Source: Chitinispirillum alkaliphilum (lineage in GTDB: Bacteria; Fibrobacterota; Chitinivibrionia; Chitinivibrionales; Chitinispirillaceae). From it: a DNA stretch of 64,000 bases. The stretch is from NCBI GenBank assembly GCA_001045525.1, contig LDWW01000012.1, positions 1 through 64,000 on the forward strand. The letters run 5' to 3'. A model generated the notes under the pieces. The model was given only the letters and a program-made list of their open reading frames with translations, was not told the DNA's origin and ran no database searches. This document shows positions 1 through 64,000 of the stretch, piece after piece. Each line of letters opens with the position of its first letter. Within the stretch, counting starts at the first letter, position 1. The translations under genes were made by a program, and so were the position numbers.

Positions 1-4
1 TTCC

Positions 5-125
5 GCCGTATGCCGAAGTTGCGCCTATAATAATGTAAAATTATTGCCTGTCGAGCGAGTCTTCGAGTCTTGATCAGGCGATAATTTTACCTACCGCCAG
101 TTACAGCGCAATTTTGGCATGCGGC
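5..125 (+). repeat. Long RNA-like hairpin (two stacked stems)
   Basis: Bases 5-24 pair with 106-125 over 20 positions, and bases 35-50 pair with 75-90 over 16. A 10/15-nt internal loop separates the stems, and a 24-nt apical loop contains a tandem CGAGTCTT repeat. All four non-Watson-Crick positions (9/121, 15/115, 18/112, 45/80) are G-T pairs when the plus strand is read as RNA, but A-C mismatches on the minus strand. That favours a plus-strand transcript as the folded molecule. It could also be a MITE-like or recombination-site palindrome near the recombinase pseudogene. No attC core matching the RYYYAAC/GTTRRRY consensus was found. Confidence 0.6.
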
Positions 126-335
126 TGTTGTGCTGCTGTTACCAGTTTACCTACCTTAGTGTTCTTTTCTGATTTTGCCTCCGAAAGTGTTTTTCCGCGT
201 GGGCTCCTATTCCTACTCCGCGCGATCCTAGTTTTTATTTGCTTGTTCAATTATAAAATACCGTGAGTATTTAGGTCCGGTTTTATAAACTTATTTACCT
301 GAATAATTTTAGTTCCACCTAATATGATTAATTAA

Positions 336-719
336 TTACTTAGATTGTGGTATATAGTATGCCTTTGCGATAAGTCTTAGCCTTGGAGAACCAAATCCAG
401 TCCCAGCTCCGGTCATCCCACGGGCTTTTCTTAAAATCTCATTCTCATTAACTAATACTATTGCATTAGCTCCAACGCTTGCCGCTTTTCTTCTTGCTGG
501 ACGAATTCCTTCGTTTATCGCTGTTTGTCCAGTAAAATTTGATGAATAAGATACTTTGATTTCTCCAATGTACTCGGCAGAAGCTGGAATATCTTTGAGA
601 ACTTCTACTTGTGAACTGGGAATGCTTGGTCGTGCTGTTCCCTCGAGAGTCAGAGAAGTAGCACATGAGGTGATACAAATTAAAATTAATACGAGAACGG
701 AAAGGATTACTCTTTTCAT
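336..719 (-). CDS. Small outer-membrane lipoprotein, RcsF/DUF4156-like
   Basis: This 127-residue protein begins with a short basic N-terminus and a hydrophobic stretch ending in a lipobox (ICITSC), so it should be exported and lipid-anchored. The middle holds an A-R-R-K-A-A-x-x-G-A-N-A-I-V segment, typical of small envelope lipoproteins of the RcsF/DUF4156/YbjQ type in which a 'GANAI' strand follows a helix. A GGGAG ribosome site lies six bases before the ATG. It stands alone in an AT-rich, decayed neighbourhood beside a recombinase remnant and may have arrived with it. The lipoprotein call is firm, the family is by motif resemblance only, and no function is known. Confidence 0.7.
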   Translation of the reverse strand: MKRVILSVLVLILICITSCATSLTLEGTARPSIPSSQVEVLKDIPASAEYIGEIKVSYSSNFTGQTAINEGIRPARRKAASVGANAIVLVNENEILRKARGMTGAGTGFGSPRLRLIAKAYYIPQSK

Positions 720-731
720 TAAAACTCCCTG

Positions 732-845
732 TTAAATGTTAGGACTCATTTCATAAAAGAATTTGGCTAAATCATTCATAGAAAAACACTGTAAGACACA
801 ATTTACTAAAAGTAAAACAAATAATGCTTTTATGGCCCTTCTCAT
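732..845 (-). CDS. Possible 37-residue membrane/secreted peptide
   Basis: The reading frame stays open further upstream, but the ATG at 845 is preceded by a good AGGAGA site, giving a 37-residue peptide. It has two basic residues, a hydrophobic core ending at a cysteine (LLLVNCVLQC) and a short polar tail. It may be a small lipoprotein-like or membrane peptide, followed 12 bases later by the lipoprotein gene at 336-719 on the same strand. No family is recognised, and its shortness and decayed surroundings keep this tentative. Confidence 0.3.
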   Translation of the reverse strand: MRRAIKALFVLLLVNCVLQCFSMNDLAKFFYEMSPNI

Positions 846-932
846 ATCTTCTCCTCGCGCTCTTACTCCGCCCACGCTCCGGCAAAATCTGCTATATAGT
901 CTTATTGTAAACTGGTAATTGCGCACAACTCC

Positions 933-964
933 TTAAAGTGTGAACTTCTTAGGTCACACTTTAA
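933..964. repeat. Perfect 11-bp inverted repeat
   Basis: Arms 933-943 and 954-964 (TTAAAGTGTGA and its reverse complement) enclose a 10-base loop. The hairpin sits just beyond the stop of the recombinase pseudogene. Neither side has a long T-run, so it may be a weak bidirectional terminator or a protein-binding palindrome. Confidence 0.5.
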
Positions 965-968
965 TAAA

Positions 969-1462
969 CTAAAACACATAAAAGTTATATATTTGTACCA
1001 TATTGTAGTAAATGTTGAACTTTTTTTTCCATTTGGTTCGTTCTTTGTTATTCTGGTCGTCCTCAGACAGGTTAAGGTTTGCTAAAGGACTTTTTATTTT
1101 TATGCTCTCAGAATTAACAAGGGTATGAAATTTCGGTGGTTTTTGAGCTGCTGTGCCCCATTAATTCCTGTATATAACGCACCCTTCACCCTGATAATTT
1201 TGCGCAAAAAATCCAGATATTCCTTTTTTATTATTCTTATTTCATTGAGTCTCATTCCACATCCGTATGCAAGATAGAGCATCAATTGGTGTTTAATGTT
1301 GTTGTGAGCAGTAATGATTTTTTTTACCTCAGTTTCCGAATATACGTGTGGTAGCAATCTCGCCACTGTAGCGGTGTTTTGTGTTTGGGCACAGAATGAT
1401 CGGTGTGCTTTTCCCTGCTTGTATCTGGTGTTTTCATTGTAATAAATTGCTATTTCACTACT
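969..1462 (-). pseudogene. Tyrosine recombinase/integrase pseudogene (internal deletion, frameshifts)
   Basis: The frame from 1366 encodes the start of a phage-integrase catalytic domain: PHVYSETEVKKII, then YGCGMRLNEI with the first catalytic Arg, then IIRVKGA. At that point roughly 150 bases are missing compared with the family. The C-terminal part appears in another frame as RYIQELMGHSSSKTTEI, carrying the box-II His. The catalytic-Tyr segment is displaced by what looks like a single inserted base (EIYT readable after removing it). The tail continues as SESIKIKSPLANLNL and stops at 969. The frame is open upstream to 1462. The tail resembles stand-alone mobile recombinases and, less closely, integron integrases. 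The Lys region and the second Arg are lost, so it cannot be active. Confidence 0.75.
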
Positions 1463-1496
1463 TCAGTGTCAAGTATAAATAACTATTTAAAGCTAA

Positions 1497-1721
1497 TCAG
1501 CCCTTTTCATATTCCGCCCGGTTTCTCTCTTCTGCCTCAAAGCTCACCATCAACAAAGTGGTCGCATCAGGGGAATTTTTAGTTTCACCTGATATAAGCA
1601 CGGGCAAGCGCATCTGTTGCCTGCAAACCCAGAGAACATCAAAAATATTGCGATAATTATGAGAGCAGCCTGAAGCAGATCTGTGAGCGGGTAATTGTAA
1701 GGTGGTAAAACAGGGAAACTC
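1497..1721 (-). pseudogene. C-terminal gene fragment, family unknown
   Basis: One minus-strand frame is open for 74 codons and ends at a TGA at 1497-1499. The last 50 or so codons look protein-like (NYRNIFDVLWVCRQQMRLP, then GETKNSPDATTLLMVSF, then an acidic/basic helix EAEERNRAEYEKG). No convincing start codon or ribosome site precedes it and the upstream part looks random. I read it as the remaining 3' end of a decayed gene next to the recombinase remnant. The product is not recognised. Confidence 0.35.
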
Positions 1722-2390
1722 TCATTCTATACAATATAACAGGGTATGGTATGATGTAAAGAAAATTGTGCTTTTTACTTGTCGTAGGCTGGCGAACAGA
1801 AAGTAAGGGGCAGCAAAAAGCCCTCTGAAAGCAGAGAACATAATGAAAAACCAGTAGTCGGTTGTATGCTGTAGTGTGAAAACGTAACCTCGTCATTAGA
1901 CTAACAGGCTTCTGAGTGGTTGCGAATCTGGTTTCTACAACCTGCAAACAGCCCCAGTGCAGTTTTTGAATGATACTGTTTATACCCGTTTTACCATCGT
2001 TTTCAAAGAATTTGTTTTGGGTTAACAGGTTATACTGGTCTGTTATCATAGTGGCAATGTGCTGTTCGCAGGGTGATAATTCATTGTTAACAGATTGCTA
2101 TATATACGTTTACATGGTGCAAAGCAGTTGTATGCACACTTTGAAAGATTATAATCGTGGCATGTTTGGTATCTTTGCTGTATGAGTGCGAACAGATTCA
2201 GGACAGTTCTGGGTATGGAACAGATAAACTTAACAGTTATGCAGGCAACTTTGTGGGTTATGCAGCTATTTTGGTTATAAATGGGTAATTTTTTCTATTT
2301 TTAAGACAAAGGGGGGGGATGTCGCATCTGTTAGAAAATGCGTTGAGGGCAGTAAAGAGAAATGGTTTTACATAAAAGTACAGTCTTATT
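1722..2390. other. Intergenic/decayed DNA, no gene supported
   Basis: Open frames here (for example minus 1657-2049 and plus 1970-2185) have irregular composition, no ribosome sites and no recognisable motifs. A run of eight G near 2311 is the only notable simple sequence. It is probably the decayed remainder of the mobile region. Confidence 0.5.
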
Positions 2391-2512
2391 ACTCCGGCAA
2401 TTATATATGCATAAGAGAGTGTTTGAGTTTCATTACTTTTTTTAGGAGCTTACTGCCGTTTGCCCTGTGAAATAGATGGAGAAAATTTTTATGCAAGTTT
2501 AATTGCCGGAGT
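2391..2512 (+). repeat. 122-bp inverted-repeat element with 13-bp perfect ends
   Basis: Bases 2391-2403 (ACTCCGGCAATTA) are exactly complementary to 2500-2512. After a symmetric 4/4 internal loop, 2408-2417 pair with 2486-2495 with two G-T pairs in the plus sense. The element abuts the stop codon of the gene at 2514-3389. It may be a MITE-like palindrome, a structured RNA, or an unusually long terminator/stabilising hairpin for that gene. No clear target-site duplication is visible. Confidence 0.5.
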
Positions 2513-2513
2513 C

Positions 2514-3389
2514 TTAGCTTCCGTCTGAGCTGTACGGCTGTGAGCCGGGATCCACTGAGTGCGAATTTTCAAAACTCTCATTTGTCTCCTGTACCGGTAC
2601 AGGTACTGAGTTCTCCTGTAAACTTTCGCTGGTTTTAGCTGTTATCTTGGGCAGGGTCGGTTTAAGCCCTCTTTTTCTTCCTTTTCTGTATTTGCGTCTC
2701 CTGTAGGTGCTGCTGTAAAGTCTCATCTTTTCGGCATCTCCCTTAAAGAGATAAGTAACATACGCCCTCGCTTCGGCTATCAGTTTTTTAAGGAGAGTAA
2801 AGGCACGATTACGAATCTCTCTCATCTGACATGGTTTATCGGCGCAGAAACTCTCAGCATAAAGCCGTCCCAGGCTCTCGGCCAGTTCAATGCAGTGATC
2901 AATCTGATCCATGTCGAAATTGATCTTTCTGAGTTTCTTTTCATAGACAAGGGCAAGTTTTGACAGAGTGTGAAGGTCAAGGATCATTACAGCCTGCGAC
3001 GGACGTCTTCGGAACTCCTTAAGCTTCGAGAGAGCTTCCCTGTCGTTTCTGCAGGCAAATTTAAGAGTATCGATAAGGTGTTTTCTTAACAGATACCCTT
3101 CCGTTCTCTTCTTCCGCCACCTTTTTACCGCTTCCTCCTTTTCGCCCAGAAGAGTGACAAGCTTTGCTTCCGCAACTGCAAAAGCCCCTATGGCCTGTTC
3201 AATTTTCAGTGTCAGGTCTGTATCATACCCAATTGCTGTCAGTGAAGCGCAATCTTTCTGAAGCAGCGTGAGGGTGCAGTACCCCTCATGCACCGCTTCC
3301 TTAACAGGCATGTCGGGTCGTCTTACTTTGTCAAACTTCATCTTCAGAAGACGGGGGGCAAGCTGTTTAAAGGCATTCTGTTCTGACAT
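2514..3389 (-). CDS. Helical hypothetical protein with basic C-terminal tail
   Basis: The start is placed at the ATG at 3389 because AGGAGG lies 7 bases upstream; the frame continues a further ten codons without a ribosome site. The 291-residue product is predominantly helical and charged. There is no signal peptide, membrane segment or Cys/His cluster. Around residues 230-250 is a very basic stretch (YRRRKYRKGRKRGLK), followed by a Ser/Pro/Glu-rich, probably disordered tail of about 50 residues. The basic segment suggests nucleic-acid contact, but this is inference. It is isolated between the hairpin element and the DUF554 gene. I do not recognise the family; the coding character and start are good. 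Confidence 0.7.
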   Translation of the reverse strand: MSEQNAFKQLAPRLLKMKFDKVRRPDMPVKEAVHEGYCTLTLLQKDCASLTAIGYDTDLTLKIEQAIGAFAVAEAKLVTLLGEKEEAVKRWRKKRTEGYLLRKHLIDTLKFACRNDREALSKLKEFRRRPSQAVMILDLHTLSKLALVYEKKLRKINFDMDQIDHCIELAESLGRLYAESFCADKPCQMREIRNRAFTLLKKLIAEARAYVTYLFKGDAEKMRLYSSTYRRRKYRKGRKRGLKPTLPKITAKTSESLQENSVPVPVQETNESFENSHSVDPGSQPYSSDGS

Positions 3390-3671
3390 ATTCAAACCTC
3401 CTGAAAAATATGATTGCAATGTTCAGGTTTTATTTGTCCGGATTAGATTGGAAAAAGTAAAATAACATATTTGATGATTTTAAATATAAGTTCCTGCGTG
3501 TTAAGTGGGGCAAGGGGAGAGGATATTATTTGGTTGCAAATGTTTTCCACAGTATTCACAGATCCCCGTTTAGCTCTCTTGTTTTGATTTGACCTGCTCT
3601 GAACTATTTTTATATGAGTTTCTGGTGCCTTTTTGCAGAAAATGAAAATATCTTTTTCAGGGAATAATCTG

Positions 3672-4385
3672 ATGGTTTTATGGGGAACGCTGGTTAATGT
3701 TGTTGCAATAATCATTGGGGTTTTGTGTGCAACTGTTTTGTTTCGGGTTTCAGACAGGGTGAACAATTGTATTCTTCAGGGGTTGGGGTTAGGTGTTACA
3801 GTACTTGGTATATCGATGGGACTTAAAAGTTCCAATTTCCTTTTTGTCATAATCAGTCTGGTTACAGGAGCCGTAATAGGAGAGCTTATAGGATTGGAGC
3901 AAAAGCTTTTATCCATAGGTAATTGGCTTGAACATATCACTAAAAGGTATCAATCCGGAGAGGGGAGAGATATTTCCCGTGCATTTATGACCGCAACTCT
4001 TTTGTACTGTGTTGGTGCGATGGCTATTCTGGGGGCTCTTGACAGCGGAATCAGGCAGGATCACACAATTCTTTATACAAAATCTATACTGGATGGTATC
4101 TCTGCCATGATTTTCGCGGGAACATTGGGATTCGGTGTGATTTTTTCTGCAATACCGGTACTGCTCTACCAGGGAAGTATCGCCCTGTCTGCATCCCTTA
4201 TCACTTCATTTATCAGCACAGAACATCTCAATCTTGTTATCTCTGAAATTACCTCAGTGGGCGGGATACTGATTTTCGGTATTGGTCTGAATATTTTACA
4301 TATAAAAAAGATAAACGTGGTAAACCTGCTTCCTTCTGTTATGGTCATTACGATTATTGTAGTTATCAGTATGTATTTTGGTTAG
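3672..4385 (+). CDS. DUF554 family integral membrane protein
   Basis: The sequence starting MVLWGTLVNVVAIIIGVL matches the conserved N-terminus of DUF554 (YdfK-like) proteins, so the start is placed at 3672 rather than at upstream ATG codons. The 237-residue product has about six or seven hydrophobic segments, a Gly-rich first helix, a cytoplasmic-looking basic loop near residues 90-110, and a conserved GALDSGIRQDHTILYTKS-type central motif of the family. Location is the inner membrane. The physiological role of DUF554 is not established. It stands alone, with remnant DNA downstream. Confidence 0.85.
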   Translation: MVLWGTLVNVVAIIIGVLCATVLFRVSDRVNNCILQGLGLGVTVLGISMGLKSSNFLFVIISLVTGAVIGELIGLEQKLLSIGNWLEHITKRYQSGEGRDISRAFMTATLLYCVGAMAILGALDSGIRQDHTILYTKSILDGISAMIFAGTLGFGVIFSAIPVLLYQGSIALSASLITSFISTEHLNLVISEITSVGGILIFGIGLNILHIKKINVVNLLPSVMVITIIVVISMYFG

Positions 4386-4475
4386 AAAATTGACCATTTT
4401 GGCTTACAGGCGATAAGAGAGGATTTGTAGATTTTTCTAAACGGTGGTTTATAGTGCAACCTTCACTCTGAGTGG

Positions 4476-4677
4476 CTATCCCGCCAACGGCGTGATTAAT
4501 CTTAGTCGCAGGAGAATTTCGGTTCCTCTGATCAGTATCAATAGATAAGAAGAGAAAACCTCTCTCTCTATTATGAATCTATTCTTTGAGGTATACATTT
4601 CAACTCTGCCCTTATGTTTAAACCCAAGATTCTCATAAACCCACTTTGGTCAAATCCTCAAAACTAATCATTGCCAT
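4476..4677 (-). pseudogene. Remnant of a GNAT-type acetyltransferase gene
   Basis: A start-like piece (ATG at 4677, reading MAMISFEDLTKVGL then stop) is followed in another frame by KWVYENLGFKHKGRVEMY and a tail ending at 4476. The 'YENLGFKHKG..EMY' string is what the last strand/helix of GNAT acetyltransferases looks like. The two pieces need a frameshift to join and the core with the acetyl-CoA loop is missing. The rest of the 4386-4749 gap shows nothing else. Called from motif resemblance only. Confidence 0.35.
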
Positions 4678-4749
4678 TCTATCTTCTATTTTTTATATAA
4701 GTATTAAGTTCTAAATCCATTAACCTCAATTTCGGAAAAACAGATTGCC

Positions 4750-5226
4750 ATGAAAGACCAAAAATCAGAAATTGAAATCCGTAATGCAAAGATTGATGAT
4801 TTAGCAGAAATCTTCCATCTCGGTGAAAAAGTTTTTACCTGGAGAGAAGTATCAAATTTATACCGAACCTGGGACGAATTCGAAGTTACCGGCCTGTTCA
4901 ACAGCGAACCTGAAAACATGCTTGTGGCTGTTGCCCATGGACGTGTTATCGGTTTTGCGCTTGGAACAACTATCAAAAAAGCCCGTTCTGCGTGGTCCTA
5001 TGGACATCTGCTCTGGTTGGGGATCGATCCTGACTTTGGTAGAAAAGGGGTCGGGAGTATGTTATTCGATAGCTTTCGCCAGAGTATGGAAGGAGTTGGT
5101 GTTAGAATGCTCATGGTTGACACACAGGCTGACAACACTGCTGCGATACAATTTTTTAACCGTTTGGGATTTGAAAACCCTACGGATCATGTGTATATGA
5201 CGCTGAATTTAAATAAAGAGGACTGA
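4750..5226 (+). CDS. GNAT family N-acetyltransferase
   Basis: This 158-residue protein has the GNAT fold signature: an N-terminal strand IEIRNAKIDDLAEI, a central strand GFALGTT, the acetyl-CoA-binding segment WLGIDPDFGRKGVGSMLF with the R/Q-x-x-G-x-G/A-like loop RKGVGS, and the late DNTAAIQFFNRLGFE motif. It most resembles RimI-like or small-molecule acetyltransferases. Substrate cannot be read from sequence. The next gene, an M20 hydrolase, starts within five bases of its stop, so the two are cotranscribed and may act on the same amino compound (acetylation and hydrolysis), which is inference. Confidence 0.85.
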   Translation: MKDQKSEIEIRNAKIDDLAEIFHLGEKVFTWREVSNLYRTWDEFEVTGLFNSEPENMLVAVAHGRVIGFALGTTIKKARSAWSYGHLLWLGIDPDFGRKGVGSMLFDSFRQSMEGVGVRMLMVDTQADNTAAIQFFNRLGFENPTDHVYMTLNLNKED

Positions 5227-5230
5227 ATTG

Positions 5231-6373
5231 ATGACAGGTTCACAGAAATTATATGGTGGTTCGAGTATCAATGAAAACCGCCTCAAAAAACTATTCAAAA
5301 ATATGGTCGATATTTACAGTCCTTCTGGTAAAGAGGATGAACTTACTGCTTTTCTGTGGGAGTATATTGCAGGGTGTGGACTTGCTGTTCAGCGTCAAAA
5401 TGTTGATGAAAACAGAAGTAACCTTTTGATATCTTCAGGCAGGGGAGAACCGGACACCCTCTTTCTGGGGCATATAGATACTGTGCCAGCCTTTGATATT
5501 GAAGATTATGGTTTTGCTGAACGTGATGGAATCTGTTACGGCCTGGGCACCGCAGATATGAAAAGTGGCTGTGCCGCACTCTTGGAAGCATTTTTGACTG
5601 CTGCAATGCTTGATTGTCTCCCTGATAATATTCTCCTTGCCCTGGTAGTGGGGGAGGAGGAGGTTGGTGATGGTACACAGAGATTACTTTCTGAGTATAG
5701 CTTTAAACATGCACTTGTTGCAGAACCTACCGATATGAAACCCTGCCTCGATCACTACGGGTATGTTGAAATGAATCTCCGTACTTTCGGTTATCGCCGT
5801 CACGCTGCCATGTCAAACAAGGAAACAAACGCAATTCGCGCGATGCTAAGATTTCTTCTGCATCTGGAGGAATCGGTTGAGCAGAGTGAACCCAAAACAG
5901 TTTTAAACATAAGGGATTTGTATAGTTCTGAATCGGGGTTTGCGGTACCGGATCGTTGTGCTGCGAGTGTGGATCTGCATATACCTCCGGACACCGATGT
6001 AACCTCTTATGTCGATGGACTAAAGGTGTTTGTGGAAAATCAGATTAAACAGAGCGGAATCTCCTCTCACGAGATTGATTTCCCCACAATCTGCGGAGGT
6101 TACAGAATTCATGAAAACGACATCATACCAGGAATGCTCAAGACAGTGTATGACGAATTCGGCATGTACTGGGCACCCATATCGTTCAAAAGTCACTCCG
6201 ATGCCAATCTCTTACATAATGCCGGTTGTCGCCCCTGTATTCTTGGGCCAGGGCAATTGGCCAAAGCGCATACCAATGATGAATCAGTCATATTTGATCA
6301 GGTAAGGAGAGCTGCTGAGGTTTATTTTCAGCTGATCTCAGAGATGAATTCTGAAAACAATTACCCACACTAA
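5231..6373 (+). CDS. M20 family metallopeptidase/deacylase (ArgE/DapE-like)
   Basis: The product has the M20 dizinc active-site pattern: GHIDTVP (first metal His/Asp), GTADMKSG (bridging Asp), GEEEVGD (catalytic Glu and metal Glu), EPTD, and a C-terminal GPGQLAKAHTNDE with the last metal His. The family includes acetylornithine deacetylase, succinyl-diaminopimelate desuccinylase, carboxypeptidases and LysK-type enzymes; the exact substrate is undetermined. A TTG three bases upstream is possible, but ATG 5231 has GAGG nine bases before it. It is cytoplasmic and translationally close to the GNAT gene at 4750. Length (380) is normal. Confidence 0.88.
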   Translation: MTGSQKLYGGSSINENRLKKLFKNMVDIYSPSGKEDELTAFLWEYIAGCGLAVQRQNVDENRSNLLISSGRGEPDTLFLGHIDTVPAFDIEDYGFAERDGICYGLGTADMKSGCAALLEAFLTAAMLDCLPDNILLALVVGEEEVGDGTQRLLSEYSFKHALVAEPTDMKPCLDHYGYVEMNLRTFGYRRHAAMSNKETNAIRAMLRFLLHLEESVEQSEPKTVLNIRDLYSSESGFAVPDRCAASVDLHIPPDTDVTSYVDGLKVFVENQIKQSGISSHEIDFPTICGGYRIHENDIIPGMLKTVYDEFGMYWAPISFKSHSDANLLHNAGCRPCILGPGQLAKAHTNDESVIFDQVRRAAEVYFQLISEMNSENNYPH

Positions 6374-6845
6374 CCGGGTAGAAACTTACTTGTTTTGATG
6401 ACAAAAGGTAATCCTTGCAGCTTAAGGGGTACGTTTCAGGTTACTATCGACCTGCCGATGTGGCAATGGTGGTTTTATCAAAATTTACCAGATCCGATTT
6501 CGCATCGTTTATGATTTTGGAAGGATACCTTTCGTAATATCGGATTACAGTTTGTTTTCAGAAGGCTGCTGCTAAAGTGCAGCTCGTAGAACCCGGCACC
6601 AACGCAAGTGTGATTGCAGTAGAAAGAAACGATGCGTTTATTGGGCATTCAAAAGTTTTGCCGCCCCGTATCACTCTCTTTTTTTTATGATAATGGAATT
6701 GAAATCACAGCATAAGTATTTTTTCCCAGACGTGGACCATTATATTGAGATTCCTGGGAGAATAACTGCCTGCGCTTTTGGTTGGTATATACCTATTAAA
6801 ATGGTTGGGTGCGGTATGGGGGTGTGGATCTCTAAGATGAGTTAA
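6374..6845. other. Intergenic region with a possible gene fragment
   Basis: Most of this 470-base stretch has no gene. In plus frame 6538-6690 a 50-codon stretch without start codon reads plausibly (QKAAAKVQLVEPGTNAS, then VIAVERNDAFIGHSKV) before a T-rich end, as if the last part of a decayed gene. I do not recognise the family. It lies next to a tRNA-Leu gene, a common location for past insertions, but no attachment-site duplication was found. Confidence 0.3.
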
Positions 6846-6929
6846 TGCCGAAGTCCGGAGTCGAACCGGAACGGTGTTGCCACCGCTGGATTTTGAGTCC
6901 AGTGCGTCTACCAATTTCGCCACTTCGGC
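6846..6929 (-). tRNA. tRNA-Leu (anticodon CAA)
   Basis: On the minus strand the acceptor GCCGAAG pairs with CTTCGGC. The anticodon stem CTGGA/TCCAG carries loop CTCAAAA, giving anticodon CAA. A long variable arm (GCGGTGGCAACACCG region) marks it as a class II leucine tRNA, and the T-arm has GGTTCGACTCC. The discriminator base is A and CCA is not encoded. Confidence 0.95.
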
Positions 6930-7017
6930 CTGGAATGTTTCAAATTAATATTTTGAATGAGAAAAGGCAATCTGTAAAAAAGCAAAAAAATACAAAAGTT
7001 GAATAATTGACCTGTTT

Positions 7018-7287
7018 TCAGAAGAATTCCGAATCCTCAGAATCTTCGAAGTCAGTATCCTGCCAAAGATTGTCATCATCGCATTGAGCGGGATCGTCCG
7101 CTTTATTCAGGTGCTCGATTGTTTCTTCTATTATGGATGAGGCGTTCATCTCGACAAAGTGTAGTATGTCTTCTGTTCGGGTGTTTTTGTTTTCTCTCAG
7201 ATATTCAAAAAGTGAAAGGCCGGTGGAGATCATGATGTTGTGCACCAGATTTTCATCAAAAAGTTTGCAATGCTTTCCGTTCATCAT
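7018..7287 (-). CDS. Small acidic hypothetical protein
   Basis: An 89-residue soluble protein whose start (tandem ATG at 7287/7284) follows a strong GAGGAAAG site. The first 65 residues look helical (NIMISTGLSLFEYLREN, HFVEMNASSIIEETIEHL). The last 20 are very acidic (DDDNLWQDTDFEDSEDSE). There is no signal, metal site or known motif. It lies alone between the two tRNA genes. It could be a protein-interaction or DNA-mimic type small protein, but this is only suggested by charge. Family not recognised. Confidence 0.7.
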   Translation of the reverse strand: MMNGKHCKLFDENLVHNIMISTGLSLFEYLRENKNTRTEDILHFVEMNASSIIEETIEHLNKADDPAQCDDDNLWQDTDFEDSEDSEFF

Positions 7288-7428
7288 CTTTCCTCGTAAG
7301 GTTTAATAAGGCACTATATAAGAATTCTCTACTTATTATATCTAAAAAGCCATGGCAGGTCAATAGGTACCTCCTATATATTACTTTTTCCGGGGTTGGA
7401 GAATTATGTGATAAACTTGTTTAAAACA

Positions 7429-7458
7429 TTGACTTTTAAACAGGTTAAGTTCTATTTT
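7429..7458 (+). promoter_or_regulatory. Candidate sigma-70-type promoter for tRNA-Val
   Basis: TTGACT at 7429-7434, then 18 bases, then TATTTT at 7453-7458, about 12 bases before the tRNA 5' end. The -35 is good and the -10 poor. Confidence 0.35.
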
Positions 7459-7469
7459 CCCCCTAAACA

Positions 7470-7543
7470 GGGTGCATGGCTCAGTTGGTTAGAGCGCCGC
7501 GTTCACATCGCGGAGATCGCTGGTTCGAGTCCAGCTGCGCCCA
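7470..7543 (+). tRNA. tRNA-Val (anticodon CAC)
   Basis: Acceptor GGGTGCA pairs with TGCGCCC (one G-T pair). The D-arm contains GCTCAGTTGGTTAGAGC, the anticodon stem CCGCG/CGCGG carries loop TTCACAT (anticodon CAC), and the T-arm is CTGGTTCGAGTCCAG. Discriminator A; CCA not encoded. Confidence 0.95.
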
Positions 7544-7608
7544 AGTCAGAGCCGGTGAAATCACATAAGCATCTGAAAATCGTTTAATCGCAAAAAACCA
7601 GGCCCGAA

Positions 7609-9054
7609 ATGTCTCACACCACCACATTTCAAAAAACTCTGTTGAAAATTTCAGGCTTACTATGCCTTTGCTTCTCTGTCCTTAATGCTTCTGATACCTG
7701 TATCCGCTTTACCCGCCCTTTAGCCGGCTCTGTAATCTATCAACCTAACTGCACAATTGCAATCAGCACTGAATGTTCAAACATTTCAAGAGTAGAATTT
7801 ATTGCACAATTTCAAACAACAGATAACCAGGTTGAAAAGAAATCTTTGGGTTTGATAAACAGAGCACCTTTTAAACTTATCTGGAAAACGGACAATATTC
7901 CCAACCAGCACTATTCAGGGATAACCTTGTTTGCCAAAGCTGAGCTTTCTGACCGCACCACAACAAAAATCAAACAGGAAGGCATATTTCTTCTGCACCA
8001 CGGTATTGAACTCGATGAAAGGGAAATACCTTATAGTTATGCAGGTTTAAACCTGGCGGATGATTTCATTTATCCTCTCGACACGTCTTCACCAAATGCC
8101 TCTTCTGGTTCTTTGTCATGGAACGAAAATAAACTATTGGTGATTGCAGAGATCGATCACCCAGATTTGCAGAATGCTGGTTTGAAACAATTGGAAAACT
8201 CCGGAGTGGAAATACTGATTAACCCTGGATCTGATCCCAAACCCTACCTTAACAATAACATATTGAATTTTTACATACCACTTTCCGGCACACCGCTAAG
8301 GATTTCCCATAACCAGGTGTTCTCCTCAGATGGTAGCTTTGGAGTCGAATCAAAAAGGCAAAGAACCGCTTATCCGCATTTGGTTAAAAGAACCGGCCCA
8401 TCCACTTATGTTGTGAATTTCCATATACCAAAAGAAATTTTTGAAGATGGTATACCCGATAATTTAGGGTGCAACATAATTATTAAACTGTCTGATAAAA
8501 CCGGAAATATAACGATGCACTCCTGGAGTGGTGGAGGTCACAAAGAACTTTACAGCCCCACTCACTGGCATCGCTTTTACAAAAGATCAAAACCTTTCTA
8601 CTTAAACTGGTCATTTCTTTGGGGCGTATTTTTTACAATCGGATTTTCTGTCGCCTACATATCAACCCCCGTGATAAAAAAGATTAAAAGGTCCACTGCC
8701 GGCAATAAAAAACGCACAGAAGAGGAATTTAGACTTTTTGAAAAGTTACATTCATTCATTGATAAGGAACTGACAAAGAAAGACCTGGACATAGAATACA
8801 TTTCCGTGTGTGCTGAGCTGTCTCCGTCAAAATTAAACAAAATTGTCAGACGAAATACAGGGTACAGTTTTTCCAAATATCTGATGTTCTGTAGAATTGA
8901 ATTAGCATGTGAAAGACTTCGCTCATCAAGGTCCAGTGAAGCTTCAATCGCTGATCTATGCGGCTTTTCAGATGTGAATCAGATGGAGAAGTATTTCATG
9001 AAATTCCACCGCACAACACCTTTCAAGTATCGTCAGGAACAACAGGTTTCCTGA
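7609..9054 (+). CDS. Membrane-spanning AraC-type regulator with extracytoplasmic sensor
   Basis: 481 residues in four parts. There is a signal sequence (about 1-27). A periplasmic portion (30-325) begins with an Ig-like strand-rich segment (FTRPLAGSVIYQPN), then a domain that reads like the CBM9/carbohydrate-binding fold (LADDFIYPLD, KLLVIAEIDHPDL, GVEILINPG). A transmembrane helix follows (about 330-352). A cytoplasmic AraC/XylS domain (about 375-478) has two helix-turn-helix units, with IADLCGFSDVNQMEKYFMKF and TPFKYR matching the family C-terminus. The arrangement suggests a one-component receptor sensing an envelope ligand, perhaps a saccharide, while binding DNA. The CBM9 likeness is my reading. 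No adjacent target operon is obvious. Confidence 0.8.
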   Translation: MSHTTTFQKTLLKISGLLCLCFSVLNASDTCIRFTRPLAGSVIYQPNCTIAISTECSNISRVEFIAQFQTTDNQVEKKSLGLINRAPFKLIWKTDNIPNQHYSGITLFAKAELSDRTTTKIKQEGIFLLHHGIELDEREIPYSYAGLNLADDFIYPLDTSSPNASSGSLSWNENKLLVIAEIDHPDLQNAGLKQLENSGVEILINPGSDPKPYLNNNILNFYIPLSGTPLRISHNQVFSSDGSFGVESKRQRTAYPHLVKRTGPSTYVVNFHIPKEIFEDGIPDNLGCNIIIKLSDKTGNITMHSWSGGGHKELYSPTHWHRFYKRSKPFYLNWSFLWGVFFTIGFSVAYISTPVIKKIKRSTAGNKKRTEEEFRLFEKLHSFIDKELTKKDLDIEYISVCAELSPSKLNKIVRRNTGYSFSKYLMFCRIELACERLRSSRSSEASIADLCGFSDVNQMEKYFMKFHRTTPFKYRQEQQVS

Positions 9055-9126
9055 GAAAAACAGAACAAAGCAAATCCCTGTCGGGACAAAGATCACTTGG
9101 CTTTACTCTTTTTAATCCCAATAATT

Positions 9127-9936
9127 CTAAAATCCTAAAAGCCTATCTGCAAAGTTAAGATACGAACTCAGAATTATATCACCTGAAAAGGCGGCAATTG
9201 CCAACCCAGCGGCGAGGAACGGGCCAAAAGGAATTCTGTGCTCATCATCAAGCTTTTTGGTTAACATGAGTACTGCGCCCGCCAGAGATCCTATAAAAGC
9301 TGCAATCACAATCCCCATCAAAGCAGCCTGTGCACCCCATAGAGCACCAAGATAAGCCATCATTTTTATGTCTCCACCCCCCATAGAGTCTTCTTTTTTC
9401 AGAATGTAGGTGCCTAAAATGCCCATAAACAGAAGTGAACCCCCGCCTGCAAGGGCTCCAAGTATAGACTGGAGAGGACTTAAGTCACCAGGAAGAAAAG
9501 ACACTGCCAGTGATACTGCAAGGAATGGAAGTGTAAATCTGTCAGGAATAATATAGTGACGAAGGTCAATGATCGAAATAGGAATAAGCAAAAGGATAGA
9601 AATTACTCTTAACAGTGGAACAATGTTCTGATACCATGGAACTGAGAGATCGAAACCTGAAAACTGCCATATAATAGCAAGTAAAACCGCAGTTGCCACT
9701 TCAACAGCAGGATAAACGGCACTGATTTTCATGCCGCACTTCCTGCATTTTCCTCTGAGATAGAGATAACTTAAAACCGGAATGTTATCCCGGAATCTGA
9801 TTCTATAACCACAGTTGGTGCAGTTAGAGGGAGGGGTGACAATTGATATGCCTTTTGGAATACGCCATATCAGCACATTAAAAAATGATCCAAGTGCCAA
9901 ACCGAAAATTCCCGGCAGTATTATGTTAATTGACAT
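9127..9936 (-). CDS. pilD: Prepilin peptidase/N-methyltransferase (PilD, A24 family)
   Basis: This 269-residue polytopic membrane protein has both domains of type IV prepilin peptidase. The cytoplasmic zinc-binding CxxC pair (C39, C42 and C64, C67) lies near the N-terminus. The two active-site aspartates sit in IDLRHYIIPD and GGGDIKMMAYLGA. It cleaves and methylates prepilins or pseudopilins for type IV pili or type II secretion at the inner membrane. An AGGAG site precedes ATG 9936. It sits 30 bases downstream of cvpA at the end of the minus-strand group; no pilin genes lie in the window. Confidence 0.95.
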   Translation of the reverse strand: MSINIILPGIFGLALGSFFNVLIWRIPKGISIVTPPSNCTNCGYRIRFRDNIPVLSYLYLRGKCRKCGMKISAVYPAVEVATAVLLAIIWQFSGFDLSVPWYQNIVPLLRVISILLLIPISIIDLRHYIIPDRFTLPFLAVSLAVSFLPGDLSPLQSILGALAGGGSLLFMGILGTYILKKEDSMGGGDIKMMAYLGALWGAQAALMGIVIAAFIGSLAGAVLMLTKKLDDEHRIPFGPFLAAGLAIAAFSGDIILSSYLNFADRLLGF

Positions 9937-9966
9937 TTAATCTCCTTGGTTTGGGAAACGCAGAGT

Positions 9967-10533
9967 TTAGATCTTTTCCTGAATATCTTCAAGAGCATGA
10001 AATTTTTCCAGAAGATAATCCTTTTTCTCCTGATCAAATAAATATCGTATTTTCAGACGCATGTTTTCCATACCCTGAATGGAAAAATTTTGTGGGAGAC
10101 TCTTGTAGAGCCCAAACACTATGCTTTCATCAAATTGTGCCTGAGTGGATTGAGAGGGGATGGTTGAGAGCGACAGGCAGCTAACCCACCCAATCAGCAG
10201 AGCCTTAAATAGTCCGATTGTGGCACCAAGCAACCTGTCTGCCCAGCCAAGAATGGTGAGATGGGTAACTTTGCGGACAATCCAGCCGATTCCAAGAATA
10301 AAAAGAGCACTGGTGATAAAGATAAGAAGAAAAGATATGGTAGAAACTATTTGTATCGGAAGAGTGATGAAATCAAGGACTTGCACTAAATCTCTGAAAT
10401 AAACAAATGCTATAAAAAACCCAAGAATCATTGCCGCGAATCGAAATACTTCTTTGATAAACCCCCTTTTGGCCCCCACTATGACCAAAATTACTGAGAG
10501 GATCAGAATAACAATATCCAGATAAATATGCAC
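9967..10533 (-). CDS. cvpA: CvpA family inner-membrane protein
   Basis: The 188-residue product starts with GTG (AAAGGG nine bases upstream). It has the CvpA layout: four hydrophobic segments in the first 120 residues, the GAKRGFIKEVFRFAAMI motif after the first helix, GWADRLLGATIGLFKALLIGW between helices three and four, and a hydrophilic tail. CvpA proteins are linked to colicin V production and envelope stress tolerance in enterobacteria; molecular function is unclear. It lies between a small lipoprotein gene and pilD. Confidence 0.9.
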   Translation of the reverse strand: MHIYLDIVILILSVILVIVGAKRGFIKEVFRFAAMILGFFIAFVYFRDLVQVLDFITLPIQIVSTISFLLIFITSALFILGIGWIVRKVTHLTILGWADRLLGATIGLFKALLIGWVSCLSLSTIPSQSTQAQFDESIVFGLYKSLPQNFSIQGMENMRLKIRYLFDQEKKDYLLEKFHALEDIQEKI

Positions 10534-10602
10534 TGAACAACCCTTTAGATATAAAAAAGGGCGAGACTGTTCCCGCCCGAAACAAAGGAGTAATGAATGA
10601 AA

Positions 10603-10941
10603 CTAATTTTCAAGAATTCCCACTACATTTTCGCCTTCGATTATAAACACTTTACGATTCGCACCGCGTCCATATGTCCAGTGTTGCTGAGTTGCCCACG
10701 GTTGTTTGACGTTTTCTATTGAATTGGGTTCCCCCATGAGAAATTTCAGGGTTTGCATACTGATCCCGATTTGAAAACGACCATCACGGATACATTCTCT
10801 GTCTATTCTTGAGAGCTCGGGGTTTTGTTCCAGATACACATCGACTTCGGCCTGGGAAGGTCTGAGCATATTTGCTCTGCCGCAACCAATAACCAAAAGA
10901 AGTCCAAGTGCTAAACCTATGTTAATAATTATCGATTTCAT
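10603..10941 (-). CDS. Small lipoprotein, SmpA/BamE-like
   Basis: The start is set at ATG 10941, which has AGAGGAG eight bases before it; a TTG two codons earlier is the alternative. The 112-residue product carries a lipobox (LLVIGC), a linker, and a small alpha-beta domain (IGISMQTLKFLMGEPNSIENV, then WTYGRG, VFIIEGENVVG) resembling the SmpA/OmlA (BamE) fold, in which a 'G.s...v..llG.P' helix precedes beta strands. An assembly role is possible but unproven. It overlaps the end of the STAS gene by 20 bases, implying translational coupling. Confidence 0.7.
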   Translation of the reverse strand: MKSIIINIGLALGLLLVIGCGRANMLRPSQAEVDVYLEQNPELSRIDRECIRDGRFQIGISMQTLKFLMGEPNSIENVKQPWATQQHWTYGRGANRKVFIIEGENVVGILEN

Positions 10942-11266
10942 TTTCAAACTCCTCTTCTGTTGAATAGATTTTCACCAGCCTCAGTAACCCCACAACTTCA
11001 AGAACATCCCTTACATACTCATTTGGTTCGATGAGTATGAGTATCCCACCGTTCTTCTTTAAAGTTGTATGACTGTATATCAATACGTTTACCGCACCGC
11101 TGTCCAGATATGTCACTTCTGCCAAATTGAGTGCAACATGGGTGATTTTTTTCTCAACAAGTGAATTTATATAGGACTTCAAAACTATAGAGTCTTTAAG
11201 CCGGTCTATTTTACCTACTATGTCAACAACATGAAACTGCTTTTTTTCTCTGCTGCCTAATTCCAT
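10922..11266 (-). CDS. STAS-domain anti-sigma factor antagonist-like protein
   Basis: The ATG at 11266 follows GAGGGA. The 114-residue product is a single STAS domain: strand FHVVDIVGKIDRL, helix, strand THVALNLAEVTYLDSGAVNVL with the serine in LDSGA that is phosphorylated in SpoIIAA/RsbV, then ILILIEPNEYVRDVLEVVGL and a typical final helix. In the family, phosphorylation by an anti-sigma kinase controls partner switching. No kinase or phosphatase lies beside it; the gene upstream is a degenerate GGDEF protein. Cytoplasmic. Confidence 0.88.
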   Translation of the reverse strand: MELGSREKKQFHVVDIVGKIDRLKDSIVLKSYINSLVEKKITHVALNLAEVTYLDSGAVNVLIYSHTTLKKNGGILILIEPNEYVRDVLEVVGLLRLVKIYSTEEEFENEIDNY

Positions 11267-11371
11267 ATGTATTCCCTCTGAAATCAATTATTAAGGACAA
11301 CATGTTGTAATATAATATACTTTATTATGAAAATAACAGAAAAGATTACGCAAAGAGCAGAGATAGTGTAA

Positions 11372-12190
11372 TCACTGCAGGAGATAAACTGAGTTTCTCC
11401 TGTTTCGTTTACCTTCAATAAGCGTGTGTTCCATCTGACGCATAAAATCATTTGATGAGATCTCCTGGGAGTATTGTCCGGCTGAAAGTGTCAGGGTTAC
11501 ACCATCGGAAAGTCCCTCAATGCGTTTGGTTCGTTGGTTAACCTTCTCCCTGAGTCTCTCGGCTAATTCTGCTGCTTCGCGACGGTTTGTGTTTGGAAGG
11601 ATGATAAAAAAACGATCTCCGGAATAGCGGCTCAGGATATCGACATTTCTGATTGTAGTGCGGATAATTTTTACTATTATGGTCAAAATCTTATCACCCA
11701 TACCATAGGAGAGTTTTTCGTTGACCAAATGAAACTCATCAACATCAAGCATTATGGCTGAAAGTGCATGTTTATAACGCTTGGAGCGTAAAGTTTCCTC
11801 CTTGAGCTTTTCCAAATGATACCCTGGGGAGTATACCCGTCTGAGCCACTCATCGTGCTCTTTTTTAGGCTTTGATAAAGGGGGTGCGGTTTTGGATGTA
11901 TCGCTTCGTTGTTCAAGAAAATCGACTGTAGCTGTCTGTATTCCAACCCTGCGATTCAGTTTTTTTTCCATTTCACTCTTATTTTCGAGAATTTTGTGCC
12001 AAAAATTGATCGCTTCTTTCTCTGGAACACTTCTTCCGCTTAATTTCTGCATGAGCACACTGAAAGGGTTAGAAATTTCTTCTGTCTGATCTGAGAAGAA
12101 TTTCTCAATCTGGCGATAGGATTGCGGATCACTATGCTGCAGATGTAGTTGTACGTGTTCTATAAATTCTTCAGAATATGAGTTTTGCAT
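11372..12190 (-). CDS. GGDEF-domain protein with altered active-site motif
   Basis: The 272-residue product (a TTG start at 12214 is also possible) has an N-terminal helical region of about 105 residues. A linker with EWLRRVYSPGYHLEKL precedes a GGDEF domain: SAIMLDVDEFHLVNEKLSYGMGDKIL, then RYSGDRFFIILPNT, then LSAGQYSQE. The signature is SGDRF instead of GG(D/E)EF, so the fourth-position Glu used in catalysis is Arg. It is likely inactive as a diguanylate cyclase and may act as a c-di-GMP or GTP-binding scaffold. It precedes the STAS gene by about 105 bases on the same strand. Confidence 0.8.
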   Translation of the reverse strand: MQNSYSEEFIEHVQLHLQHSDPQSYRQIEKFFSDQTEEISNPFSVLMQKLSGRSVPEKEAINFWHKILENKSEMEKKLNRRVGIQTATVDFLEQRSDTSKTAPPLSKPKKEHDEWLRRVYSPGYHLEKLKEETLRSKRYKHALSAIMLDVDEFHLVNEKLSYGMGDKILTIIVKIIRTTIRNVDILSRYSGDRFFIILPNTNRREAAELAERLREKVNQRTKRIEGLSDGVTLTLSAGQYSQEISSNDFMRQMEHTLIEGKRNRRNSVYLLQ

Positions 12191-12355
12191 ATTTTTAATG
12201 GTTATATTGGTCAATTGTGTATGAATTTCTCTTTAAGGTAATTACAATCTCTAAAGCAATAATCGGGTCATTATAGCGTAAAGGGCAGACCGAGAACTAT
12301 TTTTTATACCAGATTCATAAATATAATTTATCAATTATATAAATGAGGACCTTAT

Positions 12356-12646
12356 ATGAGCATTTTCGAAACTAAATGTCCGATGTGCAAAGGCACTTTG
12401 TGGATAGATCCTGCTACCTGCAAGGTAGTGGAACATAAATCACCCGATCAGCCTAAAGCTGATTTCAACGAATTCCTTAAATCCAGAAAACAGGGTGTAT
12501 CATGGGATGATAAATTCCAAAAAGCCAAGGAAGAAGAAAAACGTCGGAAAGAAGAAATTGAACAAAAATTTAAAAAGGCCAAAGAAGAAAAAATTGATAA
12601 TAAACCTGATGAAACCGGACCTCATTCTCTGCTTGACTGGGATTGA
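12356..12646 (+). CDS. Small zinc-ribbon-like protein with charged coiled coil
   Basis: A 96-residue protein with a CPMCKGTLWIDPATCKVV segment: one CxxC knuckle followed by a further Cys. This resembles half of a zinc ribbon. A Lys/Glu-rich helix (about 50-80) likely forms a coiled coil, and the acidic C-terminus ends in SLLDWD. GAGG lies nine bases upstream of the ATG. It lies 18 bases before the cyclophilin gene and is probably cotranscribed. The function is unknown; similar small CxxC proteins often accompany housekeeping genes. Confidence 0.7.
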   Translation: MSIFETKCPMCKGTLWIDPATCKVVEHKSPDQPKADFNEFLKSRKQGVSWDDKFQKAKEEEKRRKEEIEQKFKKAKEEKIDNKPDETGPHSLLDWD

Positions 12647-12664
12647 TTATTGATAGGAGGAAAA

Positions 12665-13288
12665 GTGAAGACAAAAATATTTTGTGTTGTAACTGTTCTG
12701 GCATTTCTGGTTGTAAATTGTAATTCAACAGGAAAAGGTGGGTCTATGAGTGAAAGACAGGAAGGCTTGTATGTTGAAATGGAGACCAATAAAGGTACTA
12801 TTGTTCTCTCTCTTGAATTTGAAAAAGCGCCACTTACAGTAACGAATTTCGTGGGGCTTGCAGAAGGTAACATTAACTCAAGCCGTGGTGAAGGTGTCAG
12901 GTTTTATGATGGGTTGACATTTCACAGGGTAGTAGCTGATTTTGTAATTCAGGGTGGCGATCCCCAGGGAAACGGTATGGGTGGTCCCGGATATAATTTC
13001 CCCGATGAATTTAATCCCCAACTCAGACATGACAGACCTGGTATATTGTCTATGGCAAATGCTGGCCCGGGAACAAACGGAAGTCAGTTCTTCATCACCC
13101 TGAGTCCGACACCTCATCTGGATGACAGACATGCGGTCTTTGGTTCTGTTGTTGAGGGGATGGATGTGGTGATGAATATTTCCCAGGGTGATGTGATAAA
13201 TAAAGTAAATATTATCAGAGTTGGTGAAAAAGCAGAGCAGTTCAAAGCTGATCAGAAATCTTTTGATACACTTCTGGAGAGGTTTTGA
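12665..13288 (+). CDS. Cyclophilin-type peptidyl-prolyl isomerase, exported
   Basis: GTG at 12665 follows a perfect AGGAGG. The product (207 residues) opens with a signal sequence ending [11 protein letters not shown]. This could be a lipoprotein, although Asn before the Cys is unusual. The cyclophilin domain follows: [18 protein letters not shown] with the catalytic Arg, [11 protein letters not shown], and [18 protein letters not shown]. It catalyses Xaa-Pro isomerisation during folding of envelope proteins. A good hairpin terminator follows at 13327. Confidence 0.93.
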
Positions 13289-13322
13289 GTCTGATTTTTT
13301 TTTTGAAATGAGATAAATTACT

Positions 13323-14462
13323 TCACTGCCGTAGGTTTTTGTTAATCTGCGGCATTTTTTGTAACACAATATCTTTTAGTGTATAAATCCTGAGTTTGTA
13401 TAGAAGTAAAGCTCCTGCAAATGCTCCAAAAGTATTCATCAACAAGTCGATCATCTGTGAATGGCGGGTAGGTAAAAAGATCTGTACTGTTTCAATTGAA
13501 AAACTGATAAGAAAACCCAAAAGTACAGATAGTGCAACTGCTTTGTGAGCCTTTTTAATCAGATGATAGAAAAAACTGAACGCAACGGCTCCAAATGGAA
13601 GAAAACCAAAGAAGTTGACTAAAATATCGATGTAATAATACCTGTTTGGAACAAAATCCTCCCAGAACGGTACCAGGAATCCTCTCTTAACGGTAATGAA
13701 ATTTTCCGGAACGACAAGATTGTTCTGTCCGGTTTTATCAACAGAGACAAAATTTTCGGTTTCACAAAGCGCGTAATGGAGAAATGGCGGGTAAAACTCT
13801 GCGTAATGAAAAAGACCCAGCAAATAGCGGTGATAGTGCTCTCTTAGAAGGTATATCGGAAGTCTGTCAGAATAGAGCGCAAGTGAGGAGATTATCCCTT
13901 TCCATGAATGAATACCGCTGGGGCTGTTACCCAGGATCATTTGGCTTCCGGATCTGAAAATTTCTCCTATATTGGCCAATGCTGCAGATTCGACCATCAG
14001 GTCTCCGTTGAGAAACAGCGCTCCGCGGTTGGGGTCGGAGACGATGGTGATAAAAACTTTACTGCTGCAGAGAAGATTGGGCCCACTGGACACTTCAGGA
14101 ACTCTTTCCCCCTGAACTTTCTTATCATAGCGTCGCAGAATAATGCTGTTTTTCCACTGACCAACTGCCAGGAGTTCATTGCCTTTTCTGTCGGCAAAAC
14201 TGATGATCCTGGTTACTGTGTGACTTGGTTCTTCCAAAGGGGTGAGTGCAAATTCCATGGTGAAGGAAGATATGTAGGGGGCCGTGATTATACGCTCTGT
14301 GAAGGCAATCCCCATACGGCTGAATTTCAACCCGTCGGGAACTGAACTAACCTGGTTATGGGGTGAGAAATCAAAGGGACGCAAACCAAAATAGTACAAT
14401 CCACACACCATTAAGAAAAACAACAATGTAATAAACTGCAGATCTTTGCGCTTGTTTTTCAT
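13323..14462 (-). CDS. LamG-like domain fused to a VanZ-like membrane domain
   Basis: The start at 14462 is preferred because the preceding 42 codons carry no ribosome site and look unlike a signal. The 379-residue product begins with one transmembrane segment (about 7-28). A periplasmic region of about 180 residues follows, with the concanavalin/LamG strand pattern (FTMEFALTP, VFITIVSDPNRGALFLNGDL, MILGNSPSGIHSWKGIISSLALYS). A VanZ-type bundle follows (YYIDILVNFFGFLPFGAVAF, LLGFLISFSIETVQIFLPTRHSQMIDLLMNTFGA). VanZ proteins are membrane proteins linked to teicoplanin resistance in enterococci, with unclear mechanism. It diverges from rarA. Confidence 0.82.
   Translation of the reverse strand: MKNKRKDLQFITLLFFLMVCGLYYFGLRPFDFSPHNQVSSVPDGLKFSRMGIAFTERIITAPYISSFTMEFALTPLEEPSHTVTRIISFADRKGNELLAVGQWKNSIILRRYDKKVQGERVPEVSSGPNLLCSSKVFITIVSDPNRGALFLNGDLMVESAALANIGEIFRSGSQMILGNSPSGIHSWKGIISSLALYSDRLPIYLLREHYHRYLLGLFHYAEFYPPFLHYALCETENFVSVDKTGQNNLVVPENFITVKRGFLVPFWEDFVPNRYYYIDILVNFFGFLPFGAVAFSFFYHLIKKAHKAVALSVLLGFLISFSIETVQIFLPTRHSQMIDLLMNTFGAFAGALLLYKLRIYTLKDIVLQKMPQINKNLRQ
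13327..13360 (+). terminator. Rho-independent terminator of the cyclophilin transcript
   Basis: Stem TGCCGTAG (13327-13334) pairs with CTGCGGCA (13347-13354, one G-T pair) around a 12-base loop and is followed by six T. It lies inside the last codons of the convergent VanZ-like gene, so that gene's coding end and the terminator share DNA. Confidence 0.75.
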
Positions 14463-14633
14463 GACTTCATATTCCCGTTCCTGCTTAGAGTCCAGAGTTG
14501 TTGTATTCTCTAAAACGTTCAAAATCCATGCCACCGATACGGTTTTACCCTTACATGAGCAGATGGAAAAGAAGTATCTTTTAAACATTATCCATATACC
14601 TTTCCAAATAAACTTACTGAGATTATACGAGCC

Positions 14634-16862
14634 ATGGATCTGTTTGACTCACACCGGGAACAACTCCTCAAAAACAACGCTCCGCTTGCTGACAGAATGC
14701 GCCCAAGAACTCTCGAAGAATATATTGGCCAGGAACATATCATCGGTCATGGCAGACTTCTAAGAAGAGCTATCCAGATCGACCAGCTCTCAAGCATCAT
14801 CTTCTACGGTCCCCCCGGAACCGGTAAAACAACCCTGGCCCGTATAATTGCCAATACAACCAAAGCAAAATTTATCCAGATAAATGCTGTCCTTGCCGGT
14901 ATAAAGGAGATAAGGGAGTCGATTGATGAAGCCAGAAAAACCCTTTCATTATTTGGGAAAAGAACTATCCTCTTTGTTGATGAGGTGCACCGTTTCAACA
15001 AATCACAGCAGGACGCTCTTCTTCCGCACGTAGAAAACGGCACACTGATTCTCATTGGAGCCACAACCGAAAACCCCTATTTCGAAGTGAACAAGGCTCT
15101 TGTCTCACGTTCCAGAATATTTCAACTCCAGGTACTCACTGAAAAAGATCTTAGGGCTATAGCATATCAGGCCCTTAATGATAAGCAAAGAGGATACGGA
15201 AAACGCAACATCTCCATCTCAGATGATGCCCTTGAACATCTTGTAAAAGTTGCCAACGGAGACGCAAGGGGGGTTCTCAATGCTTTGGAGCTGGCAGTGG
15301 AAACAACCGAGTCGTCTCCAAAAGGGGAAATACATATAAACCGTTCAATTGCAGAGGAATCGATACAAAAACGGGCTGTACTGTATGATAAGGATGGAGA
15401 CGCCCACTATGATACCATCTCTGCGTTTATCAAGTCCTTAAGGGGATCTGACCCGGATGCAGCCCTGTACTGGATGGCAAAGATGGTTTATGCCGGTGAG
15501 GATCCAAAATTCATATTCAGGCGAATGGTAATATTTGCCTCAGAAGACATCGGGTTGGCTGATCCCCAGGCTCTCGGTGTGGTGATGGACGCAGCAAAGG
15601 CATTTGATTATGTGGGATTGCCTGAAGGAAGGTATCATCTCTCGCATGCCTGCATATACTGCGCGACTGCCCCGAAAAGCAACTCCAATATGGCATTTTT
15701 CGACGCACTTCACTCCGTCTCACAGGAGGTTGCAGATGATGTTCCGGATCATCTCAAAGATGCCTCCAGGGATAAGGAGTCTCTGGGCCATGGTGAGGGG
15801 TATCTCTATCCCCATGCTTACAGAGATCACTGGGTCGCCCAGCAATACCTGCCAAATAATCTCCAAGGCAAAATCTTCTATCAACCCGGGGATCTGGGGT
15901 ATGAACACGAGGTGAAAATAAGAGTAGAACGCTACCGGGAAGCACAACTTGAGGCAATGGTCGACAACAGTGATAATGCCGGGCCGCTTCATAATACCGG
16001 GGCAAAAAGTCAAAAACAATCAGAACTCTGGATGGAGCGAACGGTTGGGGCAAGAGGTAATCTGCTTCAGAACATACGTGACAGAGCCATGGACATGGCA
16101 GCACCAAAAAGATCCACTCTGTTTCTCGACATTCACTGCCGAACCGGTTTGTTTACTTTTGAAGCATGCAGAAGAATCCGGGAGGGGGGTGTATGGGCCG
16201 TTGCCTATGATGACAGGGAGTATGAGACTGTAAGTAAAATGGCTTCCAGACTTCAAAGCCTTTCAAGACCACAGATAATCAAAAGCTGCGCAGAAAAAAT
16301 CGCACCGGATATTCGCAGAGAAGCAGGAGAGAAGATAAAGTTTGACCTGATCATGGGAAGAAATGTCATCGCTTCCTTCAAAAACAAGATCTCATACCTC
16401 CAGGGGCTTTCTGATCTTCTCGCAAAGGGAGGAAAAATCGTACTCGCCGAGACCGTTCACTCAATGGGTGGAAGGGTGTCAGATTTGTTTGAAGAGTTAG
16501 GTGAGAAACCTTTCACCGAAAGATTCTTACAGGCTGAAAATGATCTTTTCACAGATCCGGATGATCATCTGTTAAACTGGAACAACCAATCGCTTATCGA
16601 AAATCTCTCAGACCTGGATATCTTCAAAACTGTATCTGAAACCCTTTATGATAAATCAAAGAGAAAAATCAACGCTTCTGAAATCGATTTCTGGTTCAGA
16701 ACCACTACAGGCAAAGGGAGAAAATCTCTTGGGGACAGGCTCTCTGAATACTTCTCTCACGTTGAACTCAAGACATTGCGGGAAGAACTCTATACCCGCT
16801 TAGTTAACAGAACCGTTGAGTGGAAGAGTGTGGTTCTGTTTATTAGCTGTGAATTAAAGTGA
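14634..16862 (+). CDS. rarA: RarA/MgsA AAA+ ATPase fused to a methyltransferase-like domain
   Basis: Residues 1-440 are a complete RarA (MgsA) protein: Walker A GPPGTGKTT (59-67), Walker B ILFVDEVHRF, sensor GATTENPYFEVNKALVSRSRIF, and the oligomerisation region with IFASEDIGLADPQAL and LYPHAYRDHWVAQQYLP. RarA acts at stalled replication forks and gaps. About 300 extra residues follow, reading like a class I SAM-methyltransferase fold (LFLDIHCRTGLFTFEA, then KFDLIMGRNVIASF, LLAKGGKIVLAETV). RarA with an uncharacterised C-terminal domain is a known arrangement in some phyla, but the glycine-rich SAM loop here is imperfect, so activity is uncertain. Confidence 0.92.
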   Translation: MDLFDSHREQLLKNNAPLADRMRPRTLEEYIGQEHIIGHGRLLRRAIQIDQLSSIIFYGPPGTGKTTLARIIANTTKAKFIQINAVLAGIKEIRESIDEARKTLSLFGKRTILFVDEVHRFNKSQQDALLPHVENGTLILIGATTENPYFEVNKALVSRSRIFQLQVLTEKDLRAIAYQALNDKQRGYGKRNISISDDALEHLVKVANGDARGVLNALELAVETTESSPKGEIHINRSIAEESIQKRAVLYDKDGDAHYDTISAFIKSLRGSDPDAALYWMAKMVYAGEDPKFIFRRMVIFASEDIGLADPQALGVVMDAAKAFDYVGLPEGRYHLSHACIYCATAPKSNSNMAFFDALHSVSQEVADDVPDHLKDASRDKESLGHGEGYLYPHAYRDHWVAQQYLPNNLQGKIFYQPGDLGYEHEVKIRVERYREAQLEAMVDNSDNAGPLHNTGAKSQKQSELWMERTVGARGNLLQNIRDRAMDMAAPKRSTLFLDIHCRTGLFTFEACRRIREGGVWAVAYDDREYETVSKMASRLQSLSRPQIIKSCAEKIAPDIRREAGEKIKFDLIMGRNVIASFKNKISYLQGLSDLLAKGGKIVLAETVHSMGGRVSDLFEELGEKPFTERFLQAENDLFTDPDDHLLNWNNQSLIENLSDLDIFKTVSETLYDKSKRKINASEIDFWFRTTTGKGRKSLGDRLSEYFSHVELKTLREELYTRLVNRTVEWKSVVLFISCELK

Positions 16863-16868
16863 CCCGCC

Positions 16869-18902
16869 TCATGCTAAATCAGAAACATTACTCCCAAATT
16901 TTTGATCCATCTCTTTAAAGAAATCATCAAGAAAATCCAGTTTTTCCTGATCCTGTTTCTCACCAATAACACCCTCAAGGTACTCCTGTGGAATCTCTCT
17001 CATGAAGGGAGATGGTGTTACGGTTTTTTGTTTACCTCTGAACATTTTTGTGCCCGGATATGTCAGAAACAGTTTCTTTTGTGCCCTGGTCATCCCCACA
17101 TAAAACAACCTGCGCTCTTCATCAATTTTACCCTCTTCCACAGCTCTGGGCGAGGGCATAACTTCGCGGTCCAGGCCGGAGAGGAATACCACCGGAAACT
17201 CCAGACCTTTTGATTTATGCAGGGTCATAAGAACCACACCCCGTTTAGGCCCGTCCTGATCGTCCTGATTGGAGGTTACAAGTGCAATTTCCTGAAGATA
17301 GCCACTCAGAGTCGGTATTTTTTTTCTATACTTTGATTCATAGATTTCAAGTCCATGGAAGAGCTCTTTTATATTTTCAAGCCTTTGTTCATGCTGCTCC
17401 TGCTCCTTGTAGGCTCTTTTGAGAAGGTCGAAATAATTGCACTCTTCGAGCAGGCTTTTTAAAGTTGAGGATAGGTGGCCTGATTTGAACTTCTCATCAT
17501 ATTTATGGAATAACTCCAGAAAAGCCTCTATTTTCCCGTGCTGCTCCTGGGAGACATCCAGGCTCTCACCGCTGCGCAGCAGTGCGTCCCATAGACTCAT
17601 CTTTCTCAGTGCTGCAAGATCATCCAGTTTTTCCATGGTTGTGGAAGTCAGGCCCTTGTTGGGAACTTTAAGTACTCTGATTAAACTGAGTTCGTCGTGT
17701 GGGTTGGAAAAGAAGCGAAGATAGGCAATCATATCCTTAACCTCTTTTCGCTCATAAAAACTCATAGCTCCGGAAACTGTGTAAGGGACCCGCCTTCGTC
17801 TAAGCTCCTCCTCATAACGTCGCATCATGGAGTTGGTGCGTAAGAGGATTGCGTGATCTTTGTAGGAAAATGAGGTGTGTTCATTATGCTCATCAATTTT
17901 CTGAGCTACCCACTCTGCTTCATCAATTTCATCATCACCCTTGTAGTGAAAAATCGGATCCCCATCACCATTCACCGCAGTGATATTTTTATTTTTTCTT
18001 ACCCTGTTGTTCTTTACCACTGCATGTGCCGCTTCCATAATCTGGTTTGTAGAGCGGTAGTTTTTATCGAGAATAACAGTTTGTGCCCCCTTGAAACTAG
18101 AGGAAAAGGAGAGGATGTTTTCAATCTCAGCTCCTCGCCAGGAATAGATCCCCTGGTCATCATCTCCAACCACCATAATATTTTTCCGGGGGGTTGAAAG
18201 CAGGGCTGCAAGTTTCATCTGAACAGCATTGGTGTCCTGAAACTCATCAACTGAGATATACACATACTGTTTTTGGTATTTTTTAAGAATCTCAGGCTTT
18301 GACATAAAAAGCTTCAGTGGAAGCAGCAGCAGGTCGTCAAAATCCAGCGTCTGGCGTTTGAGCAGAATCTGGTTATAGGAGTTATAAACCCGGAAAATTT
18401 TTCTCTGTTCAGGGTTAAGCTTCTTGTAATCTTTTGGATCGAGTGAAGCATTTTTAGCCAAACTTATTTTGGTGCCAAACTCCACCGGGTCCTCTTTTTT
18501 CAGCCCGCGCACGCCGGCAGCTCTCATGATGCTCTTGAGGGTAGCCTTGCGTTCATGGTCATCTATAATGGTGAAATTTTTGCTTATTCCGATCGCTTCA
18601 CCATCTGTGCGAAGAATCTTTGCACCCAAACTGTGAAAGGTACACAGTGTCATCCGGGATGCCGCATCTTTTGAGGTTAGTTTTGCCACACGCTCCTTCA
18701 TCTCTTTGGCCGCCTTATTGGTGAAAGTTACGGCTAAGACCTCCTCAGGTTTGCATTTTCCCTGACCCACAAGCCGTGCTATGCGCATGGTTAAAACTCG
18801 TGTCTTGCCGCTTCCGGCGCCCGCCAGTACCAGCAGTGGACCATCGTTATGTAAAACCGCCTTTTTCTGGCTTGAATTTAATCCTCTTGTATAATCAGAC
18901 AT
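16869..18902 (-). CDS. UvrD/Rep/PcrA-type SF1A DNA helicase
   Basis: The 677-residue protein carries the SF1A motifs in order: Walker A GAGSGKT (28-34), motif Ia TFTNKAAKEM, motif II DEFQDTN, motif III GDDDQGIYSWRGA, motif IV NYRS, motif V LMTLHKSKGLEFPVVFL, motif VI RLFYVGMTRAQ. It is a 3'-5' helicase for repair or replication restart. Length fits Rep or a short UvrD better than full PcrA/UvrD. It is convergent with rarA, 6 bases between the stops, which suits a shared replication-repair theme. Confidence 0.93.
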   Translation of the reverse strand: MSDYTRGLNSSQKKAVLHNDGPLLVLAGAGSGKTRVLTMRIARLVGQGKCKPEEVLAVTFTNKAAKEMKERVAKLTSKDAASRMTLCTFHSLGAKILRTDGEAIGISKNFTIIDDHERKATLKSIMRAAGVRGLKKEDPVEFGTKISLAKNASLDPKDYKKLNPEQRKIFRVYNSYNQILLKRQTLDFDDLLLLPLKLFMSKPEILKKYQKQYVYISVDEFQDTNAVQMKLAALLSTPRKNIMVVGDDDQGIYSWRGAEIENILSFSSSFKGAQTVILDKNYRSTNQIMEAAHAVVKNNRVRKNKNITAVNGDGDPIFHYKGDDEIDEAEWVAQKIDEHNEHTSFSYKDHAILLRTNSMMRRYEEELRRRRVPYTVSGAMSFYERKEVKDMIAYLRFFSNPHDELSLIRVLKVPNKGLTSTTMEKLDDLAALRKMSLWDALLRSGESLDVSQEQHGKIEAFLELFHKYDEKFKSGHLSSTLKSLLEECNYFDLLKRAYKEQEQHEQRLENIKELFHGLEIYESKYRKKIPTLSGYLQEIALVTSNQDDQDGPKRGVVLMTLHKSKGLEFPVVFLSGLDREVMPSPRAVEEGKIDEERRLFYVGMTRAQKKLFLTYPGTKMFRGKQKTVTPSPFMREIPQEYLEGVIGEKQDQEKLDFLDDFFKEMDQKFGSNVSDLA

Positions 18903-19017
18903 CCCGTTTTGCCCTTAGATCTTCTGGTTAAAAAAGTCTTAAAATACTAATTTATTTCTCTGAAAAACACCCTGAACAGAAGGTTTTTTAACGCTGTTGT
19001 AACTGATTGATATAGTG

Positions 19018-19098
19018 CAGGATAAGAAGCCTCACCTGTCGCGGGTCAAGAGCACCTGCCAAAAACAGATCCAGTTTTTGACAGCCATTCTTATCCTG
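19018..19098. repeat. Nested inverted repeats, candidate structured RNA
   Basis: Outer arms CAGGATAAGAA (19018-19028) and 19088-19098 are perfectly complementary. CTGTC/GACAG may pair inside them. The innermost CAAAAAC (19060-19066) pairs with GTTTTTG (19074-19080). It lies 65 bases upstream of the small membrane-protein gene at 19163 and could be its leader, or an independent element. No T-run follows the outer stem. The rest of the 18903-19162 gap shows nothing further. Confidence 0.45.
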
Positions 19099-19162
19099 AG
19101 ATTAGCTATATTCTAACCACCGATTCTTTACTGTTTTTTTGTGATCAAAGTTAGGAGTAATC

Positions 19163-19495
19163 ATGAAAGATTTTCTTTACCGCGCTCTTATAACCGCTTT
19201 TGGAATGGGTATAGCCGCCTATCTTGTACCCGGAATAATTATAAACAGTTTAGGAGCCCTGTTTTTCTCCGCTGTTTTGCTGGGAGTGGTTAATGCCGTG
19301 GTGCGTCCCATACTGATTATTCTCACCCTCCCCGCAACAATACTTACTCTGGGACTTTTTATACTTTTCATCAATGCTTTAATGTTTCTTCTGGTTGCCC
19401 GACTGATACCCGGTTTTTACATACAAACCTTTGGGGCTGCTTTTTTGGGGTATATTATAGTCACCGTTATCTCCTGGGTTATTTCGAGCAAATGA
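19163..19495 (+). CDS. Phage-holin-family (YvlD-like) small membrane protein
   Basis: A 110-residue protein with three or four hydrophobic segments. It carries the conserved string AVLLGVVNAVVRPILIILTLPATILTLGLF that marks the family annotated as 'phage holin family 4 superfamily IV' (YvlD-like), common in non-phage bacterial chromosomes. An AGGAG ribosome site precedes the ATG. Role unknown; despite the name it is usually a chromosomal envelope protein, and no phage genes surround it. Confidence 0.88.
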   Translation: MKDFLYRALITAFGMGIAAYLVPGIIINSLGALFFSAVLLGVVNAVVRPILIILTLPATILTLGLFILFINALMFLLVARLIPGFYIQTFGAAFLGYIIVTVISWVISSK

Positions 19496-19669
19496 TCATC
19501 TTTAGCCTTCATCCCGGCAAAAATCTCCCTTCAGATAGGCAACAATTGCCCGGGTTATATTCTGGTCAGGAAGCGCAGTGGCAAGGATTCGGGGTTGTGG
19601 GTAGTGTAGTGAACCTTAATTCAATCGTTTAGGCATATCTGACCGTCTGTTTTCAGTGCATAGGATAAA

Positions 19670-19685
19670 TGGCACGGCTGTTGCA
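19670..19685 (+). promoter_or_regulatory. Sigma-54 (-24/-12) promoter of the flagellar operon
   Basis: TGGCACG, four bases, TTGCA: a complete match to the sigma-54 consensus, with GG and GC separated by ten bases. It lies 42 bases upstream of flgB. Sigma-54 control implies an enhancer-binding activator of the FlrC/FleQ type elsewhere in the genome. Confidence 0.9.
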
Positions 19686-19726
19686 TATAACAGGGTGGAG
19701 TCAAACGATAGAGAAAGGGTAAAATC

Positions 19727-20155
19727 ATGTTTGGTGGTTCAATTTTCAATAAAACATCCCTGCCTGTAATCAAAAAAACTATGGATGCAGCCATGTTAAG
19801 AAACAGGGCGATTTCCAACAATATTGCAAATGTAACCACACCAGGATACCGCAGAGTTGAGGTAAGTTTTGAAGACCAGCTCCGAAAAGCAATGGATGGA
19901 GCAAGTCTAAGGGGTGCAAGCACAAGAGAAAACCATCTCCGTCTTGGAGGAGAAAATCTCAGCAATGTCAGCGCAAGGGGATATCGTCCCAATGACCCTA
20001 CATTGCCAAGTGGTGTAAACAATGTAGATATCGATATGGAAATGGCTAAACTTGCAGAAACACAGATTCAGTTTAACTTTGCGGTAAAGAGAACTCAGGG
20101 AATATACAGGAAACTAAACGCAGCAATTCAGGGTCGTTCAATTCCGCTCCAATAA
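19727..20155 (+). CDS. flgB: Flagellar basal-body rod protein FlgB
   Basis: This 142-residue proximal rod subunit shows the family N-terminal pattern (MDAAMLRNRAISNNIANVTTPGYRR) and the C-terminal helix TQIQFNFAVKRTQGIYRKLNAAI. It is exported by the flagellar type III apparatus and sits next to FliE and FlgC in the rod. First gene of the operon behind the sigma-54 promoter; length is normal. flgC follows 16 bases later. Confidence 0.97.
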   Translation: MFGGSIFNKTSLPVIKKTMDAAMLRNRAISNNIANVTTPGYRRVEVSFEDQLRKAMDGASLRGASTRENHLRLGGENLSNVSARGYRPNDPTLPSGVNNVDIDMEMAKLAETQIQFNFAVKRTQGIYRKLNAAIQGRSIPLQ

Positions 20156-20171
20156 CAGATGAGGTTAGCAT

Positions 20172-20678
20172 ATGTCAGTAGGTGGCATCTTTTCAGGTCT
20201 TAAAATCAGCGCTTCCGGTATGAGAGCTCAGAGAATTCGCCAAAACACCATTTCATCAAATTTGGCCAATGCTGAAACAACCCGTACTGCTGAGGGAGGC
20301 CCGTACAGAAGACAGTTTGTCTCTTTTCTGGCTCCAAGCAACAGAAGGGACACAAAAATCTTGAACAGTGAAGTTACCTTGCATGGTACATCCTCTTCCC
20401 AGGGGCATATCCCTATCCCTGCTTCAAACTTCCCCCGTGATGAGCGGTTTTTTGGAAGGGGAGTGGAGGTTTCAGAGATAAGGGAGGATTCACGTCCACC
20501 AAGACTGGTACACGATCCCGCTCATCCCGATGCCGATGAGAATGGATATGTTGCAATGCCAAATGTTAACATTATTCAGGAAATGACAGATATGATCTCT
20601 GCCACAAGAGCATACGAAGCGAATGTGACAGCATTCAATGCCACAAAAAACATGCTCATGCAGGCTCTGCAGATTTAA
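20172..20678 (+). CDS. flgC: Flagellar basal-body rod protein FlgC
   Basis: The 168-residue proximal rod protein has the canonical N-terminus (LKISASGMRAQRIRQNTISSNLANAETTRT) and C-terminus (NVNIIQEMTDMISATRAYEANVTAFNATKNMLMQALQ). It is slightly longer than the usual 135-150 residues owing to an insertion in the middle (residues 45-100). GAGG precedes the ATG. Part of the flgB-fliJ operon. Confidence 0.97.
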   Translation: MSVGGIFSGLKISASGMRAQRIRQNTISSNLANAETTRTAEGGPYRRQFVSFLAPSNRRDTKILNSEVTLHGTSSSQGHIPIPASNFPRDERFFGRGVEVSEIREDSRPPRLVHDPAHPDADENGYVAMPNVNIIQEMTDMISATRAYEANVTAFNATKNMLMQALQI

Positions 20679-20692
20679 AGGACTGAATATCT

Positions 20693-20935
20693 ATGAACAC
20701 CCAATCTATACAGTCACAGAATTCATGGGAACAGTTTATGAAACTATCCCAGCAGGCCAGATCACGTAACAGTGGTTTTTCTGTTAATGGGGTGCAGAGC
20801 CGGAATAAAACAGAAAATCCCGAATCCGTATATAAGAAAGCAACACCAGCAGTACCAAGAAATGCAAACTTTCAGCCATCTGTTTCAAATCATAAGGGAA
20901 AAACTGTAGGCTGTAATTTTGATGCATACGCGTAA
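20693..20935 (+). CDS. Small uncharacterised protein between flgC and fliE
   Basis: An 80-residue polar protein, Ser/Asn/Gln-rich and probably unstructured, without signal or membrane segment, ending in GKTVGCNFDAYA. An AAAGGA site precedes its ATG and it lies 14 bases after flgC, so it is an operon member. flgB-flgC-fliE are normally contiguous, and an intervening gene suggests a lineage-specific rod/export accessory or chaperone. I recognise no family; the C-terminal 'FDAYA' end could be a binding tail. Confidence 0.7.
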   Translation: MNTQSIQSQNSWEQFMKLSQQARSRNSGFSVNGVQSRNKTENPESVYKKATPAVPRNANFQPSVSNHKGKTVGCNFDAYA

Positions 20936-20966
20936 AGATGTAATTTAAATAAACCGGAGAAATGTC

Positions 20967-21266
20967 ATGAACATCAATAACATAGGGCCGATCGGGAACA
21001 GTAACCCTGCAGAAAGAAAACCAGCTGCAAACAATCCGCTGCAAGGTCCCTCCTTTAAGGACACCTTGAATGGCTTCCTCAAAGATGTAAATGAATTGCA
21101 GCAAAAAGCGGATGTTTCAATTAAAAAAATGTCTGCAGGTGAAATCACCGATGTGCATCAGGTGATGTCCACCGTTGAAGAAGCCAATGTTGCATTCAAC
21201 ATGATGATGGAGATCAGGAATAAGGTGATGGATGCGTATCAGGAGATAATGAGAATACGTCTCTAA
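20967..21266 (+). CDS. fliE: Flagellar hook-basal body protein FliE
   Basis: 99 residues with the FliE pattern: FKDTLNGFLKDVNELQQKADVSIKKM, then DVHQVMSTVEEANVAFNMMMEIRNKVMDAYQEIMRIRL at the C-terminus. FliE links the MS ring to the rod and is the first rod substrate exported. CGGAGA lies upstream of the ATG. Normal length. Confidence 0.96.
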   Translation: MNINNIGPIGNSNPAERKPAANNPLQGPSFKDTLNGFLKDVNELQQKADVSIKKMSAGEITDVHQVMSTVEEANVAFNMMMEIRNKVMDAYQEIMRIRL

Positions 21267-21342
21267 TGATTTTTTTCTGCTGAAAACTATCAGCCGCCAA
21301 CAGGGAAAAGCACTCAGGGAATAAGAGATAAAGGAGAAGAGG

Positions 21343-22887
21343 ATGTCTGATTTTTTCAAACAGTTGATAGCCCAGCTTTCTGCCGTATGGCAGAAACTCT
21401 CACTTCAGCAGAAAGTTATAACCTCCGCACTGGTTGGGTTTACTCTTTTTGGGCTTATCGGTCTGCTTGTCTGGTCACACGGGACAGGAACTGCTGCTGA
21501 GGGCGGCTACAGAGTGCTCTATTCAAACCTTGACATAGAAGATGCATCCTCTGTCGTGACAATCCTCGATCAAAACAATTACCGCTACAGAATCGAATCC
21601 GACGGACGCACCATTATGGTTCCCGCCAGGCAGCTCTACCAGGCCCGCATGGCTTTGGCCGGGGAAGGACTTCCAGCGGGAAGGAGTATCGGGTATGAGA
21701 TTTTCGACCAGAATAATTTTGGAATGACCGATTTCGTTCAGAAAATAAATTCAAGGCGGGCACTTGAAGGTGAGATACAAAGAACTATAGAAGGGCTCTC
21801 TGAAGTACAGGAAGCCAGGGTTCACATAGTTATCCCTGAAAACACTATCTTTTTGGATGTCAAAAATGATGCAAAGGCTTCGGTTGTTATACGCTGTGTT
21901 CATGGACGTCAGCTCTCTGCCGATCAGATCCGCGGAATAACCCACCTTGTTTCATCAAGTGTTGATGGGCTCAAACCTCAGAATATCTCAATTGTTGATT
22001 TCAACGGAAAACTTCTCTCAAATCCTTTTGCTCATGATGAAATTGCCCTGGCAACTTCAAGCAACATGGAGTTAAAGCAAACTGTTGAAAGATACCTTGA
22101 ATCTAAATCAAACCAAATGCTTACAGCTATTCTCGGCCCATCCAAGGCCTATGTGAAAGTTTCTGCAGAGCTTGATTTCGACAGGGTGGAGAAAACTATA
22201 GAACGCTTTGACCCTGAAAGCAGAGTTATCCGCTCTGAAGAAAGGGTTGAAGAGAGTACAAGAAATGCACCCGATGGTGATCACCTAAGGGAGCGTTCCC
22301 TGACAAATTATGAAATAGACAGAACACTGCAGAGTGTTGTTCAGGAAGTTGGAAATGTAAGAAGGTTAAGTGTTTCGGTTGCTGTTGATGGAAGATATGA
22401 AGAGGGTGAAGAGGGGGAGATGGTTTTCACCCAGCGCAGCATAGAAGAGCTTCAGAATATCGAGGATATTGTTAAAAATGCAGTGGGGTATGATCTTGCC
22501 CGTGGTGATCAGATTACCGTTTCCGGAATGCAGTTTGACAATGAAATGCTTCGAAGGCAACGTGACGATATGCGCTCAAGAGAGGAATGGGAATTTAGAG
22601 TAAATATTGCCAAATATGTTGTGGGATTCTTCATTGCACTGCTGCTGATTTTCTTTCTGCGCTACCTTGCAAAAACCCTTGCCGATGCGATGAATCCCCC
22701 GGTGCCGGCACTGGAGCAGTTCGGTTTGCAGGAAGAGGTTATACCGGAAGTGGATGAAACTGTAAGAAGCAGATCTGAAATTCTTGAGCGGGTTGAAATA
22801 ATGACAAGAGAGGAACCGGTCAATATATCTTCCATAATAAAAGAGTGGCTTTCTGAACCTGCACCGTCAAATAAAAGAAAAAAATAA
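21343..22887 (+). CDS. fliF: Flagellar MS-ring protein FliF
   Basis: 514 residues with both membrane anchors (about 27-47 and 425-445). The N-terminal ring-building domains contain YRVLYSNLDIEDASSVVTILDQ, ALEGEIQRTIEGLSEVQEARVHIVIPE and the periplasmic domain GPSKAYVKVSAELDFDRVEKT. The C-terminal cytoplasmic tail (RSEILERVEIMTREEPVNISSIIKEWL) binds FliG. It forms the inner-membrane MS ring housing the export gate. GGAGAAGAGG precedes the ATG. Confidence 0.97.
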   Translation: MSDFFKQLIAQLSAVWQKLSLQQKVITSALVGFTLFGLIGLLVWSHGTGTAAEGGYRVLYSNLDIEDASSVVTILDQNNYRYRIESDGRTIMVPARQLYQARMALAGEGLPAGRSIGYEIFDQNNFGMTDFVQKINSRRALEGEIQRTIEGLSEVQEARVHIVIPENTIFLDVKNDAKASVVIRCVHGRQLSADQIRGITHLVSSSVDGLKPQNISIVDFNGKLLSNPFAHDEIALATSSNMELKQTVERYLESKSNQMLTAILGPSKAYVKVSAELDFDRVEKTIERFDPESRVIRSEERVEESTRNAPDGDHLRERSLTNYEIDRTLQSVVQEVGNVRRLSVSVAVDGRYEEGEEGEMVFTQRSIEELQNIEDIVKNAVGYDLARGDQITVSGMQFDNEMLRRQRDDMRSREEWEFRVNIAKYVVGFFIALLLIFFLRYLAKTLADAMNPPVPALEQFGLQEEVIPEVDETVRSRSEILERVEIMTREEPVNISSIIKEWLSEPAPSNKRKK

Positions 22888-22976
22888 CCAGACATCTTGA
22901 AATGTACGGTAGGGATGGTATAATTTTGCTTAGGTATACTGTCCCTGTCACATGAACATAGCGAGGCCCTGAGGTA

Positions 22977-24077
22977 ATGGCACCTGCAGAACGTAAAGAA
23001 AAAGCCGGTATTTATAAAGAAAACAACGAGAAGCCAAAAAGTGGTGGTTCCAAAGAGCCAAAAATGGCCGATGTTTCAGGGTTTCCCGGCCCCACCAAAG
23101 CCGCCATCGTGATGGTTGCGCTTGGAACAGAAGCATCTGGACAGATTTTTAAAAATCTGGATGAAAACGATATCGAGCGGCTCTCAACAGAAATAGCCAG
23201 ATTGGATAACGTTAAATCAGATGTGCGCGAGGCTGTATTACACGAATTTCACAATCTGGCTATGGCTCATCAGTTTGTCTCCCAGGGGGGACTTGATTAT
23301 GCAAGAGAGGTTTTGGAAAAAGCCGTTGGCCCCAGAAAGGCAAAAGAAATTCTGGAAAAAGTCCAGCAGACCATAAGAACCACCGGTTTTAATCTTCTTG
23401 AGAATATAGACCCAAAACAACTTGTAAACTTCGTTCAGAAAGAACACCCTCAGACCATAGCGCTTCTGCTGGCCCATATGGAGCCTGCCAATGCAGCTCC
23501 GATCATCTCGTCACTTCCACAGGAACTTCAGGTGGACGTTGCAACAAGAATTGCCACCATGGAAAGCATCTCTCCCGATACCCTTGATCAGGTGGAGGAG
23601 GTTCTTGCAAGTCAGGTCAAATCTCTGTTCGGTGGGGATGTCTCTGAAATCGGTGGTGTTAAAGCTGTTGCTGAGATGCTTAACAGTGTTGATCGCGGGG
23701 CGGAGAAGAACATTCTTGGAAATCTTGAAAGGGATAATCCGGAACTGGCTACTGAGATTAAAAATCTCATGTTTGTTTTCGAGGATGTACTCCTTATGGA
23801 CGATCGTTCTATGCAGCGTGTACTCAAGGAAGTGGATACAAAGGAACTATCCATGGCACTCAAGGGAGCTTCCGAGGAGCTGCAGGACAAGTTTTTCAGA
23901 AACATGTCTTCACGTGCATCAGAGATGATAAAGGAAGATATGGAGTTTATGGGTCCGATACGTCTCAAGGATGTGGAGGAAGTCCAGCAGCGGATTGTAG
24001 ATGTTGTGAGAAGACTGGAAGAGGATGGGGAAATTATCATAAGCGGTCGCGGCGGCGAAGAAGACATTGTTGTCTAA
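22977..24077 (+). CDS. fliG: Flagellar motor switch protein FliG
   Basis: 366 residues. The three FliG domains begin near residue 37 (GPTKAAIVMVALGTEASGQIFKNL). EHPQTIALLLAHM marks the middle domain and MFVFEDVLLMDDRSMQRVLKEVD the C-terminal torque domain that faces MotA. The first 35 residues are an extra basic, polar extension (KEKAGIYKENNEKPKSGGSKEPK) absent from most FliGs. An internal start at Met30 lacks a ribosome site, whereas GAGG lies close to the first ATG, so I keep the longer form. Confidence 0.95.
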   Translation: MAPAERKEKAGIYKENNEKPKSGGSKEPKMADVSGFPGPTKAAIVMVALGTEASGQIFKNLDENDIERLSTEIARLDNVKSDVREAVLHEFHNLAMAHQFVSQGGLDYAREVLEKAVGPRKAKEILEKVQQTIRTTGFNLLENIDPKQLVNFVQKEHPQTIALLLAHMEPANAAPIISSLPQELQVDVATRIATMESISPDTLDQVEEVLASQVKSLFGGDVSEIGGVKAVAEMLNSVDRGAEKNILGNLERDNPELATEIKNLMFVFEDVLLMDDRSMQRVLKEVDTKELSMALKGASEELQDKFFRNMSSRASEMIKEDMEFMGPIRLKDVEEVQQRIVDVVRRLEEDGEIIISGRGGEEDIVV

Positions 24078-24089
24078 GGAAGTGGTGTG

Positions 24090-24920
24090 ATGGATCAGGA
24101 TATGGTAAACAAAGAAAATATTTCTACTCTGATTGATCAGCTGCTCAAAGCCAAAGATCCTGCTGAGGTCGGATTAAAAAAGATCCTGCGCAAAAAGGTG
24201 GATCAGTTCAATGATTATCCTCTCCATACCCCGGAGCTTGAAGAGTTTAGCACTTCTGAAAAAAACGGGGTCTTAAATGTGGATGAGAGAAGTACCCTGG
24301 AACTGCAAAAAAGGGTCGGTGAACTTGAAGAGCAGTTAAAGAGCAAAGAGGAAAGCGCACGAAAAGCTGTCCAGAATGCCTATAACAAAGGTAAACAGGA
24401 GGGGCTTGAGCAGGGGAAACTGAAAGGTAAAGAAACCGCTGATGCAGAATATGCAGCTGAGATACAAAAAATTCAGGACAATGTAACAGCTGTGCTCAAT
24501 CAACTCCAAAGCTCCAAAAAAGAACTGCTCCGAAATTCAGAGCATACCCTGCTTCGGCTTTGTGTGCAGATTGTGAAAAAAATTATCGCTAATGAGGTCT
24601 GCAGCAACGAAAAACTTATACTTGGGGTTTTGAAAAAAGCCCTACGTTCAATTGCGGAAAAAGACAGACTCATTATAAGAATCTCCCCTCAGGATCTTCA
24701 AACTGTTAAAGGCGGGAGGGAGTTTTGGGTCTCGGTTACAGAGAGGCTCAAGGATGTGTCCATAGAAGATGATGAAAGAATCCAGCGCGGTGGCTGCATA
24801 ATCGAATCGGTCAACGGTATCGTTGATGCAAGACTCGATGTACAGATCGATGAGATAACAACTCTTCTTGAAAACATGTGGCAGGCAGATATTTCAGAAG
24901 ACTGCATCACCCTCTCCTGA
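24090..24920 (+). CDS. fliH: Flagellar assembly protein FliH
   Basis: A 276-residue stalk protein of the export ATPase complex. The N-terminal third is polar, followed by a charged coiled coil (residues 70-150) with the Gly-spaced NAYNKGKQEGLEQGKLKGKE segment typical of FliH. The C-terminal domain (LRLCVQIVKKIIANEV, IRISPQDLQTVKGG, IEDDERIQRGGCIIES, GIVDARLDVQIDEI) binds FliI. A GTG one codon earlier is possible; AAGGA precedes both. Confidence 0.93.
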   Translation: MDQDMVNKENISTLIDQLLKAKDPAEVGLKKILRKKVDQFNDYPLHTPELEEFSTSEKNGVLNVDERSTLELQKRVGELEEQLKSKEESARKAVQNAYNKGKQEGLEQGKLKGKETADAEYAAEIQKIQDNVTAVLNQLQSSKKELLRNSEHTLLRLCVQIVKKIIANEVCSNEKLILGVLKKALRSIAEKDRLIIRISPQDLQTVKGGREFWVSVTERLKDVSIEDDERIQRGGCIIESVNGIVDARLDVQIDEITTLLENMWQADISEDCITLS

Positions 24921-24930
24921 ATGGGCTCAT

Positions 24931-26280
24931 ATGCAATTCAATCCCCAGACATTAGACAACAGATTTACAAAATATCTGGATTGTGTCAACTCTTCAAAAA
25001 CAATAAAACTCCATGGCAGAATAACTGAAGTCGTAGGGCTTCTTATAGAATCTACCGGACCAGCTGCTTCTGTGGGCGAAGTGTGCAATCTTGAAGAAAA
25101 CGGTAGAATCGTAGGCAGGGCAGAGGTGGTCGGTTTTCGAAAAGAAAGAACCCTGCTCATGCCCCTTGGTGATGTGAACAATATTCATCCCGGTCTTATA
25201 GTAACAGGAACCGGACGACCTCTCACTATCAATGCAAGCTCAGATCTCAAGGGACGGGTTCTTGATGGTCTTGGGTTCCCCATTGATGGAAAACCTCTCC
25301 TTAAAATGGGTGAGAGAAGATCTGTTATCTCTGCTGTTCCCAACCCCTTAACCAGAAAAAGGATTTCAGAACCCTTTCACACGGGCATCAAAGCAATCGA
25401 CAGTCTGCTGACTGTAGGTAAGGGGCAGAGGATGGGGATTTTTGCCGGCAGCGGAGTCGGAAAAAGTGTTCTTTTGGGTATGATGGCCCGCAACTGCAAA
25501 TCGGATATCAATGTGATTGCGCTTATAGGTGAACGGGGCAGAGAGGTGAGGGAATTTATCGAACGGGATCTTGGGCCCGAGGGGCTGGCAAGATCGATTG
25601 TGGTAGTTGCCACCTCAGATCAGCCCGCACTTATTCGAATAAAAGGCGCACTGGTTGCAGCATCAATAGCGGAGTACTTCAGGGATCAGGGTAAAGATGT
25701 CCTGTTTATGGCCGATTCAATTACCAGACTCGCAATGGCTCAAAGAGAGATCGGGCTTGCAGTAGGGGAACCTCCTGCAACCAAGGGGTACACCCCTTCC
25801 GTTTTTTCCATATTACCACAATTTCTCGAACGTGCAGGTAATTCTGATAAGGGTACCATCACCGGGCTTTTTACTGTACTTGTTGAAGGTGACGATATGG
25901 ATGATCCAATAGCAGACTCCGCCCGATCGATTCTTGACGGGCATATAGCATTGTCAAGACGACTGGCAAGCAAAAATCACTATCCTGCAATAGATGTGTT
26001 GGAGAGTATATCAAGATGTATGAGGGATGTGGTAAGCGATGAACACATACAGATCGCTTCAACCATCAAAGATTGCATGGCTACCTATAAGGAAAATGAG
26101 GACCTGGTACAGATAGGTGCCTATATGCCGGGAACAAATGATAAGGTGGACAAGGCGATAAAATTGAATCAGCCACTGATCTCCTATCTGCGGCAAAAAG
26201 TGGCAACTGCCTGTCAGTTCGACAAAAACATTATCGAACTAAGGCAAATTGCGGAAAAAACAGGAATCCTTAACTCATGA
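24931..26280 (+). CDS. fliI: Flagellum-specific export ATPase FliI
   Basis: The frame reaches back into fliH, but Met at 24931, just after the fliH stop, gives the normal family length (449). Walker A is FAGSGVGKSVLLGMM. GERGREVREFIERDLG and ADSITRLAMAQREIGLAVGEPPATKGYTPSVF are F1-beta-like FliI hallmarks. It hydrolyses ATP to prime export substrates. Its stop overlaps the fliJ start (ATGA), so the two are translationally coupled. Confidence 0.97.
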   Translation: MQFNPQTLDNRFTKYLDCVNSSKTIKLHGRITEVVGLLIESTGPAASVGEVCNLEENGRIVGRAEVVGFRKERTLLMPLGDVNNIHPGLIVTGTGRPLTINASSDLKGRVLDGLGFPIDGKPLLKMGERRSVISAVPNPLTRKRISEPFHTGIKAIDSLLTVGKGQRMGIFAGSGVGKSVLLGMMARNCKSDINVIALIGERGREVREFIERDLGPEGLARSIVVVATSDQPALIRIKGALVAASIAEYFRDQGKDVLFMADSITRLAMAQREIGLAVGEPPATKGYTPSVFSILPQFLERAGNSDKGTITGLFTVLVEGDDMDDPIADSARSILDGHIALSRRLASKNHYPAIDVLESISRCMRDVVSDEHIQIASTIKDCMATYKENEDLVQIGAYMPGTNDKVDKAIKLNQPLISYLRQKVATACQFDKNIIELRQIAEKTGILNS

Positions 26281-26738
26281 AAAAATTTGTTTTCTCACTC
26301 GAAGCACTTCTTGAGGTCAGGATCCGTAAGGAGGAAGATATTGAAAAGAAACTGGCTCAAAAAAATGGAGAAATTGAGCTGGTAAGAAAAGAGATTGAGA
26401 GAATCCAGCAGGATCTTAAGAATTTTCAGATCTCTGAGAAGAGCAGGCGTGCACACGGAGAAGATATATTTTCCATGCGTTACTCAGTTTCCTGGCGCAA
26501 TCAGCTAAAACTTGATATGCTTACCATGGGAAAAAAGTATGATGATCTCTGTGCTCAGGCCTACAGTATACGACAGGAATTAACCAAGGCAACCCAGGAG
26601 AAAAAAGCTGTAGAGATTATAAAAGAGAAACGCTACCGTGAGTGGAAACTTAAACACAAACGCGAAGAACAAAAAGCTCTCGATGATATCTCCACTCAGG
26701 GTTTTATTCGTAAAAGGAGCATCGGTGAAACTCCGTAA
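26277..26738 (+). CDS. fliJ: Flagellar export protein FliJ
   Basis: This 153-residue, almost wholly helical, highly charged coiled-coil protein (FVFSLEALLEVRIRKEEDIEKKL start) fits FliJ, the central-stalk component that activates the export gate with FliI. It overlaps fliI at ATGA. The downstream secreted-protein gene starts 14 bases before its stop. Confidence 0.92.
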   Translation: MKKFVFSLEALLEVRIRKEEDIEKKLAQKNGEIELVRKEIERIQQDLKNFQISEKSRRAHGEDIFSMRYSVSWRNQLKLDMLTMGKKYDDLCAQAYSIRQELTKATQEKKAVEIIKEKRYREWKLKHKREEQKALDDISTQGFIRKRSIGETP

Positions 26739-29700
26739 CTTCATTTTCGTTCTGTTTCTTGCTGCTGGTGCAAGTGCCTCTGTCCTCACTTTCGAAACAT
26801 TCGAAGAGGGGCAGATTATCGACTCAAAACTGATCGACTCCATTGCTCAAAGTGAGCAGGGACTGGCTCTTGCTGTAAACCGGTTCGAACTGATAAAACT
26901 CTTTGGAGATCAGTCCTTTGCAATCAACCCGGTGAACAACTATCCGGATGTGCTTTTTGGCAGCAGAGATACGGCTGCCTTTTTCTGGCTTGATCCCGAG
27001 TTCGGTAACGTGTACAGACGAGATGTTGTACTCACAGAGGACAGAGCAATCAGCGGTCAGTCTCAGATAATCGACAGCTACATACCCCATCAATACTCTT
27101 ATCTTAAAGCTGCTGGTACATTGGATAATCCTCTTGTTTCCCTGATCGAAAGGGTTGCTCCGGGCTCTGGTAATCTAAGGCTTATTCTCAACAACGGCAC
27201 AGAGCGGCTTGTACTCGATTCAGCCCGTACACTGGTACGTTTTCACTCCTCAATGACAGAGCTTTCAGATGATACTTTTCTGGTTGTGAATTCAAAAAAC
27301 ATGGACACACTCATGCTGAGAAAGGTGTATTCCCGGGGAAGTGAACTGCGAACTGTAAGCTCTGCAGTAGTGAGCACAGGGGCATCGGTTGACGGTGATT
27401 GTCTTATGAATCCTTCTGTTGCTGTCGATAAATCAAGCGGTAATATTCTGGTCACCTGGACAAGAGGTGCACCAATGGGGGATAAGATCTTTCATTATCG
27501 GATATATGACAGAGAACTGAATCCTGTAATCAATACCGTTAATACGGGGGAGGTGATTTCTGCATGGGCGTATAATTACTATGCGGATGCTCCAGCTGTT
27601 TCGTTTGCTCCAAATCGTTTTGCCGTGTCGACCTGGAATCTGCAAGGTACTCATTTACATGAAATAAACGGCACTGATGGTCAGCGCACAAAGAGAGAAA
27701 TTGCAGGCAAACAGGGAATCTCCGGATCTGCTATCACTACCAATGGTGAATTTTTGGCAGTGGTGTACAGGGATACCATCAATTCCGTTATTGAAGCCAA
27801 GCGTATTCCCGTGAACAATGGTGAATTGGGCTCTGAGCAATTTATACAGATATCAGATCCGGGACGTACCATAACTAAAGAAAACACTCACAGCATTGCA
27901 TTGAACTGTGATATGGATTCATCCGGTTCCATTGCAGTGGTGTGGAGAAACGGATTGCAGGTTGAAGGTGCAATCCTGGCCAGGAGGGGAGTGAGAGAAG
28001 GGGAAGGTACATGGGTGTCTCAGGTGAAAAATATTGAGAATGTGAATGGGGATTCCCTTCGTTTCTATCCGGCAGAATATGTATTCAGTGGAGAAATGAG
28101 CTCTTGGCAAATCATTGATTCCGTGCGGTTTGGAAACTCTCCCCAGGAAACTGCCTCAGCACATTGGGTCCCGCTGTATGAATTATCGGCTCTCTCCGGG
28201 GCACGAGGTACCTATTCACATTTTCAGTACAAATTTTCACTTCAAAGAGTGCCCGGCGGGGACTCACTAATTACTCCAGTCGTAACAGAGGTAAATATTC
28301 CATGGAACAGAAAACCGGTTTTCGTAAATCCCGACTCAGTTACTGTTAATCAAACACATTTGGCTGATGTGGAGTATGGGGATACAATAACCATTCTTTC
28401 AAGAACTGATACTGTAAAGATAAGTTTTTCAATCAGAGATTATGACCTGGATGATACGTTGCACATACGTGCAGATTATACCACAGCAGACACCTCTTTT
28501 ACCAACTCTGAAGGACCCTATTTTCATTCTACTGTCAATATTGCGCCTTTCCCCCAATCCTCTGCACAATATCAGGTAGAGCTGCAAGCGCGTGATCGGT
28601 ATTTTTGGGAAGCTGAACCGGTATCGCTTCTTTTTTTGACCAGAAATTCTGCCCCTGTTCTTGATTTCAGGGCTGAAATGGCTGCTCCCGGTGAACAAAA
28701 ACAGTTGTCTGTAATTACAGATAGTATGAAGATCGTATTTCAGGAGGACGATTCGCTTCGTTTATTGCTTGGGATAAGTGATACTAACGATCCCTCTACA
28801 GCCAAAGGTCGGCTTTCGATATTTCAGAATGGAGCAGAGGAAAGTGTTGATTCTGTTGTGGCCGGTTCTTCAGAAAGGGAAATATTTCTTTATCCGGATC
28901 AGTTTCCCGATCCGGTGTGGACCAGGCTGCAGTTTTCAGGAACCGATCCAGACACTGTGGTGAAAATCAATGCATTTACCCGCATAAACCACATCCCCCG
29001 AATAATCTCAGCCCAGCTTGGAGATGAAAAAGCTACGCAGTATGGTGATTCCATAAGAATGGTCCCCGGGAAAGAAACTCCACTGATCCTGCATACTGAG
29101 GATCCCGATCTTGTGATAGAGGATACTCTGACTTATACATTGCAAACTGCTCAATGGGATACCACTTTCAGTACAACTGATCCTGTTTTTACAATTCCCA
29201 TAACTCCTGTGGAATCAGACACTTTTATGATCATTAAGGTGCGTGATATCTACAACAGAAGTGACAGCCTGAAGTTCAGTTTCAGGTATCCCAGACTTCT
29301 CTCAGACACTACTTTCATCCCCTATCTTGAAGCAAAGGACTCACTCGCTTCCGGCATCTCGCTTATCCACGGCAGCCTCGATACCGCAACTGTTACACTG
29401 CCTTTTCTTAACAGCGGAAACGATTCTATGCAGATACTCTCGGTCTCATTGGCAGCCACAAGCAGCCGTTGGCTCACCTTTGATGCACCTCAGGATGGGG
29501 AAAACGTCACTTTTTCATCTCTGAATACTCTTCAGTTTTACCCGGTAACGATCATGGGAGGGGATCAGGTCGATTTTCTTTTCAGGCTGACTGCCGATGG
29601 GATAATTGGTGATGGGGTGATGCATGATACACTTATTGTACAAACAAGTGATCCGCTGGTCCCTTTTGATACCATTCCTATCAGCATGGAATACAATGAT

Positions 29701-31272
29701 CTTCCCCGGATACTCAGGGTAAATGTGGAGTTTGATCCCGAAGTTCCTTACAGACCGGCTTCTGCAGCAAATACCCTCTCTGCTCAGCCGTACAGCTTCC
29801 CGCCTCACGCCAAAATCCGTATAGATTTCTCCGAACCTATAGATTCAGCCTCTGCATGGGAGGAAATTCATCTATACAGTATTTTCGATTCATTACACAC
29901 CGGCTCTGCTCTGCTGCATACAACATCACATGTTTGGAACAACAGTTATACAAGTCTGGAAATAGGAGCAAATTACACCCATTCCAGTCCCTACTTCGGA
30001 TTCACACCTCCCGGAGGTATTTTCATTCCTACCGATTCACTTGCTCTGGTGCTTTCTCACGGTGTAACCGATAAAGCACAGACGCCAAGCGGGCCTAATG
30101 GACTCGATCTGCTCAGAATCAACAAAAGAGCCCCTTATAGTGACACCACTTTTCTCTTTAGGGTAGACAGCATCCCCTTTAGTGTTACATCAGTTTCACC
30201 GGCGCCGGGAGATACCGGTTTAAAAAACTCTCCACCTGTGGTGATAAACTTTTCCCTTCCACCCGATCCCGAAACAATCGATACTTCTCTTACCTATAAC
30301 CGCACCATCCATTTAACTTCAGTATTTGGGGGTGAAGAGCAGGTTACATTTGATTCTGTAAGAGTACACCAGGCTTCTGTAATGGCATACCCTTCGAGGA
30401 GGTTTTTCTACGGAGATACCGTAAACCTGAGGTTCAGAAGCGCGGAGGTGAGAGATTTTCTTGGCTTTCCACCCGACAATACCGGTGATGGCATACCGGG
30501 GGCGCTTTTTGACCCCCAATCAGAAAAAGATGATCTTATGTGGAGTTTTGTGATCAGGAATAATAAAATTCTCACAGTTTCTCCTCAGGAGGGTTCAATC
30601 ATCGAAAAGGTCAGCCCTCCAATAACCATTACTTTTTCTCATCCGATTTTTAGCGGAACTTTTGATACAGATACATCTATCCACAACAGAAGTATGGAAA
30701 TCGTTTCAAGATATGGTGGCTCTGCCAAAAGCTCTTTCACCCATATCGCTATTTCTGATGACAGCACAGAGGTAACGATAATACCCTCCTTTAACTTCTT
30801 CAGCTATGACAGTGTATTATGCGTATTCAACGGTTTCACAATGGATTACGACTACAATGCTGAGATAAATTTGCCGGGTGAATTCAATTCCTCTGAATAT
30901 GAATGGTATTTCTATACGGGTGAAACCGGATTTTACACCTATCCAAATCCATTTCGTCCAAATAAAGACCCCCGTCACTGTCCGGAACCTGCCCTGTGCG
31001 GTATATGGTTTAAAAATCTGCATCTTCTCGACCCGGATGCCCTTGAACTAAGAATAAGGATTTTCAACATAAAAGCCGTTGAGGTGTATGATACGAAATC
31101 TGCGGGGGTAAGGGTTAGGTTCACGCCAAGGAGTTCTGAAATGAGACCGGAGTGGCTGTGGGATACCAGAAATCAGGCAGGTCATGAAGTGGCATCCGGA
31201 GTATACTTTTATGTTGTTTATAATATGGATAACAGAGCTTTGCTCAGAGGTAAATTGATGATAGTGCGGTAG
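26725..31272 (+). CDS. 1515-residue secreted multidomain protein encoded in the flagellar operon
   Basis: GTG 26725 is chosen because AAGGAG precedes it and it opens a signal peptide (LRNFIFVLFLAAGASAS). Residues 20-450 hold propeller-like repeats (NPSVAVDKSSGNILVTWTR, NCDMDSSGSIAVVWRN). Residues 500-1000 are strand-rich Ig-like units. From about 1010-1390 there are three Big_5/SbsA-like Ig domains (PPVVINFSLPPDPETI, PPITITFSHPIFSG). The last 120 residues (YPNPFRPNKD, LRIRIFNIKAVEVYD, NQAGHEVASGVYFYVVYN) resemble FlgD-Ig or T9SS type A sorting domains. It overlaps fliJ by 14 bases, hence is cotranscribed with export genes. It probably acts at the cell surface; a link to motility is inference. 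Not recognised as a named protein. Confidence 0.85.
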   Translation: MKLRNFIFVLFLAAGASASVLTFETFEEGQIIDSKLIDSIAQSEQGLALAVNRFELIKLFGDQSFAINPVNNYPDVLFGSRDTAAFFWLDPEFGNVYRRDVVLTEDRAISGQSQIIDSYIPHQYSYLKAAGTLDNPLVSLIERVAPGSGNLRLILNNGTERLVLDSARTLVRFHSSMTELSDDTFLVVNSKNMDTLMLRKVYSRGSELRTVSSAVVSTGASVDGDCLMNPSVAVDKSSGNILVTWTRGAPMGDKIFHYRIYDRELNPVINTVNTGEVISAWAYNYYADAPAVSFAPNRFAVSTWNLQGTHLHEINGTDGQRTKREIAGKQGISGSAITTNGEFLAVVYRDTINSVIEAKRIPVNNGELGSEQFIQISDPGRTITKENTHSIALNCDMDSSGSIAVVWRNGLQVEGAILARRGVREGEGTWVSQVKNIENVNGDSLRFYPAEYVFSGEMSSWQIIDSVRFGNSPQETASAHWVPLYELSALSGARGTYSHFQYKFSLQRVPGGDSLITPVVTEVNIPWNRKPVFVNPDSVTVNQTHLADVEYGDTITILSRTDTVKISFSIRDYDLDDTLHIRADYTTADTSFTNSEGPYFHSTVNIAPFPQSSAQYQVELQARDRYFWEAEPVSLLFLTRNSAPVLDFRAEMAAPGEQKQLSVITDSMKIVFQEDDSLRLLLGISDTNDPSTAKGRLSIFQNGAEESVDSVVAGSSEREIFLYPDQFPDPVWTRLQFSGTDPDTVVKINAFTRINHIPRIISAQLGDEKATQYGDSIRMVPGKETPLILHTEDPDLVIEDTLTYTLQTAQWDTTFSTTDPVFTIPITPVESDTFMIIKVRDIYNRSDSLKFSFRYPRLLSDTTFIPYLEAKDSLASGISLIHGSLDTATVTLPFLNSGNDSMQILSVSLAATSSRWLTFDAPQDGENVTFSSLNTLQFYPVTIMGGDQVDFLFRLTADGIIGDGVMHDTLIVQTSDPLVPFDTIPISMEYNDLPRILRVNVEFDPEVPYRPASAANTLSAQPYSFPPHAKIRIDFSEPIDSASAWEEIHLYSIFDSLHTGSALLHTTSHVWNNSYTSLEIGANYTHSSPYFGFTPPGGIFIPTDSLALVLSHGVTDKAQTPSGPNGLDLLRINKRAPYSDTTFLFRVDSIPFSVTSVSPAPGDTGLKNSPPVVINFSLPPDPETIDTSLTYNRTIHLTSVFGGEEQVTFDSVRVHQASVMAYPSRRFFYGDTVNLRFRSAEVRDFLGFPPDNTGDGIPGALFDPQSEKDDLMWSFVIRNNKILTVSPQEGSIIEKVSPPITITFSHPIFSGTFDTDTSIHNRSMEIVSRYGGSAKSSFTHIAISDDSTEVTIIPSFNFFSYDSVLCVFNGFTMDYDYNAEINLPGEFNSSEYEWYFYTGETGFYTYPNPFRPNKDPRHCPEPALCGIWFKNLHLLDPDALELRIRIFNIKAVEVYDTKSAGVRVRFTPRSSEMRPEWLWDTRNQAGHEVASGVYFYVVYNMDNRALLRGKLMIVR

Positions 31273-31289
31273 GGGCGCTTTGATTTATC

Positions 31290-31324
31290 TGCCTAAAATC
31301 AGACCGCAAGATGTTAGGCATTTT
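31290..31324 (+). terminator. Weak terminator at the end of the flagellar operon
   Basis: TGCCTAA (31290-31296) pairs with TTAGGCA (31314-31320), followed by TTTT. The loop is long (17) and the stem short, so efficiency may be modest. Confidence 0.4.
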
Positions 31325-31474
31325 AAGGTTTGACTATATATCCGCATATTGACAGTGAACTTTGAGTACTGGTGCTGTTAAACAGGTCTATTCTGTTGAA
31401 TGTCAATGTGTTGAGTTAACCCGAACTCAAAACTCTCAACCATCAATTCACTGCTTCAAATTTAAATTACCAGA

Positions 31475-31506
31475 CTGCAAAAATATCATTCACCATATTT
31501 TTGCAG
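31475..31506. repeat. Perfect 12-bp hairpin in the 300-base gap before exbB
   Basis: CTGCAAAAATAT (31475-31486) and its exact complement (31495-31506) surround an 8-base loop, 68 bases before the exbB start. A smaller hairpin (31411-31417 with 31424-31430) lies upstream. There is no T-run. It could be an operator, mRNA leader structure or weak terminator. The remainder of 31273-31573 shows no convincing gene. Confidence 0.5.
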
Positions 31507-31573
31507 ACATTATATTCTTGCTAAACAGGATTGTCCTTATAAAAAGTTCGTAAGTATAAGAAAGGGAATTTTT

Positions 31574-32203
31574 ATGTTTGGGTCTATAGCTGCTCAGTTC
31601 AATGCTGGTGGAGATTTTATGTGGATTATACTGGCAGTTTTTGCCTTAGCCGTAGCAGTTATGATTGAGAGATTAATCTATTTTTTCATTTACTGCAATA
31701 ACGACACTATGAAAACGGCAAGTAATCTTATTGCAAAACTAAAAAGCGGTAACATAAAAGATGCTGAACAGATTGCCTCCAGTCGAACCACACCGATGCA
31801 CAAACTTATGAACGTGGCAGTCAGTTCCTATTCAGGCGGTAAAGAACCGGAAATCATAATCGAGAGAATAGAGCAGGCCGCAATCCGTGAGCTGCCACGG
31901 CTTTCAAACAGAATTAACTACCTTTCACTTATAGCAAATGTTTCAACTTTGCTTGGGCTGCTTGGAACCATAACCGGACTGCAGCTCTCTTTCAGTGCTC
32001 TTGCAGATGATGCTTCCCAGCAAGCTGCTATGCTGGCTGTAGGAATCTCAAAAGCAATGAATACAACAGCATTCGGGCTTATCGTGGCAGTTCCCTGCAT
32101 GGTAATGTACACTTTTCTCTCCAACAAACAGCAGAAACTTGTAAAAACCATCGATGAAGCAGTTTCTCATATCGTCTCTGCCATTAAGGAGAAGAAAGCA
32201 TGA
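31574..32203 (+). CDS. exbB: MotA/TolQ/ExbB proton channel family protein
   Basis: This 209-residue inner-membrane protein has three transmembrane helices: the first at about 15-38, the long pair at about 115-140 and 160-185, with the family signature SLIANVSTLLGLLGTITGLQLSFSAL and AFGLIVAVPCMVMYTFLSNKQQKL. It forms the pentameric channel that couples proton flow to TonB energisation. The downstream exbD overlaps its stop (ATGA). An AAAGGG site lies upstream. Confidence 0.93.
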   Translation: MFGSIAAQFNAGGDFMWIILAVFALAVAVMIERLIYFFIYCNNDTMKTASNLIAKLKSGNIKDAEQIASSRTTPMHKLMNVAVSSYSGGKEPEIIIERIEQAAIRELPRLSNRINYLSLIANVSTLLGLLGTITGLQLSFSALADDASQQAAMLAVGISKAMNTTAFGLIVAVPCMVMYTFLSNKQQKLVKTIDEAVSHIVSAIKEKKA

Positions 32204-32694
32204 GCCTGCTGTCTTCATGTAAAGGATTAAAACATCCATCCGAAGCTGCTGAAATGGCTGATGTTGATGTAACTCCCATAATGAATATGTTTATCATTTT
32301 GATACCATTTCTGGTTTCAATGGCTGTTTTTACCCATCTCTCTATTCTGCCCTTTTCGGTACCCTCCGATACCGGCAGCGCAGCATCTGCCAGTGAAGAT
32401 GAGGATCCCAGGTTACGACTTACTATTGTGCTTTCGACTGATTATCTCAAACTTGCCCATGGTGAAATGTTGCTTGATTCCATTCATGTTTTGGATTCTG
32501 GGCACGATTTTGACAGGCTCGGTCTTGTTTTATCTGCAAAAATGGCCGATTATGATGATGGTGAAGTGGTGATTGCAGTAAGGGATAATGTGAAGATTCA
32601 GAATGTGGTGAAAGTAATGGATATTTGCAAAATCAACAATTTCGAAAAAGTCGGAATATCAAGTGCAACTGCTAACCCCACTGCCGGTATATAA
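32200..32694 (+). CDS. exbD: ExbD/TolR-like biopolymer transport protein (first copy)
   Basis: A 164-residue protein with one N-terminal membrane helix (about 25-47) preceded by DVDVTPIMNMFIILIPFLV, which holds the conserved membrane Asp region. A periplasmic domain of about 115 residues follows. It partners ExbB as the proton-translocating dimer. The sequence differs from the second copy downstream, so the two may form a heterodimer or serve different TonB-like outputs. Confidence 0.85.
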   Translation: MSLLSSCKGLKHPSEAAEMADVDVTPIMNMFIILIPFLVSMAVFTHLSILPFSVPSDTGSAASASEDEDPRLRLTIVLSTDYLKLAHGEMLLDSIHVLDSGHDFDRLGLVLSAKMADYDDGEVVIAVRDNVKIQNVVKVMDICKINNFEKVGISSATANPTAGI

Positions 32695-32709
32695 AGAGGT
32701 GGTTTTATT

Positions 32710-33168
32710 ATGAGCTTTTTGAAAGCTGCAATGGACACAAATGATAAAAGCGCAGTGTTTAAACCTCAGTTAACATCTCTTGTAGATGTAATGACAATAT
32801 TGCTGGTGTTCCTGATCAAGAGTTTTTCTGTTGAGGGGTCGCTTATTTCACCTCCTCAAAACATTCAACTCCCTGTCTCCGAGTCAAGGGAGGAGATGCA
32901 GGTGCTCAAAAGTATTGATATTACATCAACAGCACTGTTGGTCGGTGAGGAGTTTATCACTTATCATGAAGATTACCTTAATAGTGATTCATTGTTAATC
33001 GAGCCGTTGTTCAGATATATCGAAAATTATACCAGCACAGACAACGAGGAATCTCTTCTGATACAATCTGACAGGGATATTGAATTTGATATCCTAAAGC
33101 GTGTGATGTATACCTGCAGCAAAGCCGGAATATCGGATTTTAACATTCTTGTGGTGAATGAGGACTAA
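32710..33168 (+). CDS. exbD: ExbD/TolR-like biopolymer transport protein (second copy)
   Basis: 152 residues. FKPQLTSLVDVMTILLVFLIKSF contains the membrane Asp (SLVDVM) expected to carry protons. A periplasmic alpha-beta domain (about 55-150) ends with RDIEFDILKRVMYTCSKAGISDFNIL, typical of ExbD/TolR. GAGG lies upstream. It overlaps or abuts the TonB gene that follows. Confidence 0.9.
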   Translation: MSFLKAAMDTNDKSAVFKPQLTSLVDVMTILLVFLIKSFSVEGSLISPPQNIQLPVSESREEMQVLKSIDITSTALLVGEEFITYHEDYLNSDSLLIEPLFRYIENYTSTDNEESLLIQSDRDIEFDILKRVMYTCSKAGISDFNILVVNED

Positions 33169-33172
33169 GATT

Positions 33173-33970
33173 GTGAAAGCGAATTATCTGGAGAAACCTT
33201 TTGTAATCCAAAAAACAATCGCAGATTACATGTTCCCAGTCATTGCAGTAATTACTATGCTTCTGTTCCTGGCTGCAGGTCTGCACTTCAGAAAATTCGG
33301 ACTGCCTGAAAAAGGTAAAGACAGCGTTGTAACCACACCAACTACAGCGCAGTTTCTTTTTGAAGAGACAAAAACACAACCCCCGGTAGAAGAAAAACCA
33401 GTAGTTGTGCAGGAGAAAGTTGTTAAAGAAAAATCACCTCCGCAAATAATCGACCTGACCGAACAACCTACTACTCCAACCGAAATACAGGAGCCGGAAC
33501 AATCAGAATTGGCTGAAGAGCAGAAAGAGGCAAGACCGATATATGGGCTTAGAAGAGTGTACTCCAAAGGTATCGGGTCGGGTGGGGATATGTCGGATGC
33601 TATTGTGGGACGTTTAGGAAACACTCTCGACAGAAGTGCTGATACTTCAGAGGCAACGGAAGATGATATTATGGGCCGGGTTGTTTCTGCGGCTACGGTT
33701 TCTTCGGCGCCAAGGGTAAAAAGACAGGTTCGCCCGGAATATACAAAAGAAATGCTGGAAAACAGAGTCGAAGGAACTGTTAGAATCAGAGTCCTGATCG
33801 ATATCGATGGTAAGGTAAAAAAAGCTGAATTGCTTAACGATATTGGGTTTGGCTCTGGAGAACAGGCGCTGGTGACCATAAAGGAGATGGAATTTTTCCC
33901 GGCATTAAGAAATGATGAGCCGGTGGCTGTGTGGATTGTGATTCCGGTTAGATTTGTTTTACTTGGGTAA
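33173..33970 (+). CDS. tonB: TonB family energy transducer
   Basis: GTG 33173 with GAGGAC upstream is preferred; ATG 33158, which overlaps exbD, is the alternative. The product (265 residues) has one membrane anchor (about 20-42), a long Pro/Glu/Lys/Thr-rich periplasm-spanning linker (about 60-130), and a C-terminal TonB domain (RPEYTKEMLENRVEGTVRIRVLIDIDGKV, then KEMEFFPALRNDEPVAVWIVIPVRF). It transmits ExbB/D energy to outer-membrane receptors, most likely the one encoded next. Confidence 0.92.
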   Translation: MKANYLEKPFVIQKTIADYMFPVIAVITMLLFLAAGLHFRKFGLPEKGKDSVVTTPTTAQFLFEETKTQPPVEEKPVVVQEKVVKEKSPPQIIDLTEQPTTPTEIQEPEQSELAEEQKEARPIYGLRRVYSKGIGSGGDMSDAIVGRLGNTLDRSADTSEATEDDIMGRVVSAATVSSAPRVKRQVRPEYTKEMLENRVEGTVRIRVLIDIDGKVKKAELLNDIGFGSGEQALVTIKEMEFFPALRNDEPVAVWIVIPVRFVLLG

Positions 33971-34010
33971 AATATGAATGTAAAACCATTGATTTAGAAG
34001 GCGAAAGAAC

Positions 34011-36860
34011 ATGAAAACATTTTCGGTTATACTTTTTTTGATTGTATTTGCGTTTGGAGTCGAGGAAGAATTAAAACCAACTGCAAATGATTTTTCGTTC
34101 ATTGATGATTCGGAGATTGAGCTTATTGATGATTCGGAGATTGAGCTTATTGATGATTCGGAGATTGAGCTTATTGATGATTCGGAGATGGCGAGCTATG
34201 AAGAGGAAAGTGAGTTTTACGGGGTAGATGTTATGCCGACGCTAAAAACATTTATCAATGCGCACTACCCGGAGCATCTTTTAAGAGAAGGGGTTGAAGG
34301 AACCGTTCTGCTTGAACTGCTGATTGATGAAAGTGGATTGGTGGAGAGTGTGGAGGTTGTTGCCGGAGCAGACCCGGATTTCGACAGTTCTGCAGTCAGG
34401 GCTGCCAGAGATTTCGAGTTTACTCCAGCACAAGTGCAGGGTGAATCAGTTGCAGTGCTTCTTCAATATGAATACCACTTTACCCTTCATGAGGCTCAGA
34501 TAGAATTACAGGAAGTCAGAAATTTTGAGGGAAGATTGATTGAACGGGGTACACGTATCCCTGTTCAGGATGCTTTTATCGTTTTGAATTTTACAGATAC
34601 CCTGTGTGATGGTTCTCTCCCCTTACCACTTCAGCATTATTTAGAGAGAATCGCATCTTTTGAAGGACAATATATTGAGGAAAACAGGCTTGTAACGGTA
34701 AGTGATTCTTCCGGGCGCTTTAGTTTTTATTCCTTACCGTCATGTTCTGTCGAAATATCAGTGATTGTTCCCGGGTATCGTGAGTTTTCAACAAAGGAGT
34801 TTATTAGTGAAGGTGAACTAATTGACGCGGTATATCATGTGACACGTCACTCATACTCTGATTTTGAAATCCTTGTCTATGGCAGGGTAGAGGAGAAAGA
34901 GGTTAGCAGGAGGCAGTTGACTCTTGCCGAAGTGAGAAAAATCCCAGGCCTTGGGGGAGATGCAATAAAGGTAGTTCAGGCTATGCCCGGTGTGGCGCGT
35001 CCCCGAATGGGTAGTTCAGAAATTGTAGTGCGTGGAGCTCCGTCATGGGATTCAAGGTATTATCTGGATGGTGTCCCCATTCCCTTACTTTTTCATTTCG
35101 GTGGTTTAACATCTATCTACAACGCTGAGGCGCTCGAGTCTATTGATTTTTATCCCGGTGGTTTTGGCACCCGGTATGGTGGCGTTATAGGTGGTGTGGT
35201 TGAGATAAAGGGGCGAAAAGCAGAAACAGAACGCTGGAAAGGGCATCTGGATGTAAGTTCCATTGATGCAAGTGTGTTTGCTGAGGGGCCGGTTAGTGAC
35301 AATGTATCTGTACAGTTGTATGCAAACCGAAGTTATGTGGGTGAGTTATTGAATTTCCTTATTGATATAATGGAAAAGAGTGGAGATTTTGAATTCCCGA
35401 TCTCGCTGGCACCCTACTACTGGGATTACCTTGTACGAACAGATATAGACCTCAACAGCCAAAATCAGATGTATTTCTCTTTACTTGGATCTCTTGACAG
35501 TGTGGTGCTTGCCTATTCAGAAATGGCGGATATGGGAAGTTCTGAAATCGATGATTTGACTGATCATATGAGTTTAGGTATTTCGTTTCATCAGGCCACC
35601 TTTAACTGGGACCATATATTTTCCGAAATGCTGAGAAATTCTCTTACTTTGTCAGGAACAATGGGTCGCTTTAATTCATCAGTTTTTGGAATTGTGAAAG
35701 CAAATGAAAAATTCAGGATGTTCAATCTTCGGGATGAACTTAACTATACCCCAAACGATCGTTTTCGCTTTAATCTGGGAGTTGACCTGGAGCTTATAGT
35801 TACTGATTTGGAGCTCACTATTCCTCAGGGTAATCAGTCATTTGCAAGAGATACCACAAATGACTGGCTGTTTGGACTTGTAGGGACGTATCTGAATATG
35901 GAATTTAAACCAATTGAAAACCTTCTGATCATTCCCGGCATAAGATACGATTACTATCCTGAACTTGATTACAGAGGTGGTATCGTACCGGAATTCTGGC
36001 CCTATGATTTTATGAACAACCGAAGAGGTAAATCCGGAGAACCATCTTTCAGGCTAACCGGAAGATATGAGTTTATCCCCGGTAATACAATTAAAGCAGC
36101 AATTGGTACTTATAGCCAAACCCCTCAGCCTGTGGGACAGGTAATACATCCAACCTGGGGTAATCCTGCCCTCCCGGCAACGAAAGCCTCTCACTACGTT
36201 GCCGGTTATGAAAGACATCTTACTGATTTATTAAGCCTTGATGTTCAGGGATACTACAATTACCAGTGGGATGTGCCGCGAATGGCTGGTCAGGGTGATA
36301 TGGAAGATCGGGATTCTGAGCAGGCCTTGTGGACAAGAGATGGAACGGGAAGAATGTATGGATTGGAGCTAATGCTCAGACATGACAGAAGTGAACGCTT
36401 TTTTGGCTGGCTCACGTATACGCTTTCAAGAAGTGAGTATTTTAGCACAGTGGATAACAAATGGGCGCTTTTTAGCACCGATGAAACCCATAACATTCAG
36501 CTTCTGGCTTCCTGGCATCTTGACAGAGACTGGGATCTGGGATTCAGGTTACGATATGTTACAGGAAAACCATATACACCAATTGTTAACAGGGGGGAAA
36601 GTGAAAACTGGAAAGGATTTTTTCCCATATACGGGGACACAAATTCCGGCCGTTACAATCCTTTTTTCCAACTCGATCTGAGAGCTGACAAGAAGATCAT
36701 TTTTAATAACTTTATCTACTCTTTTTACGTCGATCTTCAGAATATCAGCTGGTTCCTGTATAAGAGCCCTGAGCAGTATTTTTATAATTACAATTACACC
36801 GAGAGACAATCTATTAGTATGATACCAATGCTTAGAACGGGTGTTAAAGTTGAATTCTAA
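34011..36860 (+). CDS. TonB-dependent receptor with an N-terminal TonB-C-like domain
   Basis: 949 residues. A signal peptide (1-16) is followed by an acidic IDDSEIEL tandem repeat (about 31-60), then a domain with the TonB C-terminal pattern (LREGVEGTVLLELLIDESGLVESVEV, AVRAARDFEFTPAQVQG; about 75-160). A carboxypeptidase-regulatory-like segment with RLIERGTRIPVQDAFIVL and GRFSFYSLP follows. The plug has KVVQAMPGVARPRMGSSEIVVRGAPSWDSRYYLDGVPIP. The beta-barrel ends in a terminal Phe (GVKVEF). It imports a ligand across the outer membrane using TonB. Carrying its own TonB-like domain is unusual. The substrate may be glucan-derived given the nearby glucanases, which is inference. Confidence 0.93.
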   Translation: MKTFSVILFLIVFAFGVEEELKPTANDFSFIDDSEIELIDDSEIELIDDSEIELIDDSEMASYEEESEFYGVDVMPTLKTFINAHYPEHLLREGVEGTVLLELLIDESGLVESVEVVAGADPDFDSSAVRAARDFEFTPAQVQGESVAVLLQYEYHFTLHEAQIELQEVRNFEGRLIERGTRIPVQDAFIVLNFTDTLCDGSLPLPLQHYLERIASFEGQYIEENRLVTVSDSSGRFSFYSLPSCSVEISVIVPGYREFSTKEFISEGELIDAVYHVTRHSYSDFEILVYGRVEEKEVSRRQLTLAEVRKIPGLGGDAIKVVQAMPGVARPRMGSSEIVVRGAPSWDSRYYLDGVPIPLLFHFGGLTSIYNAEALESIDFYPGGFGTRYGGVIGGVVEIKGRKAETERWKGHLDVSSIDASVFAEGPVSDNVSVQLYANRSYVGELLNFLIDIMEKSGDFEFPISLAPYYWDYLVRTDIDLNSQNQMYFSLLGSLDSVVLAYSEMADMGSSEIDDLTDHMSLGISFHQATFNWDHIFSEMLRNSLTLSGTMGRFNSSVFGIVKANEKFRMFNLRDELNYTPNDRFRFNLGVDLELIVTDLELTIPQGNQSFARDTTNDWLFGLVGTYLNMEFKPIENLLIIPGIRYDYYPELDYRGGIVPEFWPYDFMNNRRGKSGEPSFRLTGRYEFIPGNTIKAAIGTYSQTPQPVGQVIHPTWGNPALPATKASHYVAGYERHLTDLLSLDVQGYYNYQWDVPRMAGQGDMEDRDSEQALWTRDGTGRMYGLELMLRHDRSERFFGWLTYTLSRSEYFSTVDNKWALFSTDETHNIQLLASWHLDRDWDLGFRLRYVTGKPYTPIVNRGESENWKGFFPIYGDTNSGRYNPFFQLDLRADKKIIFNNFIYSFYVDLQNISWFLYKSPEQYFYNYNYTERQSISMIPMLRTGVKVEF
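34101..34189 (+). repeat. 24-bp in-frame tandem repeat (3.7 copies)
   Basis: Three exact units start at 34101, 34125 and 34149, then a 17-base partial copy to 34189. Each full unit encodes IDDSEIEL. The copies are identical at nucleotide level, pointing to recent slippage. Length changes would stay in frame. Confidence 0.95.
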
Positions 36861-36881
36861 AATTATTATACGGAGTGATAG

Positions 36882-38042
36882 ATGAAAAAGACCACTTTTG
36901 CAGTTCTGGTACCGATGCTGATTGCCTGTGTTGAATTCTCAACCAGATATGAGCTGATTGAATCGAATGAAGTAAGACTTTTGGATTTTATGTATGAACC
37001 GGTTGATGCCTCCCCCGGGGATACAGTGCAACTGACAGCTGTATTTGGGGGAAAGGAGATCGGTGAGCACGATATAGATTGGAGTGTCTCGTGGGATCTG
37101 GTCACAAACCGCTACGGTATAGATAGCGCATTTGGTGTTGCGCCACTGGATAATCGTATTCCGCAATCAGTTGAATTCTCAGAAAATACAAGTACCATTT
37201 CATTTAGTTTCGTAATACCTGATGATGTTATCAGAAACAGTAATGGTGTTTTGGCTGATCTTTCTTCTATGTTACCACCTCATAAAATTTCCTCATTGCC
37301 ACCTGAGATCCAAAATGTTTCCAAACATGAAATGATCGGTTTTGTGGAGGAGCTTGCCTACCTGGCACAGGAAAACCCCCAGGGGTACAGTCAAATTGTA
37401 ACACCTGAAATAGAAGAGTTCCTGCCCGGACTACTTCAGCTACTCACTGCAAGAATAAGGATATTTGCAAAGATCAGGGGAGGGCACACCATTAGAAGTG
37501 ATTTTTCAGTCCGTTACAACAGCAGATTTGAATCGATACCGGCTATTCCCTTAAATCGCAATCCAGTTATTGATTCTGCAGGAATCTACAAGGTAAAGGG
37601 AGATAATATCTTCAGCTATGATCCTTCCGAAGGCAGGCACCAGTTCATCCGCCTGGCAAGTCCTCAGGAAGAGGGAAATCATGAAGTGAATGAGATTGTT
37701 GTTGAGAATGGCTATTCATATTTCATTGCTGCTTTTTCAAGCAACTATGACTCGACAATCACAATGGAAGGATATCAATCCGGAAACAGCTGGATAAAAG
37801 AAGCTCATCGGACAAGGTGGAAATACAACCTTGCAGAAGACCAGACTAGTGATGTGGCAACAAACCGTCTTATGAATATCGCGGTTACCGGAAATAAAAT
37901 ATCTCAGTTTTTCCCGCCATCTGACCGTCGTGTGGAAAACGCAATAATATGGCTGGAACTGTATGATTATGTAATGGGTGAGATATTCCGACCCGATGGT
38001 TCGGATCTCAGGGAATATCACGTCAGATTTGTCTATGATTAA
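36882..38042 (+). CDS. Hypothetical lipoprotein of the TonB receptor operon
   Basis: 386 residues with signal and lipobox (PMLIACVEF). The mature part starts with a strand-rich Ig-like segment (FMYEPVDASPGDTVQLTAVFGG), continues with a helical region (about 120-200), and ends in an alternating strand region with no motif I can name. It starts 21 bases after the receptor stop with a GGAG site, so it is very likely cotranscribed and may be a surface partner (SusD-like in role, not in sequence). Function is unknown. Confidence 0.75.
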   Translation: MKKTTFAVLVPMLIACVEFSTRYELIESNEVRLLDFMYEPVDASPGDTVQLTAVFGGKEIGEHDIDWSVSWDLVTNRYGIDSAFGVAPLDNRIPQSVEFSENTSTISFSFVIPDDVIRNSNGVLADLSSMLPPHKISSLPPEIQNVSKHEMIGFVEELAYLAQENPQGYSQIVTPEIEEFLPGLLQLLTARIRIFAKIRGGHTIRSDFSVRYNSRFESIPAIPLNRNPVIDSAGIYKVKGDNIFSYDPSEGRHQFIRLASPQEEGNHEVNEIVVENGYSYFIAAFSSNYDSTITMEGYQSGNSWIKEAHRTRWKYNLAEDQTSDVATNRLMNIAVTGNKISQFFPPSDRRVENAIIWLELYDYVMGEIFRPDGSDLREYHVRFVYD

Positions 38043-38047
38043 AAAAT

Positions 38048-38512
38048 TTATGCACTTTTGGCTTTGACCACACGATCATACATTACAATAGAACCGGCGA
38101 CCGCAACGTTCATTGAATGGTCACCTGTTAGCCGTATAAGCTTGTGACATTTTTCAATTGCCTTTGATGAGAGACCATGCTTCTCTGATCCGAGAAGATA
38201 ACATGCTCTCTCCGGATGTTTAAAATTCTCGAGGCACACTGCGTTATCTGTCATCTCTACACCAACAAGTACACAGGAGAATGGTAAGTTTTCATAAAAC
38301 TGGTCAAAACTATCATAAGAGTAGGTTGGTACAGAGCGCCATGTTTTCTGTGTATCTGACTTACTCTTTTTAAATTTGCTGTTTATGAGAAATACAAAAT
38401 TTGCCCCCAATATCCTGGCTGTTCGGTAGAGTGTTCCATAATTGACCCAGGTGTTGCAACACTCAATCCCGATCCCAAAGTACCCCTCTATGTTGATATC
38501 CTTTTTACCCAT
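38048..38512 (-). CDS. Small SPOUT (TrmH/SpoU) RNA methyltransferase
   Basis: The start at 38512 is preferred (AAAGGA nine bases upstream); an ATG three codons earlier is possible. At 154 residues it is a minimal SpoU enzyme. Motif 1 is VNYGTLYRTARILGANFVFLI, motif 2 is YLLGSEKHGLSSKAIEKC and motif 3 is IRLTGDHSMNVAVAGSIVMYDRV, which make the trefoil-knot SAM site. It probably methylates a tRNA or rRNA 2'-hydroxyl. It lacks the RNA-binding extension of TrmH. Convergent with the lipoprotein gene, 5 bases between. Confidence 0.88.
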   Translation of the reverse strand: MGKKDINIEGYFGIGIECCNTWVNYGTLYRTARILGANFVFLINSKFKKSKSDTQKTWRSVPTYSYDSFDQFYENLPFSCVLVGVEMTDNAVCLENFKHPERACYLLGSEKHGLSSKAIEKCHKLIRLTGDHSMNVAVAGSIVMYDRVVKAKSA

Positions 38513-38622
38513 AAATTTCATTCCTTTGAAAGTTCTTGTACAAAAATAGAATAAATCAAAAAAAATGACCAGCTGAGAATTAACCCGCCGGTCAGAAAGT
38601 GTAAGAAAAGAAACACTTTAGA

Positions 38623-40383
38623 TCAATAAATTACAACACGCTCACTAAATGTGTGACTGCAATCTCTGCAATCAATTTTTACCGTAAAAACACCAGGAGG
38701 TAACAGAGAAGGGAGAGCTACATTACTCTTCTCACCCGCAGAGACAGATCTGGTTTCTCTGAAAACCTCTCTTCCGTTTAGGCTGAAAAGCGATATCGTG
38801 TACTGTCCTGAAAGGTTGACCAAAAAATTAAAACCACTGTTTGTGATATTGTTCAGGCTAACTGAAGACAGGGGAGTGGCACCCCTGGATAACGGAGCAA
38901 TGGATACATCATCCACTTCATTTAAATGTCTGAGGCTTACGTTTTCGAATGTAATAGTGCCGCTCTCACCACCACCGCAATCAAAGAAAATACGGTTATC
39001 ACTGCCGGTATCCCCCGAATAGGTGAACGGAATTGTGAAATCCCCGGGTAATGCAGAGAGGCTGGTTTGTTCAGTTACATAGGGTTGCCAGGGAGCAGAA
39101 CTCATCCCTACACCTGCTGAAATTGTGCGGTTTCTGTCTGATGAGGCTGTAAAAGACAGCGCATACTTCTCTTCGGAAATTAAGGCTATATCATCCTGAT
39201 AGAAATTTACACTCCAGGGATCTTCGCCTCCGCTGTTGATCTTAACAACAGCCCTGTTATCGGAAAAACTGACCGAGCCGCTTCCACCCCCATTTGCAGA
39301 AGACCTCCAGCCGTAAGCTCCGCCAAGAAATTCTGAATTGGTTGCAACCTCGCTGCTGTCTTTGAAAAATGCGGCTATATCAATGTCCTGCCTTATAATC
39401 TGTGTTAATGGATTGCTTTTGCTGTTTGTTGTACCAGTCCAAAAATCAAAGACTTTTCCATTCTGTGGTTTAGCTGTGAAGATCACTTCTGTTCCGTGAG
39501 GATATTCTGAGGCTTCAGGCAGAACTGAAACTGTTCCACCTTCTGAAGATGAAACCGAAACTGAGTGGTCCCCAGTTCCTTCGAGCTGATACACTCTTAC
39601 ATATTCAATTTCCATGCGGACTGGAAATATGCTGTTATCCACTCCCTCTGCACCTCCCCAGTCTCCTCCAACCGCGACATTGAGCAGAAGATGAAATCTC
39701 TTATCAAACGGCCACTCTCTGTAAGTATAATCATCCCGGTTCTCAAAGGTGAAATAGATCGTATCATCGACCAGAAAATCTATCCGATCCTCATACCACT
39801 CTACAGCATAGGTATAAAACTGCTCCTCAGGATTGATAAAAAATGCGTACTCCCCGACCTGTGTGCCGATCATGTGATTGAAAGATTCGGTGTGAACAGT
39901 CCAGTGGATTACACCCGGATCATAACCCACATACTCCATTATATCTATCTCTCCGCTTGCTGGCCAGTTTCCGTATTCCCAGTCAGTGGGCAACATCCAT
40001 ATGGCTGGCCAGGTGCCTGTTCCACCCGGCAGTTTTGCTCTGACCTCAACTCTGCCATAAAGCCAGTCACCTTTTTGGGCGGTTCTGAGGCGGGCAGACG
40101 TGTACTCTCGTGTGGGGCCGTTGGGGTGGGTGTGCTGTTCTCTTCTGGCTTCAATTATTAACCTCCCATCCTCAACCCAGGCATTTGCCCCGGTTTCGTC
40201 TGTATAATTTTGAAGTTCATTGTTACCCCATGCCCACATATTACCATCAACATCGAAGCTCCACCTGTCGGGATCCGGTAAACCTGTATAATCAAACTCA
40301 TCCGACCACACAAGTGCCCAGTTCCTGGCTGAAGCACTGTTGCTTAAAAAAAGGCAAAGAATGAATCCCAGAATAAAGTTCAT
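38623..40383 (-). CDS. Secreted GH16 beta-1,3-glucanase (laminarinase) with CBM and T9SS-like C-terminus
   Basis: 586 residues. A signal peptide (1-19) is followed by a GH16 catalytic domain (20-275) with GEIDIMEYVG, where E145 is the nucleophile and E150 the acid/base. WPAIWMLP and WNNELQNYT-like substrate-cleft strings are also present. A beta repeat (GGTVSVLPEASEYPHGT), a CBM4/9-like module (about 345-490, GGAYGWRSSANGG to TITFENVSL) and a C-terminal sorting-like domain (ISLFSLNGREVFRE, LPPGVFTVKI) follow. It hydrolyses beta-1,3 or mixed-linkage glucan outside the cell. AAGGAG precedes the ATG. It lies about 100 bases downstream of the GH81 gene. Confidence 0.93.
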   Translation of the reverse strand: MNFILGFILCLFLSNSASARNWALVWSDEFDYTGLPDPDRWSFDVDGNMWAWGNNELQNYTDETGANAWVEDGRLIIEARREQHTHPNGPTREYTSARLRTAQKGDWLYGRVEVRAKLPGGTGTWPAIWMLPTDWEYGNWPASGEIDIMEYVGYDPGVIHWTVHTESFNHMIGTQVGEYAFFINPEEQFYTYAVEWYEDRIDFLVDDTIYFTFENRDDYTYREWPFDKRFHLLLNVAVGGDWGGAEGVDNSIFPVRMEIEYVRVYQLEGTGDHSVSVSSSEGGTVSVLPEASEYPHGTEVIFTAKPQNGKVFDFWTGTTNSKSNPLTQIIRQDIDIAAFFKDSSEVATNSEFLGGAYGWRSSANGGGSGSVSFSDNRAVVKINSGGEDPWSVNFYQDDIALISEEKYALSFTASSDRNRTISAGVGMSSAPWQPYVTEQTSLSALPGDFTIPFTYSGDTGSDNRIFFDCGGGESGTITFENVSLRHLNEVDDVSIAPLSRGATPLSSVSLNNITNSGFNFLVNLSGQYTISLFSLNGREVFRETRSVSAGEKSNVALPSLLPPGVFTVKIDCRDCSHTFSERVVIY

Positions 40384-40483
40384 ATCTGCTCCTTACTTAA
40401 TCTGTTAGGATAGGGAAGTGATACCTTTTTCCCTGAGCCGGGAAGAGATCTGAATTATTTCAGTTCTCCCCCCTGTATTTATA

Positions 40484-43057
40484 TTAACGCACAACCGAAA
40501 TCCTGCGGCTAACCTGCATTCCTTCAGCTTCTACCGAAACAGTATAGATACCATTGGCAAGTCTGGTGTGCCGTCCGGCATCGATTATATGGGTTCCGGC
40601 CTGAATACCGTTTTTGTTTATCTGGGCGACTCTTGAACCCCTGAGATCATAAAAACTTACCATTATATCAGATGTTTGTGTTGTGTTGATGATGATATTT
40701 GTCCCTTTCACCGTTAAGCGGGCCGGGGTCTGGCGAAGAGCAGGAAGAGAGGTCTTTACCTGGTCTCCACTTCGCAGTGCAATGAGTGTATCTGCGGGAA
40801 TTTCAAACTGAAGTCCATCAGAAAAGGTCACCGTGACAGGGTGTTCCCTGTGGTTATATACCACATAGGTTTTTTCACCATCATTGTCAAACACCCCAAA
40901 ATTTGGAATGTCCGCTGTAATGTTTCGGTCCACTTGCCCCATTGCCAAGAGGTTATGAATGTGGTGATAGGTGTGTGCGCGACTTGCACCCTCCTCGACT
41001 GCATAACGATCCCTTTCAGACTCAAATTCAACAGCCGCCCTCTGAGGATCTGCATAAGCAAGATAGCACCAAAGAACGTCTCTCCAGAACACAAGCTCCC
41101 CCCCTTTTTCCCGCTCCATTTCTGCATAGTTTTCCAACACATACTCCGGGTAATGACCCAGATAGTTTGATGCACCGGTCACAGGAAGGAAATTTATCCC
41201 GCGAATCATCTCCGGCTCAGCACTGAACCATGTAGCATAATCAATTTTTCCGCCCCAAATCATACCTGCTGCATTTTTGGGATAATCGCCGGGAAATGTA
41301 GCCTTATCAACATCAAACCAGTAATTTTGAACCGCTTCAACTTCGGTTGAATAAAGGTAAGCACCCAGATCCCTCAGTTCATCATTGCCGGTAACCGTTC
41401 CCCAGAGTGCCACACTGGCTGCAAAGTTTATCGCCTCAGAAGAAGACTCCTGATTGTTTCCATCCCCAAAATTGGCGTGTCCTGAGGCCCAGCTGTGTCC
41501 TGCATATGGATCAAAGGTGCGCAGAAATGGTGAAAACCCTTCTCCTCTGTGAGTGTTCACACAGTTTCTGATTATCAGCTCTACCATCCCACCCCAGTTC
41601 TCCTGACTTGCCCATTCACGGTCATATTGGGCAATAAGTGCTGCACCCTGGATGAAATACCCATAGTGGAAATGATGATCGTTTAACCCATTTGCTGCAT
41701 TGAAACTTGAAGGATACCCAAGAAGAACACCCCATTCGCTGTTGTGATAAAATATCTCTGAAGCGGAATTCGGCTCTGCAGTAAACCAACTCTCAAGCCG
41801 CTCCTTTAGGGTGTGGAGGAAAAAGTCGCGTGCTTCGATATCTCCTATCTGATCTGCAATCCTTACGAGCAGTGCTGCCCGGCCAAACTCTTTGCCTGTC
41901 CAGTAAGTGTCACCGTTTCTGCGTATGAGAACTTCTGCCGGCAGAGTACTCATTTCATTCACATAGCTTTGAAGCTGTGAATGATCAAAACTATCACTCC
42001 ATTCATAAGCTGAGGGCATAGAGGGAAGAATACCAGTATAGGGGATTTCTGTGCTGAAATGATTGCCCCTCATAACTTTCATCTCACCTCTGGGACTCAC
42101 ATAGCTGTGGTTGGTTAATGAGGCAGAACTGTTTTTCCACTGATGATAATAAAGTGCCATTATGGCTTGGTCCCCGCTTCCTTCCATTATCTCTGTTTCA
42201 ACATTGAAATCAGTTATCACGATACTTCTGTCCATATCATAGTGCCAGGACACTTCTGTGTTTCTCACAAAAGCAAAAGCATGTTGAGCAAACAGATCAA
42301 GTGTAGTCTGTTTGTTGTCAGGAAGAACAGCAACAGAATAGTACTGCTTTCCCCCAAGATCAGAGGTAAGCGTCTGGTCATCGATGCTCCAGCTTGAACC
42401 TGAAGGGGCGAAAATTCCATAATGACGGGTACCAATAGTGATACCAAGCATGTTTCCACCGTTGTGCCATATTAGTGGAGCTCCGGCTGCAACAATACGC
42501 GCCGGTGTGCCATCCGTTTCAGCATACACGAAAGGTAAACCGTGTCCGTAAGTTACTCGAAAGGCACCTTCACTCCAGGCGGCTGTCTGAGTCCAGTCAG
42601 AATAATCGTGGAGCTTTGTGGATAGGCTGTTGAGGTTTTCAACACCCAAAACCAGATCAAGAGGCAACCCGTATATGGCGTGAGCCAGATGAGTATATCC
42701 CGCAACTTCCGGAATGGCAACGTAATGCTCATTGGCATAGCCAATTGCCAAACCGTCGGATCGTGTTTCGAGGCCCAGAGGATGGGGAAACATCGTATGG
42801 GAATGAGGGTGCGATGCATTCCGTTGAAACACAAGCGATGTACCCCATCCGTTTGTTGGAACTGCGCCTGTAATATTGTCGGTTATTGATGGTGATATCG
42901 GACTGCCGTCATTGTCACCATCGGTTGGTCCCTGCATGCCCGGTGGTGGGGAAGAGGTGTATGAACCTGCTCCAACCTGTACGATTTGTGAGAAGGGTAC
43001 GGCATAGAACAGAAACAGTGCGATTAATACAGCGCTGGCTGTCTTTAAATTCTTCAT
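40484..43057 (-). CDS. Secreted GH81 endo-beta-1,3-glucanase with T9SS-like C-terminus
   Basis: 857 residues with a signal peptide (1-23). The body shows the GH81 family pattern: YTHLAHAIYGLPLDLVLG, EVLIRRNGDTYWTGKEFGRAALL, NDHHFHYGYFIQGAALIAQYD, and the catalytic region GHSWASGHANFGDGNNQESSSEAINF with its Glu residues. The last 75 residues (VSFYDLRGSRVAQI, LANGIYTVSVEAEG) resemble a type A sorting domain. It cleaves internal beta-1,3 linkages of fungal or algal glucans and complements GH16. AAGGAG lies upstream of the ATG. Confidence 0.92.
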   Translation of the reverse strand: MKNLKTASAVLIALFLFYAVPFSQIVQVGAGSYTSSPPPGMQGPTDGDNDGSPISPSITDNITGAVPTNGWGTSLVFQRNASHPHSHTMFPHPLGLETRSDGLAIGYANEHYVAIPEVAGYTHLAHAIYGLPLDLVLGVENLNSLSTKLHDYSDWTQTAAWSEGAFRVTYGHGLPFVYAETDGTPARIVAAGAPLIWHNGGNMLGITIGTRHYGIFAPSGSSWSIDDQTLTSDLGGKQYYSVAVLPDNKQTTLDLFAQHAFAFVRNTEVSWHYDMDRSIVITDFNVETEIMEGSGDQAIMALYYHQWKNSSASLTNHSYVSPRGEMKVMRGNHFSTEIPYTGILPSMPSAYEWSDSFDHSQLQSYVNEMSTLPAEVLIRRNGDTYWTGKEFGRAALLVRIADQIGDIEARDFFLHTLKERLESWFTAEPNSASEIFYHNSEWGVLLGYPSSFNAANGLNDHHFHYGYFIQGAALIAQYDREWASQENWGGMVELIIRNCVNTHRGEGFSPFLRTFDPYAGHSWASGHANFGDGNNQESSSEAINFAASVALWGTVTGNDELRDLGAYLYSTEVEAVQNYWFDVDKATFPGDYPKNAAGMIWGGKIDYATWFSAEPEMIRGINFLPVTGASNYLGHYPEYVLENYAEMEREKGGELVFWRDVLWCYLAYADPQRAAVEFESERDRYAVEEGASRAHTYHHIHNLLAMGQVDRNITADIPNFGVFDNDGEKTYVVYNHREHPVTVTFSDGLQFEIPADTLIALRSGDQVKTSLPALRQTPARLTVKGTNIIINTTQTSDIMVSFYDLRGSRVAQINKNGIQAGTHIIDAGRHTRLANGIYTVSVEAEGMQVSRRISVVR

Positions 43058-43230
43058 TTAGGCTCTCCTTACTGTGTTTCAGATTTGTACGGTTCAGCTA
43101 TAACGAAACACCCTCAAGCTGTAGTTATCCAGCCGGAGTTTCGAAATGTTTTCCAAACAACCCCAACACACTCAACTACTGTTAAGGGATTGAAACTACT
43201 GTAAATAGGCGCCTATATTTAAAACAACAA

Positions 43231-44475
43231 CTAATCTGCAAAATGAGACTGGTCTATTCCTATCAGAAAAATATTGTCCAGTCCGAGTTCAATTTCACTA
43301 CCTGGCTCAGCCCATGAACCAAACACAATAGCCCGAACTGAATCTTTTGCGTCCTGCCAGGTTTTGCCCTCTTCCTCAATCCGCGAGTCGGGCTCCGGCA
43401 TAAGCTCTTCTACTCCAATGGTATAGAGCTGCCACCAGTCCTGAGCTTCGAGGACGACACCGAAATCACCGCGTCGTGTGCTCTGTTCATTTTTATCTAC
43501 CAACGCTGTAATGAGGTTCATTCTAACCGTACCTGTTCCTCTCATCATGAAACTGATAGCTTTGAGATCTGAAAAATCCACATATTCCCGATCCTGGTTC
43601 CCCAACCTGCAACCCACACTTGCATAGGGAATCTCTGTTGAGTCAGAGAGTATGAAACGTACGGACAATGATCTGCCCTCATATGCGTTCTCTTCGCTTA
43701 GTGCATTTTCCAGATTTTCTGGTTCGATTACCGACCCTTCACCTTCGGTGTAGGCATACCAGTAAGAACTCCCTGTCAGCCAGTCTAAATTGCTCCGTAT
43801 AATTCCGTCATTGAAATCATCGAGCATAATTCCGTCGGAAATTACCTTAAGCTCAACATTTTCAATATTACTGCCCGGGTGAAGAAAAAGTCCTCTTGCA
43901 TAGGTGATAAGATTCTTTTCTTCTGAAGAAAACTCTGCATAAAGCTGAACTTCATCGGAAGGAACAGAAATAAATCTGAAACTGCCATCCTCAGCTATAG
44001 GGCTGTTCAGGTGTGTGTTTTTAATGCGGACAGCAGTTGGGGTAAATGAATCGCCACGCACTTTTCCCGAAACAGATGCAGATGGTGTAAGTTCAAGAAT
44101 ATCAAGGTCTACCATACTTTTAAGATCAACAGTAATATCCTGTTCTATAAATGAACTGTCATCAGAGATGCTTAAAACGGTATATTCACCCGTTTGGATA
44201 TCAGTAAATCTAAACTTGCCATCGCTGCCGGTTTCAATGGAATCGATTGAAATTTGGTTACTTATAACATCTTTTTCCCAGCTATCACTCCTGATTAAAA
44301 ACACCTGCACACCAGCTTTGTTCGCTCCAGCGGAAACCACCTTGCCCATGATACCGTTTGTTACCTCTGAACCACTGCTGGTATCAGTAAGATCAACACT
44401 TGAACAGTATATCATAAATACTGAAATAACAAATAGATAGCAGACTGACTTTAACATTCTTTCAATTTTCTTCAT
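43231..44475 (-). CDS. Surface lipoprotein with carboxypeptidase-regulatory-like and CBM11/CIA30-like domains
   Basis: 414 residues. The ATG at 44475 has AGGA upstream and overlaps the regulator gene's end by 14 bases. A lipobox-like FMIYC follows the signal. Two small beta-sandwich units follow (GIMGKVVSAGANKAGVQVFL, DGKFRFTDIQTGEYTVL; ASVSGKVRGDSFTPTAVRI, DGSFRFISVP). The C-terminal half has DDFNDGIIRSNLDWLTGSSYW, YVDFSDLKAISFMMRGTG and IELGLDNIFLIG, typical of CBM11/CIA30-like galactose-binding folds. It probably binds glucan at the surface beside GH81/GH16. Binding is inferred. Confidence 0.82.
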   Translation of the reverse strand: MKKIERMLKSVCYLFVISVFMIYCSSVDLTDTSSGSEVTNGIMGKVVSAGANKAGVQVFLIRSDSWEKDVISNQISIDSIETGSDGKFRFTDIQTGEYTVLSISDDSSFIEQDITVDLKSMVDLDILELTPSASVSGKVRGDSFTPTAVRIKNTHLNSPIAEDGSFRFISVPSDEVQLYAEFSSEEKNLITYARGLFLHPGSNIENVELKVISDGIMLDDFNDGIIRSNLDWLTGSSYWYAYTEGEGSVIEPENLENALSEENAYEGRSLSVRFILSDSTEIPYASVGCRLGNQDREYVDFSDLKAISFMMRGTGTVRMNLITALVDKNEQSTRRGDFGVVLEAQDWWQLYTIGVEELMPEPDSRIEEEGKTWQDAKDSVRAIVFGSWAEPGSEIELGLDNIFLIGIDQSHFAD

Positions 44476-45292
44476 GTCCAAGTATTCCTGTAAGGGGAAC
44501 TATCTGTATATTAACCTGATAGACTATGTCTGAGGGGCTGTTTCCTGTGTGCATCTGAAGAAGTGACTTACGGAATTCCGATGCACGCGCTTTGATTTCT
44601 TCCAAGTCCTTGTGAGATACCGAAATAGTTACCGATGAAATATCCCGGATCTCCTTAGTATGTCTGTCAAGAGACTCTCTGGCCATAGATATGGTCTCTT
44701 TCTGAAACGCATGGATAGCAGGGGAGTGCCACTTCTCACCCGTTGTAATCGTTTTGTCTGTAAGAACAAAGAAACCAAGCTTATCCCTCTTTATAAACCC
44801 CATTGAAAGAAGGAGGCTTATTGAGTCCTCTGCCTGTTTTTCGGTTATTGGCGGAGACAAAAGCTTTGCCAACTCTTTATAATCACCCTGAAACGAATAA
44901 TAAGAAAGCAAAGCCCTGATCGCATTATGGTACCAGTGTGAGTAAAATTCATATTGACGATCTTCAACCCGATTCATGTCAATACCACGCAGAGCCATGA
45001 TACGTTCAAATAAAAACTCACACTCTTTTCCTGTTTTCGCTTTAGCAAATCTAACCAACAGATCAAAGTATTCAGCTTCCCTGGCTTCCAGTTTCAAAAA
45101 CCTGACAATTACAGGAATCGACTTGTTGGATATATTGGCTTTTCCCTGAAGTACCTTCACCAGAAAACCAGCATCCAGATTAAGCTTATTTCCCATATAT
45201 CTGTATGAAAAATATGAGCTTTGATCTTTCTTATACTCATAAAAATCTTTCAGATACAGTTGGTAGTCGAGGTATTCAAATATCGGTTTCAT
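44462..45292 (-). CDS. TIGR02147/DUF4423 family regulator
   Basis: 276 residues starting MKPIFEYLDYQLYLKDFY. It matches the TIGR02147 family (a large paralogous set in Fibrobacter): an HTH-like N-terminus (FSYRYMGNKLNLDAGFLVKVLQGKANIS), then an all-helical middle with EAEYFDLLVRFAKAKT, and the DUF4423 region SLLLSMGFIKRDKLGFFVLTDKTITTG to IRDISSVTISVSHKDLEEIKARASEFRKSL. The family is thought to be DNA-binding and cytoplasmic. It ends inside the start of the lipoprotein gene, so the two are coupled. A palindrome at 45356-45375 may be its operator. Confidence 0.88.
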   Translation of the reverse strand: MKPIFEYLDYQLYLKDFYEYKKDQSSYFSYRYMGNKLNLDAGFLVKVLQGKANISNKSIPVIVRFLKLEAREAEYFDLLVRFAKAKTGKECEFLFERIMALRGIDMNRVEDRQYEFYSHWYHNAIRALLSYYSFQGDYKELAKLLSPPITEKQAEDSISLLLSMGFIKRDKLGFFVLTDKTITTGEKWHSPAIHAFQKETISMARESLDRHTKEIRDISSVTISVSHKDLEEIKARASEFRKSLLQMHTGNSPSDIVYQVNIQIVPLTGILGHEEN

Positions 45293-45355
45293 GTCTACTA
45301 ATATAGCCGTATTTGCTGAGGAATGTAAGCTTTAGTGATGTCTTATTGTACAAAC

Positions 45356-45375
45356 TGTTGAAAACTATTTCAACA
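45356..45375. promoter_or_regulatory. Palindrome upstream of the TIGR02147 gene, candidate operator
   Basis: TGTTGAAA (45356-45363), four bases, TTTCAACA (45368-45375): a perfect dyad 64 bases before the regulator's ATG. It is suitably sized for a homodimeric HTH protein, so autoregulation is a reasonable guess. Confidence 0.4.
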
Positions 45376-45597
45376 CCATTAGGATTTTAGTCGTCAAAAT
45401 TATGACCCAAACTCCCTTGTTCTGTACACCCTGTACTCCTCAAAACATATCACGGGTTTTGGACCGGAAACCTGATAAAAATTACGTAAGTGATTGTAGG
45501 GGAGTAGGATAGATGTTTTTGGGATATCATGACAGGAAATGATATATACTACACTCACCCATCTTTGGTATCATCAGAGATGCTGGTGTGAATGTGA

Positions 45598-45628
45598 AGA
45601 TGTGTAACCTACGGGAGCTTACACATCT
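45598..45628. repeat. Perfect 10-bp hairpin
   Basis: AGATGTGTAA (45598-45607) and its complement (45619-45628) around an 11-base loop, just beyond the stop of the small frame at 45647. There is no T-run on either strand. The rest of the 45293-45646 gap shows only the operator-like dyad. Confidence 0.45.
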
Positions 45629-45646
45629 ATTGGCGCCTCGAAGATT

Positions 45647-45802
45647 TTAAGGACTCTTTGGAATGTCCCGATATTTTTTAAATACCGTTTTTAAATCTAT
45701 CTGTTCAGCTTTTTTCTGAAGATTCAGAGAACTCTTAAAAAATGTAATCCTTGAGCCTGTTAGCCAGTAGGAAGAGAGAATATGTTGTGTCGCATAATAC
45801 AT
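45647..45802 (-). CDS. Possible 51-residue small protein or gene remnant
   Basis: ATG 45802 opens a 51-codon frame of protein-like composition (MYYATQHILSSYWLTGSRI, FKSSLNLQKKAEQIDLKTVF, KKYRDIPKSP) ending at a TAA followed by a hairpin. No ribosome site is evident. It may be a true small basic protein or the end of a decayed gene; no family recognised. Confidence 0.25.
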   Translation of the reverse strand: MYYATQHILSSYWLTGSRITFFKSSLNLQKKAEQIDLKTVFKKYRDIPKSP

Positions 45803-45917
45803 ATTATGTAAACTAAGGTGTGTGCAGCGATATCCCCTGTTTGGTTTTTATAACAATTTTAATTGTGTTTTGATGCCAATTTGGGTTCAGCACTCTGGGA
45901 ATGCTGAACCGTAAGCC

Positions 45918-46574
45918 TTAAAGGAGGATTTTCTCAAGAGCCAGTACCACATATCCGGTTATGACAGGAACTGCGAGGTTGTCATTAAAGGTAAGGCGGG
46001 AGTTTATTTTGATCGGGAAAAGCTCAAGGATTGTAATGGAAAAGGAAATTATCAGAGCAAAAATAAGCGGGACTCTGTTTCCCCATGAATCGAGAATTCC
46101 AGGCAAAAATGGAAAAACACCATAGATTAGCAGTAAACAGAGAGCAAAGCAGGCGATACTCCCCTCCAGTGATTTTTTCCCGATTTTTATTCTCCCCAGG
46201 CTCAATCCTGCTATAGCGGCTATTCCGTCCCCCAGAATAAATAGCGAAAGAACAATAAACGCTATATGCAGATGATTTCTGAATAATATGGCACAGAGCA
46301 AAGATGCCGCAATAACATAGGTACTGCCTGTTGTTTTGGTTTTCTCCTCACTGCGTAACATTGAACCAAAATAAGTGAAGAAAAGTTTCTGTACTGTTTT
46401 AGAGCGAAATCTCAACCACTCTATAAGTATAGAGCCTCCAAGCAGAAGGGCCAGAATACCTATGGGGATCGCTACCGGGTAATCCATTCTTGGTATGTAG
46501 TAAATACCTGCGGGCATAAGCAGTGCAAAAAAATGAAGCAGTTTACGTGTAATCTCTTCTTTTTGAAGCGGCAT
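45918..46574 (-). CDS. Dolichol/diacylglycerol kinase-like (SEC59/DGK1/VTE5 type) membrane protein
   Basis: 218 residues, six or seven membrane segments. The family signature is clear: EITRKLLHFFALLMP at the N-terminus, then ILGDGIAAIAGLSLGRIKIGKKSLEGSIA and the final ILELFPIKINSRLTFNDNLAVPV. Relatives phosphorylate polyprenols, phytol or diacylglycerol using CTP and share the CTP-binding motif with phosphatidate cytidylyltransferase. It likely acts on a lipid alcohol in the inner membrane; substrate undetermined. Stand-alone gene. Confidence 0.87.
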   Translation of the reverse strand: MPLQKEEITRKLLHFFALLMPAGIYYIPRMDYPVAIPIGILALLLGGSILIEWLRFRSKTVQKLFFTYFGSMLRSEEKTKTTGSTYVIAASLLCAILFRNHLHIAFIVLSLFILGDGIAAIAGLSLGRIKIGKKSLEGSIACFALCLLLIYGVFPFLPGILDSWGNRVPLIFALIISFSITILELFPIKINSRLTFNDNLAVPVITGYVVLALEKILL

Positions 46575-46805
46575 TTTGTTCCTTTCCTGTAAGTGAGACT
46601 ATAAAATATAAGTTGGACAGGTATTAATATAAATCATTTACCAAGAAGAGTAATTAAATCCCATTACGTATCAGCCAACAATCTATTTAACAGTTCTAAT
46701 TAGTTTACATAATATTTTGTTTGGGCTTGAGACCGGTTTAATCTGTCGCATATCAGTGAGTTAGATAGAAATGCCGGGCTGAACGGCTAGGCTATGCCAT
46801 AAGCG

Positions 46806-46873
46806 GCGGGATTGCTGATTAGCAGCTTCCCGCACATGGTACTCCTGTCGCAAGGCCGGCAGGAGTACCATGT
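46806..46873. repeat. Two back-to-back hairpins (BIME-like)
   Basis: First: GCGGGA (46806-46811) with TCCCGC (46828-46833), plus inner GCTG/CAGC. It is directly followed, without gap, by ACATGGTACTCCTG (46834-46847) with its exact complement (46860-46873), extended by three more pairs to a six-base loop. No T-run follows. It resembles a REP/BIME-type palindromic unit or a small mobile palindrome. The surrounding 46575-47051 gap contains no supported gene. Confidence 0.6.
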
Positions 46874-47051
46874 TGAACTAACCGTTCCCAGACTGCGCTT
46901 TCGTTTAGTTTTGGAATTAATTGTTTTCTGGTTTTCCCTGCAACTTAATGATAAAGGCGCACAGTCTCTCTCACAGACCATTCCCCCACCTCACGACCAT
47001 TAATTATTTTAAATTTTATCAAATTTTTCTCCTCTAAATACGGTAATAAAC

Positions 47052-47459
47052 ATGAAACCTATTATCTTGGCAATGGTGATCTGCGATTACTATTACAGAG
47101 ATGCTAATACCGGCAAAAGCATTCTTTCAGGCACATTTAGCTCTATAAACAGCGCCTCTTTTCCCTCAAAACATGGTAACTGCGCTGTTTACGTGGCTCT
47201 TACAGATGTGGCAACCGGTGGAAAGGCTCAGTTGGAGTTTCGCAGGGAAGGCGGTGGGTTTTCGATGCAGCTCCCATCCTGGAATGTGGAGACTCCGAAA
47301 AACCGCAGGGCTGTTGTTGAGATCGGTGGAAACATAAATGGTCTTCCTCTTCCGGAAGAGGGAGATTATGAGTTTGTGCTTAAATGGAACGATCAGGAAA
47401 TTGCACAGCGACGGTTAAGTGCTGTTAAAGTAAACATAGAACCACCCCGGCCCCAATAA
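47052..47459 (+). CDS. DUF6941 family protein
   Basis: 135 residues, beta-rich, soluble. The opening PIILAMVICDYYYRDANTGKSILSGTFSSINSASFP is characteristic of the DUF6941 family, and the domain continues with a C2-like strand pattern (NCAVYVALTDVATGGKAQLEF, EEGDYEFVLKWNDQEIAQR). The function is unknown in all relatives I know of. It is followed by a small membrane protein gene and uvrB on the same strand. Confidence 0.78.
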   Translation: MKPIILAMVICDYYYRDANTGKSILSGTFSSINSASFPSKHGNCAVYVALTDVATGGKAQLEFRREGGGFSMQLPSWNVETPKNRRAVVEIGGNINGLPLPEEGDYEFVLKWNDQEIAQRRLSAVKVNIEPPRPQ

Positions 47460-47503
47460 TCCTTAGCCGGGAAAGCAAAAACCCTTACAAGGAAAAGAAA
47501 AAG

Positions 47504-47719
47504 ATGGATGTTCCTGCAATTCTAATAAAAATCACCGGTTTAGTACTCTTTCTGTGGACGGTTCGTAATATCTACAAACACATAAAAACCAAGCGTGCAA
47601 ACCGTGGGAACAATGAAAAAAACCAGTCTCAGTCTGAACAGATCTTTAACAGTCTCCTTCTCTATGTCTGGCTGGCATTCATGACCGCCTTTTCTCTGGG
47701 GATGATATTCAATAACTGA
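47504..47719 (+). CDS. Small two-helix membrane protein, unknown
   Basis: 71 residues with hydrophobic helices at about 5-22 and 50-69 flanking a basic, Asn/Gln-rich middle (KHIKTKRANRGNNEKNQSQ). The positive-inside rule puts the loop in the cytoplasm. AAGGAA precedes the ATG. It lies 44 bases after the DUF6941 gene. Family not recognised. Confidence 0.6.
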   Translation: MDVPAILIKITGLVLFLWTVRNIYKHIKTKRANRGNNEKNQSQSEQIFNSLLLYVWLAFMTAFSLGMIFNN

Positions 47720-47821
47720 AACTGCTTTCCTCTGCTCAATTTGCCTACATAACCCCGGGCATGTTTTTTCCTATACATTAATCAGTTGTTAATGTATCCT
47801 TACTATAAATTGTGGTAACCT

Positions 47822-49807
47822 ATGAAATTTGAATTAAACTCAAACTATAAACCGGCTGGAGATCAGCCTGAGGCGATTGAACAACTCACCAATAGTCTCA
47901 ATCGCGGAGTGCGGGACCAGGTCCTTTTGGGTGTTACTGGGTCAGGTAAAACATTTACCATGGCCAATGTAATAGAGAAACTGCAGATGCCTGCATTGAT
48001 CATTTCTCATAACAAAACGCTTGCTGCTCAGCTCTTTCAGGAGTTCAGGGATTTTTTTCCCAACAATGCAGTTGAATATTTTGTGAGCTTTTATGATTAT
48101 TATCAGCCTGAAGCATACATCCCCTCTACAGATACATTCATCGCAAAAAGCTCACTTATTAACGAGGAGATTGACCGGTTACGCCTTAAAGCCACAAGCT
48201 CACTGCTTTCACGTAACGATGTTATTATTGTGGCAAGCGTTTCATGTATCTATGGTATCGGATCTCCTGATGCCTACCTCTCCTCAAGTATAAAAATAAA
48301 CTGTGGGGATCGGCTCAGCAGAAGAAGCTTTCTCCTTAAACTGACCGATATGCAGTATCTAAGAAATGATATATCGCTGCAAAGAGGTACTTTTCGGGTA
48401 AAGGGAGATGTAATCGAGATACAGCCAGCATATGAAGAAAACGGCCTCAGAATTGAAACATTCGGTGACGAAGTCGAATCTATAAGTCTCATTTCAACTG
48501 TGAGCGGCAAAGTATTGCAGAAACTGGATCACATCACCATCTTTCCTGCAAAACACTACATGACCACCGGGGTCACCATGGACGAGGCGATTCTTGAAAT
48601 AGAGAACGAACTTAACGGGCAACTTGGGGTGCTAAGATCTCAAAACAAGCAGGTTGAAGCACAGCGGCTGGAACAGCGCACCCGCTATGATATTGAGATG
48701 CTGCGTGAAGTAGGTTATGTTAACGGAATTGAAAATTACTCTCGAATTCTTGATGGAAGAGAACCGGGCAGCCGCCCATACACGTTAATAGACTTTTTCT
48801 CCAAACCCTATCTCACCATTATAGATGAATCCCATGTAACTATACCACAGATTAGGGGTATGTATAACGGTGACAGGGCCAGAAAACAAACACTGGTTGA
48901 ACATGGCTTCAGACTCCCCTGTGCTCTTGATAACAGGCCTCTTAAATGGAACGAGTTCGAAAAAACGCTCGATTACTCCATCTACGTTTCCGCCACTCCC
49001 GGTGATTACGAACTGGAGAAAAGTGAGGGTGTTTTCGTCGAACAGGTGATAAGACCAACATTTCTGGTTGATCCTCCCATAAAGGTCAAACCTGCTGTTA
49101 ATCAGGTTGATGACCTTATTGAGGAGCTGCGAATCACCGTTGAGAGAAAAGAACGGGCGCTTGTTACCACGCTGACTAAAAAGATGGCCGAGGATCTGAC
49201 CCAATATCTGGAAAATCTGGATTTCAAAGTCAGGTACCTGCACTCCGAAATCGACACCCTCGAGAGAACTGAAATCCTTAGAAAACTACGCAAGGGTGAA
49301 TTCGATATTCTCATTGGAATCAACCTGTTAAGGGAGGGACTGGACTTGCCGGAAGTGGCTCTGGTGGCTATCCTCGATGCCGATAAGGAGGGTTTTTTAC
49401 GCTCTGAGCGCTCAATTGTTCAGATTACAGGCCGTGCGGCAAGAAATATCGATGGAAGAATAATTCTGTATGCTGATAAAATTACAGATTCTATTGAAAA
49501 GGCAATGAATGAGAGTAACAGGAGAAGAAAAAAACAGCTCTCATATAACAAAGAACATGGAATCACACCAAAAAGTGTAGTACGTAAGATAGATGAACAG
49601 CTTACATTTTATAAATCAGAAACAGAGGCCGTAGCAGTAGCCGCAGAACAAACCGCACCTTACGAAAGCAAACCAAAGCAGAAAAAAAGCGGCAAAAGGA
49701 AACTGGAAAAACTACAAAAAGAGATGGCCGAGGCCGCAAAAAACCTCGACTTTGAAAAAGCGGCTGAATTGCGTGATATGATTTTTAAATTAAAACAGAA
49801 GGACTGA
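47822..49807 (+). CDS. uvrB: Excinuclease ABC subunit UvrB
   Basis: 661 residues, full length. Walker A is [10 protein letters not shown] (38-47). The damage-probing beta-hairpin region reads [12 protein letters not shown], the central helicase motif is [21 protein letters not shown], motif VI is QITGRAARN, and the C-terminal UVR domain that binds UvrC is [23 protein letters not shown]. It verifies damage in nucleotide excision repair. The HEAT-repeat gene follows one base after its stop. Confidence 0.98.
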
Positions 49808-49808
49808 T

Positions 49809-50687
49809 ATGGATCTGCAAATCGCCAGAGAATATCTCTTATCTGAAAAATATGATAAAATTATCACCGCTCTGAACTTTATGGCCAAAAACGGAAGCAT
49901 AAATGATCTCACACATGTTATGCTGCTTATCAAATGTGAGAACCGGACAATTCAGAAATCCGCTGTCGATACAGCGACTTCGATCATAAAGGAAAATCTG
50001 ATCGCACGGTTCAATCAAATAAGCCCTGAGATGAGAAATAAACTTGGTGCAATTATGGAGAGTCTCGATCCCAAAATAATTGAAGAAATCAGCAGAGACC
50101 TTTTCTCTAAAGATGAGCAGAGACGGTTAAGAGCGGTGCAGATCCTGGGACTGTTAAAAAAACATCCAAGCACACGTCTGCTTATGGCAAAACTGGTAAG
50201 GGACAAAGATGTAAAAATCAGGGCTACTGCGGTCAGTCTTCTGGCAAAAATGATTGGGCCTAACGATCAGGAAATTGTGCTGTCACTTCTCAACGATCCC
50301 GATAAAAGGGTGCGTGCAAACACTGTTGAAGCTCTGGAAAGTCTGGGAAACAAAAGAATGGTTCCTATACTGCTGAGATTAAGATTTGATCAGAATAACC
50401 GCACCAGGGCAAATGTGCTAAAAGCACTCTACAATCTTGGATATACAGATATTGAGCACGATATCCTGACGATGCTTGACATCTCCGATCCGCTGATGAA
50501 AGCTTCTGCATTATGGGTGATTTCCCAAATAAATATAAGATCGAAAAAGCTAGAAGATGAAACTGGCCAATACCTGCTTTATAAAAATTCAATGGTAGTG
50601 GACAATGCAAGGAAAGCCCTCGTCTCTTTTAAAACACCAAGAGCCAACGGGTATTTGCGATATCTGGATAAAATCACTATGATTTAA
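49809..50687 (+). CDS. HEAT-repeat protein cotranscribed with uvrB
   Basis: 292 residues, all helical, with repeated 30-40 residue units (DEQRRLRAVQILGLLKKH, DKDVKIRATAVSLLAKMIG, DPDKRVRANTVEALESLGN, QNNRTRANVLKALYNLGY). These read as HEAT/PBS-lyase-type repeats forming a solenoid for protein binding. No catalytic motif or signal. GGACTG lies upstream and the start is next to the uvrB stop, so coexpression is expected. A role in repair would be guilt by association only. Confidence 0.8.
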   Translation: MDLQIAREYLLSEKYDKIITALNFMAKNGSINDLTHVMLLIKCENRTIQKSAVDTATSIIKENLIARFNQISPEMRNKLGAIMESLDPKIIEEISRDLFSKDEQRRLRAVQILGLLKKHPSTRLLMAKLVRDKDVKIRATAVSLLAKMIGPNDQEIVLSLLNDPDKRVRANTVEALESLGNKRMVPILLRLRFDQNNRTRANVLKALYNLGYTDIEHDILTMLDISDPLMKASALWVISQINIRSKKLEDETGQYLLYKNSMVVDNARKALVSFKTPRANGYLRYLDKITMI

Positions 50688-50690
50688 GAG

Positions 50691-50777
50691 TGCCCGAGGC
50701 CGGAATCGAACCGGCACGGCCGTATTAAGGCCAGGGGATTTTAAGTCCCCAGTGTCTACCTATTCCACCACCCGGGC
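50691..50777 (-). tRNA. tRNA-Leu (anticodon TAA)
   Basis: On the minus strand acceptor GCCCGGG pairs with CTCGGGC. Anticodon stem GGGGA/TCCCC carries loop CTTAAAA (anticodon TAA). A long variable arm (GGCCTTAATACGGCC region) and the T-arm CCGGTTCGATTCCGG fit a class II tRNA-Leu. Discriminator A; no encoded CCA. Confidence 0.95.
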
Positions 50778-50966
50778 AGCAGATACGAATTATTGGTAGT
50801 CTATCAATATGGATTGTTTCTGGGGCAAAATCAAGAAGAAAATCCCCTTTCCACAGATTTTTTAGCAAAACAACTGTGTGACAGTAATATTTTCCCAATT
50901 TGAGAGCAGAAAAAAGGGAGAATAATAATTCTCCCTCAATCCAAGGCAACTGCGCATCAAATTAAT

Positions 50967-51272
50967 TCAATCAATCACATGCCATGTGAAATTCTTGTCT
51001 ACAAGGTTTTCCAGGGCTTTATAAAGATTAGTTTCAAGTGGATAGCCGTTGTGTTTGATTTTGTGTTTAATTTCTTCAACCATCTGAATTCTAATTTCAG
51101 GTTGAGCATTAACTTCCTCACGTAACTTCTGCATACTCAATGAAGTTTCGGAGATTTCCACATTTTCTGTGCGTACAGCCGCCGATTTTCCCGGGGCCAC
51201 TTTTTTACCGCTCTTAGCGGTTGTTCCAAATGACTGGGCCCCGTAAGCATGAGATATAGACCTTATGTCCAT
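50967..51272 (-). CDS. flgM: FlgM-like anti-sigma-28 factor
   Basis: 101 residues, unstructured in the first half. The second half (VEISETSLSMQKLREEV, then MVEEIKHKIKHNGYPLETNLYKALENLV) matches the sigma-28-binding helices of FlgM. FlgM holds FliA inactive until it is exported through the completed hook. It is separate from the flagellar operon; a possible sigma-28 promoter lies upstream at 51397-51423. Confidence 0.85.
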   Translation of the reverse strand: MDIRSISHAYGAQSFGTTAKSGKKVAPGKSAAVRTENVEISETSLSMQKLREEVNAQPEIRIQMVEEIKHKIKHNGYPLETNLYKALENLVDKNFTWHVID

Positions 51273-51396
51273 GGCTTACCTGCCTTTCTTTTCGGGAGTC
51301 TGCCTCCGTCCCTGGAAGCTTCAATCCATCCCTGGACCCCTCCCACTTTAACCTCTTCCCTGCTTAGAGAAGTAGTTTTTTTGACTCTTATTTAAT

Positions 51397-51423
51397 ATAT
51401 CGGCAGTAAGTAATGAAATCTTG
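51397..51423 (-). promoter_or_regulatory. Candidate sigma-28 promoter for flgM
   Basis: Read on the minus strand: CAAGATTT, 11 bases, GCCGATAT, against the consensus TAAAGTTT-N11-GCCGATAA. The -10 matches in seven of eight positions and the -35 only partly. It is about 125 bases upstream of the flgM start. Confidence 0.3.
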
Positions 51424-51524
51424 AGTTTTTTCAACTATTGTATACTGAGGCTCTTTTGAAGGGTGGTTGAATGATAGCCCTTCTGAAAAAACATACTCAG
51501 AAGGGCTCTATAAGCAGAAAAAGG

Positions 51525-52214
51525 TTAGAATTCTAAACCATAGCCAGCCATAATCATATAGGAGATGTTACGAATATCATCACCATCGGGTACATCAAAT
51601 GGCTGTACGAAACCGAAGTTAGCTCTGAAATCGAGAACAATTGTTCCCGGGCCAGCTTCTATATCGAAATTTATACCTGTTGCCAATCCAACATCAACTG
51701 GTCTAACTTCATCACCTATATCTTCACTGAGACCTGTCAGGAACCCAAGGTCTGCGCCGGGAGGAATATCTTCAATATTCTCTGCACGGGAGCGGAGCCT
51801 GAAGTTAAAAACCGGACCGGCATAAACACTTGGGGTAACCGGCAGATCCAGAGGTATGAGCAACTTCGCAAGGATTGGAAGTGAGAGATAGTCGCTGTAA
51901 ACTTTAAAATCGACATCATTGACTTCCCAGTATTTTCCTGATCTCAGATAGAGAAGCTCTGGCTGGATGGCGATAAAATCGGGAATGATTTCGTAGCGGG
52001 CAAAGATTCCACCTGTGAAAAAGGGGAGCATATTGGCTTCTAAATCAGTAACCGTTCCCTCAAGAGCATCCTCAAAATCCTCTACCCCATCATCCCAGAA
52101 ACTGGAGAAAGAAGCTCCACCCTTAATACCAAACATCGTCTGACTGTAAGTGGCGGTTGCTGCAAAAACCAGCAACAGAACCGAAACGACCATTTTTTTG
52201 GAAAATCCTGACAT
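51525..52214 (-). CDS. Outer-membrane beta-barrel protein (PorT/OmpW-like size)
   Basis: The start at ATG 52214 follows AAGGAGG. 229 residues. A signal peptide (1-24, ending TATYSQ) is followed by alternating amphipathic strands from MFGIKGGASFSSFWDD to the terminal YMIMAGYGLEF, with a C-terminal Phe as in barrels inserted by BamA. LSLPILAKLLIPLDLPVTPSVYAGPVFNFRL is the typical 'outer membrane protein beta-barrel' (PorT-like) pattern. An extracellular/periplasmic acidic insert (DDGVEDFEDALEG) follows strand one. Function unknown. Confidence 0.85.
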   Translation of the reverse strand: MSGFSKKMVVSVLLLVFAATATYSQTMFGIKGGASFSSFWDDGVEDFEDALEGTVTDLEANMLPFFTGGIFARYEIIPDFIAIQPELLYLRSGKYWEVNDVDFKVYSDYLSLPILAKLLIPLDLPVTPSVYAGPVFNFRLRSRAENIEDIPPGADLGFLTGLSEDIGDEVRPVDVGLATGINFDIEAGPGTIVLDFRANFGFVQPFDVPDGDDIRNISYMIMAGYGLEF

Positions 52215-52413
52215 AACGCCTCCTTTAGAATTTGGATTGGTTTTTACTACTCCGGGCAACTATGATTTTGCTCTCAAGGTCCGGATGTTTTCTCATGATA
52301 AGTAGGGGCAAATACTAAGCCAAATAGATGGATAGTACATTTCCAAAATGAGAGCTTTCTGGAGAAGATTTGTGTGCAAACTAAACTGGTGTTACCCATT
52401 TCTCTCACCCTTA

Positions 52414-53868
52414 TTACCCCTTTACATTCCCAATCGGGGAAAATCTGGCAACAGGTCTGCTTATTCCCACCTGTGTGGCGGCAGAAATCACTTCCTCTAT
52501 GTCTTTATAAGCACCCCCGGCCTCCTCAGAAAATCCGGAGAAAGAACCGGTTCTGATGTAAATACCACGATCCAACATCCGCTGATGAACATCTCTGCCG
52601 GAAAATGTCTTCCTGGCCAGCCTTCTGCTCATGACCCTGCCACTGCCATGAGTGGTGGAGAAAAAAGTTTCTGAGCCACTTCCCATACCTGTAAGAAGGT
52701 AAGAGCCGGTTTCCATGCTGCCGCCAATTATAACTGGCTGACCCGTCTTGAGATATTTTGAACTCAACCCCTCCATTCCAGGACCAAACGCCCGGGTAGA
52801 ACCTTTCCTGTGGACAAGAACCCTCTTCCTCTCGCCATCAAACTCATGTTCCTCTATTTTCGCAATGTTGTGGGAAACATCATACACCTGATGCATCGCG
52901 GCTGCTGTTTTTTTACCGAAAATGTCGGAAAAAACCTCCCGCACCCTGTGAGCGATAATCTGTCTGTTTGCAAATGCCATATTGGCTGCGCAATTCATGG
53001 CTGAATAATATGAGCTGCCCTCCGGGGATGAAAAAGGGGCACAGGCCAAATCCCTGTCCGGAATTTTTATACCATACTTTGAACCCATAATTCTTGAAAA
53101 ACTCTGCATATAGTCAGCCGCAACCTGATGCCCAAAACCTCTGCTCCCACAATGAAACATAATCGCGACCTGATACGGTCTGGTTATACCCATCTCCTCT
53201 GCAAGCTCAGTGTTCATAACCTCTTCCGGATAAACAACCTGAACCTCCAAATAGTGATTGCCAGATCCAAGTGTCCCCAGCTGCCTTATACCTCTCTCTG
53301 TGGCCCTGAGCGAAACACTTCCCGGATCGGCCCCCTCAATCCTGCCCCACTGCTCTGTTCTCTCCAAGTCCTCCTGCCACCCATATCCCCTCTCAACACA
53401 CCAGTGAGCCCCTTCAACCATCACACGCTCAAACTCAGCTCTGCTCAACCCCTCTAACCCCCTTCCACCCACCCCCGATGGCACCGCTCTGTAAAGAGCA
53501 TCTACCAGTTTCTCAAGGTGAGGTTTTACATCTGAAAGGGTCAGCTCCGTAACCAACAGCCGCATACCGCAGTTTATGTCAAAACCGATTCCTCCGGGGG
53601 AAATTACCCCTTTCTCAAGATCCATCGCCGCAACCCCCCCGACCGGAAACCCGTATCCTGAATGCCCGTCCGGCATACAATAAACATGTTTCACGACACC
53701 GGGAAGAGTAGCCACATTGCTGATCTGTTCAAAAACCGCCTCGTCCATTGAATTTATCAGCTTCTCTGTGGCAACAATGCGCGCCGGAACCAACATACCG
53801 GGTTTATACTCCCTTGGAAGTTCCCACAGAGATGGGGAAAGCTGTTGTAACAATTCTGGTTTACTCAT
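52414..53868 (-). CDS. rtcB: RNA-splicing ligase RtcB
   Basis: 484 residues with all RtcB signatures: MPDGHSGYGFPVGGVAAMD, SPGGIGFDINCGMRLL (metal Cys), GTLGSGNHYLEVQ, MFHCGSRGFGHQVAADY, VYDVSHNIAKIEEH, HRKGSTRAFGPG and THGSGRVMSRR near the guanylylated His. It joins 2',3'-cyclic-phosphate and 5'-OH RNA ends with GTP and Mn. It is the last gene of a minus-strand run with BON and erythromycin-esterase genes; no archease gene is adjacent. Confidence 0.97.
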   Translation of the reverse strand: MSKPELLQQLSPSLWELPREYKPGMLVPARIVATEKLINSMDEAVFEQISNVATLPGVVKHVYCMPDGHSGYGFPVGGVAAMDLEKGVISPGGIGFDINCGMRLLVTELTLSDVKPHLEKLVDALYRAVPSGVGGRGLEGLSRAEFERVMVEGAHWCVERGYGWQEDLERTEQWGRIEGADPGSVSLRATERGIRQLGTLGSGNHYLEVQVVYPEEVMNTELAEEMGITRPYQVAIMFHCGSRGFGHQVAADYMQSFSRIMGSKYGIKIPDRDLACAPFSSPEGSSYYSAMNCAANMAFANRQIIAHRVREVFSDIFGKKTAAAMHQVYDVSHNIAKIEEHEFDGERKRVLVHRKGSTRAFGPGMEGLSSKYLKTGQPVIIGGSMETGSYLLTGMGSGSETFFSTTHGSGRVMSRRLARKTFSGRDVHQRMLDRGIYIRTGSFSGFSEEAGGAYKDIEEVISAATQVGISRPVARFSPIGNVKG

Positions 53869-53960
53869 CTGGTTTCATTCTCCCGAATGGGGTAAGAGGT
53901 TGTAAAACAGTTTTTTAGGCCTGTTTGCATAAAGATGGTGATTAACTCTTGAATCCCGGA

Positions 53961-55286
53961 TCAGAGTCCTGTGTTGTAGGTCTCCGGAATATCCCCTGTT
54001 TTCCAGAATGTTCCCGGGTCGATTGGTTCCAGAGCACGGGTTTTATCAAAATGCAACAGAGCATCAAACTGTCCCGAAAGTGTGACTCGGTGGTAGTTTT
54101 CCAAACCTTCAGACTGCGGATTGTAAATAACTCCGGTGTTGCGCTGAAGGAACTGTTCTGAGAGAAGAGCGGGGGGAAGCATCGAAAGATCTAAATAGAA
54201 TGAACCGATATCACTTTTATGGAAGCTGTATTCCATGCTCTTTGAAATTGCCTGTTTCAGATTCCTTCTCCCAACTGTCCCCCCCCATCCTCCTGCTGCA
54301 CTGATTGTGCCTTCGAAGGTTGTAAGCCCAAGAAGAAAAATGTTGTTTTTTCCATACCTCTCCCGCATAAGTTGTCCCAGACTTAGCTCTCCCCGATCGG
54401 TTGACTCTGTCGCTCTGGCATCACCGATATGGGCATTATGTGCCCAGACAATTATTTTCCCTTCTCCAAAACGACTTAAGTGATCGCTGAGAAACTCCAG
54501 TGTATCGGCCATGTGCCGCTCCCTTATATTCCAGCTCTCCGTCTGATCCAAAAACATACTCCTGTAATACTCTTCTGCACTACGGGTCAGACGGGCATTC
54601 TGCTCTGCATAGAACTGCTCCTCCCGTGCAATAAAACCGCCGCCCTTTATATACTCCATCCCTCTTTCTCTCAATTCAACCAGCTGTAAAACAGCCTCAC
54701 TGATACACTCTTCCCCTATGTAGCTCATTGCTGCGGCATATGAGTCCTCTTCTCTTCTGTAGCGAAAAAAACACTCGTACCGTTTCCGTGCAAGCTCTGC
54801 AGCCTGAGGGTCTACCCGCTCGAGGTAGGAGATGACCGCATTTATGGAAGAGTACATACCATAGAGGTCCAGCCCATAAAACCCAACCGCTTCCCGCGGA
54901 TCTCTGATTCTGTTTGTATCCCTCAGAAACCCGAGGAAATTCAACATATCAGCATTCCTCCACATCCACAAAGGAAAACGCAGGAAATCCTGCATCGACT
55001 CCACCACGCTCTCATCGGAGCCCATTGAACGGATATACCTGTTTACCCTGTATGTCTCGGGCCAGTCCGACTCCACGGCAACAGCACTAAACCCCTTCTC
55101 CGCTATCAGACGGGCCGATATTTCTGCCCTGGCACGGTAAAACTCATGAGTACCATGGGTAGATTCGCCCAGCAGCACAAAGCGACTATCCCCTATTGCC
55201 TCAATCAGAGGGTCATAGTCCTGACTGCAGCCTGTCAGCATATACCCCTCCATAGAGGCCGCATCAATCAAGGCATCCTGATTCAT
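53961..55286 (-). CDS. Erythromycin esterase family protein
   Basis: ATG 55286 follows GGAG. The product (441 residues) has the family's active-site strings: FVLLGESTHGTHEFYRARAEISARLI, AVAVESDWPETYRVNRYI, GFYGLDLYGMYSSINAVISYL, and KIIVWAHNAHIGDARATE with the catalytic His. Members include EreA/B macrolide esterases and succinoglycan-biosynthesis proteins; most chromosomal ones have unknown substrates. The setting with RtcB/BON/DUF2267 suggests a stress gene set rather than drug resistance. Confidence 0.9.
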   Translation of the reverse strand: MNQDALIDAASMEGYMLTGCSQDYDPLIEAIGDSRFVLLGESTHGTHEFYRARAEISARLIAEKGFSAVAVESDWPETYRVNRYIRSMGSDESVVESMQDFLRFPLWMWRNADMLNFLGFLRDTNRIRDPREAVGFYGLDLYGMYSSINAVISYLERVDPQAAELARKRYECFFRYRREEDSYAAAMSYIGEECISEAVLQLVELRERGMEYIKGGGFIAREEQFYAEQNARLTRSAEEYYRSMFLDQTESWNIRERHMADTLEFLSDHLSRFGEGKIIVWAHNAHIGDARATESTDRGELSLGQLMRERYGKNNIFLLGLTTFEGTISAAGGWGGTVGRRNLKQAISKSMEYSFHKSDIGSFYLDLSMLPPALLSEQFLQRNTGVIYNPQSEGLENYHRVTLSGQFDALLHFDKTRALEPIDPGTFWKTGDIPETYNTGL

Positions 55287-55317
55287 AATGTTCTCCAAAA
55301 ATTTGTTTTGTTTTCCC

Positions 55318-55956
55318 TCAGGTAATTACCAGTTCGTTTTTAACCTCAATGACCCCGCGGGTGTGCAGGGCTGCATATTCTGCTGCAAGGAATGCATTCC
55401 GATGAGGAACTCTGCCCTTCAAAACTACTCTGCCCCTGTTTACCACAACCGTAATGTTCTGCTCATCGATCTCGTCAGTAAGCTCCAAAACACGCTCTAT
55501 CTGACCGGCAATACCACGATCCTCCAAATCGTGGGTGGGGACCACCTGAAGCCTGTTCTCAACAACCACGACCTCGGATGTACCGGAGGCAAGCCGGGAG
55601 ACTCTCTGCTTTTGCCATATGGAATCAACCGTACCTCTCAGCAGCACCACCCCGTCCTCAACAGTAAATTCAACGGTTTTCTCATCAATCTCGCTGTCGC
55701 TTGCAAGAGCGAGGCTTAAAGCCTGGGCAATAAGCTCATCCTCAGACCGGGGTACTGAGATAACAAGACGGTTATCGATCCCCTTAACCCCGGGAATGCG
55801 GGATACCGCAAGCTCAGCATCTTCAAACTGAGCAAGGGAGTTAACTTCTCCCAAAAGACGAACCCTGCCGTCAGAAACCTCCGCATCAATCTGAGCATCC
55901 TCAAAGCGCATATCCCAGGAAAGCTCATCTAGAATTCTCTCTCTGAGTGGTTGCAT
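55318..55956 (-). CDS. Triple BON-domain protein (cytoplasmic form)
   Basis: 212 residues made of three BON units: residues 3-68 (DAEVSDGRVRLLGEVNSLAQ, GVKGIDNRLVI), 70-140 (EFTVEDGVVLLRGTVDSIWQ, EVVVVENRLQV) and 148-212 (TVVVNRGRVVLKGRVPHRN, GVIEVKNELVI). BON domains bind phospholipid surfaces or partners (OsmY, Kbp). No signal peptide is present, so it is probably cytoplasmic. It is 4 bases downstream of a second BON gene. Confidence 0.9.
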   Translation of the reverse strand: MQPLRERILDELSWDMRFEDAQIDAEVSDGRVRLLGEVNSLAQFEDAELAVSRIPGVKGIDNRLVISVPRSEDELIAQALSLALASDSEIDEKTVEFTVEDGVVLLRGTVDSIWQKQRVSRLASGTSEVVVVENRLQVVPTHDLEDRGIAGQIERVLELTDEIDEQNITVVVNRGRVVLKGRVPHRNAFLAAEYAALHTRGVIEVKNELVIT

Positions 55957-55960
55957 TTTT

Positions 55961-56635
55961 TCATTCCTCCTCGAAAGTTCTCACCAAAAGCCGGTTCTCT
56001 ACCCCCATCACTCCAACAATTCCCGAAACACACTCCTCAACCCTATCCCGCATTTGCCCGGACTGGACAGTTCCGGACATTGTGACCTTGCCAAAAATCA
56101 CCTTCAGGTCAAAGGAGTGGACAGGAACCTGCGGGTCATTTCCCAACTCATCCACTATCCTCTCAGCCACCGCTATATCCAACGGATCTGCAGAGGGCAC
56201 TATAACAAGAAGATTAATCACCCTTATCACCCCTTCAGTACTGCTGCTCATCTCCTCGGCTTCAACCTTCTCGTCATAAGACCTCACCACACCCCTTAGA
56301 GTTACTATTCCCTCATACACCGCCACATCCAGCCTGCTCACCATCACCGATGCACTCTTTACCAGTTTTGAAGTTAACTGTTTCCGGATCACCAGATCTG
56401 AAGGGAGATCCGCCAGGGGTTCTTCACTTACCTCCAAACCGTTCTCCAAATTCCTCACCCCCTCAACCGCCATCGCATCCTCCATCGCAGCTTTAAGCTG
56501 GCCTGATGATCCTACCCTGCCTCTGAGAATCACCAAACCCTCCCTTACCTCAACATCAACCAAAGAACCCTCAAGCCTGCTGTCCAGGAGAATATGGGAC
56601 ACAATCTCTTCCTTCAGTTTCCTGTCCTGTTCCAT
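55961..56635 (-). CDS. Triple BON-domain protein
   Basis: The longer frame overlaps the DUF2267 gene and reads unnaturally; ATG 56635, 7 bases past that gene's stop with GGTGAG nearby, gives 224 residues. Three BON units (VDVEVREGLVILRGRVGSSG; LDVAVYEGIVTLRGVVRSYD; FDLKVIFGKVTMSGTVQSGQ), each end with 'GV..V.N.L.V'. No signal peptide. Paralogue of its downstream neighbour, probably by tandem duplication and divergence. Confidence 0.88.
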   Translation of the reverse strand: MEQDRKLKEEIVSHILLDSRLEGSLVDVEVREGLVILRGRVGSSGQLKAAMEDAMAVEGVRNLENGLEVSEEPLADLPSDLVIRKQLTSKLVKSASVMVSRLDVAVYEGIVTLRGVVRSYDEKVEAEEMSSSTEGVIRVINLLVIVPSADPLDIAVAERIVDELGNDPQVPVHSFDLKVIFGKVTMSGTVQSGQMRDRVEECVSGIVGVMGVENRLLVRTFEEE

Positions 56636-56642
56636 AATCAAC

Positions 56643-57056
56643 TCACCCCATTTCCGGAGCTGTGGGTGAGAGCGGTGATCGGGGCTCCCGGCCGAAAAGC
56701 TCCCTGTACTCACCGGGCAGGTGTTCAAGGATTTTTTCAAGTGTTCCCCTGGTTATGGCATCCCTCAGAACAGAAGCCACCACACGGGCCTGATTAACCC
56801 CTGCAGAGTAGCTGAGACCTGTTCTGGACGCAACACGGTTATAGTATTCCTCAAGATTGAAACCCTCAACGTTACTTCGCTCAGAGAGATAGCCCTTAAG
56901 CTCTCCGGGGAGCTGGGCACCGAGGGCATGCACATCGGCCCCATTTAACCTCTCACCCAAAGTTGAGAGTGTTGCCTCAACGGCTAGTTTGGCCTCTTGT
57001 GCGGTTTTGAGCTTAAGTTCCCTTTTTACCCTATCTGTAAATTTCTCATAATCCAT
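56643..57056 (-). CDS. DUF2267 family protein
   Basis: 137 residues, helical: MDYEKFTDRVKRELKLKTAQEAKLAVEATLSTLGERLNG, then DVHALGAQLPGELKGYL and VLRDAITRGTLEKILEHLPGEYRELFG, the repeat signature of DUF2267. The family frequently sits with BON, phosphoribosyltransferase and erythromycin-esterase genes in stress-related clusters; function unknown. First gene of the BON/RtcB run or second after the Omp85 gene. Confidence 0.92.
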   Translation of the reverse strand: MDYEKFTDRVKRELKLKTAQEAKLAVEATLSTLGERLNGADVHALGAQLPGELKGYLSERSNVEGFNLEEYYNRVASRTGLSYSAGVNQARVVASVLRDAITRGTLEKILEHLPGEYRELFGREPRSPLSPTAPEMG

Positions 57057-57195
57057 AACTGTCCCACCTTTGGGTTTTGTTTTCGGAGCGCGCTATAACA
57101 CACAGGCAGTATTTCAAGAGTGCGAAAGATGTGCCATTGTGGAAGGTGGTAAGAAAAGCCCAGAGCATATGCCTATGATATCTGAACAAAAAAAC

Positions 57196-58983
57196 CTAAA
57201 AAGCAGGTCCCAGCGAGAAATGAAACCTTCCGCTTGAGAGCGGGAAAAGCGGAACACCATAATCGAGACGTGCCAAAGCAAACGGGAGAAACAGTATAAG
57301 GCCCGGACCGGCTGAGAACTGTAGCCCTGGGGAAAACAAATCATCAAAATCTCTCCAGACCCTGCCCGCATCCATAAAAAGTGCTCCCTGAATATTTCTC
57401 AAAAAGCTAAAGCGCAGCTCAAAAACATTTGCAACTACAGAAACCTCCCCTCCCCGTACATTTCCAAGCTCATCTACTGGCATCAGATCCTCCTCCTCAT
57501 ATCCTCTTACAGCCCAGATCCCGCGCTGACCCAATCGAAACCGTTCCTGAGGCGGAAACAGGGATGATTCATAGTCACCCCATGCAGAGCCCAGCGCACT
57601 CTGTACCCCCCAGGAGAAGGTGAGACGCTCTGTAAGGGGGAAAAAATTTCTTAAGTCAAACCTGATCCTGTAAAAGCGGTATCCCGCAGGGATAAGCCCT
57701 GCGATTTCAAGATCGGCTCTTACAACAGAGCTCAGTTCCGGGGAGATGATATTTTGACGGGTATCTCTTGAAATGGACCAACCGAGAAGATAGGTGTTAT
57801 CAAGCGGAGTCGGGGGGTAGAGAGGGGTTGGAGGGGGTTCTCTTATCCAGGCGGGAAACTCCGCCTCAAACCACCCTCTCATGGTAAAGTCCCTGAACGG
57901 AAAGACTGCTGCAGTTCTGCCGCCATAGAAATTGCCCTCTACTCCAGCCTGCTCCCTTGTTTCCCAAAATGAACGGGTATCAAGACTGAGCGGTGAATTA
58001 AAAACGCGGGGATAAAGATAACTCAGCTCAACTCCCCTCTCGACCTCAGCCCAAATCCCCCCCGTTCCCACCCTGTGTCCAAGTCCAAAAAGATTACGGT
58101 AGATCAGCTCCAGCTGAGCGTACCAACCAGTATAGGTTCCATACCCCCCACCCAGCTGGATATCAAACATATCCCGCTCACTTAATGCCAAAATTACCCC
58201 TGCATCAAGCGTGTCTCCCGGTGAGGCGGGGCTTTCAACCGGTATTATGTTGACAAACCTGAAAAGGCCGGTGTTGTAGAGACGCTCAACCGATTGGGTT
58301 ATCTTTCCGGCAGTTAGAAGATCGCCCTGTGAGAAAAGCAGCTCCCTTTGGACTACCGTTTCCCTTACACTCTGCAAACCGGTAAACTGAAACTCCCCGG
58401 CCCGAACCAAGGGTCCCTCCCGGATTGAAAATATCACGCGGGCGCCCCTGTTTTGTTTTCCCTCAGGAGGTACCATGCTATAGGTGACATTTGTGAAAAG
58501 ATGTGCTCTTTGAGTAAGGGAATCTGCAATCGTAAGGGCGCTTTGTTCTACAAGGGTGGAGTCCAGCGGATCTCCGGCCCGAAGGGGTAGCGCTGTGCGG
58601 TAGAAGCTGTCATTGAATACCTTGTTACCCCTGAAAATAACAGAATCTATGGTTGTAAGTTTCCCCTCATCTATAAACAATACAACTGTAACCATCATTG
58701 TGAGAGAATCGCGTACGATTGAGAAATCTTCAACATTCGCATCGAGAAATCCCCTGTGGCGATAGTAGGCTTCGATGGATGAGATGTCACGGGAGAGTCT
58801 GGGGATCGAAAAGGTAACTTTTCTGAAAATTCCCCTTGGCTGAAGAGTCATGGTTTCCAGAAGTTCTCCGGAGGAGATGTTTTGGTTTCCTGTGAAAATG
58901 ACCTCATCCACCACCCACTCCTGCTGTGCCCGAAGGGGAGAAAACAGAGCCCATAAAGTTATAGCAATGATTAGCGGTTTCAA
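57196..58983 (-). CDS. Omp85 family protein (BamA/TamA-like) with three POTRA domains
   Basis: 595 residues, signal peptide 1-19. POTRA-like units occur at about 22-95 (VDEVIFTGNQNISSGELLETM), 98-178 (IDSVIFRGNKVFNDSFYRTALPL) and 185-260 (AGEFQFTGLQSVRETVVQRELLF). A 16-strand barrel region follows (about 265-595) with the conserved RGYEEEDLMP near the end of the lid motif and the terminal Phe (LGPAF). Three POTRAs and length fit TamA rather than BamA (five POTRAs). It inserts or exports outer-membrane or surface proteins. Confidence 0.9.
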   Translation of the reverse strand: MKPLIIAITLWALFSPLRAQQEWVVDEVIFTGNQNISSGELLETMTLQPRGIFRKVTFSIPRLSRDISSIEAYYRHRGFLDANVEDFSIVRDSLTMMVTVVLFIDEGKLTTIDSVIFRGNKVFNDSFYRTALPLRAGDPLDSTLVEQSALTIADSLTQRAHLFTNVTYSMVPPEGKQNRGARVIFSIREGPLVRAGEFQFTGLQSVRETVVQRELLFSQGDLLTAGKITQSVERLYNTGLFRFVNIIPVESPASPGDTLDAGVILALSERDMFDIQLGGGYGTYTGWYAQLELIYRNLFGLGHRVGTGGIWAEVERGVELSYLYPRVFNSPLSLDTRSFWETREQAGVEGNFYGGRTAAVFPFRDFTMRGWFEAEFPAWIREPPPTPLYPPTPLDNTYLLGWSISRDTRQNIISPELSSVVRADLEIAGLIPAGYRFYRIRFDLRNFFPLTERLTFSWGVQSALGSAWGDYESSLFPPQERFRLGQRGIWAVRGYEEEDLMPVDELGNVRGGEVSVVANVFELRFSFLRNIQGALFMDAGRVWRDFDDLFSPGLQFSAGPGLILFLPFALARLDYGVPLFPLSSGRFHFSLGPAF

Positions 58984-59078
58984 CCCCTTAACTCCCGGCT
59001 GTTAAACAAAAGAGATCTCAGTTTGGTTTCCGAAGAAAACAGTTTGCAAGTTTCAGGCCGTTTCCTTCACTTTAACTG

Positions 59079-59094
59079 TGGCATGACAGTTGCT
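59079..59094 (+). promoter_or_regulatory. Candidate sigma-54 promoter upstream of 59169
   Basis: TGGCATG, four bases, TTGCT: one mismatch to the sigma-54 consensus, with the GG and GC separated by exactly ten bases. A start site near 59105 would give a 64-base leader. A 6-bp hairpin (AACTGT/ACAGTT, 59074-59091) overlaps it. Confidence 0.55.
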
Positions 59095-59168
59095 GCTTTA
59101 TCGGTTTAATTTGTTTGAACCGCCCATGAACGGGCAGAGAAACCATCAGAAAAAGGAGGCTCAAAATT

Positions 59169-59486
59169 ATGGTAAAAGCTAAAAAACTGGCCATCACCGC
59201 TGTTCCTGTTATCCTCGTAGGCACAGGAATCGCCGCAAAAAAGCTGATCTCCCACAAAGACGGAAAAGCACTCTCAGAACAGCTCAGGGAAGCGGCCAAG
59301 GATACCTCTTACGAACTGGATCATCTCATTTCCGATTTCAAAAAAAATATCGAAGGGAAAAGCTCCTCCCAGCTGGAAAAAAATATCGATTCACTGGCAG
59401 AGAGTACCAAACACAGAATCGACCGAATCTCCTCCCAGCTCAAAGATAAACTTCACCAGCAGAAAAACGGAAAAAGCAAACATTAA
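59169..59486 (+). CDS. Small membrane-anchored coiled-coil protein (YtxH-like)
   Basis: 105 residues. An N-terminal hydrophobic anchor (ITAVPVILVGTGIAAKKLI) is followed by an amphipathic, strongly charged helix of about 70 residues (SEQLREAAKDTSYELDHLI, SSQLEKNIDSLAESTKHRI). The layout is like YtxH/DUF883-type stress proteins, though not assignable by motif. AAGGAGG precedes the ATG. It diverges from the Omp85-BON-RtcB run and has its own sigma-54-like promoter. Confidence 0.75.
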   Translation: MVKAKKLAITAVPVILVGTGIAAKKLISHKDGKALSEQLREAAKDTSYELDHLISDFKKNIEGKSSSQLEKNIDSLAESTKHRIDRISSQLKDKLHQQKNGKSKH

Positions 59487-59523
59487 TCACAAAACTTATC
59501 CCTTAAGAGAAAAACACCTAACC

Positions 59524-59564
59524 GCTGACTTCCCGGCTTGCTAAAAATCAAACCGGGTGTCAGC
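59524..59564 (+). terminator. Hairpin after the 59169 gene
   Basis: GCTGAC (59524-59529) pairs with GTCAGC (59559-59564), and inside it CCCGG (59532-59536) pairs with CCGGG (59553-59557). It is followed by TTCTCCTT, so it is a terminator with a poor T-tract. Confidence 0.5.
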
Positions 59565-59686
59565 TTCTCCTTAGGGCACATTTGTTGCAGTCCGTTTCTG
59601 TTAAGAGTTTTGCAATGAACTTATTTGCAGCGTGCGCTTTAATCATTTTTCAAAACCCAAAACAGCATGGATCAAAAACGACTGAC

Positions 59687-60841
59687 ATGTCATCAAAAAA
59701 GAAAAACAACCCAAAACCGGACCACCACAACAACTCCCGAAACGCAAACTCTGCAACCGTTGAAAACGGAAAAAAAACAAGCCGTGTAACCCTTATCATC
59801 TTTTTATTTCTTGCACTCGGCGCTTTTCTGCCGCTGATCCGCTACTTTATTGTCCCTCTGATCCTGGCAATCACTTTCACCACCCTTTTCTATCCTGCTT
59901 TTAAAGTTTTTCTCCGATTAACCGGCAACAGAAGAAAACTCAGCTCTCTTCTGTGCTGTATTTGCTTTCTGGTCGGCTTGATTATCCCGGTTTACCTGAT
60001 GTTTAATCTTGCGGTGGGACAGGTCACTACTCTTCTTTCTTACGCCTCAGAAGAATACATCCCCCGGTTAATGGAAAATGGCGCACAGGGGAGAGTTTCC
60101 GAATTTATCGAAAACTCTCCCCTGACCCGGGCTCTGGGGCTGGGGATCAGCGATATAGAATGGGGCACGGTTTTGGAAGATCTGCTCAGACAGACCTACG
60201 GGGTTTTAAGTTTCATAATAAACAGAACTTATTCCGGTTTGTTTGGCCTTCTGATCAACTTTCTTGTGCTCTTTTTTACCATGTTTTACTTCTTTGCAGA
60301 CGGCCCCCATATACTTAATCGGATCAGGGAGCTTCTTCCGCTTAAAAGTCAGTACGAGGATATGATTATCAAGAGATTCAGTCTCATCTCCAGAGCCACA
60401 GTTTTGGGGACACTGATTATAGGCTTAGCTCAGGGAGCTGCAGGGGGGATCACTCTTCTGTTTTCCGGAGTCCAGTCATGGCTTCTCTGGGCACTCATCA
60501 TGATGATCCTTTCAATTATCCCCCTTGTAGGCGCCTGGCTTGTGCTCATACCCGCTGCAGTTATTCAGATATTGCTTGGCAACGTGTGGACAGGTATAGG
60601 GATATTTATCTCCTCAACCTTTATCGTTTCAAATATCGACAACCTTATCCGGCCCCGAATCGTGGGGCGCGAGGCGAAAATCCACGATCTGATCATCTTC
60701 TTCTCCACCCTTGGGGGGTTGAGTCTGTTTGGCGTGATGGGTTTCATTGTGGGCCCTGCAACGGCTTCCGTTTTTCTAACTTTTGTTGACATATACAGAA
60801 AAGAGTTCAGATCTGAGATACAATCCATAAAAGAGTCATGA
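59687..60841 (+). CDS. AI-2E family transporter (PerM/TqsA-like)
   Basis: The frame is open from 59582. I place the start at 59687 because a hydrophilic Lys/Asn-rich leader is normal for the family, but no ribosome site decides it. 384 residues with about eight membrane segments. Family strings are PLIRYFIVPLILAITFTTLFYPAF, LVLFFTMFYFFADG, SRATVLGTLIIGLAQGAAGGITLLFSGVQSWLLW and GVMGFIVGPATASVFLTFVDIY. The members export quorum-sensing furanosyl borate, or ions/organic solutes. Its stop overlaps mlaE (ATGA), unusual company for this family. Confidence 0.88.
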   Translation: MSSKKKNNPKPDHHNNSRNANSATVENGKKTSRVTLIIFLFLALGAFLPLIRYFIVPLILAITFTTLFYPAFKVFLRLTGNRRKLSSLLCCICFLVGLIIPVYLMFNLAVGQVTTLLSYASEEYIPRLMENGAQGRVSEFIENSPLTRALGLGISDIEWGTVLEDLLRQTYGVLSFIINRTYSGLFGLLINFLVLFFTMFYFFADGPHILNRIRELLPLKSQYEDMIIKRFSLISRATVLGTLIIGLAQGAAGGITLLFSGVQSWLLWALIMMILSIIPLVGAWLVLIPAAVIQILLGNVWTGIGIFISSTFIVSNIDNLIRPRIVGREAKIHDLIIFFSTLGGLSLFGVMGFIVGPATASVFLTFVDIYRKEFRSEIQSIKES

Positions 60842-61629
60842 ACAGAAAAGGCAACGCACCGATGCATTCAATTAAGCTGTTTTTATGGGAAATTCAGGAA
60901 TTTGTTTTCCTCTCCGCACACGCTCTTGGCGGGGTTATAAAGAGGCCCTTCTATTATAAAGATCTTGTTGAGCAGATGGAGTATACCGGGATTGGCACTC
61001 TGGGGATCACCGCTATGGTCTCTCTTTTCATAGGTATGGCACTATCGTTGCAGATCGCAACCGAGTTTTCTCTTCTTGGGCTTGGGATGTATACGGGGAG
61101 AGTCGTTGGTATCGCGATTATAAGCGAGATCGGTCCGGTTGCAACCGCCCTTGTTTTCGCCGGGAGAGCAGGCTCGGGAATGGCGTCAGAACTTGGGTCA
61201 ATGGTTCTTAAAAATCAGGTGGATACCATGAGGGTTTTTGGACTCGATCCTGTAAAAAAACTTCTGACCCCAAGGATTGTGAGCTCATTGATTATGTTAC
61301 CGGTGTTAACATTTATCGGTGATATGATCTCACTTCTTGGCGGATACTATATCGCCGTGGTTGTGAAGAACCAAAGCGGCAATGTGTACTGGGACTCGAT
61401 AATCCAGGCTCTTGATAGCAGGTACGTTATTGCGGGCTCAGTCAAACCCCTGATTTTTGGCCTGGTAATCGCATGTATTAGCTGTTATACGGGGTTCTCG
61501 ACCAAGGGCGGAGCAGTAGGTTTAAAAAGCTCCACAACCAAAGCTTTTGTGCTCTCCACTATTATGATTATCGTTTTGGATTTTCTTATAACCAAAACCT
61601 TACTTATTCTTTTTGGATACTCTGTATGA
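60838..61629 (+). CDS. mlaE: ABC transporter permease MlaE
   Basis: 263 residues, five or six membrane helices. Family signature: FIGMALSLQIATEFSLLGLGMYTGRVVGIAIISEIGPVATALVFAGRAGSGMASELGSM. In E. coli MlaE with MlaF forms the inner-membrane ABC core that moves phospholipids to or from the outer membrane with MlaD. It overlaps the AI-2E gene upstream and mlaF downstream (both ATGA). Confidence 0.95.
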   Translation: MNRKGNAPMHSIKLFLWEIQEFVFLSAHALGGVIKRPFYYKDLVEQMEYTGIGTLGITAMVSLFIGMALSLQIATEFSLLGLGMYTGRVVGIAIISEIGPVATALVFAGRAGSGMASELGSMVLKNQVDTMRVFGLDPVKKLLTPRIVSSLIMLPVLTFIGDMISLLGGYYIAVVVKNQSGNVYWDSIIQALDSRYVIAGSVKPLIFGLVIACISCYTGFSTKGGAVGLKSSTTKAFVLSTIMIIVLDFLITKTLLILFGYSV

Positions 61630-62354
61630 TACGATTTGAAAATATAAGCTTTTCCAGATCAAGACGAACTGTACTGAACAACCTTAACTTCACAATCGGT
61701 TTGGAGGAGAAAGTAGCAATTCTCGGAGGCAGCGGAGAGGGGAAAACAACCATACTTAAGCTTATTCTCCGTCTTCTGCAGCCCGATTCCGGAAAAATTC
61801 TGATAGATGGGGAAGATATCACCAATTTAAACGAAACAGATCTCAAAGATGTGCGTCATAAATTCAGTATCGTTTTTCAGGATGGTGCTCTTTTCGACTC
61901 TTTGAACGTAAAGGAAAATGTTGCTTTTTACCTTAGGGAGTACTTTAATCTGAGTGAAGAGGAGATCGACCGCAGGGTAAGACAATACTTAAGGATCGTT
62001 TCTGTTGAACATGCTATCGATCTTATGCCCGAAGAGCTTAGTGGTGGGATGATAAGAAGGGTTGCAATTGCCCGCTCACTTGCAGCACAGAATCCAAAAA
62101 TGTTTCTGTTCGATGAACCCACAAGTGATCTCGATCCGGTGAGTGCTTCTACAATCCGTCAGCTCATATACTCCCTAACGCAGGATAACCGTGGATTTAT
62201 TATGGTAACACATGAGATCGATGATGCTCTGAAAACCGCAGAGCGATTCCTGTTCCTCAAAGAAGGAAACATAAAATTTGATGGGACAAGGGAGCAGTTC
62301 CTGAATCCCACAGATTCTGAGTTAAAGCAGTTTCTCTCAGAATGGACTAACTGA
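61626..62354 (+). CDS. mlaF: ABC transporter ATP-binding protein MlaF
   Basis: 242 residues. Walker A is GGSGEGKTT, the Q-loop IVFQDG, the signature LSGGMIRRVAIARSLA and Walker B MFLFDEPTSDLDP, followed by the H-loop THEIDDA. It is the ATPase of the Mla lipid transporter. The signature SGGM in place of SGGQ is typical for MlaF proteins. Overlaps mlaE by four bases; the MCE gene follows 56 bases later. Confidence 0.96.
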   Translation: MIRFENISFSRSRRTVLNNLNFTIGLEEKVAILGGSGEGKTTILKLILRLLQPDSGKILIDGEDITNLNETDLKDVRHKFSIVFQDGALFDSLNVKENVAFYLREYFNLSEEEIDRRVRQYLRIVSVEHAIDLMPEELSGGMIRRVAIARSLAAQNPKMFLFDEPTSDLDPVSASTIRQLIYSLTQDNRGFIMVTHEIDDALKTAERFLFLKEGNIKFDGTREQFLNPTDSELKQFLSEWTN

Positions 62355-62409
62355 CCAAATCAGCCAAATTCTTAACCTGCTGTGAGATGCAATGATTGGG
62401 AGAAAAAAT

Positions 62410-63300
62410 ATGAGAGAGAAAAAACTGATGTGGTCTTCACTGAAGTGTGGTATAGTTATAAGTGCAGCATTTGCAATTCTTTTTTCCGCCATTTTTTTTT
62501 CAGGTAATATCTCCTCCTATCTTAATCCAAGAATCGGATACACTGCGTTTATTCCAAACGTAGGAGGCATGAGACCTGGTGCACCGGTGTGGTTTCATGG
62601 TATTGAAATTGGCTCTGTGGAGAGTATCACTCTGGTTGACAGTGGTGCAGTTGTAAATATGTCAATCCAGGAAAAATTCTCCCCGCTCATCAAAAATGAT
62701 GCAACTGTAAGAGTGCTCACCATGGGATTACTGGGAGATAAGTACCTTGAGATAGGTGCAGGGACTCAGTCGGCAATTCCAGCAAAACAGGATGACATAC
62801 TCCAGGGAAATTCTGCAACGGGAATGGAGGAGATAATCGAAAGTGCCGTAATTTCCCTTAACCAAATAACTGCTCTTGGCCAAAAAGCAGAAGAAATAAT
62901 GAATGAATTCAGTCAAAGCGAAGGATCTCTTAAAAGATTTTTGAATGATCCTGAAATGTATGATAACTTAACACAAGCAACAGACCGGTTTCTGTCTATT
63001 GCTGAAAACATTGAGAGCTCTCAGGGAACTCTAAGCATGCTGATTAATGATCCCCAGCTCTATCACTCGCTGCATTATGTTTCTAAACAACTCACTTCTG
63101 TACTTGAACAAATTGAATCCGGTCCAGGGCTGGCATCCGGCCTCTTAAACAACGAAAACATGGCCAATGATATGGAATACACTCTTTCTGCAATGAAAAA
63201 TACAATCGAAAGCCTTGGGAATACGGCTGCAAGTCTCGATTCTCTCATTCTGGATATAAAGGATAACCCAAGAGATTATTTTAAGTTCAGTATTTTCTAA
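62410..63300 (+). CDS. mlaD: MCE/MlaD family lipid-transport protein
   Basis: ATG 62410 with GGGAG upstream is preferred over 62392. 296 residues: a membrane anchor (about 10-32), the MCE domain (38-120, GMRPGAPVWFHGIEIGSVESITL, LGDKYLEIGAG), and a long helical tail with repeated 'L.....LY..L' units (LKRFLNDPEMYDNLTQATDRF, LSMLINDPQLYHSLHYVSKQL). The tail forms a periplasmic coiled coil. It is longer than E. coli MlaD (183), more like other phyla's forms. It binds phospholipid as a hexamer above MlaFE. Confidence 0.9.
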   Translation: MREKKLMWSSLKCGIVISAAFAILFSAIFFSGNISSYLNPRIGYTAFIPNVGGMRPGAPVWFHGIEIGSVESITLVDSGAVVNMSIQEKFSPLIKNDATVRVLTMGLLGDKYLEIGAGTQSAIPAKQDDILQGNSATGMEEIIESAVISLNQITALGQKAEEIMNEFSQSEGSLKRFLNDPEMYDNLTQATDRFLSIAENIESSQGTLSMLINDPQLYHSLHYVSKQLTSVLEQIESGPGLASGLLNNENMANDMEYTLSAMKNTIESLGNTAASLDSLILDIKDNPRDYFKFSIF

Positions 63301-63395
63301 AACCACCCTGCATTAAATTATGACACTATTTGTCACAATTCACCTATCCCCATTTTTTATTTTATCAAAAACTCACTTTTCCCGAAAGTTTCAAT

Positions 63396-63923
63396 ATGAA
63401 TATTATTCTCATTGGATTTGCTTCGAGTGGAAAGACCACTTCTGCCACAGTTCTGTCAGAAATAACGTCAATTCCCCATATCGATTTAGACAGAGAGATA
63501 GAATCTTTGTACGGAAAGAAAAATCATCGCAAGCTCACCATAAGGGAAATATTTAAAGAGATAGGCAAAGAGGCTTTCATCCTGCTTGAAAATGAAACTC
63601 TTCAGAATCTTCAGGGTACAAAATCGAGAATTATTTCCACCGGTGGACATGCCCCACTCGATCCCCAAAACCGTATTCTTCTCAGGAATTTGGGTAAGAT
63701 AGTCTATTTGAAAGTCGGACCGCAAAAACTGTTTGAACGTATGTCTGAGAAAGGGTTGCCGGCATCCATAAGGGATGGAAAAGAGGGATTAATCCGTGAG
63801 TGGCATTACCGGGACCCAATCTACACTAAACTCAGTGATTTCATTATAGACAACGAACTGTTAACTCCGGAAGAGACCGCACGGGAGATACTTTGCCTAT
63901 ACACCCTGTGCAGAGCAGAATAA
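63396..63923 (+). CDS. aroK: Shikimate kinase (AroK)
   Basis: The start at 63396 gives the family N-terminus MNIILIGFASSGKTT, with the Walker A at residues 7-15. DLDREIE contains the shikimate-binding Asp, and IRDGKEGLIREWHYRDPIY the LID/adenine region. The usual GGG of the substrate loop is STGGHAP here, a minor change. 175 residues. It phosphorylates shikimate in chorismate synthesis. aroC starts 16 bases after the stop, making an aro operon. Confidence 0.88.
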   Translation: MNIILIGFASSGKTTSATVLSEITSIPHIDLDREIESLYGKKNHRKLTIREIFKEIGKEAFILLENETLQNLQGTKSRIISTGGHAPLDPQNRILLRNLGKIVYLKVGPQKLFERMSEKGLPASIRDGKEGLIREWHYRDPIYTKLSDFIIDNELLTPEETAREILCLYTLCRAE

Positions 63924-63939
63924 CAGAGCAGGAGAAAGA

Positions 63940-64000
63940 ATGTACAACACATTTGGCAATTACCTTAGGGTTACAACTTTTGGCGAGTCACACAGTAAAG
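63940..64000 (+). CDS. aroC: Chorismate synthase AroC (5' end, cut by the window)
   Basis: The last 61 bases encode MYNTFGNYLRVTTFGESHSK, the unmistakable AroC N-terminus with the conserved TFGESHS FMN-site motif. AGGAGA precedes the ATG. The gene continues beyond the window. Confidence 0.93.
   Translation, partial: MYNTFGNYLRVTTFGESHSK

Follow-up and report, generated by a model that had tools for sequence, protein, structure and literature searches.

Within the 64,000-nt stretch of DNA analyzed here (the window, from Fibrobacterota contig G000:C12), the minus strand carries, in transcription order, a TIGR02147/DUF4423 gene, a lipoprotein gene, a GH81 gene and a GH16 gene. This arrangement raises the question of what a regulator from a family that is so far a name only does at the head of a set of glucanases, and whether regulator, lipoprotein and enzymes form a single unit of control. 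The features that bear on the answer are listed below in window coordinates.

45356..45375, either strand: dyad TGTTGAAA-TAGT-TTTCAACA, perfect 8-bp arms, predicted operator
45345..45373, minus strand: alternative promoter TTGAAA-17-TACAAT, its -35 inside the dyad
45300..45305, minus strand: predicted -10 box (TATATT), ending 7 nt short of the regulator ATG and 66 bp from the dyad centre
44462..45292, minus strand: TIGR02147/DUF4423 regulator with HigA/XRE-type HTH, winged helix and C-terminal part (profile matches, structure model)
45149..45172, minus strand: regulator codons 41-48, predicted recognition helix (DAGFLVKVLQG region), co-varying with the operator half-site
44462..44475, minus strand: regulator end and lipoprotein start, 14-nt overlap
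43231..44475, minus strand: lipoprotein with signal peptide and Cys24, two Ig-like sandwiches (residues 41-128 and 133-211) and a CBM11-like jelly roll (215-408) (structure model)
40484..43057, minus strand: GH81 endo-beta-1,3-glucanase with a weak T9SS-type tail (PF17652)
38623..40383, minus strand: GH16 glucanase with a CBM4/9-type domain and a weak T9SS-type tail (PF00722)

Inspection of the gene calls bore out the gene set and coordinates of a first-pass annotation of this DNA, except for the lipoprotein start. The proposal that the regulator gene ends inside the start of the lipoprotein gene holds, although the ATG at 44475, which gives the 14-nt overlap, is a better lipoprotein start than the upstream TTG at 44481; use of the second ATG would put the start 4 nt past the regulator end. 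The overlap suggests translational coupling. The two glucanases proposed downstream on the same strand are confirmed by Pfam matches and coordinates, the C-terminal catalytic domain of GH81 (PF17652) scoring 209.8 bits against a cut-off of 25.6 and the GH16 domain (PF00722) 86.3 bits against a cut-off of 22, with EIDIME (ExDxxE motif) present in the translation. The GH81 gene, the sole one of the genome, lies 173 nt beyond the lipoprotein gene and 100 nt ahead of GH16; no terminator-like site was found in either gap, and a separate GH81 promoter could be hidden in the 173-nt one.

The regulator (open reading frame 45292-44462) is a clear member of its family, matching the NCBIfam profile TIGR02147 (Fsuc_second) over its full length (272.1 bits, cut-off 50) and Pfam DUF4423 at 120.7 bits (cut-off 30). 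A search for TIGR02147 by name found no paper in open-access text, whose silence does not prove that nothing is known, and DUF4423 made one appearance, as the up-regulated Bdellovibrio protein Bd3700 (PMC12546842). Searching PDB by sequence gave nothing convincing, and plasmid records and PHROGs were without match. In an AlphaFold2 model built from 64 sequences (pTM 0.54, domain packing uncertain), the HTH formed by the first 70-80 residues resembles the HigA/XRE type, with VIA-align Z scores of up to 9.1 to HigA antitoxins over alignments of ~85 residues at an rmsd of 5-7, some of which span residues far apart; the assignment of a HigA/XRE-type DNA-binding fold is also backed by a covariation between helix and DNA half-site described below. 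The model further contains a winged helix of ArsR/MecI type (Z about 7). No structural match to its full length was found, and no membrane segment was seen in it.

TIGR02147 genes are present in 51 of the 61 genomes searched, and the proposed expansion of the family is evident from 8 copies in the window genome and 0 to at least 34 in its relatives. A named scan returned Fibrobacterota plus one Candidatus Raymondbacteria contig, on which the regulator is likewise paired with a lipoprotein. In the window genome, a lipoprotein gene comes directly after every one of the eight copies. In an initial set of 124 distinct regulators, weighted to best-scoring and Fibrobacter loci, an automatic test identified a lipoprotein downstream of 115, and reading by eye added three; an offset of -4 (ATGA overlap) was the mode, accounting for 55 of the 115 pairs. 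Because this set was skewed, nearly all copies in nine genomes were also counted. In this census the lipoprotein lies directly downstream of 65 of 75 regulators (8/8, 7/11, 0/2, 16/18, 16/16, 10/12, 3/3, 2/2 and 3/3 per genome; three automatic misses were read by eye), and a lipoprotein of the same kind adjoins 69 of the 75 in some order, four pairs being rearranged (convergent at L164 and L282, divergent at L280, lipoprotein-first at L284). The unpaired regulators are L156, L163, L173, L270 and L273, together with L154, which appears decayed. Among 281 control genes of the same loci, a permissive lipoprotein test was positive for 34, many of them evident false positives, and none showed a -4 overlap with a lipoprotein gene.

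When the lipoprotein served as the query, the compared matches that cover its N-terminal half sit beside TIGR02147 genes, and matches to residues 210-411 alone are other proteins. Regulators and lipoprotein N-termini also co-diverge (Mantel r 0.35, p 2e-4, n=59). Regulator and lipoprotein constitute a conserved unit, as the first-pass annotation had supposed for the window, and their pairing is the rule across the phylum. An apparent 858-aa regulator fusion at L172 proved to be an artefact of a run of N. Elsewhere in the window genome, L042 and L043 (contigs C5 and C18) hold near-identical regulator-lipoprotein pairs, each beside a divergent gene for a large secreted protein of ~1107-1110 aa that is also near-identical; judged from sequence, the two are probably a recent duplication of the whole cassette.

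The window lipoprotein begins with a hydrophobic signal helix up to Cys24, and helix and cysteine are invariant in 22 of 22 homologues; its putative lipobox, FMIY-C, is non-canonical at -1, a position at which unusual residues (K, R, Y, H, N) are frequent in this family. In an AlphaFold2 model (pLDDT 88.6, pTM 0.81), two Ig/transthyretin-like sandwiches precede a jelly roll, for which CBM11 modules (1v0a, 6r3m, 6r31), among them complexes with mixed-linkage glucan, are the best structural matches. Residues 215-408 align with CtCBM11 at a Foldseek E of 1e-8 and a target TM of 0.74; unlike CtCBM11 (1v0a, 6r3m), the domain is borne by a lipoprotein rather than an enzyme, shares 18% identity with it, and has no Pfam match, the CBM11 sequence profile giving none at E 0.1. 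The CBM11/CIA30-like and regulatory-like domains first proposed for this protein are upheld by the model, as a CBM11 fold and Ig-like sandwiches, and not at the level of sequence profiles, where the CarboxypepD_reg match (27.4 bits) also falls under the Pfam gathering score of 32.3. On the strength of the model, we regard the protein as a putative glucan binder with a CBM11-type fold.

Lipoproteins of the family share a signal peptide, the cysteine and a linker in which a motif close to [ST]E[TV]xN recurs, followed next in 46 of 63 by a CarboxypepD_reg domain and then by variable parts: ConA-like lectin (13), DUF2341 (8), PL4 domain II (6), and also LRR, kelch and pectate lyase. Lipoproteins with CarboxypepD-type domains were detected in the S85 envelope proteome (PMC6851124); they could not be assigned here to regulator loci.

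The first-pass annotation had further proposed a substrate-specific unit of regulator, lipoprotein and enzymes. Across the family, enzymes are an optional part of the cassettes. Of the genes next downstream of 66 cassettes, 39 are co-directional (30 of which look secreted by a crude test) and 26 are on the opposite strand. The proposal stands for the pair, and for GH81 near regulators in three other genomes, and not for enzymes as a general rule. This variability lends some weight to a different explanation, which we consider somewhat unlikely: the pair would be a general surface module, serving adhesion or surface variation without any special link to glycans, and GH81 and GH16 would be chance or loose neighbors. 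The opposite-strand genes fit such a module, as does the presence among third genes of C25 and M12 peptidases, FGE and an arylsulfotransferase; against it, many third genes are glycoside hydrolases (GH9, GH5, GH43, GH16, GH116 and a weak GH59 match), many of the lipoproteins carry lectin-like domains, and the window lipoprotein has its CBM11 fold.

The distribution of GH81 also weighs against a general module. GH81 occurs in five of the 61 genomes, which excludes it as a companion of the whole TIGR02147 family. In each of the three other genomes with long enough contigs (G024, G025 and G031), a GH81 gene and a TIGR02147 gene are no more than 10 kb apart, making four of four informative genomes with the window's; G024 has the same order of regulator, lipoprotein and GH81, with further GH81 genes, and the arrangement in G025 and G031 is convergent. 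Given a copy density of about 4-9% per 20 kb, this co-location is unlikely by chance, and a beta-1,3-glucan link for the window locus is consequently plausible. The GH81-linked regulators do not form one clade with the window's, ranking 21 (G031) and 116 (G024) of 211. For GH16 the co-location is mild, with about 9 of 45 genes, several of them clustered, within 10 kb of a TIGR02147 gene against roughly 7% expected from copy density, an excess small enough to suit a general module. TIGR02147 copy number, in turn, tracks GH16 (rho 0.68) and GH5 (0.47) counts, which speaks for a glycan link, though it tracks genome size (0.63) too. All eight genomes of genus g10 (G010, G015, G018-G023; 2.0-2.9 Mb) have 5-9 GH5 genes and no TIGR02147; the system is thus not required for cellulases, a point on the side of the general module.

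Two further loci may be recorded here. At L240 (G031:C52:308700-315500), a regulator-lipoprotein pair is followed by three co-directional GH16 genes, a candidate second beta-glucan locus; at L227 (G024:C95), secreted proteins, GH81 enzymes among them, are encoded in a long co-directional series behind a pair, in a layout that resembles a polysaccharide-utilisation locus.

How might such a unit be switched? The perfect dyad reported ahead of the regulator is confirmed: TGTTGAAATAGTTTTCAACA spans 20 bp (45375-45356), 63 nt before the regulator ATG. Arms this long arise in about 7% of shuffled upstream regions, so that the window dyad alone is only mildly improbable, and its significance derives from the pattern across the family. 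For regulators outside Fibrobacter, perfect dyads with arms of at least 7 lie upstream of 42 of 131, compared with 26 of 179 controls and 31 of 655 shuffles; those with an outer TGT or GTT precede 19 of 131 regulators and 4 of 179 controls, three of these four being regulators' own sites re-read and the fourth also lying in a regulator locus. Related regulators are preceded by YGT...ACR dyads. Clean dyads are absent from most regulators, and none of this type occurs at the lipoprotein-first L284 or the divergent L280.

In 12 of 19 cases (arms of at least 7), the end of a TATATT-like -10 lies at a distance of exactly 56 or 66 bp from the dyad centre, against a permutation mean of 1.1 with 0 of 2000 permutations as high, and a relaxed dyad definition puts 28 of 124 regulators in the 56/66-bp bins over a background of 0.7 per position. 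This phasing was not found in Fibrobacter proper, and when palindromes were scanned as an ensemble at every -10 box with the YGT rule dropped, only weak peaks emerged. One helical turn separates the two registers, which center the dyad at about -62 and -72, as in class-I activators, a geometry that favors an activator. A predicted -10 that ends ~7-8 nt ahead of the start codon, seen at the window (45290-45305), L034, L063 and L265, would make the regulator mRNAs leaderless or nearly so.

Half-site positions 4-7 follow the type of recognition helix: SGLYKD-type helices go with TGTTC, GFLxKVLQG with TGTTGAA (the window and L265), GFFxNxxQ with TGTTTTC, SFYVKVLQK with TGTGGAA and SSFLKxxIDG with TGTAYAC. 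Half-site and helix similarity correlate at r 0.45, and at a partial r of 0.32 (p 2e-4) when C-terminal similarity is held constant in a partial Mantel test, a control that lowers the contribution of shared ancestry and does not eliminate it. The L265 regulator (G006:C1), 49% identical to the window's, has upstream a 40-bp near-perfect palindrome that includes TGTTGAACATAACTTCAACA, the TGTTGAA half-site being that of the window. As read from these sequence patterns, the window dyad is very probably the operator of its regulator. The expectation of conserved upstream dyads accordingly holds for their architecture and 56/66-bp register; conservation of the dyad as a sequence is rejected, the sequence varying with the recognition helix. 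In the 4.43-Mb genome the exact operator has a single copy and so looks like a dedicated local switch; a wider regulon was discarded, sites with two mismatches being about as numerous as for controls.

A good promoter that overlaps the dyad makes repression the main mechanistic rival to activation. The regulator, bound to the dyad, would cover the -35 of TTGAAA-17-TACAAT and block the operon until released by a ligand; this promoter scores 10/12, among the best in 8.6 kb, the regulator HTH has its structural match in HigA-type proteins, and such proteins are usually autorepressors. A promoter overlapping the dyad is not common to the relatives, in which the fixed 56/66-bp distance to a downstream -10 places the dyad ahead of the promoter instead of on top of it, and we therefore find autorepression doubtful.

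Starting from the gene pair, the architecture and phasing of the operators, the helix-operator covariation and the folds, all of them computational observations, we infer with a probability of about 0.6 that this is a surface operon which regulates itself and is dedicated to a substrate, and in which a TIGR02147 activator acts on its own dyad to express a glucan-holding lipoprotein and, by read-through, GH81 and GH16. The TIGR02147 protein, a transcription factor of the one-component kind, would occupy the 20-bp dyad ahead of its own promoter; most probably acting as an activator rather than a repressor, it would switch on itself and the translationally coupled lipoprotein, with read-through supplying the two enzymes. 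The lipoprotein would be exposed at the surface of the outer membrane, its CBM11-like domain holding beta-glucan, probably beta-1,3-glucan; the secreted enzymes would cut this substrate, and an entering product, plausibly an imported oligosaccharide sensed in the cytoplasm, probably acts on the regulator.

That the lipoprotein is instead a sensor, relaying a surface state or a signal-sequence peptide to its paired regulator, gains from near-obligate pairing despite changes of gene order and from co-divergence, which speak for a partnership over a simple target gene, and from the conserved linker motif after the lipid-anchored cysteine, but it is improbable given a regulator model without a membrane segment, no relay protein in sight, no RNPP-type structure among the matches listed, and joint inheritance as another source of co-divergence. 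A broader extension of the self-activated operon may be offered tentatively, as a proposal that we rather doubt: Fibrobacterota would run their surface functions through independent, autoactivated regulator-operator-lipoprotein cassettes throughout the phylum instead of SusCD, with a legible helix-DNA code and with the state of the lipoprotein reaching the regulator as a sensory partner.

The locus resembles several known systems in part. Like HigA/XRE autoregulators, the window regulator combines an HTH fold with a dyad operator in front of its own gene, both predicted; unlike them, it also has a winged helix and a C-terminal part, its partner is a lipoprotein and not a toxin, and the operator position suggests activation. 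SusCD-type loci similarly bring together a local regulator (HTCS, SusR or ECF/anti-sigma), a surface glycan-binding lipoprotein (predicted here) and secreted hydrolases, whereas the window has a soluble one-component regulator whose gene overlaps that of the lipoprotein, enzymes are optional, and the operon lacks a SusC/SusD pair, in agreement with the distinction drawn in the first-pass annotation. The nearest gene of TonB-receptor type (34011-36860) lies on the plus strand, convergent with the glucan operon, and the gene beside it has no Pfam match. The product of this TonB-receptor-like gene, 949 aa long, unites a TonB C-terminal domain (PF03544) and the plug of a TonB-dependent receptor (PF07715) in a single chain. 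The tie between an HTH regulator and a lipoprotein gene also recalls lipoprotein-derived pheromones and RNPP regulators, a resemblance only: RNPP regulators have TPR peptide-binding domains, and the matches listed for the window regulator model include no C-terminal domain of that kind. From the sequence comparisons, local one-component control of a surface glycan-binding operon would be the known part of the system, and an uncharacterised regulator family with a near-obligate lipoprotein partner and no SusCD the new part; neither that partner, nor the operator architecture, nor the helix-to-site relation is described for TIGR02147 in any paper found.

With near-universal pairing, enzyme genes headed by the pair here, and a DNA site that matches the regulator helix across the family, the pair at the window looks like a dedicated, self-switched control unit. 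The genome paper on Fibrobacter succinogenes S85 left the transcriptional control of cellulases as an unanswered question, with few recognisable regulators nearby (PMC3079729). TIGR02147 regulators, at up to dozens of copies per genome, each come with one surface lipoprotein and often with hydrolases; their predicted operators and the relation between helix and half-site make the question of cellulase control directly testable, and give DUF4423 a concrete function to test.
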